Source: an uncultured Spirochaetota bacterium (GTDB lineage Bacteria > Spirochaetota > UBA4802 > UBA5550). Taken from it: a DNA stretch of 64,000 nt. Within the stretch, counting starts at the first letter, position 1. Each line of letters begins with the position of its first letter. The notes beneath the pieces were generated by a model, which saw only the letters and a list, made by a program, of their open reading frames with translations, was not told where the DNA came from and searched no databases. Of this stretch, positions 1-64,000 are shown one piece after another. Location of the stretch: positions 62,001 to 126,000 of the forward strand of contig CALMRZ010000064.1 of the NCBI GenBank assembly GCA_937872225.1. The letters run 5' to 3'. Position numbers and translations under genes: made by a program.

Positions 1-149
1 CTGTAAAACAGCAATGGCTTGATATTTTTATCCAGGGCCGTCGTCCCGTACCCGAACATGCCGTAGCCGCCGATGCCGGCGGAACGCGCTTCAATGGAGA
101 TGAACAAAAGAAAAATGCACAGCAATGGCGCAAATAATATGTTTCTCAT
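1..149 (-). CDS. Secreted or outer-membrane protein, N-terminal fragment
   Basis: Only the first 49 codons are inside the window; the gene runs off the left edge. The ATG at 149-147 follows an AGGGG ribosome-binding site about ten bases upstream. The protein begins MRNILFAPLLCIFLLFISIE, a basic start, a hydrophobic core and then ARSAG, which reads as a signal peptide cut near residue 24. A glycine- and tyrosine-rich stretch (GIGGYGMFGYG) follows, as often seen at the start of outer-membrane barrel proteins. The function cannot be told from this piece. A reading frame on the other strand over the same bases (73-360) has no such features and was discarded. Confidence 0.6.
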   Translation of the reverse strand, partial: MRNILFAPLLCIFLLFISIEARSAGIGGYGMFGYGTTALDKNIKPLLFY

Positions 150-307
150 TAAACCACATCCCCTGCTGATTAAAAAATGGCGATCAGGCTTGTTCCATAA
201 CTGCCTGTACCACTCCGTCTTCCGCGGCGGGGGCACATTCAGTTTTATATCAATTAATAATAGGTGTCGGATTATTACTGTAAACGACAAAATTTGTCCC
301 GGCGGGG

Positions 308-3300
308 TTAATTCACGCCGCCGGCAGTCACGTAATCGTCCGCGATGTCCATCACGATGATGGTCAGGTCGTCTTCGAAGCGCCTTCCCTGCTGGCTCCA
401 TTCGGACAGGCGCCTGAGGATGTAATCGGAAAAGTCCCTCGGGGCAAGGTCCTGCTTTTCTTTGACGAGCTGGAGAAACCGTTCGTACCCGAAGAGCTCC
501 CCTTCCCGGTTCCTCGACTCGATGATGCCGTCGGTGAAAAGTATGATGCGGTCCCCGGCCCGGAGGGGAAACTCCTCCTCGGACAGCTTGATGTCCTGCT
601 GAAGGCCGATGGCCCACCCGCGGGGCATGAACTCGTGTATCGCCCGCTCCGCCCTGCGGAATATTATGATGGGAAAATGCCCCGCGTTCGACCCGCGGAG
701 CATGCCGGTCTTCAGGTCCAGGTACGCGTAGATAGCGGTGATCATCTGCTTCCCGTACCGTCCGCGGAGGATCTGGTTTATTTCTTTCAATACGTCCATC
801 GGCTCGTGGGCGATCGACTTCTGCAGCGAAAAGGCGACCTTCATCATGGCCGCTATGATCGCCGAGGGCACGCCGTGCCCGGACACATCGGCTATGAGCA
901 CGCCGATGCGGTCGCTGTCAACGACATGGAAGTCGTAGAAATCGCCCCCCACCTGGTCCATCGGGTGATAGTGGGCGTGGATGCGGAGGTCCTTCATCTC
1001 CGGCATCGTGTCGGGAAGTATCGACTGGAGGATGCGGTTCGCGATCTCCAGCTCCTTCTGGAGGGCGATAAGGGAGTTGTTCTTGTCGATGGCCTCCTTG
1101 AGGGAGATGAGGGTGTTGACCCGGGCGATCATCTCCCGCTTGTCGAAGGGCTTGGCCAGGTAATCGTTGGCCCCGGCCTCGAACCCGGCGATGATGTCGG
1201 TGAGCTGGTTCTTGGCCGTGAGCATGAGGATCGGCAGCCGGTGGAGACTGTAGCTTTCCCTGAGCCTCCGGCACACTTCGAGGCCCGACATGCGCGGCAT
1301 CATGATGTCGAGGATCATCAGGTCCGGGAGGTGGTCGTTGACGATGCGGATGGCGTCCTCGCCGTTTGTCGCGATCAACACGGAATACCGTTCGAGGGAG
1401 AGCTGGTTGGTGAGGACCTGCAGGTTGATCGGCTCGTCGTCGACCACCAGGATCCTGGTCCCGCCGGCGGCCGGCAGCGCCGGCAGTGGCACCGCCATTG
1501 ACATCACTTCATCGGCGTCGGCAGCGCCGGCGCCCTCATCGGCAAGGGTGGACTGGTTCACGGACACCGGCAGGGTGAAAATGAACCGGGAGCCCTTCCC
1601 GGGGTCGGATTCCGCCCTGATCTCCCCGCCGTGGAGCTCAATGAGCTTCTTTGTTATGGACAGGCCCAGGCCGGTGCCGCCGTACTCCCGCGATATTGAC
1701 GCGTCAACCTGTTCGAAGGACCTGAATATCTCCTTCAGCTTATTGGAAGGGATCCCGATGCCCGTGTCCTCCACGGTTATTTCAACCATGCCGGGGGTCT
1801 GATCGGGCCCCGGGGGCCGCGCGGTGATCCTCACGTAACCGCGATCGGTGAACTTGACGGCGTTCCCCACCAGGTTGATGAAGATCTGCTGGAGCCTGTT
1901 CTCGTCTGCGTTCACCAGGGGCAGACCCACCGGCACCTCGTTCAGGAGCTGTATCCGCTTGCCGTGGAGGAGCATGTTGGCCATGATGTAGACCAGGTCC
2001 ACCAGCTGGTGCAGGTCCACCGGCCGCTGGTTCAGCTCGATGGTGCTGTTCTTCATCCGTGAAAAATCGAGAATGTCGTTGATGAGGCTGGCGAGGCGCT
2101 TGCCGCTCGATATGATCATGGACAGGTTGTACTTCATCTCGATCGAGACCGGTCCCGCTGCGCCGTCGACCAGGGACTCCGCCATGCCGATGATCCCCAC
2201 CAGGGGCGTCTTGAGCTCGTGGGAGGTATTGGCGAGGAACTCGTCCTTCAGCCGGTCCGCCTTGTTCAGGTTGTCGATGGCCAGCTGCTGGGACCTGATC
2301 GATTCCTGCTGGGCCAGGTCTTTCTCCAGCTTCATGAAGTTGATCTTGTCGCCGAGGCCAAGGGCAAGGAGGGTGAACTGTATCACGGACCCGATCTGTA
2401 TGGCATAGGTGGTGAAGGCATTGGTCGGCAGCACCGCCAGCACCTTGAGCGCGTACACCATGCCGCCGGTCAGGATGACCATCCATGACACGATGAAATA
2501 CCGGGCCGGCCGCGACTTCCTGAAGGCGCCCAGCGTGCCGATGCCGAAAACCGAGATGAGGGTGAGCAGAGCCAGCCCGACCTGCGCCTGCACCGCAACG
2601 GAATACTTGACGAAGAGCTGGAAGGTCATGGAAACGGCTATGAACGAGGCCAGGATAACGAAATACCGGTTGAACGCGGGATAGAGCTTCTTCGCGTCAA
2701 GGAACGAGCGCGTGAAAAGGACCAGCGTCAGGAGCGTGATCGCTATCGAAAAGGGTATGACATGGCTGAAGCTTTCCAGCAGGGAAGGCCAGAAGTATTC
2801 CTGGAGCGTGCCGTTCTGCGTCAGCTGGAAAAATCCGAAGCTCAGCACGAACAGCACATAATAGAGATACGACAGGTCCCTGATGGACGCAAAAATAAAC
2901 ATGTTGAAGATGCAGATGAAGAGGATGATGCCCAGGTAGACGCCCAGCAGGTACTGTTCGTTGTGGTCCCGGGCGAAATAGGCCCCGGCCGACCAGAGCT
3001 TCAGGGGGATCTCCATCCGGTCCTGGTTGACCAGGCGGAGGTAGTATGTCTTTGTTTCACCGGGCCCCAGCCTGATAGTGAACAGGAAGAACCGCTGGGC
3101 GATCTCCCGCGTCGAGAAGGGAAGCGCGAACCCGGTTTCCTTCAACAATACGGGCCTGCTGCCCTTCTTAACCTCGTACAGGCCGATCCGGTCCATCAGT
3201 GGATAACTGAATTCAAGGATCCAGTTGGGCTGGTTCAACCCGCCGGTCGTGACGGTGAAGCGGACCCAGTACACGGAATCGGTAAAGGCGAAATTGGGGA

Positions 3301-3550
3301 TGGCTTCCCTGCTCGGCACGAACATTTTATCAAAATTGCCGCCGGCCACGTCATCGACAGTGAGGTTCCCTGCCCTGTCTTCAAGGTAATCGAGGTGAAG
3401 GCCCAGGGGATAGCTCTCAGCCGCGTCGGATACCGTAACGGCTCCGGCGCCGTACAGGGCCGCGCCGGAAAGGAACATGGCGCATGACAGAGCTATGACC
3501 GCACTGCGCCTGAGGAATGTCACACTTACATTGCGGCGGGCAAAAATCAT
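308..3550 (-). CDS. 7TM-DISM sensor / histidine kinase / receiver / PP2C (SpoIIE-type) phosphatase hybrid
   Basis: About 1080 residues. The ATG at 3550 begins MIFARRNVSV and a signal peptide; a start at 3640 would put 30 odd residues before it. Domains in order: periplasmic 7TMR-DISMED2-like sensor (about 45-190); seven membrane segments (about 210-410); coiled coil; HisKA with SHELKTP, phospho-His near 443; HATPase with NLVGNAVKF and GTGLGLS; receiver (VVDDEPIN near 697, LDIMMP with the phospho-Asp near 745); and a C-terminal PP2C/SpoIIE phosphatase with VGGDFYDF (near 867), DVSGHGVPSA and DDLTIIVMD. The known logic of such proteins is that an envelope signal controls a phosphorelay that in turn gates dephosphorylation of an anti-sigma-factor antagonist. 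No such antagonist lies next to it, so the target is unknown. It probably forms its own transcription unit. Confidence 0.9.
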   Translation of the reverse strand: MIFARRNVSVTFLRRSAVIALSCAMFLSGAALYGAGAVTVSDAAESYPLGLHLDYLEDRAGNLTVDDVAGGNFDKMFVPSREAIPNFAFTDSVYWVRFTVTTGGLNQPNWILEFSYPLMDRIGLYEVKKGSRPVLLKETGFALPFSTREIAQRFFLFTIRLGPGETKTYYLRLVNQDRMEIPLKLWSAGAYFARDHNEQYLLGVYLGIILFICIFNMFIFASIRDLSYLYYVLFVLSFGFFQLTQNGTLQEYFWPSLLESFSHVIPFSIAITLLTLVLFTRSFLDAKKLYPAFNRYFVILASFIAVSMTFQLFVKYSVAVQAQVGLALLTLISVFGIGTLGAFRKSRPARYFIVSWMVILTGGMVYALKVLAVLPTNAFTTYAIQIGSVIQFTLLALGLGDKINFMKLEKDLAQQESIRSQQLAIDNLNKADRLKDEFLANTSHELKTPLVGIIGMAESLVDGAAGPVSIEMKYNLSMIISSGKRLASLINDILDFSRMKNSTIELNQRPVDLHQLVDLVYIMANMLLHGKRIQLLNEVPVGLPLVNADENRLQQIFINLVGNAVKFTDRGYVRITARPPGPDQTPGMVEITVEDTGIGIPSNKLKEIFRSFEQVDASISREYGGTGLGLSITKKLIELHGGEIRAESDPGKGSRFIFTLPVSVNQSTLADEGAGAADADEVMSMAVPLPALPAAGGTRILVVDDEPINLQVLTNQLSLERYSVLIATNGEDAIRIVNDHLPDLMILDIMMPRMSGLEVCRRLRESYSLHRLPILMLTAKNQLTDIIAGFEAGANDYLAKPFDKREMIARVNTLISLKEAIDKNNSLIALQKELEIANRILQSILPDTMPEMKDLRIHAHYHPMDQVGGDFYDFHVVDSDRIGVLIADVSGHGVPSAIIAAMMKVAFSLQKSIAHEPMDVLKEINQILRGRYGKQMITAIYAYLDLKTGMLRGSNAGHFPIIIFRRAERAIHEFMPRGWAIGLQQDIKLSEEEFPLRAGDRIILFTDGIIESRNREGELFGYERFLQLVKEKQDLAPRDFSDYILRRLSEWSQQGRRFEDDLTIIVMDIADDYVTAGGVN

Positions 3551-3658
3551 AATTTCTATTGTTTCCGGGAAAGGTACCTGACAGTGAAACGCATCGCCAT
3601 CAGTGTTCATACAGTTGGCACAGTGCGCGATATGTGTCAATATAAAAACGGGGACCCG

Positions 3659-5218
3659 TCACTCATCGGTGAAGGCAGTGCTGAGCTCTCGCGACAGGGC
3701 CGTGAGGTTCGCGGCGCTGCGGCGGAGCTCCTCGGTGCTCTGGGTGTTCAGCTGCACGTTCTTGTTCGTTTCGTCAATGGACTTGACCACGTCCTCGATG
3801 GCGATCTTCTGCTCCATCATGGAGTGCTCGATCTGTTCCGAGCGCGTCTTGACGACGCCGGTCTTCTCGTTCATCTCGTTCTTGATCGCCTTCTGCGTGT
3901 TAACTTCGATATTGGCCTCGGAGGTCTTTTTCTGTATCGCGGCGATGTTGTCCAGGAGCACCCTGATGAAACCGATGATCTCGGTTATTATCTGGTTCCC
4001 CTTTTCCACGTCTTCCTTGTTTCTTTCAAGGAGGGTGGATATCTGCTTCAGGTCCCGGGCCGAGGTATCGGACATCTTCCCGATCTCCTCCGCAACGACG
4101 GCGAACCCCCGGCCGTGATCGCCGGCACGGGCGGCCTCGATGGCCGCGTTGAGGGCAAGGAGGTTCACCTTTTCGAAGAAATCCTCCATGATGCTTACGA
4201 CCGAAATGATATTGTTTGAGTTGGAAAGGATCTTGTTGTTGATGGCGTCAAGCTCTTCGGAGGCCCTTCCACCCTGCTCGGCCTGGGCCATAAAGGACGC
4301 GAAGAGTCCGGCTATCTCCTTGCCGTACCGTTCCATCACGTCGATCGACCCCGACATGACCTCGATGCTTGCGATGAGGTCCTTCACCGATCCGTTCTGC
4401 TCCCTGGTGGCGTTGGTGACATTGTTGATGCTGGCCGATATCTCCTCCATGGTGGCCGTCAGCTCCTCCACCGACGCGGCCTGGCTCTGGGAGGCGATGG
4501 CATAGCGGTCGATGACATTGGACATTACGTGGATCGAATCGGTGAGTTCGGCGGATGTCTTGCGGATCGTCTTGTTGAGGTCGCTGATTTCGAGGTATTG
4601 CTTCCGGTTCTTTTCGGTCTCTTCCTTGCTGCGCAGGATGGCCCGGTTGAGGAACCGCGACGCTGAAAATGATACGGCGTAAACCATGGAGAGAGAGACG
4701 ATGCCGTCCAGCATGGCGGTTTTCGCGATATCATTGACCTGTCCGCTGGTGATGCCGGGGGCCTGCAGAAAGTAGTAGGCAGCATGGGTGACAATGAAGG
4801 CAATGAAAACCGGAAGGGAAAACTTCGGGGTCGAAAAGAGCGTCGCGAAGATAAGGCTCATATACATGAACAGGCCCATGGAGACCCCGGCGATATGGGG
4901 CGGCCTTAAGCTGAAACCCAATATTATTACCGCGCATGATGAGAAGACCAGGAGATTGATGGCATAGGACGCTCTGCCGTATTTGATCAGGAGGATGCTC
5001 ATAACGGCAATCCCCATCGACGGCAGGATCATCGATGCATACCGTAAAAAACTGTCCCGCACCGCCACCGCCACGGCGCCGAAGAGTATTATCAGAAGAA
5101 AAAAGAATATGAGACAGAAATTTAGAACAAACTGCGCCTTCTTGAAATCAAGGTAATCCTGGTTATAATAAGGGGAGAGAAAAAAATCGCGGAGCCGGTT
5201 GCTCTTTTTATTATTCAT
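3659..5218 (-). CDS. Methyl-accepting chemotaxis protein with polytopic membrane N-terminus
   Basis: 519 residues from the ATG at 5218, preceded by an AGAGAGGA ribosome-binding site; an upstream in-frame start at 5239 has none. Residues 30-190 hold about six hydrophobic helices in place of the usual periplasmic ligand-binding domain, so the signal is probably sensed in or at the membrane. A long coiled coil follows, with the signalling hairpin tip near residue 362 ([31 protein letters not shown] in pieces), which binds CheA and CheW. There is no HAMP domain. No che genes are nearby. Its architecture resembles that of the chemoreceptor at 23085-24689. Confidence 0.9.
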   Translation of the reverse strand: MNNKKSNRLRDFFLSPYYNQDYLDFKKAQFVLNFCLIFFFLLIILFGAVAVAVRDSFLRYASMILPSMGIAVMSILLIKYGRASYAINLLVFSSCAVIILGFSLRPPHIAGVSMGLFMYMSLIFATLFSTPKFSLPVFIAFIVTHAAYYFLQAPGITSGQVNDIAKTAMLDGIVSLSMVYAVSFSASRFLNRAILRSKEETEKNRKQYLEISDLNKTIRKTSAELTDSIHVMSNVIDRYAIASQSQAASVEELTATMEEISASINNVTNATREQNGSVKDLIASIEVMSGSIDVMERYGKEIAGLFASFMAQAEQGGRASEELDAINNKILSNSNNIISVVSIMEDFFEKVNLLALNAAIEAARAGDHGRGFAVVAEEIGKMSDTSARDLKQISTLLERNKEDVEKGNQIITEIIGFIRVLLDNIAAIQKKTSEANIEVNTQKAIKNEMNEKTGVVKTRSEQIEHSMMEQKIAIEDVVKSIDETNKNVQLNTQSTEELRRSAANLTALSRELSTAFTDE

Positions 5219-5433
5219 GAAATCCTCTCTCTGTCGCAATAATTAATCACTGTATTTATTTTTCTTTTTTTGTTGAGAAGCTTACTGAATCATTCTTAAT
5301 CGAAGATAAAAAAATTTCAATATACTTTTTTTCACATGCCGGGAAAAAAGAAATATCCTGCAGGCATGTAAGGGAATACCACCACAGGGTCATCAGTAAA
5401 AAGCATAGATAAAGAGCGGATACCATCACTGAA

Positions 5434-5947
5434 TCAGTTTTCGATATTAAGCCGCGCTGAACACCATGCCAAAGCGCTTTTTTTCACTCCCCCATTGAGC
5501 AATAGCACCGCCCCCATGAGAATGAAATGATACACGCTGTTGTAGTCGAATTCCCATACCAGGGAATAGCGGACGGAGCGCAGTGCCTGTACTATCGAGG
5601 CAATGATGATGGCCGCTATTCCCGCGGCCATGGGAGCCAGCGCTCCGTCCCTGCGGGAGGCCGCCAGGGAGAGGCACAGGACAAGGGAAAAGGCCATGGC
5701 CAGGCCCGAGTAGGCAATGAATACGATAAAAATACCCACCGATAAACCGGGAAAGGACCAGCGTTAAAACAAAAAATGCGGCGCCCAGCGAAAGCATGGC
5801 CCCTATCGCCCTCTTCAATAGGCGGGTCCCTTTCCATTCATAGAGCATGGCGACCACAAACAGGGACACCATCATCTCCAGGCAGCAATTCATATTATCA
5901 GCTGTAAACCTCTTGCCGAGCAAAAAAGTGGCCGAGTTATAAAACAT
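5434..5947 (-). pseudogene. Small polytopic membrane protein interrupted by a frameshift
   Basis: Two overlapping frames make one protein. The ATG at 5947 opens a frame whose first 70 residues are membrane helices (ending LTLVLSRFIGG). The continuation GIFIVFIAYSGLAMAFS and two further helices are in the next frame, ending at 5434 (SARLNIEN). The break falls around 5728-5745 at GGTGGGTATTTTT, where one inserted or lost base restores a single frame of about 170 residues with five or six membrane segments. The out-of-frame tail of the first frame becomes Arg/Pro-rich and non-hydrophobic, as expected after a frameshift. Family not recognised. It may be a true pseudogene or a one-base sequence error. 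Confidence 0.6.
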
Positions 5948-6035
5948 GATATATTTGATTTTTTATTATATAGATTTATAAATATTAATAAAAGAATTAT
6001 ACAAAAGTTAAATTTTATATTTTTTTATTTATGTA

Positions 6036-6066
6036 TTGACAAAAATATATCACTGAACAGTGTTCA
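6036..6066 (+). promoter_or_regulatory. Candidate promoter with palindromic operator upstream of the response regulator gene
   Basis: TTGACA at 6036-6041 matches a -35 box. A palindrome, TGAACA-G-TGTTCA, occupies 6054-6066, where the -10 region would lie. The area is very AT-rich compared with the genes. Palindromes of this TGAAC/GTTCA form are common TetR-family operators, so a repressor site over the promoter is plausible, but no regulator gene is adjacent. Confidence 0.35.
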
Positions 6067-6109
6067 ACAATTAAAAGCGTCCAATCGTTCGGTTTTTTTG
6101 GAACTGCTC

Positions 6110-7054
6110 ATGAAGAAAAAGAAACGAGACTGCAAAGTCCTCATTGTTGAAGACGAGGCCCTCATAGCCTTCGACATCAGCATGACCCTCCAGCAATTCG
6201 GCTATTCCGTGGTAAACATTGTCGCAACCGCCGATGAATCGATCAAGGCCGTGGAGGAATACAGACCCGATGTGGTCATCATGGACATCCTCCTCAAGGG
6301 CAACACAGACGGCATCGAGGCCGCGGAAAAGATAAAGGACGAGTATAAAATCCCCATCATATTTCTCACGACCTGCACGGACGACAATACGGTGAAACGG
6401 GCCACCACCCAGATACCCTACGGCTATCTCCTGAAGCCGTTCCGCAGCATGGAGCTCAGCATTCTCATCGAGCTGGCGCGCCAGCGGCACAGCTTCGAAC
6501 AGATCCTGATACAGAACAACCTGAAGCTCGCCGACGAGCTCGATAAAAGCAGGAAACTGGAACGGAAGCTCCAGGAGATATCCCTGGTGGACGAGCTCAC
6601 GGGCCTATACAACAGGCGCGGCTTCAGCCAGCTTTCCCGCCAGCAGGCCGAGATCGCGAAAAGGACCGGCCGCAGCATGCTCCTCGGCTTCTTCGACCTC
6701 GACCACATGAAGCACATCAACGACTCCTACGGCCACCACGAAGGGGACAACGCCCTGGTGTCCGCCGCCGGCATACTGAGAAAGATATTCCGCGCCTCGG
6801 ACATCATCGCCCGGTGGGGCGGCGACGAGTTCGCGGTCCTGATGATCAACGCCGACTGCGACGAGATACTGTCCATCGACCAGCGGATTGAAAGCGTCAT
6901 CAACAACTACAACGACCAGGCCGACCACCGCTACATCATTTCCATGAGCTGGGGGATCGTGAAGTTCGATCCCGCCTATCCGGCAGAGATCGACGACCTG
7001 GTATCCCGCGCCGATGAAATGATGTACCGCCACAAATCGTATAAAAGATTATAA
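6110..7054 (+). CDS. Response regulator with diguanylate cyclase (REC-GGDEF) output
   Basis: 314 residues from the ATG at 6110, with GGA eight bases upstream; a TTG four codons earlier is possible. Residues 8-120 are a receiver with acidic pocket E14/D15, phospho-acceptor D59 (VVIMD) and the conserved Lys in LLKPF. Residues about 150-314 are a GGDEF domain with DELTGLYNRRG at its start and intact GGDEF at about 237-241. The RASD tetrad five residues before it is the RxxD inhibitory site. The protein should therefore make cyclic di-GMP when phosphorylated and be limited by its product. The receiver's MDILLKG and LKPFRSMEL wording resembles receivers paired with cytosolic PAS-type kinases. No partner kinase is adjacent. 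Confidence 0.92.
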   Translation: MKKKKRDCKVLIVEDEALIAFDISMTLQQFGYSVVNIVATADESIKAVEEYRPDVVIMDILLKGNTDGIEAAEKIKDEYKIPIIFLTTCTDDNTVKRATTQIPYGYLLKPFRSMELSILIELARQRHSFEQILIQNNLKLADELDKSRKLERKLQEISLVDELTGLYNRRGFSQLSRQQAEIAKRTGRSMLLGFFDLDHMKHINDSYGHHEGDNALVSAAGILRKIFRASDIIARWGGDEFAVLMINADCDEILSIDQRIESVINNYNDQADHRYIISMSWGIVKFDPAYPAEIDDLVSRADEMMYRHKSYKRL

Positions 7055-7203
7055 TTCCATGCCGCAGACCGGTCTTTTCGACGAATCCCGGTATTCCGTG
7101 AAACGAGGAAATCTTGTTAATAATTCAACATCTTTCTCCAGGGCCGGTGGGGCCAGGTATGAACTTTTCAGAAAGGCGTTTTCACTAATAGTGATTGTGA
7201 TAA

Positions 7204-7833
7204 TCAGATGCGGAACCGCTCTTTCGGCATGATGGCCATGCCGATAAAGGCGGCGAGGAACGTCTTCACGACCGCTCCGGGGATGAACGGGATGGCCCCC
7301 ATGTAAAGGATGGCTTGGAGCGAGGGGGGTTCTCCCTTCACCGCGGTGATCCAGACATACAGGTAGAGGGTGCCGAGACCCAGGATGACGACGAGGTTGG
7401 CCATCCCCATTATGATCACGAGGGGAATAATCCTTCTCATGGATTCATGCCGCTCGAGGACCAGGCCCACGAGATAGGCCGTTACGACAAATCCCGCGAG
7501 GTACCCGAAGGTGGGCCCGGCGATGACGGCGGGCCCGGCGACCGCGCCGGCAAACCAGGGGACCCCGGCGAGGCCGATGGCAATGTAGAACACCTGGCTC
7601 AGGGCACCCCGCCTTCCGAGCACCATGGCGGCGATGAGCACCGCCAAGGTCTGGCCGGTGACGGGAACCGGCGTCCAGGGAAGATACACGGCCACCTGCG
7701 CCATGATACCGGTGAAGCAGCTCATGGCGAGGGAAAGGAGCACCACGGTGACCGTCCCGCAGCCGTTCATCCGGCTGAATAATGCAAGCCGCGCCTCGCG
7801 ATAGCGGTCAATGGCCGCCGCAAATCCTTCCAT
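7204..7833 (-). CDS. bioY: BioY biotin transporter substrate-binding component
   Basis: 209 residues, six membrane helices, with the BioY signature YLPWTPVPVTGQTLAVLIA in the first third and the GPTFGYLAGF loop typical of the biotin-binding S component of ECF transporters. No EcfA/EcfT genes are nearby, so it either shares a genome-wide energizing module or works alone, as some BioY proteins do. The start at 7833 lies 15 bases after the htpX stop, so the two genes probably share a transcript. A BirA operator cannot be assigned from sequence alone. Confidence 0.92.
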   Translation of the reverse strand: MEGFAAAIDRYREARLALFSRMNGCGTVTVVLLSLAMSCFTGIMAQVAVYLPWTPVPVTGQTLAVLIAAMVLGRRGALSQVFYIAIGLAGVPWFAGAVAGPAVIAGPTFGYLAGFVVTAYLVGLVLERHESMRRIIPLVIIMGMANLVVILGLGTLYLYVWITAVKGEPPSLQAILYMGAIPFIPGAVVKTFLAAFIGMAIMPKERFRI

Positions 7834-7848
7834 CCGCTCAATCCCGCG

Positions 7849-8667
7849 CTATTTAATTTCTTTCTTCATCTGCATCAGCCGTTCGACCCGCTTTTTCACC
7901 GGGGGATGCGTCGAAAAGATCTCGCCGATGCTGACCCCCGAGAAGGGATGCACGATGAACATGTGCGCCGTCTGCGGGCTGTGGTCAGCCATGGGCGCCC
8001 TCTGGACGCCCCTCTCAAGGTTGAGCAGGGCGCCGGCCAGGTACTCCGGGTGTCCCGTCAGTTTCGCGGAAAACTCGTCCGCCTTATACTCCCGTTCCCG
8101 GGAAATGGCCATGGTTATGACCGTGGCGGCCACCGGCGCCAGTATCGAAACCGCCAGGCGCTTTCCGAAGCTTGCCCGGCTGTTGCCCCCGAAAAAGAGC
8201 GCCATGCGGGAAAGGATCATCACGGCCCCCGAGATTGAGGCGGCCACGGAACCTGTCAGAATGTCATAATTCTTCACATGCCCCATCTCATGGGCCATGA
8301 CCGCGGCCAGTTCGTCGTCGTTCATCATGTCCAGGATCCCCTGGGTAGCGGCTACCGCGGCGTGCTCCGGGTTACGGCCGGTGGCAAAGGCGTTGGGCGA
8401 CCTGCTGGGCAGGACATACGCTTTGGGAAGCGGAAGGCCTGCCTTGCGGGCCAGGTCGTGGGTTATCTTCTCGAGCCTGTGCCCCGCAGGCACCGGCTGG
8501 GCGCTGTACGCCGTCAGTATGAGAGAATCGGAAAACCAGTAGGTGGCGAAATTCATCACCACGGCCAGGATAAAGGCGATGATCATCCCTTTCTTGCCGG
8601 CCACTATCCTTCCTACAATAATGAAGAAAGCTGTCAGACCAAACAGCAGAAAAAATGTCGTAAGCAT
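7849..8667 (-). CDS. htpX: HtpX-type membrane zinc metalloprotease (M48)
   Basis: 272 residues. A strong GGAGGTGA site precedes the ATG at 8667. Two N-terminal membrane helices (4-20 and 27-45) are followed by the catalytic motif HEMGH at 126-130, further helices near 140-185, and the third zinc ligand Glu193 in EREYKADE. HtpX is an inner-membrane protease that removes misfolded membrane proteins together with FtsH. Downstream, bioY follows after 15 bases. Length and motif order match the family. Confidence 0.95.
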   Translation of the reverse strand: MLTTFFLLFGLTAFFIIVGRIVAGKKGMIIAFILAVVMNFATYWFSDSLILTAYSAQPVPAGHRLEKITHDLARKAGLPLPKAYVLPSRSPNAFATGRNPEHAAVAATQGILDMMNDDELAAVMAHEMGHVKNYDILTGSVAASISGAVMILSRMALFFGGNSRASFGKRLAVSILAPVAATVITMAISREREYKADEFSAKLTGHPEYLAGALLNLERGVQRAPMADHSPQTAHMFIVHPFSGVSIGEIFSTHPPVKKRVERLMQMKKEIK

Positions 8668-8762
8668 GGTGCGTCACCTCCGGGAAAAGTGTGGATGGAC
8701 AGCTATAACAGCCCGATATGCCAACACATCAGGTATAATACAAGTCTAATATACTGCACAGG

Positions 8763-8787
8763 CGGTCCGGCGTAAAGCGGCGGACCG
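8763..8787. terminator. Hairpin between the small Cys-rich gene and htpX
   Basis: CGGTCCGGCG and CGGCGGACCG pair with one mismatch around a TAAAG loop. The T-rich ATTATTTTTT follows on the plus strand, so it looks most like a terminator read left to right, although both flanking genes run right to left. Confidence 0.35.
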
Positions 8788-8832
8788 ATTATTTTTTGAA
8801 ACAGGTTAAAATCCTGCCGCAGCTGCCGCGGA

Positions 8833-8997
8833 TCAGGCCCTCCTGTTTTCCTCCCGGGGGCACGCGACGATGTAGGTCGGTCCCCCTTCCCTGCTGCCGG
8901 TCACCCTCTGTTCCTGCATTTTCCAGAAATTGCAGATCACGTAACCGTTCTGGTACGATATATGGTTCTTGCACGTCATGCAGTCATCAATCTTCAT
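8833..8997 (-). CDS. Small four-cysteine protein, probable metal-binding
   Basis: 54 residues, too short for standard ORF filters. It begins MKIDDCMTCKNHI and continues with YVICNFWKM, TYIVACP and a basic/acidic tail. The four cysteines (CxxC at 6-9, then C22 and one near 47) suggest a single zinc site or iron-sulfur site. An in-frame stop two codons before the ATG fixes the start. Frame choice is supported by the Cys pattern; the alternative frame (8789-8974) is Arg/Gly/Pro-rich shadow sequence. The family and role are unknown. It stands alone between the crotonase gene and htpX. Confidence 0.55.
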   Translation of the reverse strand: MKIDDCMTCKNHISYQNGYVICNFWKMQEQRVTGSREGGPTYIVACPREENRRA

Positions 8998-9094
8998 GGT
9001 TCATCAATATCCTTATCATTTCTAATAATATGGTGCGACAAGCGGTTTAGAGTAATCGCAACTCACACTTTTTTTGTCAAGAACATAAACACCC

Positions 9095-9817
9095 CTAGTC
9101 AAGGATCAACAGCGTCCCGCTGTCGACATACCGCGCGTCTTCACTGTCCATGATCTCGATGATGCGTGCGTTGAGGCGCCGCTTCATCTCTCCGAAAATG
9201 CCCCGCTTTTTTTTATACGACTTCGCGAAGGCGGCGGCCCGCGCCATGAGGTCAGCCTCGTCGGCGCACGCCTTTTCAATGACGCCGTGCCGCTCAAGGT
9301 CGGCGGCGCCGTACCGTTTCCCCGAAAGGACCATTTCCTGGAACAGACGGCACGGGACGTATCTCGTGATAAAGGCTATCTCGCTGGGCAGGAAGGGAAT
9401 TCCTATATCTATTTCCGGGAAGCAGAAGTAGCCCCGGTCGGCCTTCATGAAGCGGAAATCGCAGGCGCAGGAGAAGATGGCTCCGGCGCCGAAGGCGTGG
9501 CCGTTGATGGCCGCTATGACCGGCATGGGAAAGAGCAGTATCCTCTTGAACATCTCATTGATGCCAAGCATGAACCTTTTCACCCCCGCCATGTCCCCGG
9601 CCTGCACCAGGCCGGCCGCCCACTGCACATCGAGGCCGGTGGACCAGAACTTGCCGTCACCGGAAACGATCATGACCGAGGACAGGCCGGTGTCCGCCGC
9701 TATTTCATCAAGGATGCGCCCCATGGCGTCGACAAAGACCTGGTTGATCCTGTTTTCTCCGTTGGTCATCCGTATGACCGCGATCGATTCATTCTTTTCC
9801 CATGATAAGATGCCCAT
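9095..9817 (-). CDS. Enoyl-CoA hydratase/isomerase (crotonase) family protein
   Basis: 240 residues from the ATG at 9817 (MGILSWEKNE), which has a GGGAGCGG site; a start 23 codons earlier is less likely. The crotonase fold is clear: the oxyanion-hole segments are GKFWSTGLDV and GHAFGAGAIFS, and PEIDIGIPF carries the Glu that aligns with Glu164 of rat hydratase. The other catalytic Glu (Glu144 in hydratases) is replaced by Ile in GAGAIFS. A single Glu is the pattern of delta3-delta2 enoyl-CoA isomerases, so isomerase activity is more likely than hydration. This is inference from motif alignment by eye. No beta-oxidation genes adjoin it. Confidence 0.8.
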   Translation of the reverse strand: MGILSWEKNESIAVIRMTNGENRINQVFVDAMGRILDEIAADTGLSSVMIVSGDGKFWSTGLDVQWAAGLVQAGDMAGVKRFMLGINEMFKRILLFPMPVIAAINGHAFGAGAIFSCACDFRFMKADRGYFCFPEIDIGIPFLPSEIAFITRYVPCRLFQEMVLSGKRYGAADLERHGVIEKACADEADLMARAAAFAKSYKKKRGIFGEMKRRLNARIIEIMDSEDARYVDSGTLLILD

Positions 9818-9952
9818 AAACCGCTCCCGCGCTTTCTTTATGCGTCCAACAGTTTTCAGGGAACCGGCGCTGAGGATGGATGTCAAAGAAAAAATCGAAA
9901 CTGAACGATGTCCAGTCGGTTTATCTTCGTTGAACGGTGCCCGGCGCCGCCA

Positions 9953-10507
9953 TCATTCCTTCTTACGTATCCGGAGCCCAGCGAAATAGAAGAGCACCGG
10001 CGCGGCCAGCCAGATAAGCTGGGGCACAAGGGTGACAGGGCGTCCGTTGAAAAGAAACAGGGAGGGGTTCCACCACGTCGGATTGTACCCCCAGCCGCCG
10101 GAGCCGGCGCTCAGCAGCTCGACCCCCAGTTCCTGGACCTGTCCCCAGGCCACGAGGACCGCCAGCTCGCGGACTTTGAACGCGGCGAAGCGGGGCTCCG
10201 GGCACAGGACGTTCACCAGCCACAGGCCGGCCAGGAAGAGTCCGCCGTCCCAGAATGAATGGCTTATGATTAACACGATGAAATGCGCCGGCGGCGGCGT
10301 CATGAAGGTGAATATATCCACGATGCCGAGGCCGTCAAGGGCCGAGAGCGGGATTTCCCACGTGAGACCGATGAGGGTCCCCGCCCAGAACAATTTCCAC
10401 GTAAAAGGGGATATCTTTTTTTGTGTGTATAGCAGCAGCACCGCCAGGGGTATCGTCGCGCCTATGGCAAAATCGATGCAATAAAAATTATCTTTTACAA
10501 AATCCAT
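9953..10507 (-). CDS. Hypothetical polytopic membrane protein
   Basis: 184 residues from the ATG at 10507 (MDFVKDNFYC), preceded by GGGAGG; an upstream in-frame start at 10558 adds 17 unsupported residues. About five hydrophobic segments: 11-26, 35-52, 72-86, 90-105 and 155-175. Charged and aromatic residues occur inside helices (WEIPLSALDGLG, SHSFWDGG), and GYNPTWWNPSLF forms a loop, so polar groups probably face each other in the membrane. I do not recognise the family. It lies between the crotonase and the cation-efflux gene in the same direction, with gaps of 65 and 135 bases, so co-transcription is possible. Confidence 0.7.
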   Translation of the reverse strand: MDFVKDNFYCIDFAIGATIPLAVLLLYTQKKISPFTWKLFWAGTLIGLTWEIPLSALDGLGIVDIFTFMTPPPAHFIVLIISHSFWDGGLFLAGLWLVNVLCPEPRFAAFKVRELAVLVAWGQVQELGVELLSAGSGGWGYNPTWWNPSLFLFNGRPVTLVPQLIWLAAPVLFYFAGLRIRKKE

Positions 10508-10572
10508 GGGAACCTCCCGAAAAACTATGGCATGGGAAACGATCTTCGCTTTCGGCAATGATATCCGCCCGG

Positions 10573-11478
10573 TCAGCGGACATCCGGCTCAAAAAAAGAC
10601 CAGCGGATGTTCGGAAACTTCTGTTTCATGGCCGATTCGCAGGCGTTTATGGCCTCGGACTCAAGGGCGATGCTCCCGCAGTCATTCATTTCCGCCTTGA
10701 CGGCCACCATGATGTCCGGCCCCATCTGCAGGGTGATGACGTTCAGAACCCGCTTTATTTCCCCCCTGGAGCTGAGAAATTCATAGATATCCCTCCTGGT
10801 CTCTTCGTTCGTGCTCTGCCCTATCAGCAGGTTTTTCACCTCGTTGCCGACACTGAGTGCCACGCCGACAAGGATTATGCCGATCACCACGCTGCCCAGG
10901 GCATCGTAGAAGGGATCGCCGGTCGCCAGGGTCAGGACAATGGCAACGAAAGCCGCGGAAAGGCCCGTCAGAGCAGCGATGTCCTCCCCGAAGACGACCA
11001 GGAGCTCGCTCTGGCGGCTGGTCCTGAACCACCGGAGCAGCCCCTGGCTCCCCCTGGTTTTGTTTACCTGCCTGAGGCATCCCGCCAGGGAGATCGACTC
11101 GAGGACGATGCTGATGCCGAGGACGGCAAGGGCGACCGCGGGGTTCTCGATCCCTTCGGGCCTTTTCATTTTCAAGATTCCTTCATAGATTGAAAAGAGT
11201 CCCCCGATGGAGAAGAGAATTATCGCCACAATGAAGGACCAGAAATAAACCGCCATGCCGTATCCGAGGGGATGCTCCGGGTTGGCCGGTTTTTTCGACC
11301 GCCTGATGCCGTACAGCAGGAGCCCCTGGTTCGCGCAGTCCGCTGAGGAGTGCACCGCCTCGGCCAGCATGGCGCCGGAGCCGGTTACCAGGGCAGCGAC
11401 GAACTTGGAGATGGCGATGAGGGCGTTGGCGCCGAGGGCCAGGAATATCGATATCAATGATCCGGAGTTATGTGACAT
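10573..11478 (-). CDS. Cation diffusion facilitator (CDF) metal transporter
   Basis: 301 residues from the ATG at 11478 (MSHNSGSLIS) with an AAAGGA site; the frame is open 74 codons further upstream but that part is not hydrophobic. Six membrane helices are present. The transport-site motifs are HSSADCANQ in helix 2 and FGEDIAALTG in helix 5, each with the metal-binding Asp. The cytoplasmic C-terminal domain (about 205-301) has the CDF alpha-beta pattern. The family exports divalent metals such as zinc, iron or manganese in exchange for protons; helix 2 carries HxxxD, but the metal cannot be told from this alone. Confidence 0.9.
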   Translation of the reverse strand: MSHNSGSLISIFLALGANALIAISKFVAALVTGSGAMLAEAVHSSADCANQGLLLYGIRRSKKPANPEHPLGYGMAVYFWSFIVAIILFSIGGLFSIYEGILKMKRPEGIENPAVALAVLGISIVLESISLAGCLRQVNKTRGSQGLLRWFRTSRQSELLVVFGEDIAALTGLSAAFVAIVLTLATGDPFYDALGSVVIGIILVGVALSVGNEVKNLLIGQSTNEETRRDIYEFLSSRGEIKRVLNVITLQMGPDIMVAVKAEMNDCGSIALESEAINACESAMKQKFPNIRWSFFEPDVR

Positions 11479-11742
11479 TGAAAGGTCCTTTCTACCAAAA
11501 GCGTTATTCAACGGAAAAAATCGGGACTGTCCCCTGCTTAAAGTAGGGAACAGCATGGATTTGTCAATTGCAATACGCTGTCGTCGTGCAGCAGATTGCC
11601 GGCAGACGCTCCGCCATGCGGAAGGCTTTCCCGCTTTTGGCTCGGGCCTTATATTTAATTTATCAACTTCATCAAAGAATGCTTTACAATAGAAGAACAT
11701 ATTACAACCTTAACAACACCCTTATCCCCCGGAGAGCCCGAT

Positions 11743-13194
11743 ATGACCGGTTTGATGACGCTGCTTTTGTCAGCATGGATATACACCGCTCCCTACAGCT
11801 TCGATGACGTCGTCAGGGACATAGTCCCCGGCAGAAAGGGAGCCGCAGCCATGAAGGAAATAACCGATATCGTGGACAGGACCTCCCGGCGGTTCCGGAC
11901 CGATCCGGAAACGGAAGAATTCAAGAAATACTTCAGGAAGGTGCTGGAAGATTTCGATTTCATGAAGCTGTACGAGAGCCCCTACGCGAAAGACAGGGGC
12001 GGCGGGCGCCGCGCCCTCGCCTTCCGGGGATGCAGCATGAACGGATATTACATCGAGACCATCGCCGCCATGAAAGACGGCACGTGCGGCCGTGCGCGCA
12101 TCTGGGACTACTCCACCGAATATTCCCTTACAAAAAACGACGCCTGCATAGCCGGGGGACGGTCCTTCATCGTTTCCGTTGATTCCACGACGCTGACGAG
12201 GAAATATTCCCATCGGGACGCCATGCGCTTCGTCGAGGGCCTTCTGAAGGTGATCGATCCCGGCAATATCAGGCGCATGAACGCTCCCGAAAGCTCACTG
12301 TATCCCGAGGTGGATGGAATATCAAGGAAGGTTATAAACGAATTCTACCGTTCCTTCCCCGGCGTCTCCGCCCTTTTCAACCGTTACTCGGTCATCAGGT
12401 CGTTCCTTGAGATTAAGGACCACCGCGGCGTCCCCTATACCCGTCTGGCCTTCCGGTACGGCTACCGTCTGAAGAACCTGAAGGATGACTATCCGGAACT
12501 GGGCAAATCCCTGTCCAACGTGGAAGGGCTCTACCGCATCACCATGGCGGTCAAAAACGGCGGCAACCGCACGATCATGGTCGTCGTCTTCGACAGCCGG
12601 GAGGACGCACTCTCCCTCACCCTGAACACCAGGCGCGGCAGGCTCGTTCCCATTGATGACGCCGGGGACCCGGTTTTCAGCGAAGAGATATCCCTGACCT
12701 CGCTCAGGGACATATCCTACCGCGCCGTGGTCGAAATGGTCCATGACGTGCACGGCCTCAAGTTCACCACGGACAGCATGGTGATCGCCTTCCGGTACCG
12801 GGACATGCCCGGCCGCGGGTCCTGGACCATGAGACTGGAGGACGTGTCCAAGACGCGCATCACCGGGAGCTATTACAACATCATACCCGGCTGGCTGATC
12901 GACATGTTCATCCCCACCAACATGGAGCAGTTGATCCATGACCTGTCCAGGGTGATGCTGAAGGCCGACGGCGGCGCCGGATCACGTGTCTCATTCGAAT
13001 GGGACACGCGCGATGCCAATAACGTGACGCTCAGGTTCGGCGCCACCAGCGAATTCATGGACAATTATTTCGTCAAATACGGCCTCAGGGTATGGAGCAG
13101 GAAGGCCCTGGCCAACGAACGGCTGACGCGCGAAGCGAAGGAGCTGAGGGGGAAATTCCTGGACGCCTTCAGGGCCGACATGAAGTGGCAATAA
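11743..13194 (+). CDS. Hypothetical protein, first gene of the srkA operon
   Basis: 483 residues. GGAGAG lies a few bases before the ATG at 11743. The first 17 residues (MTGLMTLLLSAWIYTAP) are hydrophobic but short, so they are a weak signal peptide or membrane anchor. The rest is mixed alpha/beta with repeated basic stretches, an Asp/Arg-rich first third, and a C-terminal half with alternating strand-like segments. No family or catalytic motif is recognised. The stop is 27 bases before srkA, in the same direction, so the two are probably co-transcribed; that is the only clue to its role. Confidence 0.75.
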   Translation: MTGLMTLLLSAWIYTAPYSFDDVVRDIVPGRKGAAAMKEITDIVDRTSRRFRTDPETEEFKKYFRKVLEDFDFMKLYESPYAKDRGGGRRALAFRGCSMNGYYIETIAAMKDGTCGRARIWDYSTEYSLTKNDACIAGGRSFIVSVDSTTLTRKYSHRDAMRFVEGLLKVIDPGNIRRMNAPESSLYPEVDGISRKVINEFYRSFPGVSALFNRYSVIRSFLEIKDHRGVPYTRLAFRYGYRLKNLKDDYPELGKSLSNVEGLYRITMAVKNGGNRTIMVVVFDSREDALSLTLNTRRGRLVPIDDAGDPVFSEEISLTSLRDISYRAVVEMVHDVHGLKFTTDSMVIAFRYRDMPGRGSWTMRLEDVSKTRITGSYYNIIPGWLIDMFIPTNMEQLIHDLSRVMLKADGGAGSRVSFEWDTRDANNVTLRFGATSEFMDNYFVKYGLRVWSRKALANERLTREAKELRGKFLDAFRADMKWQ

Positions 13195-13221
13195 GTACGG
13201 CCGGACAGGAGACGGAGCGAT

Positions 13222-14286
13222 ATGAACCAGACCAACACCTTCTTTTTCAACCTGACGCCCGATATCGTGATCAGGGCGGTTGAACAGAGCGGCTTTGAAC
13301 CGACGGGACACTGCATGGCCCTCAACAGCTATGAGAACCGCGTCTACGACCTGAGACTGGAAGACGGGTCACACGTGGTGGGCAAGTTCTACCGTCCGGG
13401 AAGATGGACCCGCGTGCAGATACTGGAGGAGCACCGGTTCCTCTTCGACCTGCGGGATGACGAGATACCGGTCTGCGCGCCCCTTACGCTGCCCGGGGGC
13501 GAAACCATCCATGAAACCGAAGGGATCATGTATGCCATCTGGCCCCGTACCGGCGGCAGGGTCCCCGACGAGCTGACCGACGCCGAGCTGCAGATCCTGG
13601 GCCGTCTCTGCGCCAGGATCCACAACAACGGCGCAGCCAAAAAGGCGCCGCACCGCATCGAGCTCACCGGCGAAACCTACGGGCTCCAGCCCCTTGCCTT
13701 CCTCGAAGGTCAGGGGTTCCTGCCTTCCCACTGCAGGGACCGGTACCATGACGCGGTGATGGAAATCGTTGAAATCTACGAGATGCTCCGCAAGGACGTC
13801 CCCTTCCACCGCATCCACGGCGACTGCCACCTGGGGAACCTTCTCCACGGCGCCGAGGGCTGGTTTTTCCTGGACTTCGACGACTTCCTCACCGGTCCGG
13901 CCGTCCAGGACGTTTGGATGCTGGTGCCGGCCCGCGACCGTGAAGGCCTGCGACAGCGCGAAGTGTTCCTCGATGCGTACGCGCAATTCAGGGACTTCGA
14001 CCGCTCCTGGCTGAGGTTGGTGGAGCCCCTCCGCGCCCTCCGGTATATCCGCTATGCCGCATGGATAGCCCAGCGCTGGGACGACCCGGCATTTCCCGCG
14101 GCCTTCCCCCATTTCGGCACCGTGCAGTACTGGGAAAACGAAACCCGGGACCTGGAAGAACAACTGGAATACTTTTACGGCAATACCGCCGACCTCCCCG
14201 CGGGCATGCAGAGACCGGAGGAGGATAAACCTGAAGAGAAAGAGCTCACCAACAAAGATTTTTTCTGGGACTGGGAAGATAAATAG
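13222..14286 (+). CDS. srkA: SrkA/YihE-type stress-response serine/threonine kinase
   Basis: 354 residues, with CAGGAGACGGAG just upstream of the ATG. The APH/choline-kinase-like fold is complete: GKFYRPGRW holds the ATP-anchoring Lys, HGDCHLGN (198-205) is the catalytic loop with Asp and Asn, and LDFDDF (about 216-221) is the metal-binding motif. In Escherichia coli this kinase is linked to the Cpx envelope-stress response and protects against stress-induced death by antagonising MazF-linked killing. The C-terminal tail (about 325-354) is acidic and unusual (PEEDKPEEKELTNKDFFWDW). One base separates its stop from a small Cys-rich gene. Confidence 0.92.
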   Translation: MNQTNTFFFNLTPDIVIRAVEQSGFEPTGHCMALNSYENRVYDLRLEDGSHVVGKFYRPGRWTRVQILEEHRFLFDLRDDEIPVCAPLTLPGGETIHETEGIMYAIWPRTGGRVPDELTDAELQILGRLCARIHNNGAAKKAPHRIELTGETYGLQPLAFLEGQGFLPSHCRDRYHDAVMEIVEIYEMLRKDVPFHRIHGDCHLGNLLHGAEGWFFLDFDDFLTGPAVQDVWMLVPARDREGLRQREVFLDAYAQFRDFDRSWLRLVEPLRALRYIRYAAWIAQRWDDPAFPAAFPHFGTVQYWENETRDLEEQLEYFYGNTADLPAGMQRPEEDKPEEKELTNKDFFWDWEDK

Positions 14287-14287
14287 C

Positions 14288-14455
14288 ATGAGCGAAAACG
14301 AAGAAAGAGATTTCCTCTCCCCCTATTACATTGACCGGTGCATGCACTGCGATTTCAATCCAAAGGAAGACGCAAAGGATCTTTACGCGGCGCAGTGCCA
14401 GCTGTGCTACCGCTGTTTTGAGAGGAAGAAGTTATTTCTCAACAACGTGGGCTGA
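14288..14455 (+). CDS. Five-cysteine mini-protein coupled to srkA
   Basis: 55 residues, starting one base after the srkA stop (TAG-C-ATG), an arrangement typical of translational coupling. The cysteines lie in CMHC (17-20) and CQLCYRC (38-44) with an acidic N-terminus (SENEERDF) and a basic end. Two CxxC pairs plus one extra Cys suggest a zinc knuckle. No family is recognised. A metal-dependent or redox-sensitive partner of the SrkA kinase is a reasonable guess from the coupling alone. Confidence 0.6.
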   Translation: MSENEERDFLSPYYIDRCMHCDFNPKEDAKDLYAAQCQLCYRCFERKKLFLNNVG

Positions 14456-14611
14456 ACAAAGCCGGGCCAGCCCGATAACATGACCATACTCCCATCTCAT
14501 CAAGATGCTTCTTTTTCACTACTCACCTCATTTTGGTACCGGCATAATTAACGATTCTTTATTTCATTTCGATAAAAATATACATCCTTGCAACATTTAA
14601 ACAATTTTTTC

Positions 14612-14681
14612 TTGACACAAACAGCTGCAATTATATTTATTAACCATATGGTTAAACTAGAAAGTTAGACCGTATGGTTAA
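14612..14681 (+). promoter_or_regulatory. tetR promoter with two operator copies
   Basis: TTGACA at 14612-14617 is a consensus -35 box and is followed by AT-rich sequence. A perfect 16-base palindrome TTAACCATATGGTTAA lies at 14640-14655. A second copy, TAGACCGTATGGTTAA (14666-14681, 13 of 16 matches), has its centre 26 bases away. This layout, between the -35 box and the TetR-family start at 14726, is the usual autorepression arrangement. Binding by this regulator is inference. Confidence 0.7.
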
Positions 14682-14725
14682 CAATGTAGTTGATCAAATC
14701 AACCGGAATATGTAATCCGATCGGC

Positions 14726-15364
14726 ATGAACCGTCAAGTAGACACATCCACGAAGGACAAGATCCTCAGGGCAGCGATCAGGGTTTTCGCCCAAAAAGGC
14801 AGGCATGGCACGCGCATGGACGAAGTGGCCCAGGAAGCGGGCATCAACAAGGCCATGGTCTACTATTATTTTTCAAACAAGGACAACCTGTTTTTCGAAA
14901 TACTGACCACGATATTCACGGAGATGTACCAGAATTCATTGCACAGGATCAGCGAGGATATATCGACAGGGAAAAACCACGCGGATATAATCAGCAACAG
15001 CATCCGCTATTCCTTCGAAAGCTATAATAAAAATCCCCATTACACGCGGATCATGATCGACGCCATCAGCAGCGGGATGGATGAAATACCAAAGGCTCTT
15101 GAAGCAGTCTATGACAGCTCCCAGCTGAGTCCCACTTCGTATATCATCAAGACCATACAGGACGGCATCGACAAAAAGATCTTCAGGGCCGTGGACCCGA
15201 TAAACACCATGATCAGCATTACCGGCATGACATTCATTTATTTTTTATCGCGCAATATAATCAAATTTTTCGGCATGAAAATTGATGACGAGGATGAATT
15301 TCTGGATAACCGCATAAAGAGCGTAATTGACCTGATAATGAACGGAATGCTCATGCGTCAATAG
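14726..15364 (+). CDS. TetR/AcrR-family transcriptional regulator
   Basis: 212 residues from the ATG at 14726 (MNRQVDTSTKDKIL); a TTG at 14690 in the same frame is possible but less likely. The N-terminal helix-turn-helix is textbook: KILRAAIRVFAQKG, then GTRMDEVAQEAGINKAMVYYYFSNKDNLF. The C-terminal two thirds are helical and form the ligand-binding and dimer region. The two palindromes just upstream are its likely operator. The next genes are glycosyltransferases beyond a strong hairpin, so its regulon may not include them. Confidence 0.92.
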   Translation: MNRQVDTSTKDKILRAAIRVFAQKGRHGTRMDEVAQEAGINKAMVYYYFSNKDNLFFEILTTIFTEMYQNSLHRISEDISTGKNHADIISNSIRYSFESYNKNPHYTRIMIDAISSGMDEIPKALEAVYDSSQLSPTSYIIKTIQDGIDKKIFRAVDPINTMISITGMTFIYFLSRNIIKFFGMKIDDEDEFLDNRIKSVIDLIMNGMLMRQ

Positions 15365-15412
15365 GCGATTATTTCACTTGACGTGCCGTCAACAATGTCA
15401 TCTTGGGACGCA

Positions 15413-15445
15413 ACCGGGATGCCGCGGCGGCCCCGGCATCCCGGT
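15413..15445. terminator. Strong hairpin between tetR and the glycosyltransferase gene
   Basis: ACCGGGATGCCG pairs perfectly with CGGCATCCCGGT around a nine-base loop. A smaller palindrome, TTGACG-TGC-CGTCAA, sits just before it at 15378-15392. There is no T-run, so it may be a processing or attenuation structure instead of an intrinsic terminator. Confidence 0.45.
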
Positions 15446-15488
15446 CAGGCAAAAGCCAGGCGGAAGGTCAGGCAACACGAGACAGGCC

Positions 15489-17153
15489 ATGAATACTGAC
15501 AGTAACATAAAAACACTAGCCTTCATCCCGCTGCTTTTGCTGGTCACGATCCTGTTCCACAGCATAGAGTTCCGGGTCGCCCACTGGAATCCCGACGAGG
15601 TCATTTTCGCCACCGGTGGGCAGAAAATCATTGCCGGGGAAACGCTCTACAGGGACTTCGGCGACAACAAGCCCCCCCTGATCTATTACACCTATGCCTT
15701 CATCTGGAAGCTGGCCGGGAATTCCTACGTATCACTGCTGTTACTGTCCAAGCTGTTCGCCATTGCCGTCATATTCCTGATCGCCCTTGGCCTGTATGTT
15801 ATCGGCAACAGCCTCGGGGGCAGAACGATCGGCGTCACCTCGGCCCTGTTCTTCGCCGCGTACAGCATATGCTCGCAGGGGTCCGAGGTGCTGGGCGGAA
15901 GAAGCGAGATCTACGCCACCCTCATGGGCGTCATCGGCCTGTATTTCTTCATGAAAAAGGACTTTGCCCTCAGGACCTTCGATCTCGTCATGTGCGGCAT
16001 CTTCCAATCGCTGGCAACGCTGTACAACACCAGGTTCGGCATCGTCATGGCGGCCTGCGGCCTGTTCATACTCTACAAGCACGGTATCGGCAAAAGGTCG
16101 ATAAAGGCGGCAGCCGCCCTTTCAGTTCCCTTCATACTGGCCCTGGCCGCGGTCCCGCTCTATTATTACTCCGCCGGCGTGTTCGATTATTACACCTTCT
16201 GGCAATCGACGATCGTGCACCATTATCTGGCAATCATGCCCCTGTCAGTGAAGATAGCTTCAGGTCTCATGATCCTCTTCTTTTTTGCGGGACCCCTGCC
16301 CTTGGTGTTTTTTGCGGTATACCAGGCTGTCACCGAGATAAGGGAAAAACTTGCGCACGGTGCCCGGGTTTCCGAATCCGCCACGGATAAACAACTGTCA
16401 TGGTCCGCGCGATGGTCTATGAAAGCCGGCCGGATTATGCGCCTGTTTTCATGGGACGAAGAACGCCAGGCGTTCCTGTTCCTGATGCTGCTTTTCATCC
16501 TCCTGTACGCGTCATTCTTCACGGGAGGAAAGCCCGGCATGCGGTATTTTTACATGATGTTCGTCCCCCTGTGCCTCCTCGCCGCCATGGGTTTTACCGC
16601 CCTGTACGACCTGGTCGCGGTCAATATGATCAACAGGGGGCTGGCCCGCGTGGTGCGGACAATCCTGGTGCTGTTCATGGCATCGTCCCCGTCATATTTT
16701 TTCGTCATCCACATGAATACCCCGCGGACCCTGCTCATCGACAGCATCAAGGAAAACAAGCGCCTGGTGGAATACCTACAGCAAAACACTTCCGAAAAAG
16801 ACAGGATTTTTTCCTGGGTCAGCGTGAACCCCATGTACCTCAAGGCAAACAGGATCATGGCCACGTCGATGATCTATCCCGCAGAATTTCTCTGCCGCTA
16901 TTATTATTACGTCGGCGACTTCAAGAATGAGACCACGGCATGGGACATTTTCCTCGGGCAGCTGAAAAAAGAAAAGCCGGCGATAATTATTGACGACACC
17001 GGCGGCTTTATCACCAAAAAAGACAAGATGGTGACCCATGTCATCCAGAACGACTACATTGAGCAGAGGGCCGGCGAGATGAAGGCATTCATAAAGGATA
17101 ATTACCGGCATGCCGATTCGATAGAAGGATACGACATTTACAAAAGGATTTGA
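15489..17153 (+). CDS. GT39-like membrane glycosyltransferase (ArnT/PMT superfamily)
   Basis: 554 residues from the ATG at 15489 (MNTDSNIKTLAFIPLLL); the open frame begins earlier but that part is not membrane-like. About ten hydrophobic helices. The first loop carries WNPDEVIFATGGQ and the conserved GETLYRDFGDNKPPLIYY, the pattern of GT-C enzymes that use polyprenyl-phosphate sugars and keep the catalytic Asp on the outer face. The last 120 residues are soluble (ENKRLVEYLQQNTSEKDRIF onward). The neighbour downstream is a polyprenol-phosphate sugar synthase, so the pair probably makes and uses a lipid-linked sugar for cell-surface modification. Confidence 0.87.
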   Translation: MNTDSNIKTLAFIPLLLLVTILFHSIEFRVAHWNPDEVIFATGGQKIIAGETLYRDFGDNKPPLIYYTYAFIWKLAGNSYVSLLLLSKLFAIAVIFLIALGLYVIGNSLGGRTIGVTSALFFAAYSICSQGSEVLGGRSEIYATLMGVIGLYFFMKKDFALRTFDLVMCGIFQSLATLYNTRFGIVMAACGLFILYKHGIGKRSIKAAAALSVPFILALAAVPLYYYSAGVFDYYTFWQSTIVHHYLAIMPLSVKIASGLMILFFFAGPLPLVFFAVYQAVTEIREKLAHGARVSESATDKQLSWSARWSMKAGRIMRLFSWDEERQAFLFLMLLFILLYASFFTGGKPGMRYFYMMFVPLCLLAAMGFTALYDLVAVNMINRGLARVVRTILVLFMASSPSYFFVIHMNTPRTLLIDSIKENKRLVEYLQQNTSEKDRIFSWVSVNPMYLKANRIMATSMIYPAEFLCRYYYYVGDFKNETTAWDIFLGQLKKEKPAIIIDDTGGFITKKDKMVTHVIQNDYIEQRAGEMKAFIKDNYRHADSIEGYDIYKRI

Positions 17154-17201
17154 CGGTCACGACAGTGCGGCATTCCGGCGCCGGAGGGAGAAATACGGAA
17201 C

Positions 17202-18314
17202 ATGACTCCAATTACAAAAAAAGAAGCCACGAAAAAACCACTAGTTTCCATAATAGTCCCGACGTTTCGGGAGGCGGAAAACATTCCTGAACTGGTCCGC
17301 CAGATCGGCGATGTCCTTGCCTCACGCCAGGTGGACTACGAGATCATCATCGTTGACGACAATTCCCGGGACGGCATCGAATCGGCGGTTGAATCCCTGT
17401 CTGAAACGTATCCGGTCATGATCCACACCCGGATCGACGAGAAGGGCCTGTCCTCGGCGGTCATCAAGGGCTTTTCCCTGGCGCGGGGCGATATCTATGT
17501 CGTGATGGACGCGGACCTGAGCCATCCCCCCGCGAAAATCGCCGAGCTGATACAGCCCATCATGGAAGGAAAAGCGGATTTCGTCATCGGCAGCAGGTTT
17601 GTTCCCGGCGGCAGCATCCCCCACTTCAACTGGTTCAGGAAACTGAACGCATGGGTGTCAAGGGTGCTGGCCCGTCCCCTCGCCGCCGTCAAGGACCCCA
17701 TGTCGGGCTTTTTCGCGTTACCGTGGCATGTCATGCCGGCCCGTGACATCCTCAACCCCCTCGGCTTCAAGATCGGCCTGGAGCTGCTGGTCAAGTCGGA
17801 ACCTGAAAAGATCATTGAAATCCCCATCGAGTTCCAGCAGCGACTCCATGGAGAGAGCAAGCTCTCGCTGAAAGAACAGGTCCTGTACCTGGCCCATTTA
17901 TACCGCCTCTACTCCTACCGCCATGAGAAAATGGTGCAGTTCATTGAATTCGGCCTGATAGGGGCCTCGGGCGTGCCGGTGAACCTCCTGTTCGTCTACC
18001 TCACCTACGATGTCATGTCGCTGTCCTACTCCACCGCCCTGGTCGTCGGTTTCATCTCCGCGGTGACATCGAACTACATCCTGAATAAAATAATCACCTT
18101 CAGCGGGTCAAAGCCGGCAAATACGGCCGTCCAGTACCTGCAGTTCGTAGCCACCTGCCTCCTGGGCCTGGCAATCAACATGGCCGTATCGCTGTCCCTT
18201 TATAACAGTATATTTTTTTTCCACAGGTATTACATCATCACGTCGCTGATCGGCATCCTGGCCGGCATGGTTTTCAATTTCATCGGCAGCAGACTGCTCG
18301 TTTTCAGGAAATAA
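17202..18314 (+). CDS. Dolichol/polyprenol-phosphate glycosyltransferase (GT2) fused to GtrA-like membrane domain
   Basis: 370 residues. Residues 14-235 are a GT2 catalytic domain with SIIVPTFREAENIPELV, VDDNSRDG and the DXD motif DADLSHP at 103-108, as in dolichyl-phosphate mannose synthase. Residues about 245-370 are four membrane helices of the GtrA type (FIEFGLIGASGVPVNLLF; FNFIGSRLLVF). This DPM1-GtrA architecture charges polyprenyl phosphate with a sugar and may help flip it. It follows the GT39-like gene by 48 bases, probably in the same operon, and would supply that enzyme's donor. Confidence 0.93.
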   Translation: MTPITKKEATKKPLVSIIVPTFREAENIPELVRQIGDVLASRQVDYEIIIVDDNSRDGIESAVESLSETYPVMIHTRIDEKGLSSAVIKGFSLARGDIYVVMDADLSHPPAKIAELIQPIMEGKADFVIGSRFVPGGSIPHFNWFRKLNAWVSRVLARPLAAVKDPMSGFFALPWHVMPARDILNPLGFKIGLELLVKSEPEKIIEIPIEFQQRLHGESKLSLKEQVLYLAHLYRLYSYRHEKMVQFIEFGLIGASGVPVNLLFVYLTYDVMSLSYSTALVVGFISAVTSNYILNKIITFSGSKPANTAVQYLQFVATCLLGLAINMAVSLSLYNSIFFFHRYYIITSLIGILAGMVFNFIGSRLLVFRK

Positions 18315-18361
18315 GCCACGGCCTGTTCCCGCCGGGGGCCGAGACCCCGACGGGGGCCATG

Positions 18362-21300
18362 CTACATTGCCTTCCTGAACTCTCTTCCCCGGGCCTTCCT
18401 CGGGTATTTCAGATAGGGGATCACGTCCTCGTTGCGCGACGCGGTGGTGCCGTCGTATTCGATCGTGACGATGGGGACGCCGGTGATCTGTTCGATACGG
18501 TCCGCCATTGCCTCGGTCACCATGGAAGGACAGCAGTAGGCCGGGTTCGTCTGCACGAAGAGCGACAGGTCCGGATGCTGCTCGATGATATGGAATATCT
18601 TCATGATGTTTTCCATCGACTCGCCCGTGTGGTAGATGCTCAGGCCGAATTCAGCGAGGACGTCCTCGGCGTTATCAACGATCCTGAAGTCTCCGCCGCC
18701 CAGGACCCGGTTGAAATACCGGTAGTACTTCCTGTTAAGGACCGTCACCACCTTGGAGAGCACCTTGGCCAGGGCGGCGTCGCCGATGAGTCCCTGCATG
18801 AACCACTTCTTGATGTAGCGGTCCGCGACGATCGTAATCAGCTCGCTGTAGGGCGTGGTTATGACCTCGCCGCCGTTCGCCTCTATGGTCTTGATCAGGC
18901 CCTGGTTCATAATGTCATTATCGCGCACGTACAGGTCGCCGAAGATGGCCACCTTGGGCCTGTCTGTCCTGGTGACTGAGACGGCCTCGAAGAGGCCCAT
19001 GGCCTCGGTCAGGGCGTCTTCCTTGGAGCGTCCGGTCATGAAGGCGTCGTTGAGGATGTTCGCCGCCGATTCGAGGGCGCGGTCCGTGGACCCCGGGACG
19101 TTCTCGTAGGGACGGATGTGGCAGGCGATCTTCCTGAGCATCCCGCCGAACATGAAGCCGAGGTAGCACTGAACCGCCACCGGGACGGAAATATCGACAA
19201 AGGTGATGTCGCCCATGTACACGGCCATCTGTTCGTAGCCTTTTCCGAAGGACTCCAGGAGGTACTTCGTGTAATGGGGAAACATGCCGATGTTGCACGC
19301 TATCTTGGAGTTCATGCTCCAGAGCACCGTCTGCGCCGGGTCCAGGCCGTGGCGCTCGACGTAATCCACGCCGTTCTGCACGATGATATTGAGGGGTATG
19401 CACTGCCCGGTGTTGAAGCGCATGCTCCGGTGAATTGATTCCGCGCTTTCAGAAACGACGCGCGCGTCAATGCCGTCCTTTCTCAGGGCCGACTCGATGA
19501 AGCGGCACGATATCCAGTCCCAGTTGGGCAGGAGGAGCGTCTTCCCTGCGAAAATGTCCTTTCCCTTCGACAGTCCGGCGTCACGGATGACGCCGAGCGA
19601 CGCGGCCGCCGCCCGGGACGAGGAACGGTGGTTCCTGAAGGCGCGGATGGCGGCCTCGATGCGCGTCTCGTATCCGACGCTGGAGTCATGCTCGTCGAGC
19701 TGGAGGATCAGGTACGGTTTGCCGCTGTTGTCCAGGACCTTCTTGAAGTATTCCATCACGTATGAATCGGGGGTGCACTTGAAGGACGTCACGAAAACCG
19801 GGTACACGCCGTCTTCCCCTGCGACGGTCCTGGCCGCGTCCATGATGATCGACGCGTATTTCCAGTGTATCATTTCAAGGAGACTGTCCGTCCCGGCATC
19901 ATGGGCGGCGTCCGGCAGCATGTCCTGGAAGAAGGTCTTGATCCCGTGGCGGGAGAAAATTTCCGGTATGCCGTTGTTCATCCCCCGGGACAGGACGGTA
20001 TAGGGCCGTCCGACAAAAACGACGCGGATGTCCCCGCCGTCCGATGCCCGGGTGTAGAGATCTTTCAACTCCCCCCTCACGTCATGAAAGTATTCGCAGG
20101 CCTGGTCATAGGCGCCCGAGACCTGCATGAACCCTATGCCGGACCCCATGATTGTTTTCATCATCCGGAAAAGCTGGACCTTCAGATAGAAGGTCCCCAG
20201 ATTGGACCGGATAAGGGGTGTGAGGATCTTTTCCTTGTTTTTGATATCAATGGCCGACAGCACCAGGGACGGCGAGTACTGGGTATAGTAGCAATAGTTA
20301 CGTTTCACCGCCCGGTTGCCATGCCTGTTTTCCATGTAATGGGGAAGAAAGATGTAATCGGCCCGGTCTGACAGGTAGTTCACATGGCCGTGGAGCGCCG
20401 CCATGGGGGCGCAGAATTCAGCGCCGGTGAGGTTTTTCCCCTCTGATATGCCGTCGCGGTAGTGTTCGCTGGTGACGGTCCTTATGTTGAGGATATCGAA
20501 AAATTTTCTCCAGAGGGGCATCTCGTCGAAGAGATGCAATGACGCGGGAATCCCCACGGTGACCGGGGACGCGGTCCCGCCGGACGATGTCTCCCCCGCC
20601 GGCGGCAGGTCGCGGTTCAGCACGCGGTTCCGCTCCCTGATCAGGTCAAAGGCGTCGGGGTGCCGCACGTAGGAGTCTGTGTTGTAGTCGCGCCCGCACA
20701 GGAACCCGAAGGCCACGGTCTCGCCCATTACCTCGGCCACGGTGATCTTGCAGTGGTTGGCGCAGAGGTCGCACACCTCGGTGCGCACCGGTATCGCCGC
20801 GCGGTAGAGGCCGATGCCGCGAAACAGCGTCCTCGCCTGGCCCTGGTCATGGAGATGCAGGGCGACACCCATGGCGCCCGTGAGATGGCAGAACTTCGAC
20901 ACCATGATGGGCCTTCCCAAGCGCTGTTCGAAGGCGGCCACCAGGGCCCTGTTCTTGGCCGTGGCGCCCTGGAAAAAGACGCGATTTCCTATGTTCTTCT
21001 CGATGGCGACTTTGGTAAGGTAATTATCGCGTACCGAGTGAAGCACCGAAGCCAGTACCTCGTTCACGGAAAACCCCTCGGAGAGGTAATAATTCAGGTC
21101 GCGCTCCATGAAGACCGTGCACCGGTCGCTGGACAGAGGGGCCCGGGCGCCCTCGGCGCGCCGTGAATAATCCGAGAGTGGGCAGCCGAGCTTCTTTGCC
21201 TGCTCCTCGATGAAGCTCCCCGTGCCGGCGGCGCACACGTGGTTCATGATCGAAAAGGTCACCATGCCGTTGCGCAGCGTGGTGAACTTGGAATCCTGCC

Positions 21301-22609
21301 CTCCGATCTCGATGACGGTGTCGACAGACGGGTCCAGCTCGCAGGCGGCGCGGGCGTGGGCGGTGATCTCGTCAAGGGCGATGTCGGCGCCGACGATGCC
21401 GCCGATGAACTTTCTCCCGGAGCCGGTGGTGCCGGCGCCCAGAAAGCGGAACGACACGCCGTGAATCATCGCCATATCGTCAATAGCCTCGAGGAGGGCC
21501 TGCACCGCCGCCACGGGCCTCCCGGAGGTCCTGGTGTACAGCCCGGCCAGGACCCGCTTCCCGCCGTCGAGGAGCACGGTCTTGGTGCTGGTGGAGCCGA
21601 TGTCAATGCCCAGGAACACGCTGTACTCCATTTCCGTCTCGAGGCGTTCGTATATGTCGATCTCCACCGGAACGGCGAAATCGTTGCGCAGGGGCTGGTA
21701 TTCATACCGCTCCACGCTGTCGAAGGCCGGATACTCCGACAGCGTCAGGGCCAGTGAATCGTAATAATAATCTTTTTTCTTTTCATGGACAAGAATAACG
21801 TCGTCCGGTTTAGCGATGTCCACGGAAGCGCCCATCGGCCTTTCATCAATAAAATTGAGGGCGGCGCCGATGGCGCCGTAGAGGTGCGAATGCTCGTGGG
21901 TTATGATGTCGATGTCGAGCATGCGGGAAAAGTGCTTCACCACCGCCCGGTTCTTGGACACGCCGCCGCAGAACACCATGGGCCCTTCCGGCTTCGCGTT
22001 GCTGAAGAGGGTGTCCGCTATGTTCCGGGCCAGGCCGAAGGACAGGCCGTCGCAGATCTCCTCGCGGGAGTATCCCTCCTGCTGGGCGTGGATGAGGTCC
22101 GTCTTGGCGAAGACGGCGCACCGCGACGCGATCTTCGGCACGCTGCCGCTGTTGCGGAAGGCCAGCTCGCTGAATTCATGGATGCCGGAGAGGCCCAGGC
22201 GCGTCGCCTGCTGGTCCAGGAAGCTGCCGGTGCCCGCCGCGCAGGATGTATTGGACCGGTAATTAAGGTACTCCCCCTCCCCGTCAAAGAGCACCAGGCC
22301 GAACTTCTCGCCGCCCACGATCAGTATCGATCCGACCCTGTCGTGGAGGTGTTTCGCCGCCCGTATCACGGACACGCGCGAGTCATAGACCGCGGCGCCC
22401 GCGATGATCTCCGGCGATGAAGATGTGGCTGCGATGCCGCCGATTGAGGGAAGATCAAAACCTGAAAGGAGTTCGTGGAGGGTTTCAGCGATCTTGCCGC
22501 GGTGGAAGGCGTAGGCGGTTGCGCCGATGGTTCTGTCCCGGTCCACTACCGCCAGGGAAATGGATATGGAACCTATGTCTATGCCGAGAACATTGGTCTT
22601 GTCTGCCAT
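18362..22609 (-). CDS. Giant BadF/HgdC-type 2-hydroxyacyl-CoA dehydratase activase with dehydratase-like C-terminus
   Basis: 1415 residues. Two ASKHA ATPase domains in tandem: the first (6-260) with GIDIGSISISLAVVD and CAAGTGSFLDQQATRL; the second (about 332-590) with GIDIGSTSTKTVLLDGG and CAAGTGSFIEEQAKKLG. A Cys cluster, CDLCANHC...FGFLCGRD, opens a DUF2229-like region (about 625-900), and an HgdB-like half (about 900-1400) ends with a Cys pair in NPAYCCPSM. Single-subunit activases of this family bind a [4Fe-4S] cluster at the dimer face and pump one electron into a dehydratase at the cost of ATP. This long single-chain form is found in anaerobes, but its substrate is not established. It has no dehydratase genes beside it. 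A GCTTGCATT precedes the ATG. Confidence 0.88.
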   Translation of the reverse strand: MADKTNVLGIDIGSISISLAVVDRDRTIGATAYAFHRGKIAETLHELLSGFDLPSIGGIAATSSSPEIIAGAAVYDSRVSVIRAAKHLHDRVGSILIVGGEKFGLVLFDGEGEYLNYRSNTSCAAGTGSFLDQQATRLGLSGIHEFSELAFRNSGSVPKIASRCAVFAKTDLIHAQQEGYSREEICDGLSFGLARNIADTLFSNAKPEGPMVFCGGVSKNRAVVKHFSRMLDIDIITHEHSHLYGAIGAALNFIDERPMGASVDIAKPDDVILVHEKKKDYYYDSLALTLSEYPAFDSVERYEYQPLRNDFAVPVEIDIYERLETEMEYSVFLGIDIGSTSTKTVLLDGGKRVLAGLYTRTSGRPVAAVQALLEAIDDMAMIHGVSFRFLGAGTTGSGRKFIGGIVGADIALDEITAHARAACELDPSVDTVIEIGGQDSKFTTLRNGMVTFSIMNHVCAAGTGSFIEEQAKKLGCPLSDYSRRAEGARAPLSSDRCTVFMERDLNYYLSEGFSVNEVLASVLHSVRDNYLTKVAIEKNIGNRVFFQGATAKNRALVAAFEQRLGRPIMVSKFCHLTGAMGVALHLHDQGQARTLFRGIGLYRAAIPVRTEVCDLCANHCKITVAEVMGETVAFGFLCGRDYNTDSYVRHPDAFDLIRERNRVLNRDLPPAGETSSGGTASPVTVGIPASLHLFDEMPLWRKFFDILNIRTVTSEHYRDGISEGKNLTGAEFCAPMAALHGHVNYLSDRADYIFLPHYMENRHGNRAVKRNYCYYTQYSPSLVLSAIDIKNKEKILTPLIRSNLGTFYLKVQLFRMMKTIMGSGIGFMQVSGAYDQACEYFHDVRGELKDLYTRASDGGDIRVVFVGRPYTVLSRGMNNGIPEIFSRHGIKTFFQDMLPDAAHDAGTDSLLEMIHWKYASIIMDAARTVAGEDGVYPVFVTSFKCTPDSYVMEYFKKVLDNSGKPYLILQLDEHDSSVGYETRIEAAIRAFRNHRSSSRAAAASLGVIRDAGLSKGKDIFAGKTLLLPNWDWISCRFIESALRKDGIDARVVSESAESIHRSMRFNTGQCIPLNIIVQNGVDYVERHGLDPAQTVLWSMNSKIACNIGMFPHYTKYLLESFGKGYEQMAVYMGDITFVDISVPVAVQCYLGFMFGGMLRKIACHIRPYENVPGSTDRALESAANILNDAFMTGRSKEDALTEAMGLFEAVSVTRTDRPKVAIFGDLYVRDNDIMNQGLIKTIEANGGEVITTPYSELITIVADRYIKKWFMQGLIGDAALAKVLSKVVTVLNRKYYRYFNRVLGGGDFRIVDNAEDVLAEFGLSIYHTGESMENIMKIFHIIEQHPDLSLFVQTNPAYCCPSMVTEAMADRIEQITGVPIVTIEYDGTTASRNEDVIPYLKYPRKARGREFRKAM

Positions 22610-23084
22610 AATGCAAGCCTCTTTCTATATTTGTTTAAGGTAATACGTTTTTCTGATTGCAACAACGTCAAGATCTATCATTCCACCATTGAGACAAGGG
22701 AACCACCCAAAAATCAAATTGCGATGTTCCCGTATAGGCACTTATTAAGTATAATTGGAATTTTTCATTGTTTGAATAATGAAAATTCTATTTATCGGGA
22801 GTGCCCATAACAATGTTATGTTTAAGATTACTGCGCAATAGTAGTTTTAAAAAACTTTGTCAATTATTAATTTTTAATTTTGCAGAACCGACCGGATGGA
22901 TTAAAATTATTTATCCACCTGTTAAACATTCAATTTATTTCCATTTTGCAAGTATTATTTTCTTCATAGTAAACCGACTTTCTGTTTAATTTTTCTGTTT
23001 AATTTTTCTTCTGGACAAAATTTAAATTCATGCTATTTTGTTTTATCGAAACATAAATTCACAAAACATACAACATTAGATACC
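22610..23084. other. AT-rich 475-base gap between divergent genes
   Basis: Separates the activase gene (leftward) and the second chemoreceptor (rightward) and must hold both promoters. It is much richer in A and T than the flanking genes. A 13-base unit, TCTGTTTAATTTT, is repeated twice in tandem at 22981-23006. The open frame at 22801-22989 is hydrophobic but has no ribosome-binding site and looks like chance. No RNA gene is recognised. Confidence 0.5.
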
Positions 23085-24689
23085 ATGGCAAAAGAAAAAA
23101 AGCAAAAACCCGAAACCCAGATTGAATACACCCCCTTTGAGATCCTTCAGATCAGGGGAAGTTATACGTATTTCATCGGGGTTATAGTCGCTACTGTTAT
23201 AGCCAGCGTTTTTATGGCCGTATCAAAGGTGGCAATCATTGACATTGTCAAACCGATCTCGATCGACATAATCGCCATCATATTGGCCTACCGTATATTT
23301 AGAAGAAAAAAATTACAAAAAAAAACGGCCATTTTGTCCTGGATCACGGCACTTTTAACGATTCTTGTCCCAATTGTGGCTAAATATAATTATGGATACA
23401 ACAGCGGCTGGACCTTTGCCCTCCAATCGTATAACTCATCCATTCTTCTCGTTGTACTGGTAATACTGCTGTATCTCCAGTACAACAAAAAACTATTCAT
23501 CTTCTTTTCAATCTTCGCGATTGTCAACTGGTGCTTCTTTTTTTATTGGGCCATTATAAACGGCGGCGAAGCGCACTTCCTCGCCATCGTTGACGGTAAG
23601 CCAGTCGTAACAGGGATTATCATTCTCCGGGAAGTGTTTTTCATATTGATGACCATTTTCCTTTTTTACCTGATGTACCGCAACATTCCCGTCATCGAGG
23701 AGTTCAACAGCCGTACAACGGCCCAGCACGCGGTCATCGAGAGGCAGGCCGAGGCGCAGCGGGCCATCACCCTGGAGATCAAGGAGCGGATGGGGCACCT
23801 CTTCGAGCGCGTGGACGAGCAGAACACCCTGGTGACCCGCTTCAACGACAAGATGCAGAGCCAGTCCGCGGGCTTCGAAGAGATGTCAGCCACCATGGAG
23901 GAGCTCTACAGCGCGGCGGAAAACATCAACGTAACGGCGAAGGACCAGGTCGAAGGCAACATCGCCATGGAAAACATCGTCAACGACTTCAAGAGCATCA
24001 AGGAGGAGACCACGGCCAAACTCCGCGACACCTACCGGGACATCGAGGAGATCGTGGCCCAGACCAGCATATCCAACGAGAGCCTCCGCGAGGTGGAGAA
24101 CACCATCGGCAAGATCAGCGAGCAGAGCAAGGTGATCGGCGACACCGTCTCCATCATCGTAGACATAGCGGACAAGATCAACCTCCTCTCCCTCAACGCC
24201 AGCATCGAGGCGGCCCGGGCCGGCGACTACGGCCGCGGCTTCGCCGTCGTCGCCGACGAAATCGGCAAGCTTGCGGTGCAGACCACGGAGAGCATCAAGG
24301 AGATAGAAAAGGTCCTCGCCTTCAGCACCAACACCACGGCCGAGGGCGTCGCGGTCATAACCTCCACGGCGGAGACCATCAAGAAGCTCATCGGCAAAAT
24401 GGGCGAAAGCTCCGGCAAGATCAAGCTGCTCCAGGAGAGCATTCTGGTGGAGGAGCGCTACATCAAGGTCATCATAGAGCAGATGACAAAGAACATCGAG
24501 CTGGCCAAGCAGATCGGCATCAGCACCTCGGAGCAGAAGAAAGCCATCGGGGACACCACCAAGGCCATCGACGAATCAAACATGATCGTAGCCGAGATGG
24601 TGCTGGAGATCCGCGAGCTGTCCAACACCTCGAGCTCCATCCTCAAAAACGCCACGGAGCTCCTCATGAAGGCGAAAGAGGCGGTCTAG
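23085..24689 (+). CDS. Methyl-accepting chemotaxis protein with polytopic membrane N-terminus
   Basis: 534 residues. About six membrane helices lie in 27-205 (for example [18 protein letters not shown] and [12 protein letters not shown]), followed by a long coiled coil and the signalling tip [23 protein letters not shown] near residue 370. No HAMP or periplasmic sensor. There is no clear ribosome-binding site before the ATG. The base composition changes inside the gene: the membrane half (23085-23700) is AT-rich, while the coiled-coil half is GC-rich like the rest of the window. The stop lies four bases from that of the convergent acyl-CoA ligase. Confidence 0.9.
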
Positions 24690-24693
24690 CCCG

Positions 24694-26328
24694 TCAGGAA
24701 CCGAAGGCCTTCACGTTCAGCATCGGGTACACGATCTTGCGGAGCTCTTTCTTGGAAAACTTTCCCACGCTCGTCTTCGGTATCTCCTTCAGAAAGACCA
24801 CCTCGTCCGGAAGCCACCACTTGGCGACCTTGCCCTCGAGGAAAGAAATGATTTCGTCCTTCGTCATTTTGCCCGCATGCTCGGGCCGGGGCACCACGCA
24901 GGCGCAGGGACGCTCCTGCCACTTGTCATGGGGAATGCCGATCACGGCGGCCTCAAGCACCTTCGGATACTGCATGATGGTGTTCTCAAGGTCAATGGAC
25001 GATATCCATTCCCCGGCGCTCTTGATCATGTCCTTGACGCGGTCCACCAGGCTGATATATCCTTCGCTGTCCATGGTGCCGATGTCGCCCGTGCGGAACC
25101 ACCCGTCCTTGAAGACGCGGCCGCTGGTCTCCGGGTCCCGGTAATACTCGCTGGCGATCCAGGGACCGCGCACCAGTATCTCTCCCATGTCCTCGCCGTT
25201 CATCCGGGCTTCTTTTCCCTCGGTCGTCATGATCTTCACCTGAAGGCCGGGCACCGGTACTCCCGCCGTGGCCTTGAAACGTATCTTCTCGTCGACCGAA
25301 AGGCCCTCCATGTAACTCTTGGTCCCCGAGAGGGTGACCAGCGGAGAGGTTTCCGTTGCACCGTACCCCTGGGCCATGCTGACATGGTATTTCTTCTCGA
25401 AGGCCTCCATCAGGTGCACCGGAAGGGCGGAACCGCCGGAATAAAAATTGCGCACCGAAGAGAAGTCATGCTCGCCGCCGCCCTCGAGGTAATTGTACAT
25501 CATCATCCAGATGGTCGGGACGCCGCAGGAGAAGGTGACCCGCTCGTCGGCGATTATTTTACAGAGGGACTTCATGTCCAGGATCTGGCGGCCCGGCAAT
25601 ACCTGCTTCATGCCCAGCATGACGCTCACGAAGGGCGCCCCCCAGGCATTGGCGTGGAACATCGGCACGATGTGAAGGGTGCAGTCGCTTTCAAGGGCCC
25701 CCAGGGTGGCCGCCACGGCATAGGTGTGGAGGACCAGGCCCCGGTGGCTGTAGACGACGCCCTTCGGGTCGCCGGTCGTCGCCGAGGTGTAGCAGATGAG
25801 GCACGGCTCGTTCTCGTCCCGGTCGACGCTGAAGTCGTAGCGTTCCGGAAAGTCCCTGATGAAGTCTTCGTAGAGCACGGCCGGGGCGAGCTTCGTCTGG
25901 GGCATCTTCCCGGTCTGGGACATGATGACGTAGAGCTTCACGGTTTTGAGTCTGTCGGCCACCGGCTCCAGGAGGAAAAACACGTCTTCATCGAGGAAGA
26001 TGATCCGGTCTTCCGCGTGGTTTATGATATAGATGAGGTTCTCCTGGGAGAGGCGGATATTCAGGGTGTGGAGCACGCCCCCCATGCCGGGCACCCCGAA
26101 ATAGAGCTCCAGGTGCCGGTGGTTGTTGAGGGCGAAGGACGCGACCCGGTCGCCCTTCCGGATGCCCCACGCGTCCAGGGCATGGGCGAGTTTGCACACC
26201 CGCCGGAACCAGTCGCCGTAGCCGTACCGGAACGTCTCGGCAGGGTAGATCGAAACTATCTCTTTGTTGGGATAATACAGCGCGGCGCGAAGCATGAAAT
26301 CGGTGAGAAGGAGAGGATAATTCATCAT
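24694..26328 (-). CDS. Long-chain acyl-CoA synthetase (AMP-forming)
   Basis: 544 residues. GGAGG lies seven bases before the ATG at 26328. The acyl-adenylate motifs are clear: YTSATTGDPKGVVYSHRG (P-loop), GYGATETSPLV, TGDIGTMDSEGYISLVDR (ATP-ribose hinge) and the C-terminal DMIKSAGEWIS and KTSVGKFSKKELR with the catalytic Lys. Length fits the medium/long-chain family. It activates a fatty acid to its CoA thioester for oxidation or lipid synthesis. No fatty-acid gene adjoins it; the crotonase at 9095 is 15 kb away. Confidence 0.93.
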   Translation of the reverse strand: MMNYPLLLTDFMLRAALYYPNKEIVSIYPAETFRYGYGDWFRRVCKLAHALDAWGIRKGDRVASFALNNHRHLELYFGVPGMGGVLHTLNIRLSQENLIYIINHAEDRIIFLDEDVFFLLEPVADRLKTVKLYVIMSQTGKMPQTKLAPAVLYEDFIRDFPERYDFSVDRDENEPCLICYTSATTGDPKGVVYSHRGLVLHTYAVAATLGALESDCTLHIVPMFHANAWGAPFVSVMLGMKQVLPGRQILDMKSLCKIIADERVTFSCGVPTIWMMMYNYLEGGGEHDFSSVRNFYSGGSALPVHLMEAFEKKYHVSMAQGYGATETSPLVTLSGTKSYMEGLSVDEKIRFKATAGVPVPGLQVKIMTTEGKEARMNGEDMGEILVRGPWIASEYYRDPETSGRVFKDGWFRTGDIGTMDSEGYISLVDRVKDMIKSAGEWISSIDLENTIMQYPKVLEAAVIGIPHDKWQERPCACVVPRPEHAGKMTKDEIISFLEGKVAKWWLPDEVVFLKEIPKTSVGKFSKKELRKIVYPMLNVKAFGS

Positions 26329-26434
26329 GGCTCGACCTCCAAAAGATGGTAGTGGGGCGCGCCCGGCGCCCAGGCCTTGTTCTTCGGAGTCTCAGGTACA
26401 AGATGGAATGAAAACGGGAAAGTTACCAGTCATA

Positions 26435-26554
26435 TGTCATTGCGAAGAGCGTAGCGACGAAACAATCTTTTTCTCAATAAAGTTTCCTTCATGAAAAAAT
26501 CCAAGTCATCTGCTAAATCTACGGCACGATCGCGTCGCTTCGCTCGCGATGACA
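26435..26554. repeat. Inverted copies of a GTCAT(T/C)GCGA repeat
   Basis: TGTCATTGCGAAGAGCGTAGCGACG at 26435-26459 (in two pieces) is matched on the other strand by the segment 26533-26554, which reads TGTCATCGCGAGCGAAGCGACG there. The 360-base gap between the acyl-CoA ligase and the phosphatase gene holds nothing else. Repeats of the GTCATTGCGAGCGAAGCGA type are scattered through many bacterial genomes. Confidence 0.6.
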
Positions 26555-26688
26555 TGGTTCAAACAAGACAACTCTACTTTTAAGATTGCTACTTGATACT
26601 ATTATATAATTATTAAGGGTAAAAGTCAACTCGCATGGCAATTTAATTCAAACCCGGATTCCTACAATCAGGAGTAGATATCCCTCCC

Positions 26689-28875
26689 TCATTCGAGCCG
26701 TTTCATGATCACCATGGTGACATCGTCATTGAAATAATAGCCGTCAAGACCGGAAAGAATGCCCTCCCTGATATCAACCGGGCTCTGCGCGCCCAGTTTC
26801 CTGAAGGTTTTCCTGAGTCGGTCAATGCCGAACATGTCCTCCGTCGGATTGCGCAGGTCCCTGGTGGAACCTTGCCGCCACGCGTCGGTGATGCCGTCGG
26901 TGTACAGCAGGAGGGTATCGCCGACTTCCATGGCGAATTCGCCGGTCGCGGGCCTCTTCAGCTCCTCGGCTATGCCGATCCATATGCCGTTGGTCTCGAT
27001 CAGTTCAACGTCGTCCAGGGCGGCCCGGTACATCATGATATGCTGGTGCTGGCCGGAAAACATGAAGCGGCCCCGGTTCATGCAGGCAATGGCGGTGATG
27101 GTCATGTACCGGTCCTCGTCCAGCTTCTGTATGTTCTCCGTGATGACGTTGTTGACGCGGTTCAGCAGCACGTCGGGCCTCAGGTTCGGCCTGCCCGCTA
27201 AGGCTGTATGTATGGCCGTCTGCACCATCATCATGATGAGGCCGGCCGGCACGCCGTGACCGGACACGTCCCCGATGACAAGCCAGTCAAGGCCCTCGGC
27301 GTTTATGATGTCGTAGTAGTCACCCCCGACCTGGTCGGCCGGCCGCATGTAGGCCGCTATCTCGAACCCCCGTATAGCCGGGGAGCGGGGAAGCAGGGTC
27401 GTCTGGATCTTCTTCGCCAGCTCCATCTCTCCCCACAGGGCGTCCATGGCCTTTTTCAGCTCGGCGGTCCGCTCCTCTACCTTGTGCTCGAGCTGTTCCG
27501 TGAGCATGGTGAGATTGCTGTACATGACGGAGTTGTCCAGGGCTATCGCGGCCGCGGCCCTGATGTTGTTGATGAACCGCACCTCGTAGTTGGTTATCTG
27601 GCGGAGGTTCTGTTTCTCCGTCAGCACCAGCAGGGTGAACAGGCGCCCCTTCAGCACCAGGGGGACCAGGTAGGCGGCGTCAAGTTCCCTGAACAGGGCC
27701 AGGAGGGCGTCCCGCTCCGGATAATCCGTCCTGGCCTCCACCCGGGTGTGGTCCACCAGGTGGTTTGAACTGACGAACCATGCCTCAAGACCGGGGTCCA
27801 GCGCGTGCATCCTCAGGCCGGCGCCGGCAAGGGCCGGTTCATCGGGGCGGCAGACAACTATCTCGGCGCTCCTGAAACCGATGGTCTTCCTGATCACTTC
27901 GGTGAACTGGTTTATCAGCTCACCCAGCGTCTTCAGCGTGGATATACTGTCGATGAAGGCGGATTCAATGGCATTCAGGTTATACTTCCGCCGGTTGAAA
28001 AGCTGGTCGATGAGGGGCTGGACCCTCTTGAAGTAAAAATAGTTCCCGATGAACCACGCGGTCCCGATCACGAACTGGTAGACAGGGCCGATACTGCCGA
28101 TGAAACGGGACACGAAATAGAAGAGCGCTATGTTGGGGACCAGGATAAGGGACGACATGGCGCCCCAGATGAAAGTGACATGGAGCACGCTCCGAATGTC
28201 CATCAGCCGGTTGGAGAGGACGCCGTAACCGAGAAAGGCCAGCGGCAGGAACATGAGGTTCCCCAGGGGATAAAAATCAATGCCGTTCATGGCGGGCAGG
28301 TTGGTCAGCGTGAGGAGCCCCACCATGATGAATGACAGCACGATATATACAAGCTTCAGGCGCAGTATCCTGTTTTTTTCCGTCCTGATCTTTCTGATGA
28401 ACGACACGATAAAATAGACCACCATGAGCGCGGAATAGAGTCCGAAGACCTGGAGCATGACGCCGCCGCGGGAAATATAACCCCACGAGTATTCGTTGAG
28501 CCCGGTAAGATAGTAGCCGGTAAAGGTGGTCAGCGAGATGAGAAAACTGAGAATAAAAGCGCCGGGCAGGATGACCCTGCTCCTGGTCCCGGTCATCCGG
28601 AAAAAATAGAGGGCGTTGATGGCCGGCAGGTACACGTAAAAAAAATGCACGCCCCGCTCGATCTTCATTATGATATCGACCCTGCCCCATAAAAAATGGT
28701 GGCAGATGAAAAGCGGCATGAGCATCGACCACCAGAGGCACACCAGGGCGAAAAGCACGTTCTCGATCTTCAGCCTGCCCCGTATGATCGCCGTCATGCC
28801 CAGGGTGATTCCTATCACGAAGGAGAGGAGCGGCGGTATTATGAAAAGGCTTCTTGATTCAAGGGAAAATTCCAT
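26689..28875 (-). CDS. Membrane PP2C (SpoIIE-type) serine phosphatase with GAF-like region
   Basis: 728 residues. Residues 10-290 contain about eight hydrophobic helices. A GAF-like segment (about 310-450) follows, then a coiled coil (SNLTMLTEQLEHKVEERTAELK in part) and the phosphatase domain (about 490-728) with DQVGGDYYDI, GDVSGHGVPAGLIM, LYTDGITDA and the final NDDVTMVIM; the Asp residues for two metals are present. Such enzymes dephosphorylate anti-anti-sigma factors. Together with the phosphatase at 308-3550 it suggests several partner-switching pathways. The stop of the upstream LEA-type gene is only 24 bases before its start. Confidence 0.88.
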   Translation of the reverse strand: MEFSLESRSLFIIPPLLSFVIGITLGMTAIIRGRLKIENVLFALVCLWWSMLMPLFICHHFLWGRVDIIMKIERGVHFFYVYLPAINALYFFRMTGTRSRVILPGAFILSFLISLTTFTGYYLTGLNEYSWGYISRGGVMLQVFGLYSALMVVYFIVSFIRKIRTEKNRILRLKLVYIVLSFIMVGLLTLTNLPAMNGIDFYPLGNLMFLPLAFLGYGVLSNRLMDIRSVLHVTFIWGAMSSLILVPNIALFYFVSRFIGSIGPVYQFVIGTAWFIGNYFYFKRVQPLIDQLFNRRKYNLNAIESAFIDSISTLKTLGELINQFTEVIRKTIGFRSAEIVVCRPDEPALAGAGLRMHALDPGLEAWFVSSNHLVDHTRVEARTDYPERDALLALFRELDAAYLVPLVLKGRLFTLLVLTEKQNLRQITNYEVRFINNIRAAAAIALDNSVMYSNLTMLTEQLEHKVEERTAELKKAMDALWGEMELAKKIQTTLLPRSPAIRGFEIAAYMRPADQVGGDYYDIINAEGLDWLVIGDVSGHGVPAGLIMMMVQTAIHTALAGRPNLRPDVLLNRVNNVITENIQKLDEDRYMTITAIACMNRGRFMFSGQHQHIMMYRAALDDVELIETNGIWIGIAEELKRPATGEFAMEVGDTLLLYTDGITDAWRQGSTRDLRNPTEDMFGIDRLRKTFRKLGAQSPVDIREGILSGLDGYYFNDDVTMVIMKRLE

Positions 28876-28899
28876 GGTGTATCTCTACCCGCCCCGATT

Positions 28900-29883
28900 T
28901 TATTGTATCTTGAACTGGCCTTTCTCGTCAAAAGCCAGCCTGAGGGGCGAGGTCGTTATCTCGTCGGGGAGCTTGACGCTGGAAGAACCCCTGAACTGGT
29001 AAGAGCCCGTGCGGTTTGTCAGGAAATTCACCACCGACTTCCCAAGGGCCTTTGAACTGAAGGTGTTGGCTATGCGTATGACCGACCGGTTCCCCTCGTT
29101 GACGGTCCTGCCGGTGGTGCCGGTCAGGATCTTCGCGTCGTTCACGGCAAAATCATACGAGAGGTCCTGGAACCGGAGACGGGCCTTCGTGTTGTTCTTC
29201 ACTTCCACGTCGAAGCTGACGCCGATGGGCACGTCCAGTGACGTCAGGTCAAGAACGTCAACGGGATCGGTTTTCTTTCCCGATATGAGCCCCTCGAAGA
29301 GGTTGAAAACGGTAGTGGCGTTCAGGTTCTTCTTCCCCGTATCGACCAGTGACCGCTTGATCTCGTCAATGGTCGGCGCCTTGACCTGGAAATTGGATAT
29401 GCCGAAAGAGGGCTTCAATGCCGGGATCTTCTTCTGCACGGTGTAATTGAAGGTTATGTTCTTCTTCAATTTCTGGACCGCCTCGGGAAGGGGGATCACG
29501 ATATCGATGTCTATGGCGCAGTTCAGGTCCTCCCGCTCGGCGTAGTCCTTGATGATGCGGACGATGTCCGTATAGGCAATCGTCACCTTTACGGTGGCAA
29601 CCTCGTTCCCGCCCGCCTTCACGGTCATCCCTTTCGGTGTCCTCGTTTTCAGGAGTTGGTTCCCTTCCACCTTGACGTTGAAGCCCACATCCTGAAGCCT
29701 GAAGCCGACCGGGTAGGGATTGTTCAGGGCTATTTCAAAAAGAAAGGTCACGTCCTTGAGGCTGATGGAGTCTATGTCGAAGCGCTTCAGGGTGACCTCC
29801 GGCTTGGTTCCCAGCAGGCTGGTGAGGGACGCGCATGACAGGAAGAGCAAGGGAAACAGGAACAGAGCCATTGATTTCTTCAT
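28900..29883 (-). CDS. LEA14-type (water-stress domain) lipoprotein
   Basis: 327 residues. GGAGGT precedes the ATG. The lipobox LLFLSC ends at Cys17, so it is lipid-anchored. Two WHy/LEA-2-like domains follow (about 25-150 and 190-320), each with an alternating hydrophobic beta pattern and a conserved NPYPVGF or NNTKARLRF turn. Such domains are thought to protect cells in desiccation or stress or act as envelope structural parts. It lies 24 bases upstream of the membrane phosphatase on the same strand and is probably co-transcribed. Confidence 0.85.
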   Translation of the reverse strand: MKKSMALFLFPLLFLSCASLTSLLGTKPEVTLKRFDIDSISLKDVTFLFEIALNNPYPVGFRLQDVGFNVKVEGNQLLKTRTPKGMTVKAGGNEVATVKVTIAYTDIVRIIKDYAEREDLNCAIDIDIVIPLPEAVQKLKKNITFNYTVQKKIPALKPSFGISNFQVKAPTIDEIKRSLVDTGKKNLNATTVFNLFEGLISGKKTDPVDVLDLTSLDVPIGVSFDVEVKNNTKARLRFQDLSYDFAVNDAKILTGTTGRTVNEGNRSVIRIANTFSSKALGKSVVNFLTNRTGSYQFRGSSSVKLPDEITTSPLRLAFDEKGQFKIQ

Positions 29884-30007
29884 GACCGGTGATACCTCCG
29901 GGGACTATTTTTCAAGGAATGTGGGCGTGCATCCCTCTTTGAATCATATAATGCCGCGCAGGCCTGTCAAGAAATAAACACTACCGGAGGTGCCAGAGCA
30001 CTCTTGC

Positions 30008-30018
30008 GGGGTCAGAGC
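30008..30018 (+). repeat. GGGGTCAGAGC copy overlapping the sirtuin stop codon
   Basis: This copy provides the stop codon of the sirtuin gene, which reads leftward as CTC TGA across it. A partial neighbour, GCCAGAGCAC, lies 17 bases to its left. See the transposase region for the other copies. Confidence 0.6.
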
Positions 30019-30740
30019 AATTCCGGAAGCACATCTTCCGCACGGCCCTGTATAAAAACGTCCGTTATGGAATTGGTGAGCCCGGTCTCCTCGATGTTGA
30101 TCTCGATTATCTTCCCCCGGTTACCCTTCGTCATGACGGGAAGCTCCGCCGCGGGATTGACCACGGCGGACGTTCCTATCACCAGCATCGCGTCAGCCGT
30201 GGAGGCAAGAAGGCGCGACTCGTTGAGGGCCCCCAGGGGAACGGTCTCGCCGAAAAAGACCATGCCCGGCTTCAGCACCCGGGAGCATGCCGGGCAGAGG
30301 GGATATTCTTTCATGATGTTAAAACCGGCGAGATCGAAATCCGATCTGCATTCCAGGCAGCGGAGCGTCATGATGCTGCCGTGGAGCTCGATGACGCTCC
30401 TGCTCCCTGCCCGCTGATGAAGTCCATCGATGTTCTGGGTGACAAGGCCCTTCAGCAGGCCGCCCTTCTCCATGGCCGCGAGGGAGCAGTGGGCCCGGTT
30501 CGGCGCGGCCGATCCAGCCAGGGCGATCAGCTCCCGGGCCATCTCCCATACCCTGCCGGGATCTTTACGGAACATCTCGATGCCCGCCAGGGCAGGGTCG
30601 TATTTCTGCCAGATTCCGCCCCTTCCCCGGAAGCAGGGAATATCGCTCCCGGCGGATACGCCAGCGCCGGTAAGGGCCGTACAGTAATGGGATTTCGCGA
30701 TGATATCCCGGGCGGTTCTGATTGAATCACTATCAGGCAT
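30012..30740 (-). CDS. Sir2-family NAD-dependent protein deacylase (sirtuin)
   Basis: 242 residues. GAGVSAGSDIPCFRG is the NAD-binding motif, TQNIDGLHQRAG the active-site segment with catalytic His in IELHGS, and two Cys pairs (CLEC, CPAC) form the zinc site. FGETVPL and GTSAVVNPAAELP complete the fold. The family removes acetyl or longer acyl groups from protein lysines; class III sirtuins with Tyr/Arg in the pocket remove succinyl groups, but the diagnostic residues were not checked. No strong ribosome-binding site is visible. Neighbours do not suggest a target. Confidence 0.93.
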   Translation of the reverse strand: MPDSDSIRTARDIIAKSHYCTALTGAGVSAGSDIPCFRGRGGIWQKYDPALAGIEMFRKDPGRVWEMARELIALAGSAAPNRAHCSLAAMEKGGLLKGLVTQNIDGLHQRAGSRSVIELHGSIMTLRCLECRSDFDLAGFNIMKEYPLCPACSRVLKPGMVFFGETVPLGALNESRLLASTADAMLVIGTSAVVNPAAELPVMTKGNRGKIIEINIEETGLTNSITDVFIQGRAEDVLPELL

Positions 30741-30760
30741 ACTATCACATTACAGAATAT

Positions 30761-30787
30761 CTCTCGCAGAGGCGCCGAGACGCAGAG
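30761..30787. repeat. CGCAGAGGCGC-type repeat
   Basis: CGCAGAGGCGCCGAGACGCAG in the sirtuin-to-outer-membrane-protein gap matches the arms of the larger nested palindrome at 44727-44890. The rest of the 273-base gap is AT-rich without visible genes. Confidence 0.45.
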
Positions 30788-30955
30788 TTTTTATAATTTA
30801 TTCATGAAATTCAATGATTGAAAATATATTTTATTGCAAAACACTCATTTCAATGAATCACGTTACCCGGATATGAGGAGAAATCTTTATATGATGTGTA
30901 TATTTAAAGATCTCTCACCCCGATAAGCAGGGCTCGAAATAACATATTCCGATAC

Positions 30956-30995
30956 GAACGACAACGCGGCGGGAGGCCCCGCCGCGTTGTCGTTC
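30956..30995. terminator. 18-base-pair hairpin after the outer-membrane-protein gene
   Basis: GAACGACAACGCGGCGGG pairs without mismatch with CCCGCCGCGTTGTCGTTC around an AGGC loop, 19 bases past the stop of the leftward gene. A very stable terminator-type structure, although without a T-run. Confidence 0.65.
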
Positions 30996-31013
30996 TACCA
31001 TCGATAATTTCTG

Positions 31014-31931
31014 TTAGAACCTCGCGCTCACGTTAAAAGTAAAGCCGTAGAAGTGATCCCATTTGCCCTTGATCCACTTGTCCCGGTAGGCAAAGTCGAT
31101 CATTGAGCTGTCGTCCTCGCCCGGGACGCACACCACGCCGGTCCAGCGGAAACCGACGCCGATGGAGAGGTGCGCCGGCGCTATGAAATAGGCGACGCCG
31201 ATGTCGGTGTCAAAGCCGAAGCCGATGACGTCGGTGTCATACTTGAACGGAAGAGCATATGACCAAGGGAAGGGAAAGAGCTGCGTCCTCTCGAGATAAT
31301 GGTTCCCGAAATTAATAATGCCGTTAACATCAAAATAGATGGAGAAACCCCTGATTTCATATTCAAAGCCGATGCCTATGATCGGCCCCACCTGGAAGTA
31401 ATGGAAATCGTCATCACCGAAATTAAGGTCCAATCCCGGGGCGAACCGGAACTGGGAACCGCTACCGTCGGCGTAATTGAAGCGGACGCCGAAGTTGAAA
31501 TAGAGGTACTGGTAAAAGCTTTTGCCGAATTTCAGGTCAACATCGTAGCGCCGCGCCGAGTAATCACCGACGGTAAGCCAGTCCAACCGTTGATCAAAAC
31601 CGCGGAGATTCCAGAGCGTGAAGTCCCACCGGTAGTTTGTATAATCATACTTGTTTTTCATGACCCCGAAGAGGGCCAGGAGCTGCATCCTCCACCCTCC
31701 CCATTTCAGGTCAAGCTCCGGTCCCAGCATGAGGGAGCCATCATCATCATCTTTCAACCCGGCATATATGAGGCTGTTGGACTTGCCCTCATGGAGACTT
31801 TTAAAGGGCGGGTCCCAGAAATCATACATGCCGGAAAGACCTATTTTCACCTGCACCGCCCCTGCCGGGGCCGGCCCCATGATGGCAAGCAGGCCAATTA
31901 CCATGACCGCTATGACCAATATTTTTTTCAT
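31014..31931 (-). CDS. Outer-membrane beta-barrel protein, family unknown
   Basis: 305 residues from the ATG at 31931, with GGAGGA a few bases upstream. A signal peptide (MKKILVIAVMVIGLLAIMG, cut near PAGA-VQV) is followed by alternating hydrophobic and polar strands rich in Tyr, Phe, Gly and Asp, and the chain ends in ...FNVSARF, an aromatic C-terminus typical of proteins inserted by BamA. The upstream in-frame part (to 32144) is AT-rich and unlikely to be translated. No specific family is recognised. Confidence 0.75.
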   Translation of the reverse strand: MKKILVIAVMVIGLLAIMGPAPAGAVQVKIGLSGMYDFWDPPFKSLHEGKSNSLIYAGLKDDDDGSLMLGPELDLKWGGWRMQLLALFGVMKNKYDYTNYRWDFTLWNLRGFDQRLDWLTVGDYSARRYDVDLKFGKSFYQYLYFNFGVRFNYADGSGSQFRFAPGLDLNFGDDDFHYFQVGPIIGIGFEYEIRGFSIYFDVNGIINFGNHYLERTQLFPFPWSYALPFKYDTDVIGFGFDTDIGVAYFIAPAHLSIGVGFRWTGVVCVPGEDDSSMIDFAYRDKWIKGKWDHFYGFTFNVSARF

Positions 31932-32166
31932 ACAAATCCTCCAAGATTTATATAACCGAACACAACAAATGCTATGCCAAGTCTTTATCAATGTCCAGTT
32001 CTTTTTTATAATATGGAAAAGGATAATGAAGATTTCATTCCATGAGAATAAATATTTTATGTTATTCAATATTTTACATGTGAATTGCTGATAGTATGCC
32101 AACTCAGGAGGATCCAGGTTTTTGCACCGCATACACCAGGTCACTACCCTATTAGATGCCGAGGAG

Positions 32167-32177
32167 GCTCTGACCCC
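32167..32177 (-). repeat. GGGGTCAGAGC copy downstream of the transposase gene
   Basis: On the minus strand it reads GGGGTCAGAGC, seven bases past the transposase stop (position 32184). With the copy at 32859-32869 in the opposite sense it brackets the transposase gene. Confidence 0.75.
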
Positions 32178-32183
32178 ATGATG

Positions 32184-32774
32184 TTAAAAATAAACCGCCA
32201 GCCTCTTCCGGTAGGCTTCTTCATATGTGAGAAATTTCTTAACGCGCATCTCAAAGGTATCCCCCAGTTTAATGAAATAATTATGCAGTGTGATTTTAAC
32301 CGGGGCATTGAAGTTCTCATCAAGATAGCAGTTAATAAATCCAATATCGTTCATACGCGGATCCCGCGATAGACCTTTCCTTACGGGATTATACCCTATA
32401 TACCACAGAAGCCATAAAAGATACTCTTCAGGGTTCTCTGCCTCCTCAATTATGGTAGATCCGAATCGTTCGTTCCAAAACGCCCCGGTTTCTCCCATAG
32501 CCTTATTGTATTTTTCAGCAATTCTTGCCTTGACGTATTGCATAATACGTGATATCGTTTCCTTCCCTTCACTAGTTTTAATAATAAGGTGAATGTGATT
32601 GGCAACAATTTCTGCAGCAATCAGGTCAAAATCGTATTTTTCCTGGCACATGGTGATTGATTCAATGAAATATATCTTTCCATATTTGCCATGCAGCAGG
32701 TTTTTCTTACCATGACACCTGGAATAAGCATGATGGGTTGATCCTTGTTTTATTTGTCTTAAAGGCCGTGACAT
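32184..32774 (-). CDS. REP-associated tyrosine transposase (IS200-like Y1/HUH family)
   Basis: 196 residues with AAGGAG seven bases before the ATG. The HUH metal motif is HIH in VANHIHLIIK (about 56-66), and the catalytic Tyr candidate lies in ARIAEKYNK or a neighbouring helix. WNERFGSTIIEE and IGYNPVRKGLS are typical of the RAYT branch, in which a single-copy transposase maintains short scattered repeats. The composition is less GC-rich than its neighbours, as expected of acquired DNA. The flanking motif copies fit this reading. Confidence 0.88.
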   Translation of the reverse strand: MSRPLRQIKQGSTHHAYSRCHGKKNLLHGKYGKIYFIESITMCQEKYDFDLIAAEIVANHIHLIIKTSEGKETISRIMQYVKARIAEKYNKAMGETGAFWNERFGSTIIEEAENPEEYLLWLLWYIGYNPVRKGLSRDPRMNDIGFINCYLDENFNAPVKITLHNYFIKLGDTFEMRVKKFLTYEEAYRKRLAVYF

Positions 32775-32858
32775 TTCTTTCTCCTTTGTTTGTGTTTACG
32801 TTATATACGAATATAAAAGAGGAATTTGAAAAAATTATAGGAAATGGGATACATTAAT

Positions 32859-32953
32859 GGGGTCAGAGCCCATTTTTTCATAATAAGATCAAAACCTCAT
32901 CTCAGGCTCAATGTCTTTCGATCAATCTGATTATTATATTGTGCTCTGACCCC
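32859..32953. repeat. Inverted pair of GGGGTCAGAGC motifs
   Basis: GGGGTCAGAGC at 32859-32869 and its reverse complement GCTCTGACCCC at 32943-32953 enclose 73 AT-rich bases, upstream of the transposase gene. The right copy is followed by CCTAAC. The 312-base gap before the U32 gene contains nothing else. Confidence 0.75.
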
Positions 32954-33086
32954 CTAACTGGCCCTCAATCTTACAAAAAATTACCAACAACAATAATACG
33001 CTGAAACCGAAAGAATTATCACATCATGCGGTATTTTCATAATTTTTACTTGCTCCTTATATGATACCCCTGATTAATACCAAATC

Positions 33087-34310
33087 ATGTTAAATCATAA
33101 TAAGCAATTCCCCGAAATCGTTTCCCCGGCCGGCAACCTGGAAAAGCTGAAATTCGCTGCAATCTATGGGGCTGATGCCGTGTACTTCGGGGGGTCAGAG
33201 CATAATCTGCGAGCACAGTCTGACAACTTTTCCAGGCAAGATATAGAAGAGGGAGTGCGCTTCTGCCACAATCACGGAGCAAAGGCCGTTTTTCTCCTGA
33301 ATTCCTTCCTCCACGAGAAGGAGATAGAGGACGCGAAGCGGTTCATTGACGGGGTCAGAGCACTACCCTTCAATGCCGTTATGGTCTCCGACCCCGGCAT
33401 GATGGCCCTGGTCCGCGACGCGGGCATGACCTGCGACATCCATCTTTCCACCCAGATGTCCACCCTTAATCACCTGGCCGTGCGCTTCTGGCACAAGGCC
33501 GGCGTCAGCCGGATCGTCCTGGCACGGGAGGCGACGGTCGACGAGATCAGGATAATCAGGGACAACACCGACGCGGAGATAGAGGTCTTTGTCCACGGCG
33601 CCCTCTGCATTGCCTATTCCGGCCGCTGTCTCCTGAGCCGGTACCTCACCGGCCGGGACGCCAACCGGGGGGACTGCGCCCAGGCATGCCGGTGGCGCTA
33701 CTCCCTGGTGGAGGAAAGCCGGCCCGGCGAGCCCCTCGACATCATCGAGGACCGCAGGGGCACGGAGATCCTCTCGTCAAAAGACCTCTGCCTGGTCGGG
33801 CGCATCGGCGCATACATGGAAGCCGGCGTCGACGCCTTCAAGATCGAAGGAAGGATGAAGTCCGTATATTACACTGCCAACACGACGAGGATCTACCGGG
33901 ACGCGGTCCGCACCGCCGGAACGCCGGAATTCGAACAGCGCCTTCCCTTTTACCGGGAGGAGCTTGACTTGGTGAGCCACCGCCCCTACACGGATGATCT
34001 CTTCAACGAATTCGGCAACAAGTGTTTTTCAGGCATCCCTTACATCAACAGGGCCATGTTCCTCGGGTACAGGTCAGGCTCGTCTCCGGAGGGCATGCCG
34101 CTAATCAGGACCTTCAATCCCGTGTACCGCGGCGAGACCGTGGAGGCTATATTCCCCATCACCGATACGATCACTGACCGAAGGTTCACGGTGCGGGATA
34201 TTATCGACGCGGACGGCGTCTCCGTGGATATGGCGCGGCCCAACTCGTTGTATACCATCATCTTTGATGCCGAGATGGGGGATTATGCGATTCTTCGCAG
34301 AAGGCGCTAG
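33087..34310 (+). CDS. U32-family protease-like protein (TrhP/YegQ type)
   Basis: 407 residues. The U32 signature EVFVHGALCIAYSGRCLLS is intact, followed by GDCAQACRWRY, whose Cys residues bind an iron-sulfur cluster in this family. Homologues such as TrhP hydroxylate tRNA uridine-34 using prephenate, and other members were called collagenases; this one fits TrhP-like length and order (SPAGNLEKLKFAAIYGADAVYFGG at the start). Two GGGGTCAGAGC copies lie inside the coding region, in different reading frames. No ribosome-binding site is clear before the ATG. A strong hairpin follows. Confidence 0.87.
   Translation: MLNHNKQFPEIVSPAGNLEKLKFAAIYGADAVYFGGSEHNLRAQSDNFSRQDIEEGVRFCHNHGAKAVFLLNSFLHEKEIEDAKRFIDGVRALPFNAVMVSDPGMMALVRDAGMTCDIHLSTQMSTLNHLAVRFWHKAGVSRIVLAREATVDEIRIIRDNTDAEIEVFVHGALCIAYSGRCLLSRYLTGRDANRGDCAQACRWRYSLVEESRPGEPLDIIEDRRGTEILSSKDLCLVGRIGAYMEAGVDAFKIEGRMKSVYYTANTTRIYRDAVRTAGTPEFEQRLPFYREELDLVSHRPYTDDLFNEFGNKCFSGIPYINRAMFLGYRSGSSPEGMPLIRTFNPVYRGETVEAIFPITDTITDRRFTVRDIIDADGVSVDMARPNSLYTIIFDAEMGDYAILRRRR
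33191..33201 (+). repeat. GGGGTCAGAGC copy inside the U32 gene
   Basis: Encodes part of FGGSEH. The surrounding residues look native for the family, so the motif is not an obvious insertion. Confidence 0.6.
33351..33361 (+). repeat. Second GGGGTCAGAGC copy inside the U32 gene
   Basis: Read in a different frame from the first copy: GGG GTC AGA GCA encodes GVRA. AGA is a rare arginine codon in this window, which makes the match stand out. Confidence 0.6.
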
Positions 34311-34341
34311 TTATTGACCCGGAGCGGGTCGGTCATCCTAT

Positions 34342-34381
34342 GAAAGGGAGGGGTTGTCATCGCGGACACCCCCTCCCTTTC
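34342..34381 (+). terminator. Terminator-type hairpin after the U32 gene
   Basis: GAAAGGGAGGGG pairs perfectly with CCCCTCCCTTTC, with further pairing of TGTC and GACA in the loop. Placed 31 bases after the stop. Confidence 0.65.
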
Positions 34382-34516
34382 GATCCCTCCCCCCGCGCCG
34401 CTCAACGCCGCGGGGCTCACTATTGATGTCTTTTATAACTTCATGTTTATCTGTTTTTGAACGCTTGAGTTGATTGTTCGTTTTGAGGCGATGGTGATAA
34501 GTAATTTTTCTCCGCT

Positions 34517-34574
34517 CGCTCCGGAAGCCCCGTCCTGGGGCATCCTCGCGACGCCGGGCCTCATGCCCGGCGAC
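34517..34574 (+). repeat. 58-base structured intergenic repeat, copy A
   Basis: Begins CGCTCCGGAAG and ends TGCCCGGCGAC. It holds two hairpins: GCCCC-GTCCT-GGGGC and CGCCGGGC-CTCAT-GCCCGGCG. A second copy of the same length, with about five differences, is at 53341-53398; both follow a plus-strand gene and precede another plus-strand gene. Confidence 0.7.
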
Positions 34575-34773
34575 CGGTTTTCTCCACACCTTCCCATTAA
34601 ATCTGCAGAATAGCTTCAAAACCCCGCCCTCTGTTTCGCCGAGCATCGCAGACAGACGCGGAATAAGGGCGAGGACTGTTTGAGGTGCCAAAGGCACCGA
34701 GTTCCGCAGCCTCCGCGTCTGTCGAGAGGCGCAGGGGAGCCGAAGGCCGAAACAGCAGGCGGGCACTTTTCTT

Positions 34774-34813
34774 TTTCACACTTTTCTTTTGGTGACAAAA
34801 GAAAAGTGTGAAA
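34774..34813. repeat. Perfect 18-base-pair hairpin
   Basis: TTTCACACTTTTCTTTTG and CAAAAGAAAAGTGTGAAA pair without mismatch around GTGA. It is AT-rich inside a GC-rich stretch and precedes the hisS leader. Confidence 0.7.
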
Positions 34814-35041
34814 TCCCCGCCCGGGGAATCCGGGCACACCCTAGCCCTGCTCAGGACAAAATACTAGTAAAGAAAAAAATAAAATAACAATAATTGAATT
34901 GTACTCTTGACAAAAACTATCCGCCTCCGCATTATAGATACATATATAACCAGACGGGAGCGTTTCAATCAATACAACCTCCCCCGGCCCCTCCCATCAA
35001 TGGAGGGGAGAATCGCATCAATCATAAACAAGGATTTCAGA

Positions 35042-36292
35042 ATGTTATCAAAACCACCTGGCATTGAAGATATATTCCCCGACCGGATCGGGCGGCGCAA
35101 CCTCATCGTCAACGCCGCCCGGGAAGCATTCAAATTATACAATGTCAGGGAAATAGTCATCCCGGTCATGGAGTTCACTGAGGTCTTCGTGCGCGGTCTC
35201 GGCAATGAGACCGACATCGTATCAAAGGAGATGTTTACCTTCGAGGACCGGGGCGGCCGCAGCCTCACCCTACGCCCGGAGGGGACCGCGTCCGTCGTCC
35301 GCGCCTACGTCGAGAACGGCGAGTACAACCGCCTTGCCATGTGCAAGTTCTTTTACATCGGCCCCATGTTCAGGGCCGAGCGGCCCCAGAAGGGACGCCT
35401 GCGCCAGTTCAACCAGTTCGGCGCCGAGATATTCGGCAGCGGCGACCCCTTCCACGACTTCGAGGCGATCGCCATGATGGACGCCATCGCGAAGCGGGCC
35501 GGCATCGGCGATTATACGGTGCTGGTCAATTCCATTGGGTGCCCGAACTGCCGCCCCGATTTCGTCAGGGCCCTCACCGCCTATTACACGGGCGTGAAGG
35601 ACCTTCTGTGCCGCGACTGCGCGTCACGCCTTGACCGGAACCCCCTGCGGCTCCTTGACTGCAAGCAGGACTCCTGCCAGCCCCTGAAAAAGGACGCGCC
35701 CAGGACCGTTGACTATCTCTGCGACGAGTGCAAAAGCCATCATGGCTCGGTCAAGGGATACCTCACCGGCGGCGGCATAGCCTTCACCGAGGACCCGCTC
35801 CTGGTCCGCGGCCTCGATTATTACACCAGGACGACCTTTGAGTTCGTCACCGCCCGGCTGGGGGGTCAGAACGCCTTCGCCGCAGGGGGCAGGTATGACA
35901 ACCTCGTGGAGGAATTCGGCGGGAAGCCGACGCCGGCCGTGGGCTTCGCAGCGGGCATCGAGAGGATGGAGATACTCCTTGAAGGGAAGGAAATCCCCGG
36001 GGGCGGCATAGACGTATTCATAGTCCACACCGGCGGCGAAACACTGGCAAAGGCCGTTGCCCTCTGCGGCGAGCTGCGGGGAGCCGGGATTTCCGCCGAC
36101 ATGGACCCCGGGTCCAAGGGTTTCAAGGCGCAGTTCAAAAAGGCAGACCGGGAAGGCGCGGCCTTCGCCGTTGTCATAGGCGAGGACGAGCTAGCCGCCG
36201 GCACCTGCACCGTCAAGGACCTGAAAAGCGGAGACCAGGAAGCGGTCGGCGCCGGCGCCATCGCCGATTTTATCAGGAAAAAACTGGCATAG
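35042..36292 (+). CDS. hisS: Histidyl-tRNA synthetase
   Basis: 416 residues from the ATG at 35042 (MLSKPPGIEDIFPDRI), which has AAGGA about nine bases upstream; the frame is open further left but unsupported. Class II motifs are present: FYIGPMFRAERPQKGRLRQFNQ (motif 2), the HisA signature LVRGLDYYTRTTFEF, and AAGGRYDNLVEEFGG with GFAAGIERMEILL (motif 3). The C-terminal anticodon-binding domain is intact (to LA). The insertion domain contains several Cys pairs (CPNC, CRDC, CDEC), as in some bacterial enzymes. It heads an operon with the next two genes. Confidence 0.96.
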   Translation: MLSKPPGIEDIFPDRIGRRNLIVNAAREAFKLYNVREIVIPVMEFTEVFVRGLGNETDIVSKEMFTFEDRGGRSLTLRPEGTASVVRAYVENGEYNRLAMCKFFYIGPMFRAERPQKGRLRQFNQFGAEIFGSGDPFHDFEAIAMMDAIAKRAGIGDYTVLVNSIGCPNCRPDFVRALTAYYTGVKDLLCRDCASRLDRNPLRLLDCKQDSCQPLKKDAPRTVDYLCDECKSHHGSVKGYLTGGGIAFTEDPLLVRGLDYYTRTTFEFVTARLGGQNAFAAGGRYDNLVEEFGGKPTPAVGFAAGIERMEILLEGKEIPGGGIDVFIVHTGGETLAKAVALCGELRGAGISADMDPGSKGFKAQFKKADREGAAFAVVIGEDELAAGTCTVKDLKSGDQEAVGAGAIADFIRKKLA

Positions 36293-36316
36293 TGATCCCA
36301 TAAACGACAGGACGTC

Positions 36317-36829
36317 ATGTATACCACGCGACCCATCACCGACAGCGATCTCCCGGTCATATGCGGGTTTTTTGCGAACGAGAGGGAGCTCCATTACGCC
36401 TTTCCCGGGGTGACCTACCCGCTGACCGAAGCCGTGCTCAAGTCCTTCGTCGATTCCCGGTCCGACGCGACCGTCCTGGTCTCAAAAGGTAGAACCGTCG
36501 GCTTTGCCGACCTGTTCGACATCCATAAAAACGCCGAATGCCATATCGGCAACGTCATCATAAGCAAAGACCACCGGAGAAAGGGCGCGGCGAGATTCCT
36601 CCTCCAGGCGATGATGGAGATGGCCGTGGCGCGGCACCACGTGACCCGGCTCATCGTCCCGTGCTGGTGCGAGAACACCCGGGGGCTGCTGCTCTATTCA
36701 AAGCTGGGCTTCAAGCCCTTTGACATCATGATAAAAAACCACGATGACAGGGAAACGGTACCGGTCCTCCTCCTGGAGAAAAACCTCGACATGGACCTGC
36801 CGGAACCCTCGCCTGTCGGCACCGTTTGA
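36317..36829 (+). CDS. GNAT-family N-acetyltransferase
   Basis: 170 residues, 24 bases after hisS. The acetyl-CoA site is HIGNVIISKDHRRKGAARFLLQAMM, with the (R/Q)xxGx(G/A) signature as RRKGAA, and the later strand has LLLYSKLGFKPF. The N-terminus begins YTTRPITDSDLPVICGFF, typical of GNAT. The substrate is unknown. The stop is seven bases before the RsmG-SpoU gene, so the three genes from hisS on are one operon. Confidence 0.88.
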   Translation: MYTTRPITDSDLPVICGFFANERELHYAFPGVTYPLTEAVLKSFVDSRSDATVLVSKGRTVGFADLFDIHKNAECHIGNVIISKDHRRKGAARFLLQAMMEMAVARHHVTRLIVPCWCENTRGLLLYSKLGFKPFDIMIKNHDDRETVPVLLLEKNLDMDLPEPSPVGTV

Positions 36830-36836
36830 CGCCGCC

Positions 36837-38339
36837 ATGCCCGACAAAGAACGCATCGGCCTGATGAACGAGATATTCCGGAGCTCCGGCTTTGAACTGA
36901 CGCCGCGGCAGCTCGACCAGTTCGGCGCCTACTACGACCTCCTCGTCGACAGCAACGAGACCCTTGATCTCACCAGGATCACGGCCTTCGAGGACATAGT
37001 GGTCAAGCACTTCATCGACTCCCTCTACTTCACCGAATTCATAGAGCTTCCCTCGCCGATCATCGACATCGGCTCCGGCGCGGGCTTCCCGGGCATACCG
37101 CTGAAGATATATCTTCCCCGGCTGAAGATGATACTGTCGGAACCGAGGAAGAAGCGCGCGGCCTTCCTCGAGGATACGGCCCGCGCCCTCCGCCTTGGCG
37201 ACGTCGAGGTATATCCCCACATGGTGACGGAACGGTCCTTCTTCACGGTCGAAGGAGTCATAACCCGTGCCCTTGAATCCATCGACGACACCCTTACGAG
37301 GGTGAACCACTTCCTGCCGCTGGGCGGCCGGGTCATCTTCATGAAAGGCCCCGAGGCTGACCGGGACCTCGACGCCGTGACCGCCGGTAACATGAACGCC
37401 TACGCGCTGGAAACGGACCGCCGGTACCGCCTGCCCAATACCAGCTACGAGCGGCGCCTCATCGTCTACCGGAAGGAGCTGGCCGGCACGCGGAAGACCT
37501 ACTCGATCCTCAAGGACCTCAGGGCCACGGCCGGGACGGCCATAACCTCGGCGGAGAACAAAACCTTCAAGGAGCTGAAGAAACTGGGCGACGGCGGCGG
37601 CATACGGAAATCGGGCACCGTCCTGGTCTCGGGAAAGAAGATCATCGCCGAGCTGGCGGCCAGCGGCAGGATCCCGTCCCGCGAACTGATACTCCATGAC
37701 GGATATTCCGAGAATGACGAGGCCATCAACGCCCTTATAAGCAGGCACGAAGACGCGGGCACGCTCCTGGTCCTGAAAAAGGCCCTCTTCAACGAACTGG
37801 ACCTTTTCAACACCGGTGGGCCGCTCCTGGCGGTCCAGCCGCCGGAAATGCCCGAATGGAAAAAGGACATCATCCCGGGGTGCACGCTCCTGTTGCCCTT
37901 CCAGGACCCGGTCAACGTGGGATCGGTCATCCGCTCCGCGGTCGGTTTCAACGTGGGCAGGATTGTCATCTTGAAGGAGGCCGCCAATCCATACCATCCG
38001 AAATCGGTGCGGGCATCGGCAGGGGCCGTTTTCAGCGCCGTCATGGAACGGGGACCGTCGATCCGCGACCTGCCGTCCCTTCCGGGCGGCGGCGCGTCGT
38101 CCGTGGTCGCCCTTGACGCCGGGGGCGCGCCCCTTGACTCCTTCACCTTCCCCGAACGCTTTCTCCTTCTGCCGGGGGTCGAAGGCCCCGGCCTGCCGGA
38201 GGAATTAAAAAGGGAATCGGTTTCGATCCCCCTGAGCAGCGGTGTTGAATCGCTGAACGCGCCGGTGGCAGTGTCCATCGCGCTGTATGAGTGGAGCCGT
38301 CAGTCGCCCTCGAATTCCACCAGGGTGAAGACGCTGTAG
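36837..38339 (+). CDS. Fusion of 16S rRNA methyltransferase RsmG and a SpoU/TrmH-type RNA methyltransferase
   Basis: 500 residues from the ATG at 36837 (MPDKERIGLM). The first 215 residues are RsmG: NETLDLTRIT, VVKHFIDSLY, the SAM motif IIDIGSGAGFPGIPLK and FMKGPE; RsmG makes 7-methyl-G527 in 16S rRNA. Residues about 230-500 are a SPOUT methyltransferase with motif 1 NVGSVIRSAVGFNV, motif 2 (HPKSVRASAGAVFSAVM) and motif 3 (LPGVEGPGL, then SLNAPVAVSIALYEW), the trefoil-knot SAM site of rRNA or tRNA 2'-O-methyltransferases. The two halves read through without a stop or frameshift. The last 40 bases overlap the end of apt on the other strand. Confidence 0.9.
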   Translation: MPDKERIGLMNEIFRSSGFELTPRQLDQFGAYYDLLVDSNETLDLTRITAFEDIVVKHFIDSLYFTEFIELPSPIIDIGSGAGFPGIPLKIYLPRLKMILSEPRKKRAAFLEDTARALRLGDVEVYPHMVTERSFFTVEGVITRALESIDDTLTRVNHFLPLGGRVIFMKGPEADRDLDAVTAGNMNAYALETDRRYRLPNTSYERRLIVYRKELAGTRKTYSILKDLRATAGTAITSAENKTFKELKKLGDGGGIRKSGTVLVSGKKIIAELAASGRIPSRELILHDGYSENDEAINALISRHEDAGTLLVLKKALFNELDLFNTGGPLLAVQPPEMPEWKKDIIPGCTLLLPFQDPVNVGSVIRSAVGFNVGRIVILKEAANPYHPKSVRASAGAVFSAVMERGPSIRDLPSLPGGGASSVVALDAGGAPLDSFTFPERFLLLPGVEGPGLPEELKRESVSIPLSSGVESLNAPVAVSIALYEWSRQSPSNSTRVKTL

Positions 38340-38845
38340 CCCTGGCCCTCGATCTTTTTCCGGCCGCCGACGTCCGGCAGGTCGACGATGAAGGCGAGCT
38401 CGACCACTTCCCCGCCGAGCTTTTCCACCAGCTTTGCGCACGCCAGGGACGTCCCCCCCGTCGCCAGCAGGTCATCGATTATCAGGACCCTGTCGCCCTT
38501 CTTGACCGCGTCCACGTGGACCTCAAGGGTATCGGTTCCGTATTCGAGCTCGTATTCGTAGGAAACCTTCTTCGAAGGAAGCTTACCCTTTTTTCTGATC
38601 GGGACCAGGCCCTTGCGGAGCTCGTAGGCTATGGCCCCGCCGATGAGGAAGCCCCGCGCCTCGATGCCGGCGATGGAATCGATGTCATGCCGCGCATAGC
38701 GCCGGATAAAGGCGTCGATGCACATCCGGTATCCCTCTTTATCATGCAGGAGCGTCGTGATGTCCCTGAACTGGATACCCGCCTTGGGGAAATCGGGGAT
38801 GGTCCGTATTTTCGATTTGATGATTTCTTCAATTTTCTTGTTCAT
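38300..38845 (-). CDS. apt: Adenine phosphoribosyltransferase
   Basis: 181 residues with AAGGTC before the ATG. The PRPP-binding motif VLIIDDLLATGGTS (about 121-134) is intact, as are IPDFPKAGIQFRDIT near the N-terminus and EARGFLIGGAIAYEL. It salvages adenine to AMP. Its last 13 codons overlap the end of the convergent RsmG-SpoU gene, so each gene's 3' end is antisense to the other. Confidence 0.96.
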   Translation of the reverse strand: MNKKIEEIIKSKIRTIPDFPKAGIQFRDITTLLHDKEGYRMCIDAFIRRYARHDIDSIAGIEARGFLIGGAIAYELRKGLVPIRKKGKLPSKKVSYEYELEYGTDTLEVHVDAVKKGDRVLIIDDLLATGGTSLACAKLVEKLGGEVVELAFIVDLPDVGGRKKIEGQGYSVFTLVEFEGD

Positions 38846-38886
38846 TCAGACCTTCATGTTTCGTATTAATCATACAGCCAGCACCT

Positions 38887-38953
38887 TAAATCCCCCGGCG
38901 GGGGACTCCTGGGCCCTTCGTACTCAAGCACCCCGCCAAGGGGGCTGGGGGGC
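38887..38953. repeat. TAAATCCCCC-type repeat
   Basis: CTTAAATCCCCCGGCGGGGG begins the element and CAAGGGGGCTGGGGGGCC ends it; the G-rich and C-rich ends can pair. A similar arrangement, with TAAATCCCCC and CCATGGGGGGTTGGGGGG, occurs at 58053-58150. Confidence 0.5.
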
Positions 38954-38970
38954 CTTGTTAAATCAGTTCA

Positions 38971-40341
38971 CTAAAACTTCACTTCCGCCTTGATGTACAC
39001 GTTATTGTTGGGCGTCGGGTCCTTTTTGGTTATATCATGGAAGCCCAGGTACGGGCCCGCCTGGTAGCGTATCGTTTCATAGTACAGGACCATCCTGAAA
39101 TACTGGCTGAACTGGTAGCCGACGCCGCCTCCCAGCACCAGGGTCACATGGGCCTGCCTCATGTTGCCGGCCAGGCTCGAGAACTCCTTGCCCCAGGAGG
39201 CGCGTCCCAGAATCAGCACGCCGGCCGGCGTGACGGCGCCCAGGTTGACGTTGAACCACGCGTCTATCAGGTAGTACTTGAGCTTGTGCCGGACGGACAT
39301 GTTCACGAAGTAGGGAGCCAGGGCGGCATCGTACCAGTAGGATCTGGAATTCTGCATTTCAGGCATGAAGAAGTTCAGGCCCAGCTTGAGGACATCGCTG
39401 TACCACGCGGCGCCGACGCCGTAATAGCCCCGCCGCTCAACGCCCCGGTAAATAATCGACGTCGTGCCCGAGCCGTCTATCTTGTTTTTGTTGGTATCTT
39501 CCCACCGTCCGTAAAAATTCACGTAGAGTTCCTTGATATAATCAACGGGGTTGACGGAAACCAGGAGGGTATGTGCTTTGCCGCCGTAACGTTCGTTGTT
39601 GTCGGATTTCGCGCCCTCGCCGTTGGTGATCGCATACTCCAGGCTGACAAGGTTAAAGAGGCTCAGAGAAACCAGGCCGCCAAGGTCGGCGGAATCGTCG
39701 AAGCTTTTGCCGTTGAGGACCAGCTTGGAATTGTTGAGGTAATTGGGCCCGATCCAGCGCAGGTCGCTCAGCTTGTCCGTTATGCCGATGACCGGGGTCG
39801 CGATCTTCCCCAATTGGGCCTTCACGATCACGGGCCCCACCGGCGTGGCAAAGTTCTTGTAAAGCTGAACAAAGCCGTATTTAAGGAAAATCAGGTCGGC
39901 GGTGGAGGTGTCGATGTCGGTGGTGATCTTCAGGCTGAATATATCCCCCAGCTGCTTCTTAATGGTGAGATAGCACCGCTGCATGCGGAAGGTGTTCTCG
40001 TTTTTCTTGTAATTGTAGCGCTCAACCGGCGTCAGGTCCGTTGGATCGCCGGAAAGATAATAGGCGTCGGTTAGAACTCCCCAGCGGGCGACCTTGCCCC
40101 AGGTCGTGCTTCCCGTGTACTTGAAGCCGCTGAAATAGGCCCATTCCAGGTACATGAGGGCGGACAGGTCGACATAGAGTTTGCTCGGGTCTTTTTCACC
40201 GGCATCGGCCTTTTTCTCCGCATCAACAGCCTGCTGTTTGTCCTTATCGGGCTTCGGTTTATCGGCCTTTTCCTGCGACAGGGCCGGCAGTGCCGATATC
40301 AGAAACGCAACGGAAACCAATAAGCCCACAATCCTTTTCAT
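38971..40341 (-). CDS. Outer-membrane porin, possibly phosphate-selective (OprP-like)
   Basis: 456 residues from the ATG at 40341 with GGAGGACAT before it. A signal peptide (MKRIVGLLVSVAFLISALPALS) is followed by a short charged region rich in Lys and Asp (EKADKPKPDKDK), then strand-like segments and a C-terminal aromatic residue (...AEVKF). The pattern of long strands with loops (RMQRCYLTIKK, KITTDIDT) resembles OprP/OprO porins by eye, but the family call is tentative. It is divergent from htrA. Confidence 0.7.
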   Translation of the reverse strand: MKRIVGLLVSVAFLISALPALSQEKADKPKPDKDKQQAVDAEKKADAGEKDPSKLYVDLSALMYLEWAYFSGFKYTGSTTWGKVARWGVLTDAYYLSGDPTDLTPVERYNYKKNENTFRMQRCYLTIKKQLGDIFSLKITTDIDTSTADLIFLKYGFVQLYKNFATPVGPVIVKAQLGKIATPVIGITDKLSDLRWIGPNYLNNSKLVLNGKSFDDSADLGGLVSLSLFNLVSLEYAITNGEGAKSDNNERYGGKAHTLLVSVNPVDYIKELYVNFYGRWEDTNKNKIDGSGTTSIIYRGVERRGYYGVGAAWYSDVLKLGLNFFMPEMQNSRSYWYDAALAPYFVNMSVRHKLKYYLIDAWFNVNLGAVTPAGVLILGRASWGKEFSSLAGNMRQAHVTLVLGGGVGYQFSQYFRMVLYYETIRYQAGPYLGFHDITKKDPTPNNNVYIKAEVKF

Positions 40342-40682
40342 ATATGTCCTCCCCGAATAGCTCATTCCGAATTAGTAATTAATGACTGGCAGTAACGCGC
40401 ATCGCCTTTATCCTGCTAACATTGCGCGAATCAATCATTTAATGCATGTCTTTTTTTTTCAAGCAGGAAACACCTCAAAATTCAATATCTTTAAAAATAT
40501 GCTGCGACCATGCCGGGAATGCACACGCACAATCCGCTTCAACCATGGTCAGTCAAAGGATCACGCAGGGATGAAAAACCAATTTATTTGTATCGCATGA
40601 AAAAATTGTTGTAACATTATTTCCAATACTATAACAGATCGTATCGTCATTAAACGCGCCGCATGCAGCAAGGGAGAACACC
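40342..40682. other. Divergent promoter region between porin and htrA
   Basis: 341 bases with no gene. The half next to the porin contains mixed sequence; the half next to htrA is AT-rich and holds an AGGGAGA ribosome-binding site before the ATG at 40683. No palindromic operator stands out. Confidence 0.4.
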
Positions 40683-41801
40683 ATGATAAAACACCGTCTG
40701 CCTGCCGTCCTGGCTGGAGTCGCAATCGCATCCGGAGCCTTGGGCGCCGAACTCTTTCCGGGCGAACCCGCCAGGGTGTCCCCGCTGAAAAAGCATAACC
40801 AGAATTCACCGGTCTACGAGCTGCAGAAAACATTCCAGAACATTTACGAGCAGTATAAAAACAGCGTCGTCTTCATCAGCACGGAGAAAACGGTCAATAC
40901 CGCGCGCCGGGACCCCTTCATGGACGACCCCTTTTTCAGGGAATTCTTCGGCAGGCGGCAGCCTGCCCCGGACACGCAGAAGCGCCGCGGCCTCGGGACC
41001 GGCTTCATCATATCTGAAAGCGGGTATATCTGCACCAACCACCACGTTGTCGCCGCCATGGACTCGGTCACGGTCCGCGTCAACAACAAGGACTACACCG
41101 CGACCCTGGTCGGTTCAGACCAGCTGACCGACATCGCCCTCCTCAAGATCAACGACAGCGGCAGGTTCACGCCGGTCTACTTCGGCAACTCGGACAGCGT
41201 TAAGGTCGGCGACATGGCCATTGCCATCGGCAACCCCTTCGGCCTGGACAAGACCATAACCACGGGCGTGATCAGCGCGACGGGCCGCCATGTATACAAC
41301 GACATGGGGGTCTCCCACATCCAGACCGACGCTTCCATCAACCCGGGAAACAGCGGCGGCCCCCTCATCAACATCGACGGCGAGGTCATCGGCGTCAATC
41401 GCATGATCTATTCCAGCACCGGCGGCAGTCTGGGGATCGGCTTCGCCATACCGATCAACACGGCCAGGGACACCCTGATACAGCTACAGAAATATGGGAA
41501 GGTGAAGCGCGGCTACATCGGGGTCCAGATATCGCCCCTCACCCCGGAATTCGCCAGGGAGCTCGGGCTTCAGAAACCCGAGGGGGCCCTGGTGGGCGCC
41601 GTTGAAAAGGACGGACCGGCTGAAAAGGCGGGACTCAGAATCAGGGACGTCATCACCCGGATAGACGGGAAGGCTGTGCGAGACTTCAACGACCTGCTGG
41701 GCATCGTCAGCAGGTCGGGAATAGGAAGGAACATCCAGATCACGGTCTGGCGGGATAAAAGCGAAATCAACGTGTGGGTTACGGTACAAGAGCGGCCGTA
41801 A
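40683..41801 (+). CDS. HtrA/DegP-like periplasmic serine protease (S1C)
   Basis: 372 residues. An N-terminal hydrophobic segment (about 8-22) acts as a signal peptide or anchor. The catalytic triad is visible: His about 118 in CTNHHVV, Asp about 149 in LTDIALLKI and Ser about 225 in NPGNSGGPLIN. One PDZ domain (about 275-370, with RGYIGVQIS and KAGLRIRDVI) follows, so it is of the single-PDZ DegS-like type. The role is degradation of misfolded envelope proteins or regulated signalling. It is bounded by the convergent TPR gene. Confidence 0.95.
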   Translation: MIKHRLPAVLAGVAIASGALGAELFPGEPARVSPLKKHNQNSPVYELQKTFQNIYEQYKNSVVFISTEKTVNTARRDPFMDDPFFREFFGRRQPAPDTQKRRGLGTGFIISESGYICTNHHVVAAMDSVTVRVNNKDYTATLVGSDQLTDIALLKINDSGRFTPVYFGNSDSVKVGDMAIAIGNPFGLDKTITTGVISATGRHVYNDMGVSHIQTDASINPGNSGGPLINIDGEVIGVNRMIYSSTGGSLGIGFAIPINTARDTLIQLQKYGKVKRGYIGVQISPLTPEFARELGLQKPEGALVGAVEKDGPAEKAGLRIRDVITRIDGKAVRDFNDLLGIVSRSGIGRNIQITVWRDKSEINVWVTVQERP

Positions 41802-41812
41802 GGCGGGGGAAC

Positions 41813-43045
41813 TCAGAGTTCCCCCACGTTCTCATAATCGGCTTCATCATGGGCGGGTCTGCCGGTCATGGCCCTGTCATCCGGCGTCCCTTCCCGTTCG
41901 GGACCTGATGACGTGCCCCCCTTCTTCCTCCCTTCCGGTTTCACTTCTTCCTCTTCGGCATCGGGGATCATCCTGTTCTGTATGCGGTAGAGCATCTCCT
42001 GCGTGCTCATGCTTTTCCATTTTTTCGCCGTGTCGATATTGGCGCCGCGGGGATAGTTGTTGATGTAAATCTGGAACTCCCTGGCGGCGAGGTCGAATTT
42101 CTTCATCAGGAAATAGGCGTATCCCTTCCTGATGCGGGCGGCCTCGTCCTTGCCGCTGTCGTAGTTGTTCAGGACCCTGTCGTAATAATTGATGGCGGAG
42201 CCGTACCGGTGCATGGCAAAGTAGCACTGGCCGATCCAGTACAGGCTGTTTTCCGTGAAGCCGCTCTCCGGGAAATGGCTCAGGACCCTTTTAAAATAGG
42301 AAATGGCCGCGGTATACCTGCCGGCGCGGTAGTTCTGATGGCCGGACTGGTACACCTGGTGAAGATAGGCGCTCTTGACGTCATCCGCGTACTGGCTGAA
42401 ATTGCCGTAATACTTGAGGTAGTATTCATACAGGTTGTACGCCATGTCGTCTTCTCCCAGGCGCTTGTACGCCCGCGCCTTGCCCAGCAGCGCCTCCTCG
42501 TTTTCCCCGTTCTCGGTCAGGGCTATGTCGAACATCCGCTTCGATTTCTCAAGCTCCCTCATCTGCAGGTAGGTGTGGCCCAGCTCCGTGTAGACCCTGC
42601 TCCTGAAGTCGCGGTTTTCGGAATGATGGAGCAGGCCCATCAGATCGTAGATGCCCTCCTCGGTGTACCGCTTCATTACCTTGAGGCGGGCGATCCTTGC
42701 CTTGATCTCCCGGGCGAACCCCTCGTCAATGTTCCTGGCGTTCTTCAGGATATACACGTACTTGAGGTACGCGAGACGGTTCAGGTTCATTTTCTCATAG
42801 GCCTGGGCTATGTTGAAGTATGCCTCGGATTCGGCCCTGGTGCCTGGATAGCGGGCGATCACCTTCGAAAAGATATTTATCGAGTCATTGACCGCTTCCC
42901 GCGACCCCCGTTCATAAATCAGCTTACCCTCGGTGAGGAGTTCCTGCGCTTCGCGCTCGTGCCTGACAAAGCGGTCATAATAGGCGAAAACGCCTATTCC
43001 CACGACAACCAGCACCGCGCCCACTACTATCCCTTGTTTCATCAT
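41813..43045 (-). CDS. Membrane-anchored tetratricopeptide-repeat protein
   Basis: 410 residues from the ATG pair at 43045/43042; GAGGG sits just upstream. One membrane helix (MMKQGIVVGAVLVVVGIGVFAYY in part) is followed by at least six TPR-type repeats, for example TRAESEAYFNIAQAYEKM, RSRVYTELGHTYLQM and AISYFKRVLSHFPESGFTENSLYWIGQCYF. A Glu/Lys-rich tail (EEEEVKPEGRKKGG) ends it. The region is similar to YbgF/BamD-like envelope scaffold proteins. It is 25 bases downstream of the fibronectin-like gene, so the two are co-expressed. Confidence 0.85.
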   Translation of the reverse strand: MMKQGIVVGAVLVVVGIGVFAYYDRFVRHEREAQELLTEGKLIYERGSREAVNDSINIFSKVIARYPGTRAESEAYFNIAQAYEKMNLNRLAYLKYVYILKNARNIDEGFAREIKARIARLKVMKRYTEEGIYDLMGLLHHSENRDFRSRVYTELGHTYLQMRELEKSKRMFDIALTENGENEEALLGKARAYKRLGEDDMAYNLYEYYLKYYGNFSQYADDVKSAYLHQVYQSGHQNYRAGRYTAAISYFKRVLSHFPESGFTENSLYWIGQCYFAMHRYGSAINYYDRVLNNYDSGKDEAARIRKGYAYFLMKKFDLAAREFQIYINNYPRGANIDTAKKWKSMSTQEMLYRIQNRMIPDAEEEEVKPEGRKKGGTSSGPEREGTPDDRAMTGRPAHDEADYENVGEL

Positions 43046-43070
43046 ATGCCCTCGATTAGTATTCCTTGTA

Positions 43071-44507
43071 TTAATGGTTCCTGATACGCGCCAGAGCGAA
43101 GGCGGTCCAGAAATCCGCGTCTTTCGGAAAATATTTCTTAACGTCGGCAAGAAGCAGGAAGTCCAGCGACCTGCGGTATCGTCCCAGCTCGATATGGGAC
43201 CTTCCGATAAAAAGCCTTCCCTTCGCCACCGCCGTCTCATCGGCGCCGGCCTCGATAAAATCGGACAATTCCTTGATCGCCTCCTTGTACCTGCTCCGGA
43301 AGAACGTCCTCTTGAGAATGCGGTCGATATCGTCAGGTTCGGCGGTCTCGATCTTTTCTTTTTTCCTTTCTGTCTTCTGTTTCTTTTCTTCCTTTATTCT
43401 GACAACAACAGCGGTCCGGGTTATGTTAACGCCGGGGACCAGCTCGTGAGACGACAGGTCCGTGCCCGCCCCGGGGAGCAGGCCGTAAAAATAACGCCCC
43501 GGCGGCACCGCCGCGTCCCTGTAGCTGCCGTCGCTGATATTGACCGTGCGGAGCACCTCGCTGCTGGCGACTTCGCTCCCGTTCCTGTGCTGTCTCTCGG
43601 ACCTGAAAAGCCGGAAATTAGCGTCGCCGGGACCGGTGAAGTCCCACGTGACAAGGACGCCGCCCTCTTCCGGACTGGCGCCGATCGTCCTGATTTTGTT
43701 CTCTTCGACCTTGCGCGCGGTGACCATGGCCCCGGTCGTGGTGTAGTTCCTGTCCGGCATAAGGGTCATATTGTCCTTCCCCTTGAGGGCCTTCACGGTG
43801 ACCGCGTAGAAATAGGGGACATCGGTCGCTATCCCTTCATCGATGTATTCGCTTATATCAACCAGGGTATCGAGCTTCTCCGATTCCTTGAGACGCTCAG
43901 CGGTGTTGATCACCTGCCTGGACCGGTACACGGTGTAAAAAAGCGCCGTTTTATCCGCCCTGTCCCAGGTCAGGCGCACCTTGAGGTCCTGCGTCTCGAT
44001 GGCGCGTATATTGGACACCATGGGAAGCTGCTCTTCCGCTCCGATAACAAGGGGGGAAGTCATGAAATTGGAACCGGCCCGCAGATCGATGGCATTGCCC
44101 GTGATGCCGGCCTTCGACAGTACCACGTAATAATGGCTGCCGGGTGTGCATTCGGGATCCAGTATCGAGTTTTTTTCCGCCCCCTTCACCGTCTGGACCA
44201 CCCGCGCCTTGTGGACTTTTTCGGCCGTGTCTATGACCTCGCTTGACGCGGCCACGACATATTCCCCCGTCATTTTCGGGGCCAGGTCCCAGGTGACCCT
44301 GATGGCGCATTTTGATCCTTCGGCCTCCTGGACCATTTCGGCCTTAATGTTCATCGCTATATCGGATACCTTCTTTTCCTCAACGGGCTTTTTTTCCTCT
44401 TCTTCATCCGCTAAGAACTGGGAATAAAGGCTCACCCCTCCGGTGAGGCTTATCAGAATAACAACAGGCGCGAGCCACATCAGTTTCAGTATCTTTTTCT
44501 TACCCAT
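43071..44507 (-). CDS. Secreted protein with fibronectin type III-like modules and a C-terminal TPR
   Basis: 478 residues from the ATG at 44507 with AAGGGGAA upstream. Membrane or signal segment MWLAPVVILISLTGGVSLYS near the N-terminus, a charged linker (DEEEEKKPVEEKK), then three FN3-like modules (about 50-150, 150-250 and 250-350) with repeated (V/R)LTWD and YTVYRS patterns, a Lys/Glu-rich linker (EEKKQKTERKKEK) and a TPR at about 390-478. FN3 and TPR modules both bind proteins, which suggests an envelope scaffold that partners the TPR protein encoded 25 bases later. No enzymatic motif. Confidence 0.8.
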   Translation of the reverse strand: MGKKKILKLMWLAPVVILISLTGGVSLYSQFLADEEEEKKPVEEKKVSDIAMNIKAEMVQEAEGSKCAIRVTWDLAPKMTGEYVVAASSEVIDTAEKVHKARVVQTVKGAEKNSILDPECTPGSHYYVVLSKAGITGNAIDLRAGSNFMTSPLVIGAEEQLPMVSNIRAIETQDLKVRLTWDRADKTALFYTVYRSRQVINTAERLKESEKLDTLVDISEYIDEGIATDVPYFYAVTVKALKGKDNMTLMPDRNYTTTGAMVTARKVEENKIRTIGASPEEGGVLVTWDFTGPGDANFRLFRSERQHRNGSEVASSEVLRTVNISDGSYRDAAVPPGRYFYGLLPGAGTDLSSHELVPGVNITRTAVVVRIKEEKKQKTERKKEKIETAEPDDIDRILKRTFFRSRYKEAIKELSDFIEAGADETAVAKGRLFIGRSHIELGRYRRSLDFLLLADVKKYFPKDADFWTAFALARIRNH

Positions 44508-44973
44508 TGATGTATTCCCCTTGGCTATAATTTGACCGGCCATCATCTTTCTGAAGATAAAGACCGGGGGCTTTGGTTTCCGGTTTAGCATTAATCCGGG
44601 GCAAAACGCCGGTTTTGCGGCAGGATTAATATACTATTTTTTATATTTTCGGGAAAAAAAATATATATCTTTATATTTTTATTTGTATTCTTATGTCCAA
44701 AAAGGGCAATGGAATAGTGATCTCGTGGAGGCGCAGAGGCGCAGAAAATTACATTCTGAAGGCGTTGCTTGTCATGACTTGTCATTTCGAACCCCGGAGG
44801 GGTGAGAAATCTTTCCCGGCGGTGAGGTCAGGATTTCTCAGTCGCCCGCGCTTTTTCGAAATGACAGTTCTGCGCCCCTGCGTCTCTGCGAAAATTATTG
44901 TATTTAATGACAAAGTTAATGATTATCCATACTATTTTCATTATTTATTAATTATACGGGTTTTAAAGAAAAA
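44508..44973. other. Intergenic region holding a nested inverted repeat
   Basis: 466 bases. Left part: AT-rich leader of the fibronectin-like gene. Middle: composite inverted repeat 44727-44890. Right: AT-rich promoter region of the rel gene. No small gene or RNA is recognised. Confidence 0.5.
44727..44890. repeat. Nested inverted repeat (MITE-like)
   Basis: Outer arms: GGAGGCGCAGAGGCGCAGA (44727-44745) and its near-complement in 44869-44890 (16 of 18 aligned bases). Inner arms: TGTCATTTCGAA (44780-44791) and TTCGAAATGACA (44855-44866), perfect; then GAGAAATC (44804-44811) against GATTTCTC (44832-44839). A related outer-arm sequence occurs at 30761-30787. No coding sequence inside. Confidence 0.65.
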
Positions 44974-47013
44974 ATGTCGGACATCGATTTAAAGATACGA
45001 AGCAGGGACATCGGAACGCTGCTGAAAATGATAAAAAACAGCAATCCCGACATTGACCTGGCCGTCATCCAGAAGGCCTACCTGTTCGCCAACGTCGCCC
45101 ATGAGGGCCAGCAGCGCCTCAGCGGGGAGCCTTATATCGTCCATCCGCTGGAAGTGGGCATAATCCTTGCCGGCTTCAAACTTGACACCGACACGATCGC
45201 CGCCGCCCTTCTCCATGACACGGTGGAGGACACCGGAACCACCCTGGACATGATAGAAAAGGCCTTCGGCGAGGAAGTGGCCCGCCTGGTGGACGGCGTC
45301 ACCAAGATATCGTCCATCAAGAGCAGGACCAAGGCCACGGCCCAGGCCGCCACGCTGCGGAAAATGCTCATCGCCACCGTCAAGGACATCCGGGTCATCA
45401 TCATCAAGCTGGCGGACAAGCTCCACAACATGAGGACCATCATGTTCCAGCCGCCCGAGACCCAGACGCGGGTGGCGAAAGAGACCCTGGACATCTACGC
45501 CCCCCTCGCCCGGCGCCTCGGCATGTCCAAGATATCCAGCGAACTGGAAGACCTCGCCTTCCGCGTCCTCGAACCAGTCGCGTACAACGAGATCAGGAAC
45601 AACATCGCCCAGCGCGACACGGAGCTTGAAGAATACCTGGAAAACGTCAGGAAGATCCTGGGCGAGCGCCTTGCCGCCCTCAATATCCGCGCACGGATCA
45701 CCGGCCGCGCCAAGCACTACTACTCCATCCACAAGAAGATACAGGAGCAGGAGAAACCCTTCGAAGAGATTTACGATATCAGGGCGGTCAGGATCATCAC
45801 CGACGAGATCAGGGACTGCTACGGCGTCCTGGGGGTGGTCCACACCCTCTGGTCCCCCATCATCAAGCGGTTCAAGGACTACATAGCCGTGCCGAAGTCG
45901 AACATGTACCAGTCGCTGCACACGACCGTAATCGGCCCCGACGGGCACCGCCTTGAGGTGCAGATCCGCACCGAAAAGATGCACGCGACCGCGGAGATGG
46001 GCATCGCCGCCCACTGGCTCTACAAGGAGGACCCCAGCGTCATCAAGAAGGACTACAAGAACCTGACGTTCCTCAAGGACATCACGGAATGGCAGACCGA
46101 CGTCCAGGACACGCGGGAGTTCATGAAGAGCCTGAAGATGGACCTCTACGACAACGAGATCTTCGTGTTTTCTCCGAAGGGAAAGATTATCAAGCTCCCC
46201 AAGGGAGCCACGCCGATCGACTTCGCCTACGCGATCCACACGGAGATAGGCCATGCCACCATCGGCGCCAAGGTCAACTCCCAAATCGTCCCCCTCAAGG
46301 CCAAGCTTAAAAGCGGCGACATAGTGGAAATCATGACGAGCAAGAAGGGCCATCCCTCCGAGTCATGGCTCAAGCTCGCCATATCCCCCAGCGCGCGGAA
46401 CAAGATCCGCCAGTGGCTGAGAAGACAGCTTGAATCCGAGACTAAGTTCGAAGAGGAAGGGGAAAAGCAGAAGGACGAAAAACAGGCAGAGGCCCCGGCA
46501 CCCCAAGACGACCAGATCAGGCTCAAAAGCACGCCCCGGAAAAGGCAGAAGCAGACCGGCATCACCATCAACGGCGCCACCAACATCCTCATCCGGCTTT
46601 CGCAGTGCTGTCAGCCGATACCGGGCGACGATGTCGTGGGCTTCATAACCCGCGGCAGGGGCATCACCGTGCACAAGAAAAGCTGTCCCTCCCTGAAGCG
46701 CCTGAACCATGAGCAGGAACGATTCGTGAACATCAAGTGGGAAGGGAGTCCCGACACCTTTTATCCGGTCAAAGTGGCGGTGGAAGGCATCGACCGCCCC
46801 AACCTCCTCAAGGACGTCGCCGACGAGATAGCCCTGGCGAAGACGAACATCGTGAAAGTCGAGGCGCGCGTGGAAGAAGCGGACCACGCCGTGTTCAGGT
46901 TCATCCTCGAGGTCAGGAGCAACGACCACCTGAAGGAGATCATGGCCAGGCTCAAGAACATCAAGAACATAACCAACGTGTACAAACTGAACGAAAAAGT
47001 TGTCCTCAAGTGA
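44974..47013 (+). CDS. rel: Bifunctional (p)ppGpp synthetase/hydrolase (Rel/SpoT homologue)
   Basis: 679 residues. The HD hydrolase domain has HDTVEDTG near residue 80 and the upstream HEGQQRLSGEPYIVHP. The synthetase domain has the RFKDYIAVPKSNMYQSLHT pattern of bifunctional enzymes (not the acidic EXDD of RelA). TGS (VFSPKGKIIKLPKGATPIDFAY, about 395-455) and ACT (about 600-675) domains follow. The full-length, apparently active enzyme should make and degrade the alarmone in response to amino-acid starvation. Three bases separate it from maf. Confidence 0.96.
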   Translation: MSDIDLKIRSRDIGTLLKMIKNSNPDIDLAVIQKAYLFANVAHEGQQRLSGEPYIVHPLEVGIILAGFKLDTDTIAAALLHDTVEDTGTTLDMIEKAFGEEVARLVDGVTKISSIKSRTKATAQAATLRKMLIATVKDIRVIIIKLADKLHNMRTIMFQPPETQTRVAKETLDIYAPLARRLGMSKISSELEDLAFRVLEPVAYNEIRNNIAQRDTELEEYLENVRKILGERLAALNIRARITGRAKHYYSIHKKIQEQEKPFEEIYDIRAVRIITDEIRDCYGVLGVVHTLWSPIIKRFKDYIAVPKSNMYQSLHTTVIGPDGHRLEVQIRTEKMHATAEMGIAAHWLYKEDPSVIKKDYKNLTFLKDITEWQTDVQDTREFMKSLKMDLYDNEIFVFSPKGKIIKLPKGATPIDFAYAIHTEIGHATIGAKVNSQIVPLKAKLKSGDIVEIMTSKKGHPSESWLKLAISPSARNKIRQWLRRQLESETKFEEEGEKQKDEKQAEAPAPQDDQIRLKSTPRKRQKQTGITINGATNILIRLSQCCQPIPGDDVVGFITRGRGITVHKKSCPSLKRLNHEQERFVNIKWEGSPDTFYPVKVAVEGIDRPNLLKDVADEIALAKTNIVKVEARVEEADHAVFRFILEVRSNDHLKEIMARLKNIKNITNVYKLNEKVVLK

Positions 47014-47016
47014 ACC

Positions 47017-47634
47017 ATGAACATACTGCTCGGCTCCTCATCCCCGCGGCGCAAATCGATACTGGCCGGACTGGTCGATGGCTTCCGCGTCGTCAACCCG
47101 TCCATAGACGAGGTGCCCCTGCCCGGTGAACCCCCGGAAACCTTCGCGACGCGCATAGCCGGGGAGAAATGCCGCGCCATACTGGAGTCCTGCACCGGCG
47201 GGGACTTCCCGCTCCTCATCATAACCGCGGACACCATTGTCACCATCGACGGGCATGTCATGGGAAAGCCCGACGACTTCGACCACGCGGTGTCGATGAT
47301 ATCGAAGCTGAGCGGCCGCACGCACCAGGTCATCACCGCCGTCACCCTACTCGCGGCGGAACGGCAGGAGGGGCCGCACCGCACGCTGACCCGCCACGAG
47401 ACGACCGGGGTCACCTTCAAAAAGTTGGACCGGGACGGCATTGTAAACTACCTGAACACGATCGAGTTCCGGGACAAGGCCGGAAGCTACGCTTTCCAGG
47501 AACAGGGCGGGCTCATCGTCGACGGGTACCAGGGATCGGCATCCAACATTATCGGGTTTCCCCTGCGCCTTTTTTTCTCGATGCTGGGGGAGCTCGGTAT
47601 ACTCGACAGGGTCCTGCGCCTGAAAATATATTGA
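47017..47634 (+). CDS. maf: Maf-family nucleotide pyrophosphatase
   Basis: 205 residues. It begins NILLGSSSPRRKSILAGL, the Maf P-loop-like start, and carries SIDEVPL, ITADTIVTIDGHVMGKP (catalytic Asp) and DKAGSYAFQEQGGLIVDGYQGSASNIIGFP. Maf proteins hydrolyse dTTP, UTP and modified nucleotides to monophosphates and affect cell division. Three bases after rel, so translation of both is coupled and expression shared. Confidence 0.95.
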   Translation: MNILLGSSSPRRKSILAGLVDGFRVVNPSIDEVPLPGEPPETFATRIAGEKCRAILESCTGGDFPLLIITADTIVTIDGHVMGKPDDFDHAVSMISKLSGRTHQVITAVTLLAAERQEGPHRTLTRHETTGVTFKKLDRDGIVNYLNTIEFRDKAGSYAFQEQGGLIVDGYQGSASNIIGFPLRLFFSMLGELGILDRVLRLKIY

Positions 47635-47687
47635 CTTTCGCGGCCTTACCTTTAGTATACGGGTCGGGCCAGTGCCCCAGGCCCTCC

Positions 47688-47709
47688 AAGACCCCCGGTG
47701 GGGCCTTTT
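47688..47709 (+). terminator. Intrinsic terminator after maf
   Basis: AAGACCCC and GGGGCCTT pair with one mismatch around CGGT and run into TTTT. It lies 53 bases after the maf stop in a gap of 162 bases. Confidence 0.65.
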
Positions 47710-47796
47710 ACAGGGAACCGGAGATAATTCAAGAACCCTGCCGGGGAGGGGGCTCATGGTCACGCGCCATCATCAGAATTCGCGCCGAGGTATCCG

Positions 47797-48381
47797 ATGA
47801 AAAAACGAAAACAGTATATCATTGACAAAGGCTTCCAGCTGCGACACACCTTTTCGATAATCGGCATCGTGAGCGTCATCACCGCCGTCATCCTCGTTGC
47901 CATAACCGCCAGCGTCGTCTATAACAACAACAAGCTGACGGAAAACAACACCAAGATCACCAACATTTACGAGATAGAAAACAGTATCTTCGTTTCGCTG
48001 TCGTCCCTTCCCGAAGCGGTGAAAGACCCGAATTTAAAACAGGCCCTCATCCAGAACGCGAAAAACCATGACCGGAACATGGAGACCCTGAACCGGATAA
48101 TCGCCTTCAACACGACCATAATACGGTACAACAGGATCCTCCTGGCCTCGATCCTTGCCATAATACTCGCGGAAAGCATAGCCCTGTACATCATCCTCAT
48201 AAGGAAAACGCACCGCATTTCAGGGCCCATATACGTCATATCGAACTTCATGAAAGACATCATCGCGGGAAAGGACCCGAAGCTCAGGCCCCTCAGGAAA
48301 GGTGACGAATTGCAGGACTTCTACGACCTGTTCCAGAACATGGTCAAGGCCATCCGTTCGCGCGGGCACCACACGTCGTGA
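47797..48381 (+). CDS. Hypothetical two-helix membrane protein with HAMP-like C-terminus
   Basis: 194 residues with GAGG upstream of the ATG. Helix 1 is about 20-42 (FSIIGIVSVITAVILVAITA) and helix 2 about 112-135 (LLASILAIILAESIALYIIL); the stretch between is a short periplasmic coiled coil. The C-terminal 55 residues (RKTHRISGPIYVISNFMKDI and so on) read like a HAMP segment with the usual basic-start and DELQDFYDLFQNM. It thus resembles the N-terminal half of a chemoreceptor or kinase, without an output domain. Family not assigned. Confidence 0.7.
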   Translation: MKKRKQYIIDKGFQLRHTFSIIGIVSVITAVILVAITASVVYNNNKLTENNTKITNIYEIENSIFVSLSSLPEAVKDPNLKQALIQNAKNHDRNMETLNRIIAFNTTIIRYNRILLASILAIILAESIALYIILIRKTHRISGPIYVISNFMKDIIAGKDPKLRPLRKGDELQDFYDLFQNMVKAIRSRGHHTS

Positions 48382-48397
48382 TACCGGGGCCCGGACC

Positions 48398-48733
48398 ATG
48401 ACCGACTCCATCCAGCCCATCATCAGAAAAGCCAGGGAGCTCGCCTCAACCATCAGGGAGCACGGGATAGCCATCCGGTACCACGAAACCCTCTCGAGGA
48501 TCGGCAACGACCGGGCGGCACAGCAACTCTATGCGAGGCTGATCGCCATGGGCAAGGAGATCAACGACCGCCTTTCCGCAGGCGGCCCCATCGAGCGGCA
48601 GGAATCGTCGGAATACGAAATGATGCAGAAGGAACTGGAGCAGAACCCGCTGGTCAAGGAATACATCCAGACCCAGAGGGAGTACCTGGACCTGTTGAAC
48701 AAGGTGATAGAGAAAATCAAAAACCCGTCGTAA
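48398..48733 (+). CDS. YlbF/YmcA-family protein
   Basis: 111 residues from the ATG at 48398, 16 bases after the previous stop. It is a helical protein with IIRKARELASTIREHGIAIRY and QLYARLIAMGKEIN, and EYEMMQKELEQNPLVKEYIQTQREYLDLLNKVIEKI, matching the YlbF (DUF964) fold. In Bacillus YlbF/YmcA/YaaT bind two iron-sulfur clusters and assist RNase Y. The Cys ligands are not present here, so only the fold is claimed. Probably co-transcribed with the upstream membrane protein gene. Confidence 0.82.
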   Translation: MTDSIQPIIRKARELASTIREHGIAIRYHETLSRIGNDRAAQQLYARLIAMGKEINDRLSAGGPIERQESSEYEMMQKELEQNPLVKEYIQTQREYLDLLNKVIEKIKNPS

Positions 48734-48744
48734 ACGCCCTCCCG

Positions 48745-49944
48745 TCAATACACAAATTTTCCTTTCTCGTACAGGAGCATATTTTTCCCGCCTGCCAGGC
48801 GAGCGGTCACCGTTTTTTCCTCGGTGTTCACCAGGTCCCAGTGAAGGGCTGATTCGTTGTAACCGAGCTTCTTTTTCGCGGCCGCAGTCAGGGTCGCGGG
48901 ATTGCCGGCAAAGGTGTCGGAATAGGAATTGCCGATCGCGACATGGCAGTTCCCGCTGGGCCCTCCGAAATTCTCGTCAAAGAGGGTGTCGGCCATGAAG
49001 CGGTCGATGCGGGAAAAACGCCGGTCGGTGAGGGAAAACTCCCCGACGCGGCATGCGCCGCGGTCCATGGCTATCATTTTCCTGAGGAAGGCCTCTCCCT
49101 GGACCGCGCGGGCCTTCACTGCAGAACCGTTTTTGAATTCGAGGCGCACCCCCTTGACCAGGTTGCCGCTCCGGTACGAGGGAAGGTTCGCGTAATAGGT
49201 GCCGCTGGTGCCGCGCCAGTCCGGCGATGTGAATATTTCGAAAGAGGGGATATTATGGCCGGAAAGGCCGAGGAAGCGCCGCTTCTCCCCCAAAGTTATG
49301 GACAGGTCGAAGGATTTTGACTCAACCCTGATTGTCCTGATCGCAAGGCTTTTCAGCCATTTTTTTATTTCCATTGAATTGGCATAGATTTCCTTCCACC
49401 GGGCCACCGGGTCCCTGTCGTTGAGGAAGCAGGCCTTTATGATCTGGTTCGCATATTCCCTGATGGAGATCCCGGCGCGCCGGGCGGGCTCCTCCGTCGG
49501 ATAGGTGCAGAGGGTCCATCCTACCAGCCCTCGCTCTTCGCGCCGCTCCATGATCCGTCGGAGGTTCCGCGCCGCGACCATGGCCTCGTTAATCCTTTTC
49601 GGGTCAACATCCCTGAGGTGCGTCAGCGACTCGGGCGCGGACAGGAAGATAGTGCCGTTTATGTTCGAAAAAAAACTCTTTTCCCATTCGCCGATGAATT
49701 TTCTCTGGCGCGGGTCCGTGCAGGTATAGAAATCCTTTTCCATCACGGGATTCACGAGCCCCCGGAGCACCACGATCCATTTACGATGCAGGAGCTTCCG
49801 GTACAGCGCTTCCGCAAGTGCTATCGACGGCTGCTGGTACCGGAGCAGTATGACGTCATAGGGCCTGAAAGGCTTCGTGCGGGCCGTTTCAAGGCCCCAG
49901 ATCAGGACATCGGCATATTTTTCAATTTGGCTTGCACTCAACAT
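48745..49944 (-). CDS. M29-family (AmpS-type) aminopeptidase
   Basis: 399 residues from the ATG at 49944 (MLSASQIEKY) with GAGGGTAA upstream; a TTG 15 bases earlier is less likely. M29 landmarks: LGLSGHNIPSFEIFTSPDWRGTSG, the Glu/His metal site region, and IGNSYSD and ALHWDLVN near the end. The family cleaves single residues from peptide N-termini in a two-metal reaction. It is preceded on the same strand by the Smr gene with a perfect palindrome in between, and it converges with the YlbF gene 12 bases away. Confidence 0.9.
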   Translation of the reverse strand: MLSASQIEKYADVLIWGLETARTKPFRPYDVILLRYQQPSIALAEALYRKLLHRKWIVVLRGLVNPVMEKDFYTCTDPRQRKFIGEWEKSFFSNINGTIFLSAPESLTHLRDVDPKRINEAMVAARNLRRIMERREERGLVGWTLCTYPTEEPARRAGISIREYANQIIKACFLNDRDPVARWKEIYANSMEIKKWLKSLAIRTIRVESKSFDLSITLGEKRRFLGLSGHNIPSFEIFTSPDWRGTSGTYYANLPSYRSGNLVKGVRLEFKNGSAVKARAVQGEAFLRKMIAMDRGACRVGEFSLTDRRFSRIDRFMADTLFDENFGGPSGNCHVAIGNSYSDTFAGNPATLTAAAKKKLGYNESALHWDLVNTEEKTVTARLAGGKNMLLYEKGKFVY

Positions 49945-49978
49945 TATGATTACCCTCAATATTATTTATTTCATATGA

Positions 49979-50024
49979 CACGCTGCGGTAGGCGGGGTCA
50001 CGTGACCCCGCCTACCGCAGCGTG
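49979..50024. repeat. Perfect 46-base palindrome at the end of the smr gene
   Basis: Left half CACGCTGCGGTAGGCGGGG then TCAC; the right half is its exact reverse complement, GTGACCCC then GCCTACCGCAGCGTG, with the centre at 50001/50002 (CAC|GTG). It overlaps the last three codons and the stop (TAG) of the Smr gene. There is no loop, so it would form a cruciform or a very stable mRNA hairpin between smr and the aminopeptidase gene. Confidence 0.8.
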
Positions 50025-50302
50025 ATGATCGTAGCACCCCAGTTGGGGCCGTCGTTCCGGAACTCCGCAACGTCCGGGTGGCCCTCCAGCAGTTCATACA
50101 CGCGCCTCTTCTTGGCCGATATCCCCTTGCCATGGACCAGGCGTATCTTCTTCAGGCCCTTTGCGGCGGCCTGCCTGATAAATTCCCGCACCACGTCATC
50201 GGTCTCCCGGGGCTCGAAGAAATGGAGGTCGCATTCGTATCCGAAATCGATGTCGCTGTAGTCCTGTTCCGTCACGGCCAGCGGTCCTATGTTTTTTTCC
50301 AC
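50012..50302 (-). CDS. Smr-domain protein
   Basis: 96 residues: DFGYECDLHFFEPRETDDVV, IRLVHGKGISAKKRRVYELLEGHPDVAEFRNDGPNWGATIITL. The DLH and HGKG motifs and the C-terminal GATI(I/V) strand are the Smr fold, which can nick DNA or RNA and is the C-terminal part of MutS2. This stand-alone version lacks any other domain. The final codons lie in a palindrome. Confidence 0.9.
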   Translation of the reverse strand: MEKNIGPLAVTEQDYSDIDFGYECDLHFFEPRETDDVVREFIRQAAAKGLKKIRLVHGKGISAKKRRVYELLEGHPDVAEFRNDGPNWGATIITLR

Positions 50303-50592
50303 CCGGCGAAGAACATTCCCGCGCCGGCGAGTGCAATGAGGGGACAGATGATATAACTATTTCTGCTGTTTGACGAAAGGGGGGCCCTATATTCGGCAAC
50401 TGATCCCGAACACCAGTGTTTAACCTCAAGAGACGCCGGCGTGATGCCGGTAAGAGCTCCAACGGCCGTTATCGGATCCCCCCTTCTCAGTCCTTCATGG
50501 CGGACCGGGTCATCGTTCGGAGTTTTTTCTTCGGTATTTACCGCTTTCTTTCCTTCCGGCAGCGTGCAGACAAATTTAGAATTGAAGATCAT
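50287..50592 (-). CDS. Small membrane protein with one C-terminal helix
   Basis: 101 residues with AGGGGAGGG directly before the ATG. The first half is polar (TPNDDPVRHEGLRRGDPITAVGALTG), the last 25 residues form a hydrophobic helix ending AGMFFAGWKKT. It overlaps the smr start by 16 bases in another frame, an arrangement that suggests coupling. The GDPITAVGALTG stretch recalls the GIDE-type membrane domain but the match is weak. Function unknown; gene status moderately likely. Confidence 0.5.
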   Translation of the reverse strand: MIFNSKFVCTLPEGKKAVNTEEKTPNDDPVRHEGLRRGDPITAVGALTGITPASLEVKHWCSGSVAEYRAPLSSNSRNSYIICPLIALAGAGMFFAGWKKT

Positions 50593-50824
50593 CCCTCCCC
50601 TGTCCTGGAGTAATTTTATTCCACTCCATACCTGTATCCCCGATGTTATAATAATTCAAGATTTTTTTAATGTCCGTCGCCACAATCACTCCGGACCCGG
50701 GCACGGAAAAAGTAGTGGACAGGGATGCTTATATTCCTGTAATCCTCAAGGGTTCTGCCGCCATCAGCCTTCTTCCGCATGGGGACAGCCGGATAACGAT
50801 AGATCGAGAAAGGAAACGCAGCCC

Positions 50825-53038
50825 ATGAAGACCGAATACACCTTCTGCAGAATATGCGAATGCCTGTGCGGCCTCAAGGTGACCCTCGACGGAAACCGCG
50901 TGGTGAAGATCGAACCCGACAGGGAACACGTTGCCACCGAAGGCCATGCCTGCGTGAAAGGGCTCAAGCAGCACCGGATCTACGAGTCCCCGGACCGGCT
51001 GCGACATCCCCTGAAGCGCGAGGGCTCCGAATTCAGGAGGATATCGTGGGAGCAGGCCCTGGGGGAGATCGGCGGAAAGGTCAGGGCCCTGCGGGCGGCC
51101 CACGGGCCCGACTCGATCGGCATGTACGTCGGCACCGCCACCGGCTTCGACATGCTCCATCCCGCCTTCGCCCAGGGGTTCATGACCGGCATCGGCACGA
51201 AGCAGATGTACTCGCCGCACACGCAGGACTGCGCCAACAAGTTCGCCGTGGCCCACCACCTCTACGGGTTCCCCTTCACGCAGCCCTTTCCCGACATCGC
51301 CAACACGAAGTTCCTGGTCATTGTCGGGGGAAACCCGGCAATCTCGAAGTTCAGCTTCCTGCAGCTCCCTCATCCGATGAAAAAGCTGAAGGCAGTAGTC
51401 GAACGGGGCGGCCGCGTCATATTCATAGATCCCCGCCGCACCGAATCGGCCAGGATGGCGGGCGAACACGTGTTCATCAGGCCCGATACGGACGTTTTCT
51501 TTTATCTCTCGTTCCTAAGGGAGATATTCGCGAGGGACGCCATAGACCGGGAAAAGACCGCCGCCTTCATGGAGGGCCTTGACCGTCTGCGCGGCATCGC
51601 CGAGCCGTGGACCCCCGATCGCACCGCGGAAGTCACCGGCATACCGTCAGGGACCCTGCGCGACATCGTGAGCGGCTACCTGGCCGCCGACGGGTCCGCC
51701 CTCTATTCGTCCACCGGGGTCAACATGGGCCGCAACGGAGCCCTGGCCTTCTGGCTTCAGGAAGTCATTAATGCTATAACCGGGAACCTCGACCGCTTCG
51801 GCGGGACCCTGGTCGGACGCGGCATCGTTCCCTTCGAGCAGATAGGCAGAAAGCGCGGCTTGCTTTTGCGGAAGGACCGCTCGCGCATCGGCGGATTGGC
51901 GTCGGTGAGCGACTGTTTTCCCGGCGGGGTTCTGGCCGACGAGATACTGACCCCGGGCCCGGGACAGCTCCGGGCCCTCTTCTGCACCGGCGGCAACCCG
52001 CTCAACACCATGGCCAATTCGGCGCGCATCAGCGGAGCCTTTAAGAAACTCGACCTGCTGGTGTCGGTGGACATCTTCCTGAACGAGACCGCGTCCCTCG
52101 CCCACTATGTGCTGCCGGTCACCCCGTTCTTCGAAATGGCGGGCATTCCCTTTATCTTCCCCCTCTTCTGCGGGCTGCAGCACCGGCCTTACCTGCAGGC
52201 GACGCGGGCCGTCCTCAAGCCCGACGGCGAGCAGCGCCACCCCATGGAAGTTTACACCGCCCTGGCCCGCGCCTGCGGGGCGCCGCTTTTCGGCTCCAGG
52301 GCAGTCCAGGCGGTGATGGACCTTAACATGAAGGCGCTCCGCTCGAAGCTCTTCAGCGGCATCGCCCTCACCCCGGAGCGCATGCTGGGCCTTATCCTGC
52401 GCTCCGGCGGCCAGCCTGGGTTCAGAAAGCTCCTTCGCCATCCCCACGGCATGCTCCGTCCGCCCCATCAAGAGGGGTCGTTCCTCGGCAAGAGGGTCGT
52501 CACGGAGAACGGCAAAGTCAACCTGGCGCCGGGGCATTTCATTGAGAGAACCGCCTCGCTGGACGGGGTCTATGCCGATGAGCTTAAAAACCGGGGCATG
52601 CTGAAGCTTATCACAAAACGGGCGGTCCGCACCCACAACTCCTGGATGCACAACCTCGAGGAATTCGTCGCCGGGGACAACAACACCAACTATCTCTACA
52701 TGCACCCGGCAGACGCAGAAAACGCGGGCCTGGCGGAGGGTGAATATGCCGACGTGTCATCCGCAACGGGGACGGTGCGGGTCCCGGTAAGGTTCCTTGA
52801 GGAACTGATGCCGGGCACCGTGGCCCTGCCCCACGGCTGGGGCCACCAGCCTGCGCGGGGATTATCGGTCGCGGCCGCGACCCACGGAGTCAACGTGAAC
52901 ATTCTCGCCGCAGACGGGCCCCGCAACCTTGATCCCCTCTCGGGCATGGCCCACCTTACCGGCATCCCGGTGACAGTGAAGCCGGCGGAAGGGCCCCATG
53001 ATCCCACGAGCTGGTCCGGGATATCAGAAACAAAATGA
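50825..53038 (+). CDS. Molybdopterin oxidoreductase (DMSO reductase family)
   Basis: 737 residues from the ATG at 50825, with GAGAAAGGA upstream. It begins YTFCRICECLCGL, with a [4Fe-4S] Cys set (C-x2-C-x3-C, then Cys in HACVKG), followed by the Mo-bisMGD binding region (IGMYVGTATG..., LVIVGGNPAISKFS, STGVNMGRNG, FCTGGNPLN) and the C-terminal dinucleotide-binding domain (ALPHGWGHQP). No signal peptide or Tat motif, so it is cytoplasmic. No partner subunit genes adjoin it. The subfamily, and hence substrate, cannot be told; the gene is not tied to the adjacent ssb. Confidence 0.92.
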   Translation: MKTEYTFCRICECLCGLKVTLDGNRVVKIEPDREHVATEGHACVKGLKQHRIYESPDRLRHPLKREGSEFRRISWEQALGEIGGKVRALRAAHGPDSIGMYVGTATGFDMLHPAFAQGFMTGIGTKQMYSPHTQDCANKFAVAHHLYGFPFTQPFPDIANTKFLVIVGGNPAISKFSFLQLPHPMKKLKAVVERGGRVIFIDPRRTESARMAGEHVFIRPDTDVFFYLSFLREIFARDAIDREKTAAFMEGLDRLRGIAEPWTPDRTAEVTGIPSGTLRDIVSGYLAADGSALYSSTGVNMGRNGALAFWLQEVINAITGNLDRFGGTLVGRGIVPFEQIGRKRGLLLRKDRSRIGGLASVSDCFPGGVLADEILTPGPGQLRALFCTGGNPLNTMANSARISGAFKKLDLLVSVDIFLNETASLAHYVLPVTPFFEMAGIPFIFPLFCGLQHRPYLQATRAVLKPDGEQRHPMEVYTALARACGAPLFGSRAVQAVMDLNMKALRSKLFSGIALTPERMLGLILRSGGQPGFRKLLRHPHGMLRPPHQEGSFLGKRVVTENGKVNLAPGHFIERTASLDGVYADELKNRGMLKLITKRAVRTHNSWMHNLEEFVAGDNNTNYLYMHPADAENAGLAEGEYADVSSATGTVRVPVRFLEELMPGTVALPHGWGHQPARGLSVAAATHGVNVNILAADGPRNLDPLSGMAHLTGIPVTVKPAEGPHDPTSWSGISETK

Positions 53039-53086
53039 TTTTGCCTTTACCAGGGCGGGGGGTGACCCGGAGGCGGGTCGGGCATG

Positions 53087-53122
53087 TGATAGGGGGGCCT
53101 TGGCACGAAGCCCCCCCTATCA
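53087..53122. terminator. Hairpin after the molybdopterin oxidoreductase gene
   Basis: TGATAGGGGGGCCTT pairs with AAGCCCCCCCTATCA with one mismatch around GGCACG, 48 bases after the stop. Stable but without a T-run. Confidence 0.5.
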
Positions 53123-53221
53123 ACCCCCCGCGTGCCGCCTCAATCGCCGGCGGAGGCTTCGGGTGAACTCGTCGAACCGGCTTCGCCGGATTCGACTCGG
53201 GCATCCACCCTTGTTAGGTTT

Positions 53222-53244
53222 GTCCGCCTGCCGGCGGACGTTTT
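53222..53244 (+). terminator. Terminator-type hairpin
   Basis: GTCCGCC-TGCC-GGCGGAC followed by GTTTT. The following bases, TGAGGC, also follow CGTTTT in the gap before hisS (about 34480). Confidence 0.5.
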
Positions 53245-53340
53245 GAGGCCTGTTTTTAGAGAATGTACGAGATTATGCTTTTATGACTGAAAATGTCATT
53301 GTTTTAGAAAGGATGATGGCAGTAAGAGCCTAACGCCTTT

Positions 53341-53398
53341 CGCTCCGGAAGGCCCATCCTGGGCCATACTCGCGACGCCGGGCCTCGTGCCCGGCGAC
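53341..53398 (+). repeat. 58-base structured intergenic repeat, copy B
   Basis: Aligned end to end with copy A (34517-34574): same length and about 90% identity. Hairpins are GGCCC-ATCCT-GGGCC and CGCCGGGC-CTCGT-GCCCGGCG. In the first hairpin, one stem pair is C-G in copy A and G-C here, so pairing is kept by two matching changes. Confidence 0.7.
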
Positions 53399-53754
53399 TC
53401 GTTTATCCAGGTTACTGCAACCACCCGCGACAAGGATGTCGCGGGAGGCGCGAGTCTGCGGGAGGCTGCATACGAGCGCCGAGCATAGTAAGTATCTCCT
53501 GAATAAAAAGCCAAGCCAGTCGCGGCGCCTGAGCGACCCGGAGGGGGGAGCGCGAAGGGGGGAGGCCGGGGAGGCCTTCCCCCTCGCACAAACCCCGCCC
53601 CGGTCCGGGGCGAATTCCCCTGCCCTGATCAAGGGCAAAAATGATAAATCAATTCCCCGTAATGACATGGGGAAAAATTTATAATTTTTAAAAAAATTTT
53701 AATATTCCGCGGTGTTATCCGTATACCCTTCAAACCAACTCAAGGAGCTGTGCC

Positions 53755-54114
53755 ATGCAAAACTACCAAACAGTAACCATCGAAGGGAACGCCACGAGGG
53801 ACCCGGTGATGAAGAAAACCAAGACCGGCAAGAACGTGTGCTCGTTCTCCCTGGCGATGAAACACTACTCGAAGGATGACGTTGACCCGCAGGTTTCCTA
53901 CATCGACGTGGAGACATGGGAAAAACTCGCCGAGATATGCTCGACCGGCGTCACCAAGGGGAGGCGCGTCATGGTGGCGGGGACCCTGCGCCAGGAGCGG
54001 TGGGAGGGAACCGACGGAAAGAAACGGTCCCGCATCAAGGTCATCGGCAAGGAGATCCGTTTTATCGAATCGTTCAGGAAGCCGGAGGGAACACCGGAAA
54101 GAAAGTCGGCCTGA
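53755..54114 (+). CDS. ssb: Single-stranded DNA-binding protein
   Basis: 119 residues with CTCAAGGAGC before the ATG. It starts NYQTVTIEGNATRDPVMKKT and carries the OB-fold SSB pattern NVCSFSLAMKH, SYIDVETWEKLAEIC, GRRVMVAGTLRQERWE. The typical glycine-rich tail and the acidic DDDIPF tip are missing, so it is short, like phage or secondary SSB proteins. It could be a paralogue of the main chromosomal SSB. It is preceded by a long repeat-rich gap. Confidence 0.9.
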   Translation: MQNYQTVTIEGNATRDPVMKKTKTGKNVCSFSLAMKHYSKDDVDPQVSYIDVETWEKLAEICSTGVTKGRRVMVAGTLRQERWEGTDGKKRSRIKVIGKEIRFIESFRKPEGTPERKSA

Positions 54115-54185
54115 TCGCGCGGTCCGGTCCGGGGTGCCGTTGAGAGCGGCATCCCGGATTGCGCCTTTGATTGCTGATTCAGAAG

Positions 54186-55346
54186 CTACCGCTTTGAGAT
54201 CGCCTTTTCAATGCCTTCGACCAACTGCCCGGCATATTCATCTATATCCCCGATCTCATTGCGGGAGACCCTGAAGCCTATGGCGCCCTCATGGCCCCCG
54301 CCGTTAGTGAGGGAAAAAATCTTCAGCACCTTTCGGAGATCGAAGGTCTTGAACCTCTGGCCGCGCCTCAGCCGGAACTGCACGAGACCGGACGCGCCGG
54401 AATCGTCATAAACGACGAGGCCCAGGTGCCCGCTCTCCTCGGCGAGATGGTCCGCGACGGAGCGCGTGACCGAGACGATGGTATCGCTGTCGAATTCGCC
54501 GTACAGGTAGTCCATGTCCTCCCTGTTCAGCACGGCAGACCCGACGGATTTCGAGAATTTTTTCTTGCTGTAGATGTACCGGAAACAGCGGTCCTCGACG
54601 GCGGACAGCCGCTGGATCTCGTGGAACACCTCGTCCTTGTTCATGAAGTTCGTCTCCTTCGTCGTTTCCTTGAGAAGGAGGGCGTTGTAGATGTTGCTGA
54701 AGATGTCATAGTACCGCTTCTGGCGCTTTGACTTGATATACTGGCCCATGTTGGTATCGCCCACGATGCCCGTCAGCACTGAAAGTATCACGTTCCGGGA
54801 AAGGGGATTGCTGATATTGTAGCGCCTGAGAACATCCGTTTTTTTCGCCAGCTTCATGGCGATCAGGCCCACCAGCTCGCTGGACGACGTCGCCTCGGTC
54901 ACCAGGCGGTATCCCACGTCGCCTATATACATACTGTCGGCTCCCAGGTGGTGGTCTATCTCGATCTTGAGTATTTCTTTCTTGTGGAGCAGCTTTTCGA
55001 TGCCGGGATTAAGGTCAATCATAGACGGCTTCGGCGTGTCGCACACCACGATGGCGTCAACGGTATCATCGATGGTGCCCATTGATTCAGAACAGCTTAT
55101 GGCGTTATGCCGGCAGATGTCCAGGAGGTACTGGAAATGCTCGTGCATTGATTCGCTTATATAGACATCGGCCTTCTTGGAGAATTTGCCCACGATGAGG
55201 GCACAGGCGACCATGGACCCGATGCAGTCCTCGTCCGGGTTCTGGTGTCCGAGAAACAGGAAATGGCTCTTTTCCTGGAGGGCATTGATGATGTTATCAA
55301 CGATCCTGTTTTTCTCGTAGATGGTCGGTATTGACTTTTTATTCAT
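54186..55346 (-). CDS. DHH/DHHA1-family phosphoesterase (NrnA-like)
   Basis: 386 residues with GGGAGT before the ATG. The DHH domain begins FLGHQNPDEDCIGSMVA (His and two Asp for the metals), then VVCDTPKP and EIDHHLGAD; the DHHA1 domain has the GGGHEGAIGFRV motif near the C-terminus. Enzymes of this type hydrolyse nano-RNA, pAp, c-di-AMP or pGpG, the product of c-di-GMP breakdown. The gene lies 27 bases downstream of a diguanylate cyclase, so a role in removing pGpG is plausible. The exact substrate is inference. Confidence 0.85.
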   Translation of the reverse strand: MNKKSIPTIYEKNRIVDNIINALQEKSHFLFLGHQNPDEDCIGSMVACALIVGKFSKKADVYISESMHEHFQYLLDICRHNAISCSESMGTIDDTVDAIVVCDTPKPSMIDLNPGIEKLLHKKEILKIEIDHHLGADSMYIGDVGYRLVTEATSSSELVGLIAMKLAKKTDVLRRYNISNPLSRNVILSVLTGIVGDTNMGQYIKSKRQKRYYDIFSNIYNALLLKETTKETNFMNKDEVFHEIQRLSAVEDRCFRYIYSKKKFSKSVGSAVLNREDMDYLYGEFDSDTIVSVTRSVADHLAEESGHLGLVVYDDSGASGLVQFRLRRGQRFKTFDLRKVLKIFSLTNGGGHEGAIGFRVSRNEIGDIDEYAGQLVEGIEKAISKR

Positions 55347-55373
55347 ACTCCCGGCTTATCGCCCGCCGCGCGG

Positions 55374-56348
55374 TTACGATCCCGCGCTGGCGACCCTGTT
55401 GCGCCCCCCCTCCTTTGCCCGGTACAGGGCCTGGTCCGCCATTTCCTTCAGCTTCTTGACGTCATCGGCGTGCGCAGGGAAGGAGGCGACGCCGGCGCTC
55501 ATTGACAGTTTCTTGACCGGCCCCCGGTACTGCTCCAGCAGGTCATGCTCCCCCAGGTCCACGCGCACCCGGTCCGTGATTTCAAAGGCCGTTTCCAGCG
55601 CCGTTTCGGGCATGAGCACCGTGAATTCATCGCCGCCGAACCGCGCCAGGATATCGCTTTCGCGCAGGTGGCGGTTAAACACGCGCACGGCCTCCAGTAT
55701 GCATCGGTCGCCCGCCTCATGGCCGTAGGTTTCATTGATTTCCCTGAAATAGTCCAGGTCGACCATCACCAGCGACAGCGGTTTACCGGTGTTCCTGGCC
55801 AGTTCAACCTGGCTGACCAAAGCGTCATCGAGGAACCGGCGGTTATAGGCTCCCGTGAGCTCGTCGGTTATGGCGCGGCGCCGCGCCGCCTCGCCCCAGT
55901 GCACCATGTCGGAGAGGAACTCCCCGGTGTCGCGCAGGCACTGCGCCGTGATGTTGAGCATCCGGTACATGATCTTGGTGGCGATGTCCGGATACTCCTC
56001 GATCATGCGGTAGAAATCCTTCTCGTGAAGCCCCAGCAGCGTGCTTTTCTCGAGGCTCCGGCAGGTGGCGGACCGCGGCGCGTTCTCGAAAATGGACATT
56101 TCGCCGAAGAAATTCCCGGCCCTGAACTGCGCGACCTGCCGTTCCCCGCCGTCGGGCAACTTGATGGAGCTGGTGACCGTGCCGCTTTTCACGATGAAAA
56201 GCTCGTTCCCCGCGTCGCCTTCCCGAAACAGCACCTCTCCCTCGTCTATCTCATGGGTGCTGAAAAGGCCGGCAATGCTGTTTATCTCCTCCGGTTTCAG
56301 GAGCGAGAAAATTTCAACCGTGCTGAGAAAATCAACTGGAGTACCCAT
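55374..56348 (-). CDS. Cyclic-nucleotide-binding domain diguanylate cyclase (CNB-GGDEF), second in pair
   Basis: 324 residues from the ATG at 56348. CNB domain (about 10-125) with the phosphate-binding cassette FFGEMSIFENAPRSATC, including the canonical Arg and Ala-Thr. GGDEF domain (about 165-320) begins DELTGAYNRRFLD; it has an intact GGDEF and an I-site tetrad RESD five residues before it. It should make c-di-GMP in response to cyclic nucleotides and be product inhibited. It starts 20 bases after the related gene at 56369. Confidence 0.92.
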   Translation of the reverse strand: MGTPVDFLSTVEIFSLLKPEEINSIAGLFSTHEIDEGEVLFREGDAGNELFIVKSGTVTSSIKLPDGGERQVAQFRAGNFFGEMSIFENAPRSATCRSLEKSTLLGLHEKDFYRMIEEYPDIATKIMYRMLNITAQCLRDTGEFLSDMVHWGEAARRRAITDELTGAYNRRFLDDALVSQVELARNTGKPLSLVMVDLDYFREINETYGHEAGDRCILEAVRVFNRHLRESDILARFGGDEFTVLMPETALETAFEITDRVRVDLGEHDLLEQYRGPVKKLSMSAGVASFPAHADDVKKLKEMADQALYRAKEGGRNRVASAGS

Positions 56349-56368
56349 ACCCGTACGTGTCCTTGATG

Positions 56369-57361
56369 TTATGAATCGCTGCAGACGATGCGGTTGCCGC
56401 CGCGCTCCCGGGCCGCAAACATCCGCTTGAAGCACGTGTCCACCAGCTTCGCCGTGCCGCTGCCGTGCTCCCGGTATTCAGCGGCGCCGATGCTCACCGT
56501 GGTGGAGAACCCACCCCCGGTGATCTGGTCGAAATTCAGGCGTTCCAGCCGGGTCCGGAGATGTTCGGCGCAGATCATGGCCTCGTCAAGGCGGGCGCCG
56601 GGAAGGACGACGGCGAACTCGTCGCCCCGGTACCGGGCGGCGATGTCCGTGTCCCTGATGTGGGACTTGATGCCGTAGGCGATAAGCTTCAGCGCCCGGT
56701 CACCGGCCTCGTGGCCGCAGCGGTCGTTGATCGCCTTGAAGCCGTCCGGCTTGATCATGATTATTGACGACACCGGGCCGAACTCGTCGATCTGACGGGG
56801 AAACTCCTCGTCGAGATACGTCCTGTTGCAGAGCCCCGTGAGCTTGTCGTAGTAGAGCTGTTCTTTCAGGTCGTTCACCCACTGGGATTTTTCGGAAATA
56901 AGACGGTTGGTGTCCCGGATCCTACCGGCTATGGCCGCCATCAGCTCATGGAGGATACGCGCCGATATGTCCGGATACCGGCCCAGCATGTCCTGGAACT
57001 TCATTCCCCGCGCCGGGAACACCAGCAGCACGGCGTCTGAATCCGCCCGGGCCGTTGCGTTCATCACCCTGTTCTCGAGGAGGTCCATTTCGCCGAAGGA
57101 CTCCCCCGCGATGAACTGGGCTACATTCATGGTCTCGTTGTCATCGCGCTGCTTGGTAATGAGCACCTCACCCTGCCGGATCACGTACAGGCCATCGCTG
57201 TAGCTGCCCTCACGGAAGATGACATCGCCCCTGCGGTATGAGCAGAACTCGCTGTTCTGCGCCACAACGCCGAGATCCTTGTCGGCCAGAGTGGTGAAGA
57301 TGCTCACCCCCTTCAGGAGGCCGATCCTGGCGTCCAGGTCGTTATCATGAGCGGTATCCAT
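56369..57361 (-). CDS. Cyclic-nucleotide-binding domain GGDEF protein with degenerate motifs, first in pair
   Basis: 330 residues from the ATG at 57361. The CNB cassette reads FGEMDLLENRVMNAT: the Arg that grips the phosphate is replaced by Met. The GGDEF motif is RGDEF; the I-site RDTD is kept. So both the cyclic-nucleotide site and the signature motif differ from the downstream paralogue. RGDEF variants exist in c-di-GMP receptors such as PelD as well as a few active enzymes, so catalytic activity is uncertain. Gene pair spacing is 20 bases and suggests duplication and divergence. Confidence 0.87.
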   Translation of the reverse strand: MDTAHDNDLDARIGLLKGVSIFTTLADKDLGVVAQNSEFCSYRRGDVIFREGSYSDGLYVIRQGEVLITKQRDDNETMNVAQFIAGESFGEMDLLENRVMNATARADSDAVLLVFPARGMKFQDMLGRYPDISARILHELMAAIAGRIRDTNRLISEKSQWVNDLKEQLYYDKLTGLCNRTYLDEEFPRQIDEFGPVSSIIMIKPDGFKAINDRCGHEAGDRALKLIAYGIKSHIRDTDIAARYRGDEFAVVLPGARLDEAMICAEHLRTRLERLNFDQITGGGFSTTVSIGAAEYREHGSGTAKLVDTCFKRMFAARERGGNRIVCSDS

Positions 57362-57546
57362 AATCAAACACAATCCTTACCAGGGGCCCCGGGCCGGGGC
57401 CGTTTCCGGGTTACAACGGGGAACGGGAACCGTAGTCCGGCTCCATTATGCGGAAACCGACGCCCAGTACAATAGTTTTTCTCCGGGCGAGCCGTTTTTT
57501 ATCAGCGGCAAACGCTCGTCCCGCATGCCAGACGCAGCGCGAACGG

Positions 57547-58020
57547 CTACCGCATCCGGCGGTCCATCATTTTCATGTACCCCTTCACCATGGCGATCAT
57601 CGCCCGGTCGAAATAGAGGGTGACCCTGTTGTTCAGCTCAAGGGCCTCCATGTAATCGGTCGTGTCGCCGTACATCTTGTCCATGACGAAGAGCCATATG
57701 TGGCGGCGCTGCAGCACCAGCGCCTTCAGGACCTGCTCGACGGGGATACCCGCCTCGCAGCGCTCCTTCCCCATCTTCCCGTAGCGCTCCTCGATTTTCT
57801 CTTTGGAAAATTCCTTTGATATCCAGACCGAAAGGTCTTTATATACGAGATCGCTGAAGCGGTAGACGTCGTCCCGGTCGGAATTCCGATAGGCTTCCGT
57901 TTCCGGGTGTCTGAGGAGGTCGTTCATGAATATCTCGGTGAGCTCTTCATGGCTCTCCTCGATAAGCTTTACGAATTTGTTCGCCAGGATGGTCTTCTTC
58001 GCGATAATGGTCTTTTTCAT
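57547..58020 (-). CDS. RsbRD-like N-terminal domain protein
   Basis: 157 residues from the ATG at 58020 with AGGAGAC before it. It is a helical protein with the pattern of the RsbR co-antagonist N-terminal domain (globin-like fold): NKFVKLIEESHEELTEIFMNDLLRHPE, YRFSDLVYKDLSVWISKEF, RYGKMGKERCEAGIPVEQVLKALVLQRRHIW. There is no STAS domain, so it may act as a stand-alone sensor. RsbR-type proteins feed the PP2C/STAS partner-switching pathways that the phosphatases elsewhere in the window control. The downstream gap to the CNB-GGDEF genes is 185 bases. Confidence 0.72.
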   Translation of the reverse strand: MKKTIIAKKTILANKFVKLIEESHEELTEIFMNDLLRHPETEAYRNSDRDDVYRFSDLVYKDLSVWISKEFSKEKIEERYGKMGKERCEAGIPVEQVLKALVLQRRHIWLFVMDKMYGDTTDYMEALELNNRVTLYFDRAMIAMVKGYMKMMDRRMR

Positions 58021-58052
58021 ATGGAGTCTCCTATCAATCTTTTTTCGAGGCC

Positions 58053-58150
58053 CCCTAAATCCCCCTGAGGTGGACGTATATATCAATTAAGCCGAGGAAA
58101 GGCCTGATCGCATCTTTATTCTCACAAGCCCCCCATGGGGGGTTGGGGGG
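58053..58150. repeat. TAAATCCCCC-type repeat with G-rich palindrome
   Basis: CCCCCTAAATCCCCC at about 58050-58066, then CCCCCCATGGGGGG at 58129-58142 and GGTTGGGGGG. Related to 38887-38953. It lies between the OmpA-like gene and the RsbR-like gene and probably separates their transcripts. Confidence 0.45.
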
Positions 58151-58165
58151 GATGGCCCCGGCACC

Positions 58166-59386
58166 TTAATTCTCCAGAATCGTTATCTCAACCCGCCGGT
58201 TGCGCTTACGGCCGGCTTCCGTGGCGTTGTCCGCGGCAGGCTCGCGGGACCCTTTCCCCTGGGTGACCACCTGCGTCTTTTTACAGGCGCCCTTCGCTAT
58301 CAGGAAATCGGCCACGGCCATGGCCCTCTGTTCCGACAACGACTGGGACGTCTGCTCCTCGCCGACCCGCGCCGTGTGGCCCGTCACCAGGAAGTCCCGT
58401 TCGGGAAAGCCCTTCAGGATGCCGGCTATGCGGGACAGCTTCTCCTTTTCGGCGTCCATGAGCTCGGGTGAATTGGGAGGGAACTGGACGTTTTCCAGCA
58501 CGATGGTGACGCCGTTCCTGTCCTTCCTGACCGCGGCATCGGCGATGCTGTCTTTCTTTATTATCGCATTGATGTCATCGGCAACCTTGTTTCGGTCAAG
58601 CTTCGGCGACTTCAGGAGGCGCCCGTCTGCCCTTCCCCGGTACTCCACCGTGGACGCGTTTGAAAGGAAGAATATGAAATCGAAATCCTCCTGGTATGAA
58701 AGGAACTGTCCGGCGGCGATGTCCCACCAGAAGAGCTGGGACGATATGCCGGTTATCTTCACCGGCACCGGCCCTGACGGAACGCCGTCGTACCGGACCT
58801 GGTGGAATATCGTAAAATCGACTTTCAGCACCGCGGTCTTAACTCCCTCCTTGACCTCGTCCCTGAGATAGGCATAATTCACCTTCACCGGGAAATGGAA
58901 GGCCTTTTCGATGCCGTAGCTCCGGCGGAAGTCATGGGCCTCCTCCGCGTCGCCGGTCCAGGCATCGCCCGGCTTGACCCCGCCGGGGAGAAAGCGGGGC
59001 ACGTTGCGCACCACCGGCATGAAGTATGACGGGTCGATGGTAAACACGCCCAGCTCATCGCGCCAGAATTGTGACCGGTAGCTTTCCTTGAGGTAAAAGG
59101 AGTTGAACCTGCCCTGTATCGACTCGGACATCTGGAATTCGCAGTCGAGGCGCCCGGCCCCGCCCTTCACCTCCGCGGTTTCGACCGCGACCTTGTTGAG
59201 GATCAGGGAACGGTGCGACAGGACGCCGTTGATCAGCACGTCCTCGTCGACCTCGGTGACGATCCGGTACTTCTCGCCCGGCGCGTATTTAAACCGCAGC
59301 TGCCGCGTCGCGTAGCCGTCAGCGGCGGCGAGCGGCGCTCCCCAGAAAAACAGGGCAACGGCAACAATCGCTCTTCCCGGCTTCAT
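58166..59386 (-). CDS. OmpA-family outer-membrane protein
   Basis: 406 residues from the ATG at 59386 (MKPGRAIVAVALFFWGAPLAAA), with GGAGA upstream. A signal peptide and a long beta-rich region (about 25-285) precede the OmpA C-terminal peptidoglycan-binding domain (about 285-406): VQFPPNSPELMDAEKEKLSRIAGIL, VTGHTARVGEEQTSQSLSEQRAMAVADFLIAKG and GKGSREPAADNATEAGRKRNRRVEI, with the conserved Asp and Arg. The ATG overlaps the stop of the double-CNB gene (ATGA), so the two are translationally coupled. The middle domain is not a typical OmpA barrel. Confidence 0.88.
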   Translation of the reverse strand: MKPGRAIVAVALFFWGAPLAAADGYATRQLRFKYAPGEKYRIVTEVDEDVLINGVLSHRSLILNKVAVETAEVKGGAGRLDCEFQMSESIQGRFNSFYLKESYRSQFWRDELGVFTIDPSYFMPVVRNVPRFLPGGVKPGDAWTGDAEEAHDFRRSYGIEKAFHFPVKVNYAYLRDEVKEGVKTAVLKVDFTIFHQVRYDGVPSGPVPVKITGISSQLFWWDIAAGQFLSYQEDFDFIFFLSNASTVEYRGRADGRLLKSPKLDRNKVADDINAIIKKDSIADAAVRKDRNGVTIVLENVQFPPNSPELMDAEKEKLSRIAGILKGFPERDFLVTGHTARVGEEQTSQSLSEQRAMAVADFLIAKGACKKTQVVTQGKGSREPAADNATEAGRKRNRRVEITILEN

Positions 59387-61614
59387 TGGCTGTACTTCTC
59401 CACTTCTTTTTCGGTCCTCAGCATCAGCGCCATGGCGTACTCCGCGTGGGACCACATCAGGGGCGTCGCAAAGGATATGTGCCCGTTCACGCCGATTATC
59501 CGGCATTCTTCTTCTATGCGCCCGTAGGCGTTCCGCATATGGTTCAGCTCCTCCACGATATTATCGTAGGGGATATCGTCAACCAGTATATGGGGATCGA
59601 ACTCCTTGTCGAAATCGCGGCCCGTGAGCCATTCCAGCTTCTTGAACTCGTAAAAGCGCTCCGGCGTCGTCAGGTGCTCGCACAGGTACCCTTCCTTGCT
59701 GCGGTACCCGTCGATGATGCCCATGATCTCGTTCCCCCGGGCGATGTCCCCCCGGTGAAAATAATACTGGGCCAGCATCGCCGTGTACTGCACCCATGGG
59801 CCGTTCCCGGCGTGGATGTGGGATTCCGGGTCCTCGATGAAGGGGAGGTAGCGCTGCAGCATCCCCAGCTCCGGGTCCCAGAGCATGTCCTCTATGAAGG
59901 CTATTGAATTGATGAAGGTCTCGCTGTCGGTGAAGTAATCATGGTCCAGGCCCGTGCCGAAAAAAAACGGGGACAGGAGCGTGATATCGGGCCTGAGGTC
60001 GATGGTGCCGTCCGGCTTGAGGCGGCGGATGTAGCGCCCCGACTGGGCGAATATCTTCTCCACCGTGGGCTGGAACCCCGCCCCGAGGTCCGCCTCATCG
60101 GCGAAGCGCTCCGGTATGCCGTAGGCGGCCCCGATCCGCTCCAGGAGGCGGTACATCAGCAGGTAGGCGTAATTGACCCAGATGGTGTACCCTTCCTCGA
60201 TGGCCGATTCATGGATCGACGTTGTCGAATAAAAGAGGTGTATCTCCTTGCGGTAATAATTTTTCCGGGCGAACGACGCGCCCCTCTTTATCGCGTCGAA
60301 GTATTTCTCCACGCCGGGGATATCGACCTTCTTGATCTTCGCCGCCAGCAGGTACCGGCAGAGGATCGATACACCGTGGGCGACATTGTCCTCCTGCCGG
60401 TAAATACCCTTGTCCTCGCCGCGGATGCCGTACCGCTGTCCCCAGTAGCCGTCGGCCCGCTGGCAGTTCATGATGTACCGCGCGATCTCGCCGAGGAGCC
60501 GCAGCGCGATCTCGCCGGACTTGAGGCCGCTCGTGGCGAGGCGGAAGAGGAAGCGCGAGGCGCAGGCGCTGTCGCGCGGGTACACGTAGGGATAGCGCGA
60601 TCCCGGGAGCGTCGCCATGAGGGCGCTCCCCTGCTCCGTGTCTATGGAGCACTGGGAAAGGATGTTCAGGTGCACGTTGACGTCGCGGTTCAGGTCCAGG
60701 AGCTTCCGGGTGATGATGGCGATGTTCGGGTTCTCAAGGGCGTCGCGCTGGTGCACCCGGCGCTGGTCGGAAACGTCGATCAGCTCCTTCAGCATGTGCA
60801 GGTCCTTATCGATGATTGAGAGGAAGTCCCCGCTCGATATCCTGACCATGTCGGTCTTCCTCGATGTGATGACCGTTGCGTTCCTCTTCTCGTCCGAGAG
60901 GAGCGACATCTCCCCGAAAAACTGGCCCTCGGACAGGATCGCGATGAGGCGGTCCTCATTCCCGTGGTGGCGGTAGACGTTGACCTCGCCGTCGCGGATG
61001 AGATAGAAGGCGTCCCCCGTCTCCCCCTCGGTGCAGATGGTCCTGCTTCCCGGCAGGGTGATGAGCTCCGCCTTGCTCAGCACCTCCTCGAAAAGCCGGT
61101 CGTTCATGTTGGTGAAGATGGGCACCCGCCGCAGGTCGTTCCTGAGCTGGCGGTCAATATAGCTTTTTTCCATGAGGGAGCGGACCACGCCGGACGACTC
61201 CATGAGCTTCCGGAGGCTCGGCCCGTCCATGGAAAGGGCGAAGACGAACTCGTCGGCGATGATGGTGCTTTCTCGGGGCTCCGACGTGTAGATGATCTCC
61301 TCGCCGAAGAACTCCCCCGGGCCGAGGCTGTAGAGGCGGTATTTCGGGTTCTCTTCCGTGGGGATCACGGCCCACACCTTCCCGGTGAGGATGATGTAAA
61401 ATCGCTCATCGAACATGCCGTGGCGGCAGATGATGTCGCCCCTGCTGAATTCGCAGACCGAGACGCTGTCCGCTATCTCCCCCAGGAGCGCCGGCGTGAC
61501 ATCGGAGAAAAATCCGATTCCCTGGAAGAGGGACGCCGGCTCCAGGCCGCCCAGGGCGGGGATGTTCTTGAGACGGGAAACCAGTTCCGGGATGGTGTAC
61601 TTATTGAGGGACAT
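59383..61614 (-). CDS. Tandem cyclic-nucleotide-binding protein fused to a GH15-like glucoamylase domain
   Basis: 743 residues from the ATG at 61614 (MSLNKYTIPE); a second ATG at 61635 is possible. CNB1 (about 40-160) has FFGEEIIYTSEPREST; CNB2 (about 165-290) has FFGEMSLLSDEKRNAT; both keep the cassette Arg. Residues about 310-743 are a GH15-like alpha/alpha barrel: YVYPRDSACASRFLF, GYWGQRYGIRGEDKGIYR, AFIEDMLWDPELGML, and SHIHAGNGPWVQYTAML, ending with TPLMWSHAEYAMALM, whose Glu matches the catalytic base of bacterial glucoamylases. The general acid could not be placed. Phosphorylase kinase subunits have the same kind of regulatory barrel. No signal peptide; coupled to the OmpA gene by ATGA. 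Confidence 0.8.
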   Translation of the reverse strand: MSLNKYTIPELVSRLKNIPALGGLEPASLFQGIGFFSDVTPALLGEIADSVSVCEFSRGDIICRHGMFDERFYIILTGKVWAVIPTEENPKYRLYSLGPGEFFGEEIIYTSEPRESTIIADEFVFALSMDGPSLRKLMESSGVVRSLMEKSYIDRQLRNDLRRVPIFTNMNDRLFEEVLSKAELITLPGSRTICTEGETGDAFYLIRDGEVNVYRHHGNEDRLIAILSEGQFFGEMSLLSDEKRNATVITSRKTDMVRISSGDFLSIIDKDLHMLKELIDVSDQRRVHQRDALENPNIAIITRKLLDLNRDVNVHLNILSQCSIDTEQGSALMATLPGSRYPYVYPRDSACASRFLFRLATSGLKSGEIALRLLGEIARYIMNCQRADGYWGQRYGIRGEDKGIYRQEDNVAHGVSILCRYLLAAKIKKVDIPGVEKYFDAIKRGASFARKNYYRKEIHLFYSTTSIHESAIEEGYTIWVNYAYLLMYRLLERIGAAYGIPERFADEADLGAGFQPTVEKIFAQSGRYIRRLKPDGTIDLRPDITLLSPFFFGTGLDHDYFTDSETFINSIAFIEDMLWDPELGMLQRYLPFIEDPESHIHAGNGPWVQYTAMLAQYYFHRGDIARGNEIMGIIDGYRSKEGYLCEHLTTPERFYEFKKLEWLTGRDFDKEFDPHILVDDIPYDNIVEELNHMRNAYGRIEEECRIIGVNGHISFATPLMWSHAEYAMALMLRTEKEVEKYSQ

Positions 61615-61714
61615 GGCAGCGCACCCGTCAATCATACTACAGGGCCGCGGGTTTTAATCAATACTTTTTTTTGAAACGATTGGTGGGGGCAGAGAAAAAG
61701 GCCCACTGCCAGGC

Positions 61715-62317
61715 TTATTTTCTGTCAGCCCCCGAAAGGCCGGCCGCCTCCCGGGCCTTCAACCCCCTCCTTCTCCTGATCCGCTTGACTATGAAGATGA
61801 TAGAGGCGATCAGGAAGATGCCCGCCATGATCAGGAGCTCGTACTTCTTGATGTCGTCGAGGACGGCCTCCATGACGCGGCCGAAAAAGTATCCCAGGAC
61901 CCCCAGGGTCGCCGCCCAGATGGCGGCGCTCAGGACATTGAGCAGGATAAACTTCTTCAGCGACACGTTGCTCAAACCGATGGCGAAGGGCGCCACCGTC
62001 CGCAGGCCGTACAGGAACCTGAACACCAGGATGAACCACGTGTCATGGCGGTCCATCATCGTCCTGAACCGGTTGACGCGGGGCTGCCAGCCCGGGAACC
62101 GCTTCAGCAGGGCCCGGCCGTTGTAGCGGCCGATGAAAAAATAGAGCTGGTCCCCGAAGAGGCTGCCGAAGAAGGCGGTCACAATGACCCAGGGTAGCTC
62201 AAGGTAGCCCTCGTAGGCGGCAAAGCCCCCGACGACCAGGATTGTCTCTCCCTCCAGAAAAGTCCCAATGAAAACGGCCAGGTAGCCGAATTCCCGCACC
62301 AATGATTCTATTGTCAT
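61715..62317 (-). CDS. DedA-family membrane protein
   Basis: 200 residues. It begins ESLVREFGYLAVFIGTFLEGETILVVGGF, the DedA signature with the membrane-embedded Glu, then LFGDQLYFFIGRYNGR and FRFLYGLRTVAPFAIG; four to five membrane helices. DedA proteins flip lipids or act as proton-linked transporters. The ATG (62317-62315) overlaps the stop of selD (ATGA), so translation is coupled. A DedA protein has been reported to affect selenite uptake in Cupriavidus metallidurans, which makes the selenium context notable. Confidence 0.93.
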   Translation of the reverse strand: MTIESLVREFGYLAVFIGTFLEGETILVVGGFAAYEGYLELPWVIVTAFFGSLFGDQLYFFIGRYNGRALLKRFPGWQPRVNRFRTMMDRHDTWFILVFRFLYGLRTVAPFAIGLSNVSLKKFILLNVLSAAIWAATLGVLGYFFGRVMEAVLDDIKKYELLIMAGIFLIASIIFIVKRIRRRRGLKAREAAGLSGADRK

Positions 62318-63381
62318 GTAATGATTATCCTCTGAATTGAACTGTTCCGCGCCTGCGCGACGACCGCCGCATCTGCGATGCCCGCGCCATGGAGCTCGGA
62401 CACCAAGGCTTCTGACGCCTTTTCTTCAACGGCGATGAGGAGCCCCCCTGACGTCTGGGGGTCAAAGAGGACATCAACGAGGTCTTGAGCCACGCCGGTG
62501 CCGGTTTCACAGAGGCTTCCAATAAAATCGCGGTTCCGATACATGCCGGCCGGAATCAGGCCGCCGGACGCCGCGTCCCGTGCCCCTGGCAGGACCGGCA
62601 CGCGCTCAGAATCAAGGATTATTTCCATCGCGTTCTTCCCCAGCATCTCCCGCAGGTGGCCGATCAGGCCGAAACCGGTCACGTCGGTGCAGGCGTGGAC
62701 CCCGTGGCCCCGCATGATGAGGGCAGCGGCACGATTCAGGGTGGTCATTGACCTGACGAAAGGTCCCATGGCCCCCTCTCCCGCCGATCCCGCCTTGAGG
62801 GCCGTGGCAATCAGGCCCGTTCCCAGAGGTTTGGTGAGGACAATGACATCGCCGTCCCGCAGGGTGTCGTTGCGCACCGCGCGGTCCGGACGAACAATGC
62901 CGGTAACGGCGAGGCCGTATTTGAATTCAGGGTCGTCCACGCTGTGGCCGCCCAGGAGCTGGGTCTCGGCCTCCGACAGCGCGGCAAGGCCGCCCTGGAG
63001 CACCTCCCTCAGGACGTCAAGGGAGAACTTTTTCGTCGGAAAGCAAACGATATTCAGCGCCGTTACGGGCCTGCCGCCCATGGCGTACACATCGGAAAGG
63101 CTGTTGCAGGCCGCGATCTTTCCGAACGTGAAGGGATCGTCGACAATGGGCGTAATGTAATCGACGGTCTGGACCAGCGCCTCCGATTCCGACAGGCGGT
63201 ACACGCCGGCGTCGTCGCTGGTGTCCGGTCCCACGATCACATTGCCGTCATATGTCAGCGGCAACCCCTTCATTACTTCCTGCAGGTCCACCGGACCTAT
63301 CTTGGCAGCTCAACCGGAACTCGTCACCGATTCGGTGAGGCGCAGGACGTTCAGCTTGCTGATGTCGCACGTGTCGCTCAT
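62314..63381 (-). CDS. selD: Selenide, water dikinase SelD containing an in-frame UGA (selenocysteine)
   Basis: 355 residues when the TGA at 63312-63310 is read as selenocysteine. The ATG at 63381 has AAGGAG seven bases upstream. The protein opens MSDTCDISKLNVLRLTESVT, then SSG-Sec24-AAKIGP, which matches the family's active-site SxGxxxK loop (Cys17 and Lys20 in Escherichia coli). After the UGA, VDLQEVMKGLPLTYDGN, DDAGVYRL, DYITPIVDDPFTFGKIAACNSLSDVYAMGG and the glycine-rich LLGGHSVDD, HACTDVTGFGL continue the usual SelD sequence, length and order. A start at 63291 after the TGA would remove the catalytic loop. SelD makes selenophosphate from selenide and ATP for selenocysteine or selenium cofactors. 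Confidence 0.92.
63285..63312 (-). promoter_or_regulatory. SECIS-like hairpin after the selD UGA
   Basis: Reading the mRNA (minus strand): UGA (63312-63310), twelve bases, then GGUCC-GGU-GGACC (63297-63285) with the apical loop starting with G. Spacing of 11-13 bases and a G in the loop fit the bacterial SECIS consensus bound by SelB. Outer pairing of CUGC with GCAG around it adds to the stem. Confidence 0.75.
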
Positions 63382-63455
63382 CGTTGCTCCTTGTGTTAAT
63401 CACCCGCCCTCCCCCGTCAAGGGAGGGGGTGTTTCAAACAGATTGTTATGACGAA

Positions 63456-63680
63456 TTATTTCCAGGCCTCGATCCGGGCAAATTCCACGCCGCCCTTTTC
63501 GAGGACTTCCCTGACCCGGGGGATGTCGTCGCTTTTTATCCGCACGCAGTATCCGCAATCCGAGCTCAAATAGCGGGGTATGGGGACCATCTTCCTCTCG
63601 ATCCCCGCCTTCTTGAGGAGCCGCGCCGTCCATATCGACGATGTCGCCGAATAGAACAGGATTACGGAAAAGGCGTTCAC
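63456..63680 (-). CDS. DUF3343 putative selenium/sulfur carrier protein
   Basis: 74 residues. It starts with GTG (63680-63678), overlapping the TGA of the upstream aminotransferase (GTGA), so it is translationally coupled. The pattern VILFYSATSSIWTARLLKKAG and PRYLSSDCGYCVRI matches DUF3343, a small family seen beside selD and class V aminotransferases and proposed to carry Se or S. The two Cys in CGYC are candidate carriers. A hairpin with CCCTCCC/GGGAGGG lies in the 74-base gap before selD. Confidence 0.85.
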   Translation of the reverse strand: MNAFSVILFYSATSSIWTARLLKKAGIERKMVPIPRYLSSDCGYCVRIKSDDIPRVREVLEKGGVEFARIEAWK

Positions 63681-64000
63681 CCGGCCTCCTTCATCGCGCT
63701 GATCTCCTCAAGGGCGCTGATCGCATAATCGATTTCATCTTTCGTATTGAAAACGCCGAAGCTGAAACGCACCGCGCCCTCCGGAAAGGTCCCCATCGTC
63801 CGGTGGGCCATGGGCGCGCAGTGAAGGCCCGCGCGGCACATGATGTTATACCGGTCCGACAGGTGATAGGCCACGTCCGACGGCTCCATGCCTTCGATAT
63901 TGAAGGATATGACGCCGGTCTCGACCAGGGACGCCGATGCCGGGGGATCAAAGCCCCGCACGCGCTCTTCCGCGCGGGCAAGGAAATAGGCCGCGAGATC
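63677..64000 (-). CDS. Class V aminotransferase (cysteine desulfurase-like), C-terminal fragment
   Basis: The gene enters from the right edge; the last 107 codons are visible. VETGVISFNIEGMEPSDVAYHLSDRY and MCRAGLHCAPMAHRTMG with RFSFGVFNTKDEIDYAISAL are the C-terminal signature of the NifS-like group (EF2568 type) often found next to selD and DUF3343. RAGLHCAP contains the Cys loop that supplies the catalytic thiol. It may deliver selenium or sulfur from cysteine or selenocysteine. Coupled to the DUF3343 gene by GTGA overlap. Confidence 0.9.
   Translation of the reverse strand, partial: DLAAYFLARAEERVRGFDPPASASLVETGVISFNIEGMEPSDVAYHLSDRYNIMCRAGLHCAPMAHRTMGTFPEGAVRFSFGVFNTKDEIDYAISALEEISAMKEAG

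Follow-up and report, generated by a model that had tools for sequence, protein, structure and literature searches.

The selD Reading Frame Continues through an In-Frame TGA

The minus strand near the end of the window (the whole stretch of 64,000 nucleotides analyzed here, from an uncultured Spirochaetota bacterium) carries a gene for selenide, water dikinase (SelD, selenophosphate synthetase) with a TGA codon inside its reading frame, which raised the question of whether this codon is read as selenocysteine (Sec). The features of the gene are as follows.

62314..63381, minus strand: selD, encoding a selenide, water dikinase of 355 aa that includes Sec24 (TIGR00476, read-through translation and matches to SelDs in the PDB)
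63379..63381, minus strand: start codon ATG of selD
62314..62316, minus strand: stop codon TGA of selD
63310..63312, minus strand: in-frame TGA of codon 24, a predicted Sec codon, where Cys-type SelDs have their catalytic Cys
63386..63391, minus strand: Shine-Dalgarno stretch of the AAGGAG type just 5' of the selD ATG (direct sequence reading)

The frame of 355 codons (63381–62314) was found to hold only one internal TGA, at 63312–63310, exactly where a preliminary description of this DNA had placed it. The read-through protein scored 371.1 bits against the TIGR00476 selD model (curated cut-off 125) and thus belongs to the SelD family, and a further selD model search gave a match of 364.9 bits running across the codon, with “1 TGA” inside. 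When the read-through protein was aligned with the SelDs 3u0o and 2yye of the PDB, codon 24 fell opposite the catalytic Cys of both solved proteins, in agreement with the preliminary assignment of the TGA to the active-site Cys/Sec position; Lys27, three residues after Sec24 (UAAK), was aligned with the CGCK motif of 3u0o and the CAAK motif of 2yye. An ordinary ORF caller reported only a GTG-started 325-aa ORF from 63291, the very truncation that had been anticipated for automated calls, and this ORF drops the N-terminal loop with Cys/Sec and the conserved Lys.

A Candidate Bacterial SECIS Element Follows the TGA

The preliminary description had also claimed a GGUCC-GGU-GGACC hairpin 12 bases past the TGA, and the following element was located by folding, comparison and a model of bacterial SECIS (bSECIS) elements.

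63284..63298, minus strand: candidate upper stem-loop of a bacterial SECIS, AGGUCC-GGU-GGACCU, with a 6-bp stem and the loop GGU

The arms GGUCC (63297–63293) and GGACC (63289–63285) enclose the loop GGU (63292–63290), and a sixth pair is formed by A-U (63298/63284). The spacing from the UGA to the 5-bp stem (63297–63285) was 12 nt, as claimed, and that to the loop was 17 nt. The hairpin resembles the bSECIS consensus (PMC13188914) in its 3-nt loop starting with GG, its 6-bp stem and its 17-nt distance from UGA to loop, and this model does not demand that an element closely resemble that of E. coli fdhF. Its energy as a minimal hairpin is borderline, however, since the model sets a limit of ≤ −7.5 kcal/mol for the minimum free energy and the calculated values were −7.4 kcal/mol for the 15-mer, −8.4 kcal/mol for the 17-mer extended by one base on each side, and −12.2 kcal/mol for 40 nt; in a 71-nt stretch, folding gave a competing minimum-energy structure. 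Synonymous recoding of the same peptide under loose bSECIS rules produced a comparable element of at least 5 bp in 36% of cases and of at least 6 bp in 19%, and folding z-scores were modest (−1.1 for the selD hairpin). The idea that this hairpin is significant by itself was rejected after this control. Searching positions 62000–64000 with Rfam at a permissive threshold returned no SECIS and no other credible RNA family. Apart from SelD, a scan of the window for read-through candidates followed by a SECIS-like hairpin yielded only a single weak candidate, at 4116 (plus strand).

The Stem Is Conserved in TGA-Containing SelDs

To place the hairpin in a comparative context, 109 SelD homologues with an alignable codon 24 were used, 56 with TGA and 53 with TGC or TGT; all 53 homologues without TGA thus had a Cys codon exactly there. 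Relative to their own synonymous recodings, the mean z was −1.98 for TGA-SelDs and +0.15 for Cys-SelDs (Mann-Whitney P ~1e-13, relatedness ignored), and the stem was kept in one of two fixed registers in 54 of the 56 TGA-SelDs versus 3 of the 53 Cys-SelDs (relatedness uncorrected). When all pairing registers were scanned, the TGA-SelDs peaked at i+j = 36 (51%) and i+j = 42 (49%), registers found in 2% and 8% of the Cys-SelDs, respectively. The Cys-SelDs showed a separate peak at i+j = 43 (40%), probably reflecting shared codons of related Bacteroidota and Campylobacterota. Unlike the lone selD hairpin, this comparative stem pattern exceeds chance.

The hairpin of the window uses register 36, in which the base pairs are nearly invariant among relatives and thus show little covariation. 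Compensatory changes were seen in the register-42 group (one pair occurs as G-C, C-G and A-U, another as U-A and G-C), and most such changes fall in that register, not in the one used here. Two SECIS registers accompany the same UGA within one order (L029, L031, L045, L047, L049 and L052 versus L018 and others); the shift of the partner sum from 36 to 42 moves the loop a few bases downstream, and all six members of family f5 that were examined had 42.

The Genome Encodes the Sec Machinery and Further Probable Selenoproteins

The genome of the window (G000; 4.69 Mb, 97.7% complete, 95 contigs) was searched for the genes required for Sec decoding, with the following results.

Contig 72, 3963-4051: selC, tRNA-Sec, UCA anticodon (72.5 bits)
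Contig 72, 4151-5488: selA (477.5 bits)
Contig 72, 5530-7326: selB (308.6 bits; cut-off 242)

The preliminary description had reasoned that the organism must contain SelA, SelB and tRNA-Sec, and that a lack of selB or selC would speak against its proposal; all three genes were present side by side on this single contig in the order selC-selA-selB. A tRNA selenouridine synthase (YbbB/SelU) is also encoded in the genome (314 bits). Family searches, which sample the selenoproteome and give a minimum count of Sec genes, identified two further genes with an in-frame TGA, in each case at an established Sec site.

Contig 21, 1348-1346, minus strand (L134): TGA of the formate dehydrogenase alpha subunit (FdhA), in ARI-U-HS (ARIUHSATVAGL), at the catalytic site
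Contig 65, 60319, plus strand (L143): TGA of a peroxiredoxin (AhpC/TSA), in FTFV-U-ATE, at the peroxidatic Cys position

Judged from their sequences, FdhA is probably the second and the peroxiredoxin the third selenoprotein of the genome. The hairpin loops after the TGA were GGUCU in FdhA, GGUC in the peroxiredoxin and GGU in SelD. The same searches found no TGA-containing copies of the FlpD/MvhD and CMD/AhpD-like families. The window itself contains, at 50840-51820 (plus strand), a molybdopterin oxidoreductase related to formate dehydrogenase, with an 893-aa frame free of internal TGA and a TIGR01591 score of 147 bits, below the cut-off.

Distribution and Phylogeny of TGA-Containing SelD

Among 46 genomes of the order, including that of the window, 37 encoded a SelD with exactly one in-frame TGA, and the replacement by TGC or TGT named in the preliminary description as contrary evidence was not what the relatives showed, the TGA being retained in 36 other genomes. 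The tRNA-Sec was detected in 36 of the 37 (the exception, G039, is a bin of 69% completeness) and in three of the nine genomes without TGA-SelD, those three being 71–83% complete (Fisher P 6e-5, relatedness ignored). Family f3 comprised four genomes with a non-TGA SelD or none, in which tRNA-Sec was absent. An extra tRNA-Sec match of lower score (57–62 bits) accompanied the usual one of about 72 bits in G011, G024, G035 and G041, and the sole match in G006 was divergent (61 bits). In genomes of family f5 (e.g., contig 44 of G023), the tRNA-Sec gene lies about 180–220 bases downstream of the selD match, whereas in the genome of the window selC stands beside selA and selB on another contig.

The same TGA also occurs in many SelDs of Desulfobacterota, Myxococcota, Bacillota and Chloroflexota. 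In a SelD tree, 25 of the 27 examined TGA-SelDs of the order formed one supported group, which includes L053 (a Spirochaetota MAG of the same order, identical to L036), and the gene of the window sits inside its own genus. The TGA-SelDs of G033 and G006 (L028 and L038) fell with sequences of Syntrophales, Myxococcota and Chloroflexota, suggesting a probable acquisition by horizontal transfer; G006 also encodes another SelD, whose frame has no internal stop. A plasmid search returned only partial matches, mostly of 60–80% identity.

Genes Adjacent to selD

The genes flanking selD are as follows.

63456..63680, minus strand: DUF3343 protein of 74 aa resembling a small Se/S carrier, encoded upstream of selD (PF11823, 64 bits; cut-off 25)
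63677..64000, minus strand: 3' part of a cysteine desulfurase/selenocysteine lyase-like gene (whole gene 417 aa, L022:1677-2930)
61715..62317, minus strand: membrane protein of the DedA/VTT family, whose gene overlaps the selD stop (ATGA; PF09335, 64 bits)

The desulfurase-like protein scored 425 bits against TIGR01977, a general model for the cysteine desulfurase family (cut-off 377). Against the model of the selenocysteine lyase SclA it reached 340.4 bits, under the cut-off of 525, so that no name more specific than that of the general family is warranted. DUF3343 has been proposed as a Se-trafficking protein and is associated with Sec lyase and SelD (PMC5322559). By sequence, the lyase-like gene likely supplies selenide, and together with the carrier-like gene it might plausibly deliver selenium to SelD. 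The DedA/VTT gene stands beside selD in four of the same-genus genomes examined (L037, L039, L040 and L041) and not in L050; this co-location does not imply a role in selenium metabolism.

Discussion

The data described above indicate that the in-frame UGA of selD almost certainly encodes selenocysteine at the active site, and we are highly confident that the gene specifies a Sec-containing selenophosphate synthetase whose UGA 24 would be decoded through SelB and the stem-loop. In the proposed mechanism, the stem-loop just past codon 24 would recruit SelB carrying Sec-tRNA-Sec, which would decode UGA 24, while the terminal UGA of selD would have no decoding role and simply terminate. Sec24 and Lys27 would then act in the mobile N-terminal loop of SelD in the conversion of selenide and ATP to selenophosphate, which would be used by SelA for Sec, including that of SelD itself, and probably also by the tRNA 2-selenouridine synthase.

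Three other accounts of the codon were weighed, each of which we regard as very improbable. The TGA could stem from a mistake in sequencing or assembly, or from a nonsense mutation, in a Cys-type gene or pseudogene, and single-base errors are possible in so fragmented an assembly; the recurrence of TGA at this codon in 36 further genomes of the order and in many members of four other phyla, the conservation of the frame on both sides of it and the presence of the Sec machinery leave this account hardly tenable. That a truncated SelD of 325 aa starts at GTG 63291, with the upstream frame unused, is what the ORF caller reports, yet such an enzyme would be without the catalytic Cys/Sec and the conserved loop Lys, the peptide RLTESVxSSG encoded 5' of this GTG is conserved across the order, and the AAGGAG stretch lies ahead of the upstream ATG.

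The UGA might instead be read otherwise, either through a genome-wide code assigning it to Trp or Gly or by insertion of Cys on tRNA-Sec. Homologues do have Cys at this position, and sulfur misloading of tRNA-Sec is compatible with the sequence, but UGA is the ordinary stop of selD itself, selA and selD are both present, and tRNA-Sec is the only TGA-decoding tRNA among those shown, which do not amount to a genome-wide tRNA list; the chance of such decoding is accordingly put as very slight. A variant of Sec decoding, in which UGA 24 serves as a selenium-dependent switch, with low selenium leading to a stop at codon 23 and altered expression of the downstream gene, is conceivable because SelD needs its own product for full-length synthesis, and the start of the downstream gene overlaps the selD stop; we consider such a switch unlikely.

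The reading of UGA 24 as Sec corrects a selD gene call truncated by ordinary ORF finding and documents, in this Spirochaetota order, a complete Sec-decoding trait together with three or more probable selenoproteins. The Sec-SelD is real but ordinary, being a member of a widespread bacterial selenoprotein family, and opens no new mechanistic question; among prokaryotic selenoproteins, Sec-containing SelD is described as ranking second in how widely it occurs (PMC13188914). Compared with the Cys-containing SelD 3u0o, it shares the fold family and the active-site lysine, with an alignment through residues 11-327, and differs in having a Sec codon, whereas 3u0o has Cys and needs no SECIS. Sec-containing SelD has been listed for the spirochaete Treponema denticola since 2006, and for Syntrophus as well (PMC1794560). 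Those proteins share with the present one the UGA at the catalytic Cys, a downstream SECIS and SelA, SelB and SelC in the genome; the difference is one of lineage only, in an apparently undescribed Spirochaetota order whose SelD clade is separate from that of Syntrophales and Myxococcota in the SelD tree.
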